From an uncultured Alphaproteobacteria bacterium (GTDB lineage Bacteria; Pseudomonadota; Alphaproteobacteria; HIMB59; GCA-002718135): a stretch of 32,119 bases of DNA. The position numbers were made by a program, and so were the translations under genes. Below are positions 1-32,119 of this stretch, in pieces (within the stretch, counting starts at the first letter, position 1; every line of letters starts with the position of its first letter). Location: NCBI GenBank assembly GCA_902512415.1, contig CABXJB010000009.1, positions 1 to 32,119 on the forward strand, given 5' to 3'. The notes beneath the pieces are model-generated. The model worked only from the letters and a program-made list of their open reading frames with translations. It did not search any database and was not told the DNA's origin.

Positions 1-2
1 GT

Positions 3-413
3 TCATCAAAATATTTTGGAAGTCAGTGCATAGTAGTGGCAGTTGATGTTAAAAAAGATAGTAATAGTTGGAAAGTGTACTCTCATGGGGGAACAAAAAA
101 CACAAATATAGATGCTTTAGATTGGTTAAAAAAGGCTGAAGATTTAGGGGCAGGAGAAATATTATTAACCTCAATGGATAAAGATGGAACAAAGTCAGGT
201 TTTGATCTTGAAATTTTATCTTTCGCAAATAATTTATTAAGCATACCAGTAATAGCAAGTGGAGGTGTCGGATCAATTGAACACTTCTATGAAGGTGTTA
301 AAACTGGCAAGGCTGACGCCCTGCTTGCAGCATCCGTCTTTCATTTCAACGAATTTAGTATAATGGATGTAAAGAATTACTTAAAAGAAAAAAACATAAA
401 AGTTAGAATTTAG
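3..413 (+). CDS. hisF: Imidazole glycerol phosphate synthase cyclase subunit HisF, C-terminal ~136 codons (5' truncated by window start)
   Basis: Reading frame is open from position 3 ([18 protein letters not shown]...), upstream of the predicted GTG at 36; HisF motifs [47 protein letters not shown]. Confidence 0.95.
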
Positions 414-482
414 ATGAAAGATCCATTTTTAGATTTGTTTTCAATAATTGAAGAAAGAAAAAAATCAAAATCAAAAAAATCT
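414..482 (+). pseudogene. hisE: N-terminal fragment of phosphoribosyl-ATP pyrophosphatase HisE (about 23 codons), cut at the inversion junction
   Basis: ATG directly after the hisF stop; [23 protein letters not shown] resembles the HisE N-terminus (..L..IIEERK..), then similarity stops at ~482. Confidence 0.6.
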
Positions 483-553
483 AAAAAATTAATTCCTTTT
501 ACAACCCTTCCATCTTTTACATCAAGACAGGGAATAATCCTTTTTTTAAGCAT
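476..553 (-). pseudogene. hisF: N-terminal fragment of HisF on the minus strand, cut at the inversion junction
   Basis: Start overlaps the hisA stop (ATG at 553..551); translates [23 protein letters not shown], the HisF N-terminal signature, then loses similarity at ~476-485. Confidence 0.85.
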
Positions 554-1277
554 TTCCATCCAATATTTTTTGTGCTTCTTTTAAATCAATATTTCCTACA
601 TAAAAAGATTTCCCCGCTATTACGCCCTCAAGATTATCAGATTTTATAGTTTTTAGTTTTTCTAAGTCTGAATTGTTTTTCAATCCACCGCCAACAATAA
701 GTTTTTTATTTGTTAAGGATAAATTGGTTGAAATCATTTTCTGATTTAGGCCTGTAAGCATTCCGTCTTTTTCAATATCGGTAAGAACATAACCTCTTAT
801 GTTTGACTTGTCATATATTTGAAAAAGTTCTTCTGGTGTAAAATCACTTTCCTCGACCCAGCCCTTGATCATTATTTTATTATTTAAAATATCAAGAGCA
901 ACATAGATTTTTTTATTAAAATTTTCTGCTAATCTTTTAACTTCTTGACTATTACTAATTGCAAAAGATCCAATAATTAAATAATCAACACCTATATCAA
1001 AATAGTTTTTTGCAATAATCTCTGATCTTATTCCTCCACCAATCTGAATTGGTATTGAAATACCATCTCTGATTTTTTGAATTGTCTTATTATTTATATT
1101 GTTTCTTCCAAATGCTGAGTCAAGATCAACCAAATGTAAACGTTCACATCCCTGATCTTCAAAAAATTTCGCTTGCTCAACTGGGTTTTCATTAAAAACA
1201 ACACTGGTGTTATACTCACCCCTACTGAGTCTTACACATTTATTTTTTTTAAGATCGATCGCTGGAAAAATCTTCAC
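546..1277 (-). CDS. hisA: 1-(5-phosphoribosyl)-5-[(5-phosphoribosylamino)methylideneamino]imidazole-4-carboxamide isomerase HisA
   Basis: [52 protein letters not shown] motifs; his operon context. Confidence 0.96.
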
Positions 1278-1813
1278 TACAGGTCTTTAAAATAATAATA
1301 ACCCTTTATTCTTGTTCCATTAATAAAGGCATATGATGGATTTTCACCCCATTTAGCAAAGCCTTTGTTTTCAAAAAGCTGAATAGCCGCTGACTGGGTT
1401 TCTCTTATATCTAGTTGAATGCTTTTTTTATTATTTTCTTTTGAAATTTCAATCGCTTGGTCAATCATAGCTTTGGCTAAACCATAGCCCCTAGCCCAGG
1501 GTGCAACAAAATGTGATTGTATTTTAGAGATGTTTTTTTGAGCCTCATTATTTGGTGGATAAAAGGAGATTTGTGATGCTCCAGCAATAGTTCCGTTTAA
1601 TCTACCAACAATTAAAATGTTTGATTTAATTAAAACTAATCCATTCCAATATTTTTTTAAAGTTTCTATAGGTGGTATTGTTAACCAACCAAAACCTCCC
1701 CCGGCTTTAATTGCTTGTTCAGTAATGTTACAAAGATCAGCAAGATCAGTTTCAGAAACTACACTTAAGCTTTCAACGACTATGTTCATATTTTCTTTAG
1801 CTAGACTATTCAT
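1277..1813 (-). CDS. GNAT-family N-acetyltransferase encoded inside the his operon
   Basis: GNAT motif A-like HFVAPWARGYGLAKAMIDQAIEISKE and C-terminal AIQLFENKGFAKWGENPSYAF; overlaps hisA and hisH ends. Confidence 0.85.
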   Translation of the reverse strand: MNSLAKENMNIVVESLSVVSETDLADLCNITEQAIKAGGGFGWLTIPPIETLKKYWNGLVLIKSNILIVGRLNGTIAGASQISFYPPNNEAQKNISKIQSHFVAPWARGYGLAKAMIDQAIEISKENNKKSIQLDIRETQSAAIQLFENKGFAKWGENPSYAFINGTRIKGYYYFKDL

Positions 1814-2439
1814 AATTCTATAAAGCTTTTTATTATGCCCAAACCCTGATAAGAGCTTTTTTCAGGATGGAATTGAAAGCCATATATATTTTCTTTATTA
1901 ATAATAGAAGGAAAATCTATCCCATAATTTGTTTCAGCAATAATATTTTCTTTATTTTTACAACTAAAATAGTAGCTATGAACAAAATAATAATCTGTTT
2001 CTTTTGGGTTAATGCTAAGATTTTTGTTTAAAACCCTTATTGAGTTCCATCCCATGTGGGGCATTTTTAGTTGTTTAGATGGTAATTTTTTTATCGTTCC
2101 TTTTATCCACCCTAGCCCTTTATAGTTCCCATTCTCTAAACTATTATCTGCAAGCAGTTGCATTCCAACACAAATTCCAAAAAAAGGCTTCTTTTTCTCA
2201 ATAACAAAACTATTTAATGCCTCAAGCATGCCTGAAATTTTTTTAAGTCCAGCAATACATGTTTCAAAAGCGCCTTGACCTGGAAGTACAATATGAGTTG
2301 AGTTTTTTATTGTGCTAGGGTTTCCAGAAATACAAACATCAGCATCTATGCTGTGGGTTTTTATAACCTTAACAAAAGATTGTTTTGCGGATAATATATT
2401 TCCAGAACCATAGTCTATTATGGTTATGTTTTTTTTCAT
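1810..2439 (-). CDS. hisH: Imidazole glycerol phosphate synthase glutaminase subunit HisH
   Basis: IIDYGSGN, LPGQGAFE, GICVGMQLL nucleophile elbow, FQFHPEKS. Confidence 0.96.
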   Translation of the reverse strand: MKKNITIIDYGSGNILSAKQSFVKVIKTHSIDADVCISGNPSTIKNSTHIVLPGQGAFETCIAGLKKISGMLEALNSFVIEKKKPFFGICVGMQLLADNSLENGNYKGLGWIKGTIKKLPSKQLKMPHMGWNSIRVLNKNLSINPKETDYYFVHSYYFSCKNKENIIAETNYGIDFPSIINKENIYGFQFHPEKSSYQGLGIIKSFIEL

Positions 2440-2443
2440 TATT

Positions 2444-3031
2444 TTATAGCGTGCCTTTTGAAGAGGGTATTATGTTTTTAATTCTTTCATCTATTGCAAG
2501 GGCGTACCTAATACTTCTTGCAAATGATTTAAAGCACGATTCTATTATGTGATGATTGTTATCTCCATAAAAGTTTTCTATATGTAAATTACATTTAGAC
2601 TCATTGCTAAAAGCTTTAAAAAATTCTTGAAAAAGCTCTGTGTCCATTTCACCTATTTTTTTTAAACCAAGATTTACTTTCCAAACAAACTCTGGTCTGC
2701 CAGAAAAATCTATAACTGTTCGCGACAAGCTTTCGTCCATAGTTATGTAAAAAAAACCATATCTATTAATGCCTCTTTTTTCTCCAATTGATTTATTCAT
2801 AGCTTCTGCAAGAACGTATGCGGTATCTTCAACGGTGTGGTGCAAATCTACATGTGTATCGCCTTTAGCTTTAATCTTTAAATCAATTAGGCTGTGATGA
2901 GAAAAGATTTCAAGCATGTGATCAAAAAAACCTATGCCTGTTGAAATTTCATTTTGACCAGTACCGTCAATAATGATTTCACAAGAAATATTTGTTTCTT
3001 TAGTCTTTCTGTTTACTTTTGCGGCTCTCAT
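2444..3031 (-). CDS. hisB: Imidazoleglycerol-phosphate dehydratase HisB (monofunctional); start moved to internal ATG at 3031
   Basis: [51 protein letters not shown]; the ORF track opens at 3073 but [13 protein letters not shown] is the natural start. Confidence 0.95.
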
Positions 3032-3077
3032 AAAAACGCCTAATATCAGTGATATATGAAATATTCTAGGCAAATAA

Positions 3078-3105
3078 CTTGATTAAAAGAATTAAGTAGC
3101 CATTT
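3078..3105 (+). promoter_or_regulatory. Possible RpoH-type heat-shock promoter upstream of hslVU
   Basis: CTTG (3078-3081), 18 bp, CCATTT (3100-3105), ~30 bp upstream of hslV; resembles the alphaproteobacterial sigma-32 -35/-10 pattern. Confidence 0.35.
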
Positions 3106-3135
3106 TTAAATGAGTAAAATAAAAAAAGTATCAAA

Positions 3136-3663
3136 ATGACAACAATTGTAGGAATTAGAAAAGATAATTTAGTGGTTATTGCCGGCGATGGTCAGGCAAG
3201 TTTTGGCAATACTGTAATGAAGTCAAATGTTAAAAAAATTAGAAGATTGGGTCAAGATAACTCTGTAATTTCTGGTTTTGCAGGATCCACTGCCGATGCA
3301 TTTGCTTTATTTGAAAGATTAGAATCAAAACTTGATCAATACAAAAATCAATTGATGAGAGCTTGTGTAGAGTTGGCCAAAGATTGGCGATCAGATAAAT
3401 ATCTTAGAAGGCTAGAAGCAATGATGATTGTAGCAAATAAAGATATAAGTTTGTTATTATCTGGCACTGGGGATGTTATTGAATCAGATGATGGGATTTT
3501 GGCTATTGGTTCTGGTGGGCCATTTGCAAATAGCGCTGCTAAAGCTCTTCTTAAAAATACTAATATGAACGCAAAAGATGTAGCTATTGAATCACTTAAT
3601 ATCGCTGCTGATATCTGCATCTATACTAACCATAATATTATTTCAGAGACAATAGAGTTGTAA
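3136..3663 (+). CDS. hslV: ATP-dependent protease subunit HslV
   Basis: [39 protein letters not shown]-terminal Thr protease; followed by hslU. Confidence 0.97.
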
Positions 3664-4976
3664 TGGAGTCAAATTTTAGTCCAAGAGAAACAGTTTCTGA
3701 ATTAGATAAGTTTATTATTGGACAAAAAAATGCAAAAAGAGCAGTCTCCGTTGCTTTAAGAAACAGATGGAGAAGGAAACAATTAGATAAAGATTTAAGA
3801 GATGAAATAGTTCCCAAAAATATTTTAATGGTTGGACCAACAGGGTGTGGTAAAACTGAAATATCACGTCGTCTTGCAAAATTAGCAGAGGCTCCTTTTA
3901 TAAAAGTTGAAGCAACAAAATTTACAGAAGTAGGGTACGTTGGAAGAGATGTTGAGCAAATCATCAGAGATTTAGTTGAAATTAGCATTAACAGCACAAA
4001 AGAAAAAATGGGTAAGGAGGTTAAGGCTAAAGCAGAAAAAAATGCAGAAGAGAAAATTTTAGATGTATTAGTTTCTAAAACCTCAAGCGAATCAACAAGA
4101 GAAAGTTTTAGGCAAAAACTTCGAAGTGGTGAGCTTAATGAAAAGGAGGTTGAAATTCCTGTTGAAGCAAATTCATCAATGAATTTACCAACAATGGATA
4201 TTCCAGGGATGCCTGGGTCACAAATGGGGATGATAAATCTTGGTGATGTGTTTGGAAAAAATTTTGGTAAACAGAAAAAAATGAAAAAAATGACCGTTAG
4301 TGAATCTCACGCATATCTCTTACAAGAAGAAACTGAGAAGTTATTAGATCAAGATAAAATAAACTCAAGAGCATTAGAAGAGGTTGAGCAGAATGGAATA
4401 GTTTTCATAGATGAGATTGATAAGATAACATCTAGAAGTGAGAGGAGTGGTGCAGATGTTTCAAGAGAGGGTGTACAAAGAGATTTATTACCACTTATTG
4501 AGGGAACTGCGGTTTCAACAAAACACGGGGTAATAAAAACTGATTATATTTTGTTCATTGCTTCTGGAGCCTTTCACCTATCGAAGCCATCTGATATGTT
4601 GCCTGAACTTCAAGGAAGGCTTCCTATACGTGTTGAGCTTGAAAGTTTATCAAAAGATGATTTTAAGCTTATTCTCACAGAAACTCAAAACAGCCTTATC
4701 AAACAATATGTTGGTTTGTTGGGAACTGAGAAGGTTGATTTAGAATTTGAAGAAAATGGTATTGACTCGATTGCCTCTCTAGCAACTGAAATAAACCAAA
4801 ATGTAGAAAATATTGGAGCTAGACGCTTACACACAATTATGGAAAAGCTTTTAGAAGAAGTGAGTTTTAATGCTTCAGATATTGGGCCTACCAAAATTAT
4901 AATAAATAAAAAATTTGTTGAAACAAATCTTGTAGACTTAATAAAAAGTCAGGATCTCTCTAAATTTATACTTTAA
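3663..4976 (+). CDS. hslU: ATP-dependent protease ATPase subunit HslU
   Basis: [54 protein letters not shown]...[20 protein letters not shown] overlaps hslV stop. Confidence 0.98.
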
Positions 4977-5008
4977 AGATTGATTTTAATATCAACCTTA
5001 CCTAACGA

Positions 5009-6343
5009 TTGTTTGTGATTAAAAAAATACAAATAGAGTTATTAATATTCGCATTTTTGTTAATGAGTATTTTATTGACTAACAAAATTGATCTTAGTTT
5101 GTATGATCTTTTTTCAAACCTTAACTATGGTTATGGCTCGGTTTATTTAAAAGATTTTTTTGTTGGCATAACTGAGCTTGGAAACTCGTTTTGGTACTTT
5201 ACGTTTTTCGTCTTAATATTTTTGTTTTCTTATTTGGCTAAAATTAACGGCTTAGTCGTCTTAGAGAAATATTCCTATTTAAAAAGATTAAGTATTTTCG
5301 GTTTTACATATTTACTTTTAGTAGGTGTAATTACACAAATTGTTAAACATTTTGTAGGTCGACCTAGACCAAACCACGCCTTATTAGATGGTAGTTTTGA
5401 GTTTAGTTTTTTTACAGCTGAGTCGGCGTTTCATTCTTTTCCCTCTGGTCATACCTCAACAATTGTAGCCGTTACAATAATAGGGTCTTTGGCTCTTCCT
5501 GGCCTTAGGTATTTTTTTTATCTTTGTGGGTTTTTTATTGCATTAAGTAGGGTGGTTGTCGAAGCACATTTTTTTACCGATGTTTTTGGTGGCGCCCTTA
5601 TAGCTATTATAGTTTATAAAACTTTTGATTTTTTTATTAATACAAAATATACAAAACTTTATTGGGGTAATTTAGGTGCTGACAAAACCTCATTATTAAC
5701 AAAAATACTTATTGTTTTTTTTGTTTTAGCGGTTTTTACTACAGCTGGTCCCGATATAGATATGTATATTAGTAATTTTTTTTACTATGGTGCCAGCCAG
5801 TTCCATGTTCAAAGCTATAATCTTATTTCCATTCTTTTTAGGAAAATACTGCTTCCACTGCTTTTTATATATATTTTTATTCTCCCTCTATTTTTAGGGT
5901 TTTTGCCATTTCAAAAAATTTATTTTGATTATAGATTTTCTATATCAGAAATTGTTTTTGTCTGGACTACTGGAGCTTTTACAATGTTGCTAATTATAAA
6001 TATTTTGCTAAAAAATATGTGGGGAAGGGCAAGGCCTAATGATGTCCTGCCGTTTGGTGGAACTGAGAACTTCACTCCTTGGTATAAAATAAGTGACTCA
6101 TGTTTGACAAATTGCTCTTTTGTGTCTGGAGATTCTTCAGTCGGTTTTTTGTTAATAGTTTTTTATTTCATAACAAAGAAAAACATTTACCTTTATTTAA
6201 GTTTAGTTTTTGGCTCTTTTTTAGGTTTAATAAGAATCCTTGCAGGGGGGCACTTTTTTAGTGATATAGTTTTTTCTCAAATAGTTGTAACTATTTCTGT
6301 CCTGGTATCTTTTATTTTATATAAAAAATTATATGACAAATAA
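5009..6343 (+). CDS. Polytopic membrane protein with two tandem PAP2-type phosphatase domains
   Basis: First motif set KHFVGRPRP / FPSGHTST / SRVVVEAHFFTD; second set KNMWGRARP / FVSGDSS / RILAGGHFFSD; many hydrophobic segments; start TTG (or GTG at 5015) uncertain. Confidence 0.88.
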   Translation: MFVIKKIQIELLIFAFLLMSILLTNKIDLSLYDLFSNLNYGYGSVYLKDFFVGITELGNSFWYFTFFVLIFLFSYLAKINGLVVLEKYSYLKRLSIFGFTYLLLVGVITQIVKHFVGRPRPNHALLDGSFEFSFFTAESAFHSFPSGHTSTIVAVTIIGSLALPGLRYFFYLCGFFIALSRVVVEAHFFTDVFGGALIAIIVYKTFDFFINTKYTKLYWGNLGADKTSLLTKILIVFFVLAVFTTAGPDIDMYISNFFYYGASQFHVQSYNLISILFRKILLPLLFIYIFILPLFLGFLPFQKIYFDYRFSISEIVFVWTTGAFTMLLIINILLKNMWGRARPNDVLPFGGTENFTPWYKISDSCLTNCSFVSGDSSVGFLLIVFYFITKKNIYLYLSLVFGSFLGLIRILAGGHFFSDIVFSQIVVTISVLVSFILYKKLYDK

Positions 6344-7721
6344 GACCTTAACCTACTTAATATTTTTACTCATAATATTTAAAATAACAGCGATTTATTA
6401 TACAAACTTCGGTTTGTATGGTGATGAAGCTCAATATTGGTTGTGGTCTCAAACTCTTGATTTTGGATATTATTCAAAACCACCTCTGCTTGCTTGGTTT
6501 TTAAATGGGTATACTGGTGTGTTTGGAAGTTCTTTTATTTCATTAAAAATATTTCCTACTTTAGTTTATTTATTTATTTCTTATGCAATTTATGTGCTTT
6601 GCATCTCTTTATCACTTGATAAAAAAAGTTCTTGGTTGTGTGCTCTTAGTTTTTTAATTATTCCAGCAGCAAGCCTATCTTCTTTTTTAATATCAACAGA
6701 TTTGTTGCTATTATTGTTTTGGACAATATCAATGGTGCTGCTCTTGAAAACAATAAATGATAATTCTACCTTTGGTTTTTTGTTGTTAGGTTTGTTTTTG
6801 GGCTTAGCTTTTCTAGCAAAATATGCTGCTGTTTATTTTTTATTAAGTCTTTTTTTGTTATTAATAATAGACAAAAAAACTCTTATTGCCTTCAAAAATA
6901 GCCCGGTGGGCGTTCTTGTTTTTTTATTATCTTTTCTTTTGGTTTTGGCACCTAATGTTTGGTGGAATTTCAACAATGGTTGGGTTACGCTCTCTCACAC
7001 ATCTGATAATGCAAATTTACAAAATTTAAATTTTAATCTTTATGAGCCTCTAAAATTTATAGGGGCACAAATTATAATGGTGGGCCCATTTTTATTTTTC
7101 TCATTTGTTTTTTTTCTTAAATATTTTCGTTTGGATTTTGAAAATAAATTTTTATTAGCATTCTCTTTGCCTGTATTGTTAATTGTTTTAGTAGAAAGTT
7201 TTCTTGTTAGGGCTAATGCTAATTGGGCTGCTCCTGCATTAATATCTGTTTTTGTAATGTTGTTTAGGTTTGTTGATAATAAAAAAGCACATCTTATAAA
7301 AATAAATTTTGTTTTGAATTATTTTATTGCAATATGTTTGTTTGCTTCTGTTTTAATTTCATTAGATAATAAGGTGTTTGATCGAATAAAGGGCATAGAT
7401 GAATTTGCTGATGAAATTAATGGGATAATTAATGACAAAGACCTTGTGATTTCTGACCGAATTGTTTTTTCCAATATTTCTTATGAAATTCGAAATAAAC
7501 AAAACAGAGTGTTTATGCCTTATAAAAACAACGCTCCTGTGACAAATCATTTCCAAATGAGCTCCCCTTTAAAAAGTGATCGAAAAGATAGTTTTTTTCT
7601 AATTGGCAGTTTAAGTGATGTCTCTTATTTATCAAAAAAACACCAGGGTGAATTAATAAAAGAGTTTGGTGTCTCTTTTAGTTCAGACCCAATAAGGTTA
7701 TATGAAGTTAGTTTTAAATAG
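6333..7721 (+). CDS. GT39/ArnT-like membrane glycosyltransferase (PMT_2 family)
   Basis: N-terminal YGDEAQYWLWSQTLDFGYYSKPPLLAW typical of ArnT/PMT_2 enzymes; multiple TM segments. Confidence 0.88.
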   Translation: MTNKTLTYLIFLLIIFKITAIYYTNFGLYGDEAQYWLWSQTLDFGYYSKPPLLAWFLNGYTGVFGSSFISLKIFPTLVYLFISYAIYVLCISLSLDKKSSWLCALSFLIIPAASLSSFLISTDLLLLLFWTISMVLLLKTINDNSTFGFLLLGLFLGLAFLAKYAAVYFLLSLFLLLIIDKKTLIAFKNSPVGVLVFLLSFLLVLAPNVWWNFNNGWVTLSHTSDNANLQNLNFNLYEPLKFIGAQIIMVGPFLFFSFVFFLKYFRLDFENKFLLAFSLPVLLIVLVESFLVRANANWAAPALISVFVMLFRFVDNKKAHLIKINFVLNYFIAICLFASVLISLDNKVFDRIKGIDEFADEINGIINDKDLVISDRIVFSNISYEIRNKQNRVFMPYKNNAPVTNHFQMSSPLKSDRKDSFFLIGSLSDVSYLSKKHQGELIKEFGVSFSSDPIRLYEVSFK

Positions 7722-8373
7722 TTTTTTTCTTTCTTTGTTATTTTTTTGTGTTCCGGTTTTTGGCGAAGATTACCACAAAGAGTTTACAGTAAAAGTTTCG
7801 GGAATAAAAATTGGTAAATTAAATTGGACAATTAAAATTGATGATGATGAATTCTTTAATGATCTAAAGCTTAAAAGTGAGGGGGTTTTGTCTGGAATAT
7901 ATCGGTTCGAAGGAGAATATTTTTCAGAGGGTGTTTTTCAAAACAACAAACTAAAACCAACTAAATATAAACATGTCTGGATAACAAATAAAACAACTAA
8001 AAATATGAGTTTGATTTTTCAGGACGATAAATTAAAATCATTGAACCAAACACCTGTTGAAAAAGAAAAGTTAAGAATTAATGTTTTTAATATTAATCAA
8101 AGTAAAGACCCCCTAACCTCTTTTCTACAAATTATATTAGGTGAAAAAAATTCATTAGTTGTAGATGGAAGAAGAACATACGTGATGAACTCTATCTTTA
8201 ATAAAAAAACTGAACAAACTGTTGTTGAGATTTCAAAATATTCTAATTTATGGGCAGATCATAAAAGAAGAAAGTTTGAAAAACTAACTTTTGAAAAAAA
8301 AGATGGAGATTTTTTTCCTATTAAAATAAACATACACTTTGATGGGCGAGTTTTTAAATTAGAACAAAATTAG
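7702..8373 (+). CDS. DUF3108-type secreted protein
   Basis: Signal peptide-like N-terminus; EFTVKVSGIKIGKLNWTIKID...LKSEGVLSGIYRFEGEYFSEGVF pattern typical of DUF3108 proteins. Confidence 0.65.
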   Translation: MKLVLNSFFLSLLFFCVPVFGEDYHKEFTVKVSGIKIGKLNWTIKIDDDEFFNDLKLKSEGVLSGIYRFEGEYFSEGVFQNNKLKPTKYKHVWITNKTTKNMSLIFQDDKLKSLNQTPVEKEKLRINVFNINQSKDPLTSFLQIILGEKNSLVVDGRRTYVMNSIFNKKTEQTVVEISKYSNLWADHKRRKFEKLTFEKKDGDFFPIKINIHFDGRVFKLEQN

Positions 8374-8921
8374 TTTTTTTTCTTTCTAAGATAAACATAA
8401 AAGGCTCCGTCCCCACCATGCTCTATAGTGGCCTGATCAAAAGACAAAATATATTTAGAAAATTTATTTGATTTTACCCACTGGATAAAAGAAGACCTTA
8501 TTACGCCGTGGTAAAGTTTTGGTTTATCTCTGTTTTCTGAGTGTTTTAGTTTAAAAAGACCCTTGCCCGTTACGAACAACAAACATCTTTTACCGCCATT
8601 ATAACACTCTAGAATAGTGCTAGCAAATCTCTCTTCGGACTCTATTAGTGTTTTGCCATGAAAGTCTATTTTTTTATCAATATTGAACGAACCTTTCTTA
8701 ATACCTTTTTTTAAATCTACTTTTTCTAGATTAAATTCAGAATTTTTAATAGTTTTTTTAGGGTTAAAAAATTTATTGCCTGTTTGGTTTATTTTGTTTG
8801 TTTTGTTTGTTTTTACAAATGTGTAATTGGTTTTTGATGCTTCTTTATTAACTTTATTGTTTTTTTTTATAGGGCTTACACCCCTCATTTGTTTTAAAAA
8901 AAAATCATCACTATTTTTCAT
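8370..8921 (-). CDS. Smr/MutS2 C-terminal domain protein
   Basis: KIDFHGKTLIESEERF, LLFVTGKGL, LYHGVIRSSFIQWV, HGGDGAFYVYLRKKK: Smr domain motifs. Confidence 0.88.
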   Translation of the reverse strand: MKNSDDFFLKQMRGVSPIKKNNKVNKEASKTNYTFVKTNKTNKINQTGNKFFNPKKTIKNSEFNLEKVDLKKGIKKGSFNIDKKIDFHGKTLIESEERFASTILECYNGGKRCLLFVTGKGLFKLKHSENRDKPKLYHGVIRSSFIQWVKSNKFSKYILSFDQATIEHGGDGAFYVYLRKKKN

Positions 8922-9345
8922 TTTTTAAAAATACATTTATTAAATTTTTTACCCTCATTGGGGTTTGTTTATACCAAAGGCTGTCCATCATTTCAAAACA
9001 AACAAGATACACGTTACCATTGCTCATGTTTTGTAATAGGTTTTTAAACTTAAAAACGCCCCTTGTCCCTATTTGAAAAACCATTTCAATTAGCAGCTCG
9101 GCTTCTTTTTTGTTAGAAGAAAATTGCTTTAAAAAAATATTAAAGTTTTTTAATGCTTTATTAAAATCTTGTTGAAATATATTTTCTAACTCTGCTTTGT
9201 TAACTTTTTTTTCTAATAGATTTTTTTCATTTGGTAAAATTAGGTGACCATAACCTATTGTTAAAAAGCCTAACTGATCTTTATATGGTTTAAGTGAAAG
9301 CCCCTCATTGTGTTTAATTCTGTTTTTTAGATTATAGTAACTCAA
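8911..9345 (-). CDS. T4-type lysozyme (GH24-like muramidase); ORF can extend to TTG at 9402
   Basis: NEGLSLKPYKDQLGFLTIGYGH reproduces E11/D20/T26 spacing of T4 lysozyme; LLIEMVFQIGTRGVFKF and SLWYKQTPMRVKNLINVF match the T4 lysozyme C-terminal lobe (recalled sequence). TTG at 9345 lies just past the tim44 stop. Confidence 0.88.
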   Translation of the reverse strand: MSYYNLKNRIKHNEGLSLKPYKDQLGFLTIGYGHLILPNEKNLLEKKVNKAELENIFQQDFNKALKNFNIFLKQFSSNKKEAELLIEMVFQIGTRGVFKFKNLLQNMSNGNVYLVCFEMMDSLWYKQTPMRVKNLINVFLKNEK

Positions 9346-9349
9346 ATTT

Positions 9350-9931
9350 CTAAGTTGATATAAGTGTCCAGGCTGGTCCGCTTGACTGTTCGGGTTTTTC
9401 AAAAACCCATGTGTCTTTATTTTTTACCACATCTTCTTCATTGTCACTTAAAACTTGCTCACTTATAAAATTTACACTTATAGTTATTTTTCCATTTTCA
9501 ACCTTAGCATCATCAATGCCGTCAATAACCAAAGAATAAAATTGAGCGTTAGGGTTGTTGGTGCCTTCATTAATAGCCTTTTCAAAAACATTATAAACAT
9601 TTTTTGAAACAAGGCCCTTAAGAGTGTTTTTATCCCCTTTATTAAAAGCAGTAATAATAATTTCAAAAGCCTTTTTTGCCCCTTCTAAAAATGATTTATG
9701 TTCAAAAGAAGCTATGTGTTTGTATACAACCTCAAGCTTTTGCTCATTTTCTCTTAGTTGAGGAATTTGTACTTCTTGTTGCACAGATTGTTTTTTTACA
9801 AATTGTTGTTCAGTTGGTTTTTTTTGAAACCCCGTTCTTTTACCAAGAACACTTCTGAGTCGATAAATAATAAAAACAGCAATTACAGCAAAGATAATAA
9901 TATCAAAAAACTGTAAATCTCCATAAACCAT
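9350..9931 (-). CDS. Tim44/TimA-like domain inner membrane protein
   Basis: N-terminal TM (FFDIIIFAVIAVFIIYRLRSVLGKRTG), Tim44-like domain FLEGAKKAFEIIITAFNKGDKNTLKGLVSKNVYNVFEKAI. Confidence 0.9.
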   Translation of the reverse strand: MVYGDLQFFDIIIFAVIAVFIIYRLRSVLGKRTGFQKKPTEQQFVKKQSVQQEVQIPQLRENEQKLEVVYKHIASFEHKSFLEGAKKAFEIIITAFNKGDKNTLKGLVSKNVYNVFEKAINEGTNNPNAQFYSLVIDGIDDAKVENGKITISVNFISEQVLSDNEEDVVKNKDTWVFEKPEQSSGPAWTLIST

Positions 9932-9960
9932 AACCTATTATATAATTACTTTTTTATATT

Positions 9961-10641
9961 TTAATAGTCATATTTTTTCCAAATAGGTTGTTTTATTTGC
10001 TTTACCATTTCTTTGTGAAGGGCTGTGTCTTTCTCAGACGTTATAAAGCTTGTTGTGGTTTTTGGGTTATTTTTTTTGGTGTTTTCTTCTTTGTTTTTTT
10101 CTTTATTATTTTTTAAGAGGTTCATTGAAAACTGTTTGCCCCCTTTCAACTCTAAATAAACCTCTGCCAATAGCCTAGAATCTAATAAAGCTCCGTGCAA
10201 ATCTCTTTCTGATAAATCAACTTTAAATCTTCTACATAGATAATCTAAATTGGCAACGCGTGTGTTTAAAACGTGTCTTGCTAAAGAAACCGTATCAATT
10301 ACTGGGTTTGAAAGCTTGGGCCTTCCTAATAATGATAACTCGTTGTTTAGAAAACCAACATCAAAATCGGCATTATGTATAATAAGGGGATCGTTATCAA
10401 TAAATTTTAAAAACTCATCACAGTGATCGTTGAAATTTTTTTTATCACTTAAAAACTTATTTGTAATTCCTGTAATTTTTTGAGCCCCTTCTGATATTTC
10501 TTTGTCTACCTTACAATAAAACTGTAGTGAGTTGTTAGTAGTAATATGATTAAGCAGCTCTACACAACCAACCTCTATAACCCTATCCCCGGTTTTATAG
10601 CTTAGGCCTGTTGTTTCTGTATCAATTACTATTTCTCTCAT
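9961..10641 (-). CDS. dnaQ: DNA polymerase III epsilon subunit
   Basis: REIVIDTETTGLSYKTGDRVIEVGCVEL, HNADFDVGFLNNEL, RDLHGALLDSRLLAEVYLEL. Confidence 0.96.
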   Translation of the reverse strand: MREIVIDTETTGLSYKTGDRVIEVGCVELLNHITTNNSLQFYCKVDKEISEGAQKITGITNKFLSDKKNFNDHCDEFLKFIDNDPLIIHNADFDVGFLNNELSLLGRPKLSNPVIDTVSLARHVLNTRVANLDYLCRRFKVDLSERDLHGALLDSRLLAEVYLELKGGKQFSMNLLKNNKEKNKEENTKKNNPKTTTSFITSEKDTALHKEMVKQIKQPIWKKYDY

Positions 10642-11228
10642 TTTAGAAGTCCTATTAAAGCTTTTTCAGCACTAAAGATAAAGTCTTTTTTTGTTTTGTT
10701 GTTATTAATTATAATTTGTGAACGCCTTCTTCTTTCTTTGTCTGAAGTTTGTGCGCTAAATATTTTATTAAGAATTTTTTTTGTAAACTTCTTTTTTTTC
10801 AAAACCCTCTGTGTTCTGTTGTTTTTTGAAGAAATAATACAAACAACTAAATCAAATTTTGTTTCAAGTTTATTTTCTAATAGAAGTGGGATGTCTGCAA
10901 AAATAATCTTCTTCTTGAGGTTTTTTTGGATAAACTTTTCTCTCGACTTTTGAACCTCGTTGTGAATATATTTTTCTAAAATAATTTTAGCTTTTAAATT
11001 ACTAAAAATTATATTTGTTATTTTTTTTTTATTGGCTTTGTTTTTTTGTATGGCTTCTTTTGAAATATTTTCTTTAATAAAACTAATAAAGGATTTGCTT
11101 GGCTTGGTGTACATATCTGAAACAACCTCGTCTGATTCATGAACTAAAAATCCTGTTTTTTTTAAATAGTCAGAAAGGGTTGTTTTTCCCGATCCTATTC
11201 CGCCGGTAATAGCAACAATTTTTGTCAT
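10638..11228 (-). CDS. coaE: Dephospho-CoA kinase
   Basis: AITGGIGSGKTTLSDYL P-loop, HESDEVV, FADIPLLLE. Confidence 0.95.
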   Translation of the reverse strand: MTKIVAITGGIGSGKTTLSDYLKKTGFLVHESDEVVSDMYTKPSKSFISFIKENISKEAIQKNKANKKKITNIIFSNLKAKIILEKYIHNEVQKSREKFIQKNLKKKIIFADIPLLLENKLETKFDLVVCIISSKNNRTQRVLKKKKFTKKILNKIFSAQTSDKERRRRSQIIINNNKTKKDFIFSAEKALIGLLK

Positions 11229-12010
11229 TTTATTTTATTATTAATTTTTTTTAAAAGAAAAACATCGACCTTGGGAGCAAAACCAAACCACTGATAAAAG
11301 CAAAGAATGGCCTGTTCTATCAACATTGAAATGCCGTAGATTTTTTTATTTCCTTTAAATTTTTGAAGAAAGAGAGTGTTTTTTGGTTTGTAAACAATAT
11401 CGCTAATTATAGTGCTTTTTTTTATAAGATTAATTTGTTGTTTATTAAGGGGGTTTGTTGGTGTTGTGTTTATTATTAAATCTGCGTCACACAAATAAGC
11501 ATCAATTAAAGAATATTTTTTAGTATATTTATTAGTGCCGTTTATTTTGATTGCTTTTTTTGAGCGATTAAAAACATTTATGTTTTTGTAACCTTTAAAA
11601 TTAAAGCCATAATAAATTGCTTGTGAGGCCCCTCCGCAACCTAATATTAAAATATTTTTATTTTTGTTTATTTTTTCTTCTTTTATGGAGTTTAAATATC
11701 CTCTCCAATCAGTGTTTATTCCTTTTATTTTTTTCCCAACCGTCACACAATTAACAGCGCCAATTTTTTTGGCATGAATATTTTTACTATCAAGGTGCTT
11801 TAAAATATTTTTTTTAAATGGAATTGTAACATTAAGGCCATGTGTGTTTTTATCTTGTATTTTTTTAGTTAAAGTTTTATCAAAATTTTTTTTTGTAACC
11901 TCTGTAAAAAAATATTTAGCCTGAATATTATATTTTTTAAACCAATAATTAAATATTAGGGGCGAAATACTTTTAGAAGCATTATTACCAATAACAAAAA
12001 AATGTTTCAT
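11225..12010 (-). CDS. aroE: Shikimate dehydrogenase
   Basis: SISPLIFNYWFKKY, GLNVTIPFKKNILKHLD, GAVNCV, GINTDWRGYL, GCGGASQAIYYG, SDIVYKPKNTLFLQ. Confidence 0.95.
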   Translation of the reverse strand: MKHFFVIGNNASKSISPLIFNYWFKKYNIQAKYFFTEVTKKNFDKTLTKKIQDKNTHGLNVTIPFKKNILKHLDSKNIHAKKIGAVNCVTVGKKIKGINTDWRGYLNSIKEEKINKNKNILILGCGGASQAIYYGFNFKGYKNINVFNRSKKAIKINGTNKYTKKYSLIDAYLCDADLIINTTPTNPLNKQQINLIKKSTIISDIVYKPKNTLFLQKFKGNKKIYGISMLIEQAILCFYQWFGFAPKVDVFLLKKINNKIK

Positions 12011-12013
12011 TTT

Positions 12014-12604
12014 TTATACCTTAGACAAAAAAGATAAAAATGGAAACAAAGGAAAGCCCAAAACATTAAAGAAGTCTCCATTAATTGATTTTATAATATG
12101 TGGTCCTAGCTTTTCTACTTGATAACAACCAACAGAATATAAAATTTGTTTGCCTGTTTTTTTTAAATAATTGTTAATTTGTTTTTGGTTAAGTTTTTTT
12201 ATTTGTATTGTTGATGTTTGTTGTGAAGACCAGATTTGTTTATTTTTATAACACACAGAAACACCGGATATAATTTGGTGTTTTTTGCCTGATAGTTTTT
12301 GTAATTTTTTTTTTGCTTCCTCAAGTGTGTTTGCTTTGTTTATTATCATGTTGTTAAAAATAATTATAGTATCGGACCCAACAACAAGCTGGTTTGGTCT
12401 CTTTAGACTTACACTTAAAGCTTTTTCTTTTGCCAATAGTTTGGGAAGTATTTTTTTGTTAGTTGATTTTTGAATTAGCTGACGCTTTATGTGTTCTTCA
12501 TTACAAAGGGGTGGGGTTGTGGTAAAATTAAGACCGGCATTTTTTAAAAGCCTGTATCTTGATGCACTATTACTGGCTAAAATAAATGGTTTGTTTAAAA
12601 ACAT
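12014..12604 (-). CDS. maf: Maf-family nucleotide pyrophosphatase; start adjusted to ATG at 12604
   Basis: FILASNSASRYRLLKNAGLNF, VVGSDTIIIFNN, SGKKHQIISGVSV, INGDFFNVLGFPL. Confidence 0.92.
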   Translation of the reverse strand: MFLNKPFILASNSASRYRLLKNAGLNFTTTPPLCNEEHIKRQLIQKSTNKKILPKLLAKEKALSVSLKRPNQLVVGSDTIIIFNNMIINKANTLEEAKKKLQKLSGKKHQIISGVSVCYKNKQIWSSQQTSTIQIKKLNQKQINNYLKKTGKQILYSVGCYQVEKLGPHIIKSINGDFFNVLGFPLFPFLSFLSKV

Positions 12605-12945
12605 GTGCACAACACAGATAGTTATAAACATAATTATTTTTTTTTAAATTTATTATTGAAATAATTAAAACTTATATTTTTTAATAAACAAAAAATTAAT
12701 TAGACAAAAAAACATTAAGAGGCTGTGTTTAACAACTTATTAGAATTTATTAACAAGTTGTTGTCTTTTTAAAATTTTTAAATTCTTGGTTTTCTGGGTT
12801 TTGTTTGACTTTTGTTTGTTTTTAATAACTTAGGAATAAGTTTATACATTACTTTTATTTTGTTAATAATTCAAAGAAATAAAGGAATTAATGTGATTCA
12901 CTTTACAACTATAACTACTACTTAATAATATAATAAATATATATT
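12605..12945. other. Candidate chromosomal replication origin region (AT-rich divergent intergenic region between maf and rho)
   Basis: Very AT-rich; genes diverge from it for >4 kb each side; the flanking set maf-aroE-coaE-dnaQ / rho-mnmE-mnmG-rsmG-parAB is the classic alphaproteobacterial ori-proximal set; near-DnaA-box words TTATAAACA (12622-12630) and TGTGTTTAA (12724-12732), each one mismatch from TTATNCACA. Confidence 0.55.
12731..12762. repeat. Dyad AACAACTT ... AAGTTGTT with repeated TTAACAA spaced 21 bp
   Basis: AACAACTT at 12731-12738 and AAGTTGTT at 12755-12762; TTAACAA at 12729 and 12750. Confidence 0.6.
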
Positions 12946-12974
12946 TTGACATTAGTAGGCATTTTTTGTAATAA
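12946..12974 (+). promoter_or_regulatory. Probable sigma-70-type promoter for rho
   Basis: Perfect -35 TTGACA (12946-12951), 17 bp spacer, weak -10 TAATAA (12969-12974), upstream of rho ATG at 13010. Confidence 0.45.
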
Positions 12975-13009
12975 AAAAAAATTCTTTTCTACTAACCCAT
13001 CAACAAAAC

Positions 13010-14272
13010 ATGAATTTACAAGATCTAAAAAATAAACAACCTGAAGAGCTTTTAAAGGAAGCTACTAAACTAGAAATAGAAAATCCATCATCTTTAAGAA
13101 AGCAAGATTTAATGTTTGCTATTCTTAAACAAATAGCAAAAGATGGTGAAATTATAACTGGATCCGGGGTTATTGAAATAATGCAAGACGGTTTTGGTTT
13201 TTTAAGATCGGCAGAATCAAACTATTTACCAGGACCAGATGATATTTACGTGTCACCGTCCCAGATAAAGAAATTTAGTTTACGAACAGGTGATATTGTT
13301 GAAGGAGAAATAAGAGCCCCTAAACAAGGAGAAAGATATTTTGCTATAACTAAAATTAATAAAATTAATGATGAAAAGACTGATGTTGTTAAACACAGGG
13401 TGAATTTTGAGGATTTAACACCCCTATACCCAGAATCTAGGTTTAAGTTGGAACAAGAAAAACCAATGCCGGATTTAACTGAACGTATTATTGATATTAT
13501 AGCACCATTAGGAAAGGGGCAAAGACAGTTAATAGTAGCGCAGCCATTTACAGGTAAAACTATTATTATGCAAAAAATAGCAAATGCAATTACTACTAAC
13601 AGCCCTGAAACCAAATTAATAGTATTGTTAATTGATGAAAGACCTGAAGAAGTAACTGATATGAAAAGATCGGTAAAAGGAGAGGTAATTAGTTCAACTT
13701 TTGATGAACCTGCGCAAAGACACGTTCAGGTTGCGGAAATGGTTATTGAAAAAGCAAAAAGATTAGTGGAATACAAGCACAATGTTGTTATTCTTTTAGA
13801 TTCTATCACAAGACTGGGAAGGGCTTACAATACTGTTATTCCATCAAGTGGTAAGGTGTTAACAGGAGGTGTTGATGCAAACGCACTTCAAAGACCCAAA
13901 AGGTTTTTTGGTGCGGCAAGAAATGTTGAAAATGGTGGATCCCTTACAATTATTTCAACAGCTTTAATTGAGACAGGCAGTAGAATGGATGAGGTTATTT
14001 TCGAAGAATTTAAAGGAACCGGCAACAGTGAAATGATGTTAGATAGAAAATTGAGCCAAAAAAGAACCTACCCCGCTTTTGATATAGCTAAATCAGGGAC
14101 AAGAAAAGAAGAGTTATTATTAGATAAAGACGAGCTTGGTAAAATATTCATTTTAAGAAAAATTCTTGCACCAATGGGCACCACAGAGGCGATGGAGTTT
14201 TTATTAGACAAAATTAAAAACACCAAAACTAACAATGAATTTTTCCAAAGTATGGGAACAAAAACTAATTAA
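13010..14272 (+). CDS. rho: Transcription termination factor Rho
   Basis: [83 protein letters not shown]. Confidence 0.98.
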
Positions 14273-14348
14273 ACAGGAAATTAATTAAAAAATAAAATAA
14301 TTATCTGATTTTGTAGACTTAATAAGCCAATAGGTTTATTTGCCAAAA

Positions 14349-15644
14349 ATGTCTAAATACAAAGATACTATTTATGCACTATCTACCCCAACGGGTAAAT
14401 CAGCTATAGCGGTCATAAGAATATCCGGAAGCGAGAGCTTGAAGGTTTTAAAAAAAATATCCTCTATAAAAAAAACCATTCACAATAAAACAAATCTAAC
14501 TTTTTTAAAATTTAAAAAAAAAATAATTGACCAGGTTATAATAAATTATTTCAAAAAACCTAAATCATTTACTGGTGAAGAAATGGTAGAGGTTTATTGT
14601 CATGGAAGCACAGCAATAATATCAAAAATATCAGAAACATTAGAGTTTTTAGGTTTAAGACTTGCTGAACCAGGAGAGTTTACAAGAAGATCATTAATGA
14701 ATGATAAGATAGACCTTTTACAAACAGAGGGTCTTTCAGATTTAATAAATGCTGAGACTGAAAAACAAAGAAGTTTAGCCATGACCAGTTTATCAGGGGG
14801 GCTAAGTTTATTTGTTCAACAGATAAACAAGAAATTAAGCTCAATTCTAGCAAAAACAGAAGCATTAATTGATTTTTCAGATGAAGATCTGCCAAAAAAT
14901 ATATTAAGTAAGATTTTAGAACAAAACAAGAACATAATCAAAAGGGTTGAGCTAGAAATTAATAACGCAAAGATTTCTAAACCAATAAGAGATGGTTTTG
15001 TTGTTTCAATTATTGGTAAACCCAACACAGGAAAATCATCATTTATAAACCATATATCGAAAAGAGAAGTTTCTATTGTTACTGATATACCTGGAACCAC
15101 AACAGATACAGTTACCTCTGTAATAGATATAGATGGTTATAAGCTGACATTTATTGATACAGCAGGCTTAAGAAAGCACAAAAACACAATTGAGGAAATA
15201 GGTATAAAAAAAACAAAAAACATTATTTTAAAATCTAATTTAAGTCTTGTTTTTTTGGAAAAAAATGAAATAAATAAATATAAAAATATAGAAAAAAAAA
15301 TATTAATTAGATCAAAGCTTGATAAAAAAAGATTAAAAACCAAAGAAAAAAACATAATAGAAATATCATCTTTTACTGGGCAGGGTGTTGCTCGGCTGTT
15401 AAAGAAAATAAAACAAAAACTTATAATATCACAAAAAAACGAACCAATTCTTTCACGTGAAAGACACATAAACACTATGAATAAGGTTTTATTAGAACTA
15501 AAATCAATTAAATCTAAAGACAGCTTAGATATTCAGGCCTTTAAATATAGAGAGGCACTAAGACTTTCATTAGAAATTAATCAAAAATTTGATATAGAAG
15601 ATATATTAGATATAATATTTAAGGATTTTTGTATTGGAAAGTGA
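14349..15644 (+). CDS. mnmE: tRNA modification GTPase MnmE; ATG at 14349 preferred over TTG at 14340
   Basis: DTIYALSTPTGKSAIAVIRISG, GEFTRRSLMNDKIDLLQTEGLSDLI, GKPNTGKSS, DTAGLRKH, C-terminal FCIGK. Confidence 0.97.
   Translation: MSKYKDTIYALSTPTGKSAIAVIRISGSESLKVLKKISSIKKTIHNKTNLTFLKFKKKIIDQVIINYFKKPKSFTGEEMVEVYCHGSTAIISKISETLEFLGLRLAEPGEFTRRSLMNDKIDLLQTEGLSDLINAETEKQRSLAMTSLSGGLSLFVQQINKKLSSILAKTEALIDFSDEDLPKNILSKILEQNKNIIKRVELEINNAKISKPIRDGFVVSIIGKPNTGKSSFINHISKREVSIVTDIPGTTTDTVTSVIDIDGYKLTFIDTAGLRKHKNTIEEIGIKKTKNIILKSNLSLVFLEKNEINKYKNIEKKILIRSKLDKKRLKTKEKNIIEISSFTGQGVARLLKKIKQKLIISQKNEPILSRERHINTMNKVLLELKSIKSKDSLDIQAFKYREALRLSLEINQKFDIEDILDIIFKDFCIGK
15449..15464. promoter_or_regulatory. 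parS-like site 1, inside mnmE
   Basis: TCTTTCACGTGAAAGA, perfect 16-bp palindrome; differs from TGTTTCACGTGAAACA only at positions 2 and 15. Confidence 0.85.
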
Positions 15645-15656
15645 TTTCACGTGAAA
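15645..15656. promoter_or_regulatory. parS-like site 2, overlapping the mnmE stop/mnmG start junction
   Basis: TTTCACGTGAAA perfect 12-bp palindrome; 194 bp centre-to-centre from site 1. Confidence 0.85.
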
Positions 15657-17522
15657 GCTTATAAAAAATATTCTGTGATTGTAATTGGTGGTGGACATGC
15701 CGGCGTTGAAGCAGCTTGCGCTGCCGCAAGAATTGGCGTGGATGTTGCTTTAATTACACACAAAATAGATAAAATTGGCGAAATGTCATGCAACCCCGCT
15801 ATTGGAGGGACTGGCAAAGGACACCTTGTTAGGGAAATTGATGCATTAGATGGTGTGATGGGATCGGTAATTGATAAGGCTGGTATTCAATTTAGAATGC
15901 TTAATAAAAGCAGAGGTGCTGCAGTTAGGGGGCCAAGGGCCCAGGCAGACAGAGAATTATACAAAAAGGAAGTCTTTGCAATAGTAAAAAACCATCAAAA
16001 CCTTGATATAATTGAAGGTTCTGTAGAAGATATTGGAATTAAAAACAATAAAGTTTCTTTTGTAGAAATTAGTAACGGAAAAAAAATAAAATGCCTAACA
16101 GCCGTTTTAACCACCGGAACATTTCTTAGAGGGTTAATAAAGGTGGGAAATAAATCTTCCCCAGCAGGTAGGGTTGGAGACAAACCATCAATAGCGCTAG
16201 CAAAAAAAATAGAAAAACTAAAGTTTTCAATAGGCAGGCTTAAGACAGGAACACCACCGAGAATATTAAAAAAATCTATTAATTTCAATGAGTTAGAAGA
16301 GCAACTTCCTGACGCCAAACCTGCGCCTTTCTCATTTATCAACAGGTTTATTAACACCCCTCAGGTTTCATGTTTTATTACTCATACAAACAAAAAAACC
16401 CATGAAATAATTAAAAAAAATATTGAGCTCTCCCCAATGTATTCTGGTGCAATTACTTCAATGGGAGCAAGATATTGTCCTTCAATAGAAGATAAGATTA
16501 CAAAATTTCCTTATAAAAATAGTCATCAAATATTTTTAGAGCCTGAAGGCTTAGAAAGTGACTTAATTTATCCCAACGGCATATCTTCTTCTTTGCCTGA
16601 GGATGTTCAAGAAAGATTTGTTAAGTCAATTAAGGGACTAGAAAGGGCTATCATTAGTCAGCCGGCCTATGCGATTGAATATGATTATGTTGATCCAAGA
16701 GAGCTTTTCCACACACTAGAAACAAAAAAAATACAAAATCTTTTCTTTGCAGGTCAAATAAACGGAACAACAGGGTATGAGGAAGCAGCAGCACAGGGGG
16801 TTGTTGCTGGAATTAACGCTGCTCTTAAAAAAACATCTGGAAAAGAGTTTATAGTTGACAGGTCACAAGGCTATATAGGCGTTTTAATAGATGACCTTGT
16901 AACAAAAGGCACTAAAGAGCCCTATAGAATGTTTACATCTAGATCAGAGTACAGGCTTTTACTTAGGTCCGATAATGCCGATCAAAGATTAACACCCTTA
17001 GGGGTTGGTGTTGGTTGTGTTTCTTCATATAGACAAAAAGAGTTTGATAAAAAAAAGAAAAGATTAAATAAGGGGTTTAAGCTTGCTAAAAAGCTTATTT
17101 TATCACCAAATCAATTACAAAAAAATAACATAAAAATTAAACTTGATGGAAAGAAAAGGTCAGCAATGGACCTTCTTTCTTATAAAAACATTAACTTTAA
17201 AAAATTAGAAAAAATTTGGCCCGAACTAAAATCCTTAAAGCTTGAAATTAAAGAGCAAATTGAAATTGAATCAGTTTATTCAAGTTATCTTGAAAGGCAA
17301 AGAGCGGATATTGATGATTTTAAAAGAGAAGAGGGTCTAATCATTCCTAAAACCACAAACTTTAAAGATGTTGGCAGCCTATCAAATGAAGTTGTTGAAA
17401 AATTAACAAAAATTAAACCCCCAACATTAGGTGCTGCATCTAGGGTCTCTGGAGTAACACCTGCCGCAATAATTGCAATAATGAGATACTTAAAAAAACA
17501 AAAAAACAACAAGGCTGCCTAA
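15651..17522 (+). CDS. mnmG: tRNA uridine-5-carboxymethylaminomethyl(34) synthesis enzyme MnmG
   Basis: [74 protein letters not shown] start. Confidence 0.98.
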
Positions 17523-17523
17523 C

Positions 17524-18135
17524 TTGAATAAATCAGAGGTAGTTTCTCAATATAATTTAAACAAAAAACAAGTTGAAAAAATTGAATTTTTTATCACCTC
17601 TGTTATTAATTACAACAAACACACAAACCTTATTGGAAAATCAACCGTAGAAAATTTCTGGGAAAGGCACGTGCTAGATTGTTTACAGCTAACAAAATAT
17701 ATTAATAATAAAAAACTAAAAATTCTTGATTTGGGAACTGGTGCTGGGCTACCGGGCATATTACTATCTATTGTTGGTTATCAAAAAGTGCTTATGATAG
17801 ACTCTGTAAAAAAAAAGACAGAATTTCTGAAAACAATAATTAAAGAACTTTCCCTGTCATCAAAAATACTAAACAAAAGAATAGAAATGTCGCCTACATC
17901 ACAACACGATATTATTGTATCAAGAGCTCTGGCACCACTTATCAAACTTTTAACTTATGCACGAATGTACTCAAATAAAAACACAACATCATTTTTTTTA
18001 AAAGGAAGAAATGTTAATAATGAAATTGATATAGCAATGAGGGAATTTTCTTTTAACTTTAAAAAAATTGATAGCTCAAGCTCTAGTGAGGGCTGTATAC
18101 TTAAAATAAATAACATTAGTACTAAGAATGTCTAA
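17524..18135 (+). CDS. rsmG: 16S rRNA (guanine527-N7)-methyltransferase RsmG
   Basis: FWERHVLDCLQL, ILDLGTGAGLPGILL, VKKKTEFL, VSRALAPL; TTG start. Confidence 0.95.
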   Translation: MNKSEVVSQYNLNKKQVEKIEFFITSVINYNKHTNLIGKSTVENFWERHVLDCLQLTKYINNKKLKILDLGTGAGLPGILLSIVGYQKVLMIDSVKKKTEFLKTIIKELSLSSKILNKRIEMSPTSQHDIIVSRALAPLIKLLTYARMYSNKNTTSFFLKGRNVNNEIDIAMREFSFNFKKIDSSSSSEGCILKINNISTKNV

Positions 18136-18901
18136 AATAATATCTGTCGCAAATCAAAAAGGCGGTGTTGGAAAAACAACCACATCTATTAACTTAGCAA
18201 CCTCCTTATCAGCAGTTGATAAAAAAATATTACTAGTTGATGCTGATCCACAAGGAAACGCAAGTACAGGAATGGGTATTTCTTATGACAACAGAGACCC
18301 AGGCCTATATGATCTGATAGTGAACAGGGAACATGACGAAAAGGCTATTAAAAAAACTATAGTGCCTGGATTAGACATTATTACAGCAAACACTAATCTG
18401 GCCGCTTCAGAGATTGAGTTAGTGGGTGTTGAAAAAAGAGAATTTGTTATTTCCAACATTTTGTCTGAAACCAAAGGTTATGATTTTGTTTTAATAGATT
18501 GTCCGCCAGCGCTAGGACTCTTAACTATTAATTCCTTGGTTGCTTCACACTCTGTTATTGTTCCTCTTCAGTCCGAGTTTTTTGCATTGGAAGGTATTTC
18601 TTCACTAGTAAACTCTATTAAGCTTATAAAAGAAAATTTTAACCCAGGCTTGGCCATTGAAGGAATACTTTTAACAATGGTTGATAAAAGAAACTCACTA
18701 AGCTCTCTTGTAGAAAATGACGTAAGGGATCATTTTGGTGAAACTGTTTATAAAACAACCATTCCAAGAAACGTAAAAGTCTCTGAGGCCCCGAGTCATG
18801 GAAAGCCGGCAATATTATATGATGTTAATTCCGCAGGATCTATGGCATATATAGGCCTTGCTCGAGAAATTATAAAAAAACAAGGCGCGGTAAATGAATA
18901 A
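18128..18901 (+). CDS. parA: Chromosome partitioning ATPase ParA
   Basis: ANQKGGVGKTTTSINLA deviant Walker A, LLVDADPQGNAS, LIDCPPALGLLT. Confidence 0.97.
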   Translation: MSKIISVANQKGGVGKTTTSINLATSLSAVDKKILLVDADPQGNASTGMGISYDNRDPGLYDLIVNREHDEKAIKKTIVPGLDIITANTNLAASEIELVGVEKREFVISNILSETKGYDFVLIDCPPALGLLTINSLVASHSVIVPLQSEFFALEGISSLVNSIKLIKENFNPGLAIEGILLTMVDKRNSLSSLVENDVRDHFGETVYKTTIPRNVKVSEAPSHGKPAILYDVNSAGSMAYIGLAREIIKKQGAVNE

Positions 18902-19727
18902 AGAAAACAAAAAATTAGGCATGGGTCTTGGCGCCCTACTTAATACCAAAAATCAAAACAACAACAACATCAACAAAATTGACATAACAAACATTTATCC
19001 TAACAAAAAACAACCAAGAAAAAACTTTGAAGAAAAAGAAATAAAAGAGTTATCTGAGTCCATAAAAAACCAAGGGCTTATTCAACCAATTGTTGTAAGA
19101 GAGGCCCCTAACAACACTTATGAAATTGTTGCAGGTGAGAGAAGGTGGAGAGCGTGTCAAATGGCAGGTTTACACTCTATTAATTGTGTTGTTATGAGCG
19201 TTGATGAGAAGAATATTTACGAGCTAGCTTTAATAGAAAATATACAAAGAGAAAACCTCAACATAGTAGAAGAGGCACAAGCTTACAAAAACTTAATACA
19301 ACTAAACAACATAAAGAGCGAAGATCTATCAAAAAAAATTGGCAAAAGCTCAAGCCACATATCAAATCTGATTAGAATATTAGAGCTTGATGATGAAATC
19401 CACCAGATGATAATTGATAAGAAAATAAGTATGGGACATGCTAGGGCGCTTATTGGTGTGCCTAACGCTATTGATAAAGCCAGAGAGATATTTGAAAAAA
19501 AATTAAGCGTAAGGGATGTTGAAAAATCAACATCTAAACACAAACAGGTAAGAAAAAAACAAAAAGAGAAAGACCCCAACATATCTGATTTAGAAAAAGA
19601 ACTCTCAGACAAAATTGGATTAAGGACAGAGATTGAGTTTAGTGACAATGGATCAAGCGGCTCTTTAAAGCTTTATTATTCTGACTTAAACCAACTTGAT
19701 GAGATAATGAAAAGACTTAAGAAATAA
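18894..19727 (+). CDS. parB: Chromosome partitioning protein ParB
   Basis: LGMGLGALL N-terminus, IYPNKKQPRKNFEEKEI, IVAGERRWRACQMAG, ALIENIQRENLN, HTH GKSSSHISNLIRIL. Confidence 0.97.
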   Translation: MNKENKKLGMGLGALLNTKNQNNNNINKIDITNIYPNKKQPRKNFEEKEIKELSESIKNQGLIQPIVVREAPNNTYEIVAGERRWRACQMAGLHSINCVVMSVDEKNIYELALIENIQRENLNIVEEAQAYKNLIQLNNIKSEDLSKKIGKSSSHISNLIRILELDDEIHQMIIDKKISMGHARALIGVPNAIDKAREIFEKKLSVRDVEKSTSKHKQVRKKQKEKDPNISDLEKELSDKIGLRTEIEFSDNGSSGSLKLYYSDLNQLDEIMKRLKK

Positions 19728-20649
19728 TTATTTTTTTTAAATTTAAAAAAAACCTAAGCCCAATAACTAAATATAAGTCAGAGTGTTTCCTTACTAGAAG
19801 CTCAACTTTTAAGAGGCTTTTATATATCTTTAACAGCTTATCCTTACTTAATTGGCAATATATTTTTAAAAAAATATCTTTTTCAACAAATAAATATCTA
19901 GGAAACCTTGCTAAAGCAGCCTCTTTATCAGAAGAACCCCTTATTATTTCAAGGTATAATTTAGTAGAGTTTAAAAAAATGTAGAAATCAGAAGTAGAGT
20001 TTATGCTTTTATTAAAGGCGCTTGTTAAAAGCTTATTGTTTTTAAAAATATTAAAGAAAATTTTATTTAGCTCTATTTTATTTTCAACAAATATTATTTT
20101 ATCAACATCTGAGACTAAATCAATTTTGTTGTTAAAAAGAGCTAGGGTTTGAAGCTGCCGAATAAAAGGAACATAGTTATTTTCAAAACTATCAATGATG
20201 TAGTAAAAAACATCAGAAGAGAGCAGCATGTTATTATCTTTAATAAAACAGCTTAAAACAAACTCTTTTGATTTTCTATTAAGCGTATAGCATTCAACAA
20301 CTAAAGCTTCTTTAAGCTTTGTAAACTCAGCCTTTATAGCGTTAGTTTTTTTCCCATTAGGGGAAAAGATTAAAGCGTAATGATCTTTAGGTTTTTTTAT
20401 ATCAAAACTATTTTTATTAACAGGAAAATCAGATAATAAAAATAAAGTTTTTTTTTCTGAAAAAAGGTTGCCAACCACACCACTATCGTGATCGCCTGAA
20501 AAATCTATAAAGAAATTTCTTGTTTTAAAATTACTAATAACGAAATCTTTTACATATGACATAAGAGATTCATCTGACCCGGTGATTAAAATTTTTTTAT
20601 AATAAATCCCCCCCCTGTTGTTTAATAGATTTTCTGGTTTGATTTTCAT
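19717..20649 (-). CDS. holA: DNA polymerase III delta subunit
   Basis: ILITGSDESLM, LFLLSDFP, LLSSDVFYYIIDSFENNYVPFIRQLQTLALF; context lptE/leuS. Confidence 0.85.
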   Translation of the reverse strand: MKIKPENLLNNRGGIYYKKILITGSDESLMSYVKDFVISNFKTRNFFIDFSGDHDSGVVGNLFSEKKTLFLLSDFPVNKNSFDIKKPKDHYALIFSPNGKKTNAIKAEFTKLKEALVVECYTLNRKSKEFVLSCFIKDNNMLLSSDVFYYIIDSFENNYVPFIRQLQTLALFNNKIDLVSDVDKIIFVENKIELNKIFFNIFKNNKLLTSAFNKSINSTSDFYIFLNSTKLYLEIIRGSSDKEAALARFPRYLFVEKDIFLKIYCQLSKDKLLKIYKSLLKVELLVRKHSDLYLVIGLRFFLNLKKIIIS

Positions 20650-21131
20650 TACAAACAGGTTTTGTCATCTGGTATTAGATCAATAAATCTTTGAATGTTT
20701 TTCTTAACACTATTTGTATATAGTTTTTCAAAAGATCTATCTGCTCCAAAGTTATACCCAGCAGACTTAGGTGTGAAAGAAAATGTTGATATAATTTTTT
20801 TACTAAAAATTTTACATTCAACAGTTTTATAAAAAAGATCATAACTAGCCTCTAATGTATAATCTATTTTTTCAGCAACCTGATTCGTTTTTACAACCCT
20901 GTTTTCTTTTTTTTCTAAAAATGTTGTCTTTAGAACATATTCAGAACCTTTGGTTTTTCCAAAATAGGAATACAATTCTCTAGAAAACCTCTCTTCCGTG
21001 CCACCAGGTACCAACAAAACTGTTTTGTCTCTAAGTTGATTTAGTTGGTTGTTTTCTTTCATAACAAACTCAATGTTGCTACAGGAAAAAACAAAAAACA
21101 AAAGAACAAAGCTAATATATTTTTTAATCAT
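20649..21131 (-). CDS. lptE: LPS assembly lipoprotein LptE-like
   Basis: Lipoprotein signal [17 protein letters not shown]; small protein between leuS and holA, the conserved lptE position. Confidence 0.72.
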
Positions 21132-23644
21132 CGCACAACCAAATTGACAATTTTGTTTTTTACAAATACAGTTTTTATAATCTCCATATTTTCTGTATAT
21201 TTTATTATTTTCGAATCACCCATAACCTTTTTCATAACAGAGTTTTTATCTTCATTATTAAGGATATCAACCAAAGACCTTGTTTTTCCATTAATCTGAA
21301 CCGGCAATTTAATAACACTTTCCTCAAATATTTTTTGGGTCTTTGGCCAACTAGCTGAGGCGCAAAGCCCTTTATTCCCAGACTTGTTCCATATCTCCTC
21401 GCTAATGTGGGGAATAAAAGGGTGGGTTATTATCGCTAAGTTTTGAATAATTTTTATCAACTCTTGTTCAATAATATTTTTCTTAGAGATAAGTGATGAC
21501 AAAAGATTTACATATTCATATATTTTCGCAACCGACTTATTAAAATGAAAACTATCTATGTTTTCAGAAACCTCATTTATAATTTTATCAAACTTTTCTG
21601 TTTGGTTTTTTTTAACATTAGCCGAGTTAGCTTTGTAGTTAATTGATTTTTCAACCAGATCCCAAATTTTGTTTATAAACTTATAAGAGGCAACAACCCC
21701 TGTCTCAGTCCACTCTAAGTCTCTTTCTGGAGGGCTGTCGGACAACATAAACCACCTTGCTGTGTCCGCACCATAAAGATCTATTATTTCTCCAGGGTCA
21801 ATAACATTCTTTTTAGATTTACTCATTTTTTCAATACCCCCAGAAGAGACTAAGTTGTTTTTTTTATCATAAAGTTTTTCATTTTTTTTAATAACATCAC
21901 TGGGCTCAACCCATTCATTTTTAGTGTTTTTAAAAGTTCTATGTGTTACCATTCCTTGTGTAAAAAGACCTTTGAAGGGTTCACTTAAATCTATATAATT
22001 TAAATCTCTTAATGCCTTAGTAAAAAAACGTGAATAAAGTAAGTGTAATATAGCGTGCTCTATACCCCCTATGTATTGATCAACTGGCAACCAATATTTT
22101 ATTTCCTCAATATCAAGCGGCTTATTTAGTTTTGGATTGCAAAATCTTAAGAAATACCAAGATGACTCAAAAAAAGTATCGAAAGTATCAGTTTCTCTTA
22201 TTGCCCTCATTCCTGTTTCAGGACACGTTGTTATTTTCCAGTCCTCTGCACCCTTTAATGATGTAAAGGTTTTTTTTGTTGAGCTATTTTTTGGAAGTAA
22301 TATAGGTAGGTCTTTTTTATCAACAGGCATTACAACGCCGTCTTCTCTATACAAAACAGGAATAGGGCAGCCCCAATACCTTTGTCTAGAAACCCCCCAA
22401 TCTTTTAGTTTATAATTTATTTTTTTTGATCCAATTCCTTTTGTTTCAAAAAAATTTACTATCTTATTTTTAGCACTTTCTACATCTAATCCATTTAAAA
22501 ATTCAGAATTTATTAATCTACCTTCACCGGTAATTGCAGTATCATTAATTTTCCTAGTATCGTTGTCGTTTTCTACAACCTTAATTACATCTAAATTAAA
22601 TTTTTTTGCAAAATCAAGATCCCTTTGATCATGCGCAGGACAGCCAAAAATTGACCCTAGGCCGTAATCCATTAAGACAAAGTTGGCAATATAAACAGGT
22701 ATATTTTTTTTGGTAATAGGGTGCTCAGCCTTTATTTTTGTATTAAAACCCAACTTTTCTTTTTCTGAGTTTGATTTTTTGCACTCTTTTATAAAATTAT
22801 TTATATTAATATCTTTCTTTGAAAGCGTTTCTGCAAGGCGGTGTTGGCAAGAGATTGCTATAAATGTTGCGCCAAAAATTGTGTCAGGGCGAGTTGTATA
22901 TACTTTAATACTATCACCTCTAAACTCTTCGTTTACTATTTTAAAATTTATTTCTGCACCAACTGATTTACCAATCCAGTTCTTTTGCATCACCTTAACT
23001 TTCTCAGGCCATTTTCCTAATTCATCTAAGTCTTTTAGTAGCTCCTCTGAATATTTGCTGGTTTTTAAAAACCATTGCGACAGATGCTTCTTTTCAACCT
23101 CAGCACCAGATCTCCAACCACGACCATCAATCACCTGCTCATTTGCAAGTACAGTATTATCAACAGGATCCCAATTTACTTCCGATTCTTTTTTATAAGC
23201 AAGGCCATTCTTAAACATTTCAATAAAAAACTCTTGCTCATGTCTGTAGTATTCAGGGTGACATGTGGCTAATTCTTTTTTCCAATCAAAAGAAAAACCC
23301 ATGCTTTTTAACTGCCCCTTCATTGTTTTGATGTTTTTATAAGTCCACTCCTCAGGGCTTTTTTTTTCAACAATTGCAGCGTTCTCAGCTGGTAATCCGA
23401 AAGCATCCCACCCCATTGGGTGCATAACATTAAATCCTTTTAGTTTTTTATATCTAGCAACCACATCACCAAGCGTGTAGTTTCTCACATGACCCATATG
23501 AATTTTTCCAGACGGATATGGAAACATTTCTAAAACGTAATATTTATTTTTATTTTTATTTTTTTTTGATTCAAATATTTTTTTTTCTACCCACTCGTTT
23601 TGCCATTTTTTCTCAGCAACTTTATGATTGTATCTTGAAGACAC
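21128..23644 (-). CDS. leuS: Leucyl-tRNA synthetase
   Basis: [66 protein letters not shown] loop. Confidence 0.99.
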
Positions 23645-23649
23645 TTTAC

Positions 23650-24249
23650 TTAACCAGAGGTTAACTTAAGTTTTTTTGCCTTATTAAGAATAACATTTTC
23701 TAACTTTCTACTCTCCTCAATATTTGAAGACATGTTTACCCACTGGTTGTTTTTAAGTAACTGACAGAACGATAGAACTTTTAAATTGTCAGTTTTTAAA
23801 TCCTTGCCATTAATGAAAATATTTAATTTACAACGTTCGCCCAGGTTTGTTTCAGCTGTGTACCAATCTGTAATAATTGTGCCAGCGAAAGGGTCAGTTG
23901 AGGAAAGAGGCATAAAACTAATTGTTTCCAAAGACGCTTTCCACAAATAAGGGTTAATAGGCATTCCTAAGTTTGTTATTTGAGATGATTGCCCACCTTC
24001 TTTTTCTAAAAAAGAAAAGTTAGCCTTTTCACCCATTAAACCACCACCTGTTATAAGTCTGTTTTGAGCATCGGATAAGGCTAGGTCTGGATCTGTTGCT
24101 AGGTTAAAAGGAGTTCCCGATCTTCTCACTATCTCTCCTTTTGTTTGAGCTTTATCCCACATAGCTTTTTTTTCTTCATCAGAAAGATTACTATTACATC
24201 CGAACAAAAAGAATATGAGTGCAGTAACAAAAAAATAAGATTTTATCAT
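23650..24249 (-). CDS. DUF3576-type lipoprotein
   Basis: Lipoprotein signal [41 protein letters not shown]; located upstream of leuS. Confidence 0.82.
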
Positions 24250-24292
24250 TTTTTGATAGATATTGTATTGGTGGCAAAAAGTAAAACATAAA

Positions 24293-24321
24293 AAAACGGC
24301 ACTTTAAAAAAGTGCCGTTTT
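24293..24321 (-). terminator. Rho-independent terminator downstream of the porin gene
   Basis: Perfect hairpin AAAACGGCACTTT / AAAGTGCCGTTTT (arms 24293-24305 and 24309-24321) with a T-run on the minus strand, just after the porin stop. Confidence 0.9.
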
Positions 24322-24344
24322 ATAAAAATTAAACTAATCTAAGA

Positions 24345-25406
24345 CTAGAATGACATAGTTGCGCCAACATACCAAGCAGATCCACCATCAGTAGTTGAAG
24401 CGCCTTCGTTGTTTGTGTCAACAGTAGTATATCCAACAACAGCTGATACACCAGAAGCTACAGCGTAAGTTACACTTGCGCCTGTAGAGTCATGTGAGTC
24501 ATCAGTAGTTCCTGCAGTACCGAAAGTATCACTATCTTTTGCTTCACCAGCAGTAACACCTACAGCTAAAGTAAGATCGCCAGTTACATAACTAATACCA
24601 GCCTTCATAACACTACCATCAACTTCTCTATTAGAAGTATCAGTAGAGTCATTTGCTACAAATGAATCACCATCACCGTAACCAACACCAACAGTTAAGT
24701 CACCAGTTACAGCTGAAACACCAATGTTAAATCCACCTTTATCTGAACTTGCTTGAGTACCAGTATTAGCAATTTCACCATCAGCAATACCACCACCAAT
24801 AGTTACTGTAGTATCACCAGCAGTAGTCACGTAAGTAGCACCAATACCCCAAGAGTTTTCAAGTCTTGCAGTAGCAGTTTTAGCAGCACCATTATCAGTA
24901 CTGAAAGAAGCTGATATTTTTAAACCATCAGCCATAAAGTCAGCAGCAGAATGCCACTCAACACCTAGAGCAGTTGAACCAGCACCAAAATCAACACCAG
25001 TTGGTGCGTTATTTGTAGAAGTTCCACCAACACCTTGTTCACCACTTGCGCCAGGTACAGCAACAGCGTGTGTTCCTGCTGAGTTACCAGCATTTAATAG
25101 TTCAAGAGCTGAACCATCAGTAAACGTAAGTTTAATAGCGTTATCATCATCAGCAGATACTGTGCCTTCGTCTACGATTTCAAAACTTGTTGAAATTGTA
25201 GTTCCGCCATCAGTAGTTTCGCTTAAAGAGATATTAAAGTTTGATTGATCCATTACTGTGTTTGAATCAACAGTAGCATCATCAGCGCTTTCAAATTCAG
25301 CACCAACTTTCATACTTCCAGCCATAGTAGCAGTAACTGCATTTGCAACAGATGCTGCACCAAGAGTTGATACTAAAGCAGAAGCCATTAATAGTTCTTT
25401 TTTCAT
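24345..25406 (-). CDS. General porin-like outer membrane protein
   Basis: MKKELLMASALVSTLGAASVANA signal peptide; Gly/Thr/Ser/Asp-rich beta strands; C-terminal aromatic ...YVGATMSF; strong SD AAGGAG at 25412-25417. Confidence 0.85.
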   Translation of the reverse strand: MKKELLMASALVSTLGAASVANAVTATMAGSMKVGAEFESADDATVDSNTVMDQSNFNISLSETTDGGTTISTSFEIVDEGTVSADDDNAIKLTFTDGSALELLNAGNSAGTHAVAVPGASGEQGVGGTSTNNAPTGVDFGAGSTALGVEWHSAADFMADGLKISASFSTDNGAAKTATARLENSWGIGATYVTTAGDTTVTIGGGIADGEIANTGTQASSDKGGFNIGVSAVTGDLTVGVGYGDGDSFVANDSTDTSNREVDGSVMKAGISYVTGDLTLAVGVTAGEAKDSDTFGTAGTTDDSHDSTGASVTYAVASGVSAVVGYTTVDTNNEGASTTDGGSAWYVGATMSF

Positions 25407-25422
25407 AATTACTCCTTTTGAG

Positions 25423-25440
25423 TTAATGAATATTCATTAA
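25423..25440. repeat. Perfect 18-bp palindrome in porin upstream region
   Basis: TTAATGAATATTCATTAA, self-complementary. Confidence 0.85.
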
Positions 25441-25441
25441 T

Positions 25442-25465
25442 TAATGAAAGACTTTTCTTTCATTA
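25442..25465. repeat. Inverted repeat with 10-bp arms in porin upstream region
   Basis: TAATGAAAGA (25442-25451), CTTT loop, TCTTTCATTA (25456-25465). Confidence 0.85.
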
Positions 25466-25561
25466 TTTATGGTATTTATTAAAAATTTGAAAAATGTACA
25501 AAAAAAGCTTAAAAAATTAATAAGTTTATTAAAGAGTGTTGTAAATATACAACAAATTATT

Positions 25562-26200
25562 ATGTTCAATTTTGATAAATACCAAGAAATAAAGAAATAT
25601 ATACATTTTTTAGGTAAAAAAACCCGAATTATAGCCATTTCTAAGAATCATCCCTTGGAAGATGTTGAAAATGCAATATCCTGCGGATTAGACATTTTTG
25701 GAGAAAATAGGGTGCAAGAAGCTAGACTTAAGTTTGAAAATATAAAAAAAAGAAACAGTGAAGTCAAATTACACTTAACAGGACCTTTACAATCTAACAA
25801 AGTCAAACAAGCACTAAAGTTGTTTGATGTTATTCATACCCTTGATAGAATAAAGCTTTTAAAAGAATTTGCAAAATTCTCTGAAATAATTCAAGAAAAA
25901 TCGTTTTTCGTTCAAATTAACACAGGTAAAGAGGTTTCCAAAAGCGGTGTATTTCCTGAAGATGCAAAAAACTTTTTAGATCTGTGCAAGACATACGGCA
26001 TAAAAAATATAAAAGGATTAATGTGTATCCCGCCTGTCAACGAAAACCCAAACAAACACTTCCAAATAATAAACGATCTTACCAAAGAGCTCGGATTAGG
26101 AAGACCAAGCATAGGAATGAGCTCAGACTACATGGACGCTCTCAATCTTGATCCACAATATATAAGGCTTGGAACGGTTTTATTTGGAAAAAGACAATGA
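25562..26200 (+). CDS. YggS-family pyridoxal phosphate homeostasis protein; ATG at 25562 preferred
   Basis: IIAISKNHPLEDVENAI, FGENRVQEARLKF, LHLTGPLQSNKVKQAL, GLMCIPPV, SIGMSSDYMDAL, IRLGTVLFGKR. Confidence 0.94.
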   Translation: MFNFDKYQEIKKYIHFLGKKTRIIAISKNHPLEDVENAISCGLDIFGENRVQEARLKFENIKKRNSEVKLHLTGPLQSNKVKQALKLFDVIHTLDRIKLLKEFAKFSEIIQEKSFFVQINTGKEVSKSGVFPEDAKNFLDLCKTYGIKNIKGLMCIPPVNENPNKHFQIINDLTKELGLGRPSIGMSSDYMDALNLDPQYIRLGTVLFGKRQ

Positions 26201-26793
26201 AAGAATTCTTTCTTTATACTGAAGTACCTATTCAAGGTATTATTAAGGAAATATTTAAAGAATTTGAAATTCACACTATGCCCATTGAAATTATTAAAAA
26301 AAATAATTTTATAAACAAAAACATACTTCTATTATTAAACGAAAGTTTACCAAAAATCTTAAACGAGCAATTTTTTGTAAATAACAATGTGGTAATTTTT
26401 TTTTCAAATCAAAAGGATCAAGATAAAAATGTTAATACAAAAGTATTTAATGGCAATATAAATATTAATAAATTTAAAGATGATGTAACAGACCTTTTTA
26501 TGTCTAAAGATTTTTTTTATAGTGATATAAAAATTTGTGGAGAAAAGATAATTAATACAAAAACAAAAGAAGAGATTTTTTTGACCACAACTGAAAAAAA
26601 TATATTAACTTTACTTATCGAAAGAAATAAGATTGAAAAATTTTTTTTTTTAGAAGATGTTTTAAGTTTAAGAATAGACACTGAAACAAAAACAGTGGAG
26701 AGTCACCTAACAAGGATTAGAAAAAAACTATATAAAATAAACAGTCAAATAAAAATACTATCAAAAGATAACAGTGTTTTTTTAGTATCTTAA
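26197..26793 (+). CDS. OmpR/PhoB-type winged-helix protein with a degenerate receiver-like N-terminus
   Basis: C-terminal EEIFLTTTEKNILTLLIERN...TKTVESHLTRIRKKLYKI resembles Trans_reg_C; N-terminus has LLLLNESLP where receivers have LxxLDxxLP. Confidence 0.72.
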   Translation: MKEFFLYTEVPIQGIIKEIFKEFEIHTMPIEIIKKNNFINKNILLLLNESLPKILNEQFFVNNNVVIFFSNQKDQDKNVNTKVFNGNININKFKDDVTDLFMSKDFFYSDIKICGEKIINTKTKEEIFLTTTEKNILTLLIERNKIEKFFFLEDVLSLRIDTETKTVESHLTRIRKKLYKINSQIKILSKDNSVFLVS

Positions 26794-27383
26794 TTTAAGT
26801 AAGGGTCTGCCATAGAAAAAAATTTTTTTTCAAAACCGCCCTCTTTTTTGTGATCAAAAAACCCCATCTGTATTGTTTCTTCTTCGTTTTTGATTTCTAA
26901 CAACCTCAGTTTAATTGGTTCATTTTCATAAGTCAGCTTTACATTGTAAAAAATTCTATCTATTTCAATTTTTTCACTAACTTCAATCTTGTTATAAGAG
27001 TTTTTTATATTTATTTTTTCTATGTGATCTCTTTTGTTAAACACATCAAAAAAAAATCTAACGTAACTTTTTTTTGTTGCAAAAAAATGAGATTCCCTGA
27101 GTTCATGATTTATATAAGCACCTTTTTTTTCTGACAAGATTATTGTAATTTTTTGAGGTTTTTCATAAACAATTTTTATTCTATTTTTACCAAAAAAAAT
27201 CTTACCTTCTTGAAGGTTATTAGAGCTAGTTTGTATAAAGTTTGCTGAACTATTTTTTAGTTTATCATTATAATTAAAAATTTTATCATGTAAATTTTCT
27301 GCAATTAGGTTGTTAGAAACAAACAAAATAAAAAAGAAAACTAAAAAATTAATTTTTTCTAAGAACTTGTCTTTTACCTGCAT
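26790..27383 (-). CDS. lolA: Outer-membrane lipoprotein carrier protein LolA
   Basis: Signal peptide, SSANFIQTSSNNLQEGKIFFGKNRIKIVYEKPQKITIILSEKKGAYIN; downstream of ftsK. Confidence 0.85.
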   Translation of the reverse strand: MQVKDKFLEKINFLVFFFILFVSNNLIAENLHDKIFNYNDKLKNSSANFIQTSSNNLQEGKIFFGKNRIKIVYEKPQKITIILSEKKGAYINHELRESHFFATKKSYVRFFFDVFNKRDHIEKINIKNSYNKIEVSEKIEIDRIFYNVKLTYENEPIKLRLLEIKNEEETIQMGFFDHKKEGGFEKKFFSMADPYLN

Positions 27384-29544
27384 TATTTGCCTCAGTAATT
27401 ATTCCTTCATCTTCCATTTTTTCCACAATCCTTGCTGCTCTATTGTATCCAATTTGTAAATAACGTTGAATATAACTTGTTGATACTTTCTGTTGTTCTA
27501 TCACTATATTCACTGCTTTAGTATATAAAGCATCAACCTCTCCATCATCGAAGCCAAACACCATTGATCCATCCTTGTTTTTATCTTCAAGTGTAATTTC
27601 ATTTTTTTGATCAAAGATAGCTTGTTCCTTTATTGATTTAACAACTTTTTCAATTTCACTTTCTGATATGTATCCACCATGAAGCCTTTTTAGGTTTGCC
27701 CCATTTTCTAAAAACAACATATCCCCACTTCCAAGCAATTGCTCAGCTCCCATTTCATTTAGAATTGTTCTGCTATCAAACTTACTTGCAACTTTATAAC
27801 TTAATCTACTCGGAAAATTTGCTTTAATTGTTCCGGTTATTACATCTACACTTGGTCGTTGTGTAGCAGTTACTAAATGAATTCCCGAAGCTCTAGCCAT
27901 CTGCGCTAATCTTTGTACAAGATTTTCAACCTCTTTTCCTGCCACCATCATAAGATCGGCCATTTCATCAATAACAACAACTATAAAAGGCATTCTCTCT
28001 AAAGGGATTTCTCTTTTTTCTAAAACTGGCTGCCTTGTTTCCTCATCAATTCCCGTCTGAACACTTTTGTATAATTTTTTTCCAGTAGAAAGTATTTTTT
28101 TTGATTTTTCATTATAAGAATTTATATTTTTTACATTAAGTGAGCTCATTAACCTGTATCTTTCTTCCATTTCCTTAACAACCCACTTTAAAGCAAAAAC
28201 AGCCTTGTTGGGATTTGTAACAACAGGTGTTAATAGATGTGGAATGTCTTCATAAATACTTAATTCAAGCATTTTAGGGTCTATTAAAATAAGCTTACAT
28301 TCATCAGGCTTAAACCTGTAAAGTATACTCATTATTATAGTGTTAATACCAACAGACTTTCCTGAGCCTGTAGTACCAGCAATTAAAAGATGGGGCATTT
28401 TTTCTAAATCTGCAAATATTAGCTGACCAGATATATCTTTTCCTAAGGCTAGGGTAAGACAGTTATTTAGTTCATAAAACTTTGGACTTTCAACTAAATC
28501 ACCAAACATAACATCTTGTCTTTTTAGATTTGGTATTTCTATTCCTAAACTTGTTTTGCCAGGTTGAGAGGATATTCTAGCTGACACAGATGACATTGCT
28601 CTTGCAATATCGTCAGCAAGACCAATAACTTTACTTGCTTTTATTCCTGCATTAGGAATAAATTCATACAGCGTAACAATTGGACCTGTTTTATAACCAA
28701 CAATTTTTCCAATTATGCCGTACTCTTCTAAAATCCTTTCAAGTTTTATAGAGTTTTCTTTGTTTAAGCTTTCTACTTCTTTCTTTTGAGAATTTCCTGT
28801 ATTAGATTTTATTAAAAAACTAGTTTCAGGTAGGCGAAAAATAAACTCACTATCATAAAGTTTTTTGTTATCCCCAGCTTTGTTTGTAAAGCTTTTTGCT
28901 CTTTTCGAAATTGTAGGTTCACTTTTCCTTGTGGTTTTTGTTTTAGGTGTGGCGATTGATTTTAGTGGTTTAAAAATAATTAAATAATTTAAATTAAAAC
29001 TTTTTAACAAAACTTTTTTTAAAAAACCAATTCTTATAGAAAAACAATATATCAGCAAAACAATTGAAATTAATAAAAAACACAGAGCATTTAGTGCTCT
29101 ATACAAATATTCATTAACTAAAAATGGTAAATAAAATTCGTAAATATCAAATATTATTTTAGACAATATTCCAGACTGTATTTCAAAAATCTGCTGAAGT
29201 AATAATGAGATGTTTATAAACATCACAGATAAAAGAATTAAAAAAAACTTCAAAAAAGGACTATTTAATTTTAATCCCAGAATTAATAATCCACCAGAGT
29301 AACCAATAAAACTTATTAAAATTAATGATGCTGTGCCAAATAACATCAAAAAAAAACTTGAAGAAATTGACCCCCAAAAACCAAAAAAATTAGAAATTTC
29401 ATTTTTTCCAACTAATTTACCAATACCCGGGTCATTTGGACTGTAACTAAAAATACTAATAAACAAAAATGAAGATAGGAAAATTAATAAAAGTCCAAAA
29501 AAAACCTTTAAAAATAATAATTTTAAACCACCATACTTAAACAT
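27349..29544 (-). CDS. ftsK: DNA translocase FtsK
   Basis: N-terminal TM segments, LLIAGTTGSGKSVGINTIIMSILY, VIDEMADLMM, ATQRPSVDVITGTIKANFPSRL, C-terminal gamma domain STSYIQRYLQIGYNRAARIVEKME. Confidence 0.98.
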   Translation of the reverse strand: MFKYGGLKLLFLKVFFGLLLIFLSSFLFISIFSYSPNDPGIGKLVGKNEISNFFGFWGSISSSFFLMLFGTASLILISFIGYSGGLLILGLKLNSPFLKFFLILLSVMFINISLLLQQIFEIQSGILSKIIFDIYEFYLPFLVNEYLYRALNALCFLLISIVLLIYCFSIRIGFLKKVLLKSFNLNYLIIFKPLKSIATPKTKTTRKSEPTISKRAKSFTNKAGDNKKLYDSEFIFRLPETSFLIKSNTGNSQKKEVESLNKENSIKLERILEEYGIIGKIVGYKTGPIVTLYEFIPNAGIKASKVIGLADDIARAMSSVSARISSQPGKTSLGIEIPNLKRQDVMFGDLVESPKFYELNNCLTLALGKDISGQLIFADLEKMPHLLIAGTTGSGKSVGINTIIMSILYRFKPDECKLILIDPKMLELSIYEDIPHLLTPVVTNPNKAVFALKWVVKEMEERYRLMSSLNVKNINSYNEKSKKILSTGKKLYKSVQTGIDEETRQPVLEKREIPLERMPFIVVVIDEMADLMMVAGKEVENLVQRLAQMARASGIHLVTATQRPSVDVITGTIKANFPSRLSYKVASKFDSRTILNEMGAEQLLGSGDMLFLENGANLKRLHGGYISESEIEKVVKSIKEQAIFDQKNEITLEDKNKDGSMVFGFDDGEVDALYTKAVNIVIEQQKVSTSYIQRYLQIGYNRAARIVEKMEDEGIITEANNAGKRQVLRKN

Positions 29545-29597
29545 AATTTATAATATAATTTGTAATACATATAGAATAAGGTAATTCGAAGAAAATT

Positions 29598-30770
29598 ATG
29601 AAAGAATTCAATACAGACGTGCTTATTGTTGGTTCTGGACTTGTTGGTCTAGTCGCGGCACACAGCCTTTCCAATCTTAATTATAAAGTTACATTAATAG
29701 ATAAAAAAAATTTTAATAACCCTAAAAAAGTTTTTGGAGACACTCGGACAGTAGCGGTTTCAGAAGGGTCTAAGAACTTTTTAGAAAGCTTGTCTTTGTG
29801 GAGCTACATAAAAAATAATGCAGAACCAGTTAAAACTATCAAGGTTTACGATAGATCTTCAAGTAATAAAATACTTTTTAATAATCAAATAAAGAATAAA
29901 AAACTTGGCTATGTGGTAGAAAATAAAAAGTTTAGCAAAATTCTAGTAAATCAACTAAAGAAATATAAAAAAACAAATATTCATTATGATTTTGATCTAA
30001 TTGATATTAAATTTGAGAAAGGTTATTCTAGAGCTTTTTCAAAAAAAAATATAATCAACTCAAAAATAATTATTGCCGCAGATGGAAAAAATAGTCAAAT
30101 TAGAACAATAGTTGGAACTAAAATTTTTAAAAAAAAATATAATGAAAGCGCACTAGTTTTAAACTTTGTTCATGAAAAAAAACTTAACAATACAGCTTTT
30201 GAAATTTTTTATAAGACTGGTCCTTTAGCAATTCTGCCAATGAAATCACCAAAAGGTATCTCACAAAGTAGTGTAATTTGGTCAAATAGTGAAAAGTTCC
30301 TGAAAAAATTAACAAGCTGTGAAAGTATCTTTATCAGAAGTTTTATGGAGGAAAAAATTGGAAAGATAGTTGGTAGCATTTACAAAATTAATTCTATTCA
30401 AATATTCCCTTTATCCGCACACATTAATGAATCTTTTATTAACCAACGGTTAATATATGTTGGTGACGCAGCTCACTCTATTCACCCAATAGCTGGTCAG
30501 GGATGGAATCTTGGAATAAATGACGTAAAAAACCTATATGAAATTAGTCAAAAAAATACCACTGATATCGGGAGTGATTCATTTTGCCAAACTTATAATG
30601 ATAATAGTTACCACAAGGCATTTCAACTTTTTCAATTAACAGACAAACTAAACTCACACTTTATAAAACCTGGAAACTTATATCGATTGTTGAGCAATAT
30701 AGGTGTTGGTTTTGTAGAAAAAAACCAATCATTAAAAAATCAAATAACTAAATATGCTATGGGCGTTTAA
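29598..30770 (+). CDS. UbiH/UbiF/COQ6-family FAD-dependent hydroxylase (ubiquinone biosynthesis)
   Basis: DVLIVGSGLVGLVAAHSL dinucleotide-binding motif, IAADGKNSQIR, VGDAAHSIHPIAGQGWNLGINDV. Confidence 0.92.
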   Translation: MKEFNTDVLIVGSGLVGLVAAHSLSNLNYKVTLIDKKNFNNPKKVFGDTRTVAVSEGSKNFLESLSLWSYIKNNAEPVKTIKVYDRSSSNKILFNNQIKNKKLGYVVENKKFSKILVNQLKKYKKTNIHYDFDLIDIKFEKGYSRAFSKKNIINSKIIIAADGKNSQIRTIVGTKIFKKKYNESALVLNFVHEKKLNNTAFEIFYKTGPLAILPMKSPKGISQSSVIWSNSEKFLKKLTSCESIFIRSFMEEKIGKIVGSIYKINSIQIFPLSAHINESFINQRLIYVGDAAHSIHPIAGQGWNLGINDVKNLYEISQKNTTDIGSDSFCQTYNDNSYHKAFQLFQLTDKLNSHFIKPGNLYRLLSNIGVGFVEKNQSLKNQITKYAMGV

Positions 30771-31360
30771 TTAATTTTAGAACTTTTTCCAATATTATTA
30801 ATTTCCATTTCTAAAACTGATATTAAGTTTTTACATAAGTCATCAGAACTATTAAACTCCAACAACATTTGTTTTGTAAGATAGTCCAAAGGAGAAATTA
30901 CGCAAATAATTTTTGCAAGATTAAGAGCATCTAAACTTTCAAACTCTGACGTATTAAAATCTATTTTTTTAATTTTTAAGTATTTTTTAAAACCAGATAA
31001 GAGTTCTATACCTAGTGTCGATGTTTGTTTTTTAAAATTACTGGTATATTCCAACTCTTCTCCATCAATTAAAATAAATTTGAGTTTGTTATCTAAAATT
31101 TTATTTATTTTAAATCTGGATTTCCCTTCTAGATTTATCTGATATCTTCCGTCAGAAGTTTCAGTAAAATTCGTAATTTTACCAAGGCAACCTATTTTAA
31201 AAAAATCATTATTCTTTTTTGTTTGGATCATGCCTATTAATCTACCGTTAGATAAAGCATAATCAACCATATCAATATATATATTTTCAAAGATATTTAG
31301 TGGTAAATTTGTATTTGGAAATAATAACGCACCATTAAGGGGGAAAACAGGAAACCGCAT
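30767..31360 (-). CDS. LON N-terminal substrate-binding domain protein; start adjusted to ATG at 31360
   Basis: MRFPVFPLNGALLFPNTNLPLNIFENIYIDMVDYAL, DGRYQINLEGKSRFKI. Confidence 0.9.
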   Translation of the reverse strand: MRFPVFPLNGALLFPNTNLPLNIFENIYIDMVDYALSNGRLIGMIQTKKNNDFFKIGCLGKITNFTETSDGRYQINLEGKSRFKINKILDNKLKFILIDGEELEYTSNFKKQTSTLGIELLSGFKKYLKIKKIDFNTSEFESLDALNLAKIICVISPLDYLTKQMLLEFNSSDDLCKNLISVLEMEINNIGKSSKIN

Positions 31361-31361
31361 A

Positions 31362-32119
31362 TTATGAAAACATAATACTAGAAAGTTTCTTTCTATACAA
31401 AATAGTTGCCTCATGTTCGAAGCCCAACACATCAAAATACTCTATCATTTTAGATTTAATTTTTTCCTTATTTTTAGGGTAATGCTCTAATAAAATTTCA
31501 AAACAGTTTTCAAAATTATTATTTGCAAAGTGTATGTCTGTAATTTTAAATACAATATCAAGATTGCTAGGAGCACTTGCAAGGTCTTCATTTAATTTTT
31601 CTAATGATGGGCCTTGATCAGCTTTTTTAACTAATATAATTTTCTGCTGGATTTTTTTTATTTTTTCTTTTTTGTTCATCTCATCACTTAAAGACTTTAA
31701 AAAATCTTCAGCTGAGTTAATTTCACCCAAACCCATCAAACTTTCAGCATAAAAACAAATACCCGCAACTTCTTCAGGATTTTCTGCAATAAATTCCTCT
31801 AGAAGATTTTTGGCTTCATTAAATTTATTGTTATCAAATAATTTTTTAATCTCGTTATAAAAATCTTCATAATTATTTATAAGTTTATCCCCAAGAGATT
31901 TTTCTAAGAATTTTATAACTTCTGTTTCTGGAATAACCCCTTGAAAAGCGTTGACCACCTGCTTATCCTTAAAAGCAAAGACAGCAGGTATAGATTGAAT
32001 TCTTAGTTGCGCCGCTATTTGTTGGTTTTCATCTATATTAATCTTGGCTAAAACTATCTTATCAGGAGATGCTGAAATTATTTTTTTTAAGATTGGCGTT
32101 AATTGTTTACAAGGACCGC
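31362..32119 (-). CDS. CnoX-like thioredoxin with C-terminal TPR-type region (5' truncated by window end)
   Basis: Frame stays open to the window end: (C)GPCKQLTPILKKIISASPDKIVLAKINIDENQQIAAQLRIQSIPAVFAFKDKQVVNAFQG, followed by a helical repeat region. Confidence 0.92.
   Translation of the reverse strand, partial: GPCKQLTPILKKIISASPDKIVLAKINIDENQQIAAQLRIQSIPAVFAFKDKQVVNAFQGVIPETEVIKFLEKSLGDKLINNYEDFYNEIKKLFDNNKFNEAKNLLEEFIAENPEEVAGICFYAESLMGLGEINSAEDFLKSLSDEMNKKEKIKKIQQKIILVKKADQGPSLEKLNEDLASAPSNLDIVFKITDIHFANNNFENCFEILLEHYPKNKEKIKSKMIEYFDVLGFEHEATILYRKKLSSIMFS

Follow-up and report, generated by a model that had tools for sequence, protein, structure and literature searches.

A phage-type lysozyme gene in the tim44-smr slot of a housekeeping operon in a family of marine alphaproteobacteria

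RESULTS

The window analyzed here is the whole 32,119-nucleotide stretch of contig CABXJB010000009.1 (assembly GCA_902512415.1) from an uncultured alphaproteobacterium. On its minus strand, positions 8911 to 9345 encode a GH24 (T4-type) lysozyme of 144 amino acids that begins with a TTG codon, an assignment based on a match to PF00959, a T4-like predicted fold, and the start shared by 79/79 relatives. Upstream in the operon is the gene for a Tim44/TimA-like membrane protein (9350 to 9931, minus strand; PF04280, 4.4e-20; NF033779, 8e-43, over the cutoff), which is itself preceded by a housekeeping run of dnaQ-, coaE-, aroE-, and maf-like genes (9961 to 12631, minus strand; Pfam assignments, with the same order in relatives). 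Downstream is the gene for an Smr domain protein (8370 to 8921, minus strand; PF01713, 9.3e-15), which overlaps the end of the lysozyme gene, including its stop codon, by 11 bases. These matches bear out the initial annotation, which had placed the lysozyme between tim44-like and smr genes in an otherwise housekeeping operon. It had also reported no phage genes nearby, and we found housekeeping neighbors on both sides in 79 bacterial loci taken from named public genomes. Most of these genomes are from the open ocean and labeled as uncultured Alphaproteobacteria or Pelagibacteraceae, and the order dnaQ-tim44-lysozyme-smr-DUF3108 is present in 79/79 of the loci.

The lysozyme gene is shorter than first described. 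The open reading frame originally given as 8911 to 9402 is real and lies on the minus strand (the plus strand of this stretch has many stops), but its start was misplaced, and the coding sequence is 8911 to 9345. Residues 1 to 19 of the longer frame are mostly the tail of tim44 read in another frame. The junction between the two genes (9343 to 9352, minus strand) consists of the tim44 stop codon TAG (9352 to 9350), four bases, and the lysozyme TTG (9345 to 9343). Reading back from the catalytic Glu codon, the first start encountered in 79/79 relatives is a TTG ~13 codons upstream, and in 71/79 this TTG is the sole ATG, GTG, or TTG on offer before that codon. The gap between the tim44 stop and the TTG is 3 to 4 nucleotides in 71/79 relatives, the commonest sequence being TAATATTTG. 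In contrast with the TTG start of 79/79 host genes, 73 of 76 phage and viral homologues start with ATG.

The predicted protein matches Pfam Phage_lysozyme (PF00959) at 1.3e-12 over profile positions 1 to 118 of 125, with a score of 48.6 bits versus a cutoff of 22.3, and it is the only match to this family in its own genome, which is ~62% complete. T4 lysozyme had initially been aligned by eye along the entire length of the protein, and phmmer reproduces this alignment with T4 entries over nearly the whole domain (E, ~1e-15). The E11/D20/T26 spacing of the T4 active site, also recognized at that stage, is found in the corrected 144-residue protein as E14 (codon at 9304 to 9306), D23 (9277 to 9279), and T29 (9259 to 9261; all minus strand), and the catalytic E/D/T motif is intact in the lysozymes of 79/79 relatives. 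An AlphaFold2 model built on a 14-sequence family alignment (pLDDT of 90) has a predicted two-lobed T4 lysozyme fold, and T4 lysozyme entries are its closest matches in the PDB (TM scores of 0.83 to 0.86). Based on family, predicted fold, and active site, we conclude that the product of 8911 to 9345 is a GH24 (T4-type) lysozyme, for which muramidase activity is predicted.

We surveyed 120 genomes of the order, which we take to be HIMB59/AEGEAN-169: 68 from the window's family (f1) and 52 from a sister family (f2), which presumably contains the complete isolate HIMB59. The lysozyme was found in 59/68 f1 genomes and in 59/59 of those holding tim44. The lysozyme and tim44 are missing from precisely the same nine f1 genomes, a sign of incomplete assembly. 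In f2, the lysozyme was found in 0/52 genomes. The tim44-smr slot also holds the lysozyme in 30/30 loci of the order survey. Elsewhere in the class, GH24 was found beside tim44 at 0 of 28 loci (tim44 within 1.5 kb) outside the window's family, and the only two GH24 loci of the class survey with tim44 within 1.5 kb both belong to that family. Within these samples, GH24 in the tim44-smr slot is confined to f1. A prophage or contamination is ruled out by the identical synteny of the 79 loci and by the trees described below, in which the host copies form a single clade.

Two further features of the window were recorded. Positions 5009 to 8373 (plus strand) encode a PAP2 phosphatase (matched in two stretches) together with a PMT-type glycosyltransferase and a DUF3108 protein, which form a block between hslU and smr in f1. 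In f2, smr directly abuts hslU, so the block was either inserted in f1 or lost in f2. A small open reading frame at 1277 to 1813 (minus strand), which by eye resembles a GNAT acetyltransferase, lies between apparent hisA and hisH genes of the histidine operon.

The initial annotation held that in many alphaproteobacteria the slot, as tim44-mltA-smr, is occupied by the lytic transglycosylase MltA (PF03562). The tim44-mltA part of this premise is firm, while the part concerning smr is weaker. In our class survey, MltA was present in 154/210 alphaproteobacterial genomes, and tim44 adjoins MltA in 30/30 readable loci. An smr gene is also there in at least 6 of these 30, which is a lower bound because the smr profile probably failed to recognize the more divergent Smr proteins of GC-rich genomes, and several of the 30 have another gene after mltA. 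MltA was not found in the window's own genome or across the order (0/120 genomes), and no prophage surrounds the lysozyme. A hidden or degenerate MltA was considered and rejected, the 3D domain being found in 0/60 genomes of the order.

The further proposal that the lysozyme displaced MltA is not supported by these comparisons. The f2 gene run is rho-maf-aroE-coaE-dnaQ-tim44-smr-hslU-hslV, in which tim44 abuts smr with no gene between. The f2 genomes have neither gene, and the gain of the lysozyme is not seen to coincide with the loss of MltA. Among 20 genomes from elsewhere in the class that were picked for having tim44 and lacking MltA, at least 9 likewise have tim44 directly beside smr. Together with the junction in f2, this shows that MltA has often been lost without replacement. 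In addition, SLT- and MltB-type transglycosylases are kept in both f1 and f2. We conclude that the lysozyme probably sits in an emptied mltA slot: it is right to say that it stands in the place of MltA and unproven that it replaced MltA, and displacement is no likelier than loss of MltA followed later by filling of the slot. In two class genomes without MltA (L306 and L313), the slot is rearranged, with tim44 and an smr-like open reading frame ~1 to 2 kb apart on opposite strands and other sequence between them.

The best matches of the lysozyme among sequenced phages are pelagiphages, at no more than 44% identity. A maximum-likelihood tree of 123 sequences groups the f1 lysozymes in one clade (support of 100/100) within marine phage lysozymes, and a viral contig, L152, is the sister of this host clade (99/95). 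A second tree, from which distant rows were left out, agrees (host clade, 100/99; L152 as sister, 95/93). The phage origin proposed initially is thus upheld by two trees in which the host copies are one clade nested among phage lysozymes. Because the host stem is long and the alignment has only 143 columns, the tree does not pin down the exact donor phage. T4 itself is ruled out as donor by the phage matches and the tree, the nearest lysozymes being marine and pelagiphage-like. Based on these phylogenies, we conclude that the f1 ancestor acquired its GH24 gene once, from a pelagiphage-type marine phage, and that this acquisition is old, with the gene inherited in a fixed slot since then. A lysozyme of the same group on a contig titled as a Maricaulis sp. 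metagenome-assembled genome (L300) was considered as a further host copy and rejected, since it lies beside a three-transmembrane holin among phage-like genes with no tim44; the contig is probably a mis-binned phage or prophage.

The median dN/dS of the lysozyme is 0.098 (1,799 pairs with unsaturated dS), within the range of its neighbors (tim44, 0.051; dnaQ, 0.061; coaE, 0.128; smr, 0.139; DUF3108, 0.237), which indicates that it is under purifying selection. Its fixed TTG, 3 to 4 bases past the tim44 stop, compared with the ATG of phage homologues, suggests re-initiation after tim44 and low expression. As judged from this arrangement, the translation of the lysozyme is likely coupled to that of tim44.

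In agreement with the initial annotation, we found no signal peptide or transmembrane segment. The maximum 19-residue hydropathy within residues 1 to 43 is 0.84, and no hydrophobic segment would suit a signal or SAR helix. On the viral sister contig, a GTA_holin_3TM holin gene comes right after the lysozyme, and an open reading frame related to this holin occurs in 21/80 viral loci. The host gene lacks the arrangement of a phage endolysin cassette: it is flanked by tim44 and smr rather than by a holin, it has no signal or SAR sequence, and GTA_holin_3TM was found in only 2/120 genomes of the order. These two holin genes (L301, G118:C5:74119-74457; L302, G108:C11:38434-38616) are probably on phage contigs or in prophages.

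DISCUSSION

We tentatively favor, with slightly less than even confidence, the interpretation that the f1 lysozyme is a domesticated phage muramidase that acts on the host's own wall, is weakly translated, and is kept throughout the family. The f1 ancestor gained a GH24 gene from a marine phage once, by insertion between tim44-like and smr. The gene would be translated weakly, by re-initiation after tim44 from the family-fixed TTG, and its product, lacking a signal peptide and a dedicated holin, would be synthesized in the cytoplasm. Small amounts of the muramidase may cross the inner membrane and cut MurNAc-GlcNAc bonds of the host wall, which would add an autolysin that cuts glycan strands to the remaining SLT and MltB transglycosylases. 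Two observations count against this interpretation. With no signal or transmembrane segment, and with the holin family so rare in the order, access to peptidoglycan is unexplained; and f2, which has neither MltA nor the lysozyme, shows that such a way of life does not depend on the activity.

A somewhat unlikely alternative, although one to be taken seriously, is that the lysozyme is a cytoplasmic lysis reserve, an active enzyme sealed in the cytoplasm that cuts the wall only once the inner membrane has failed, at death or through the holin of an infecting phage, and that would then speed lysis and the release of cell contents. The host enzyme is leaderless like that of T4, which needs a holin to reach the wall, and a weak TTG start fits low-level storage; moreover, the sister lysozyme on L152 lies beside a GTA_holin_3TM gene, yet host genomes almost never carry one. 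However, a gene useful only at death would be hard to keep at a dN/dS of 0.10 across a family, and the fixed place just behind tim44 is left unaccounted for. We are more doubtful of a direct non-orthologous displacement, in which mltA still occupied the slot when the lysozyme took over and the replacement was later lost from f2. The gene does occupy mltA's slot in an order that lacks MltA (and, in the 60 genomes searched, the 3D domain), and the two enzymes cleave the same bond. MltA, however, is an exported lipoprotein that yields 1,6-anhydro products, while GH24 enzymes hydrolyze and this one has no export signal; loss without replacement is common, as shown by the empty junctions in f2 and at least 9 other MltA-less genomes; and SLT and MltB remain.

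It is improbable that the enzyme works in the cytoplasm on something other than the wall, for example in muropeptide recycling or antiphage action. The missing export signal and the non-wall housekeeping neighbors would agree with such a role, but the fully conserved E/D/T residues and the two-lobed lysozyme fold point to polymeric peptidoglycan as the substrate. It is very improbable that the enzyme is an endolysin belonging to a gene transfer agent or to what remains of a prophage: the weak match to the Bartonella gene transfer agent endolysin model NF058676 that would favor it reaches 46 bits, far below the equivalog cutoff of 315, the HK97-type capsid (PF05065) was not found in 60 genomes of the order, and the genes flanking the lysozyme in 79 loci are housekeeping rather than phage genes. 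Finally, a long shot, made attractive by the wall hydrolases that lie beside tim44 across most of the class, is that the Tim44-like protein is a conserved partner of the adjacent hydrolase (MltA elsewhere, the lysozyme here) and tethers or helps to export the leaderless lysozyme, which would be translated from their shared message by re-initiation.

Among the closest known enzymes, the lysozymes of pelagiphages HTVC119P, HTVC200P, HTVC111P, and EXVC032P Baldr are 37 to 44% identical to the host copy, and the pelagiphage and L152 enzymes are also leaderless GH24 proteins of about 140 to 150 amino acids. In contrast, they are encoded in phage genomes, nearly all with ATG starts, whereas the host copy is a vertically inherited chromosomal gene with a TTG behind tim44 and no holin. 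T4 lysozyme (gene e) shares the fold, the E/D/T active site, and cytoplasmic synthesis without a signal, but it is only ~33% identical and T4 has its own holin. MltA resembles the lysozyme in its genomic place beside tim44 and in the peptidoglycan glycosidic bond that it cuts, and differs in its unrelated fold, its lytic transglycosylase chemistry, and its export as a lipoprotein.

When phage lysins occur in bacterial chromosomes, they usually belong to prophages, gene transfer agents, or secretion islets. A muramidase in a specific bacterial use is known from the typhoid toxin secretion islet of Salmonella Typhi, TtsA (PMC6996933), and type 10 secretion systems have been described as descendants of phage lysis cassettes (PMC13284979). 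Like the host lysozyme, TtsA is a chromosomal muramidase turned to bacterial use, but it belongs to another family and serves the secretion of one protein in a pathogen, whereas the bacteria that carry the host lysozyme are free-living, and its gene lies in a housekeeping operon and has no known secreted partner. We take TtsA to be a GH108 enzyme. In the literature searched, we found no description of a T4-type lysozyme that is inherited vertically throughout a lineage as part of a housekeeping operon, in the usual MltA slot and with a fixed TTG, and no paper joining MltA with Tim44, MltA with phage lysozyme in alphaproteobacteria, or TimA, Tim44, and Caulobacter. Lysozyme and peptidoglycan are both absent from the text of the AEGEAN-169/HIMB59 genome paper. 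The GH24 family itself is long established and familiar.

Here, a phage lysin is a standing gene across a whole family of genome-streamlined ocean bacteria, where it shares an operon with a bacterial relative of mitochondrial Tim44. This raises the question of how a leaderless lysozyme reaches, or safely avoids, the cell's own wall. Its position beside tim44 suggests that Tim44-like proteins and wall hydrolases are linked, as the pairing of tim44 with mltA had already hinted, and if the Tim44-like protein is indeed its partner, this would be an export route for a phage enzyme that needs neither a holin nor a signal peptide.
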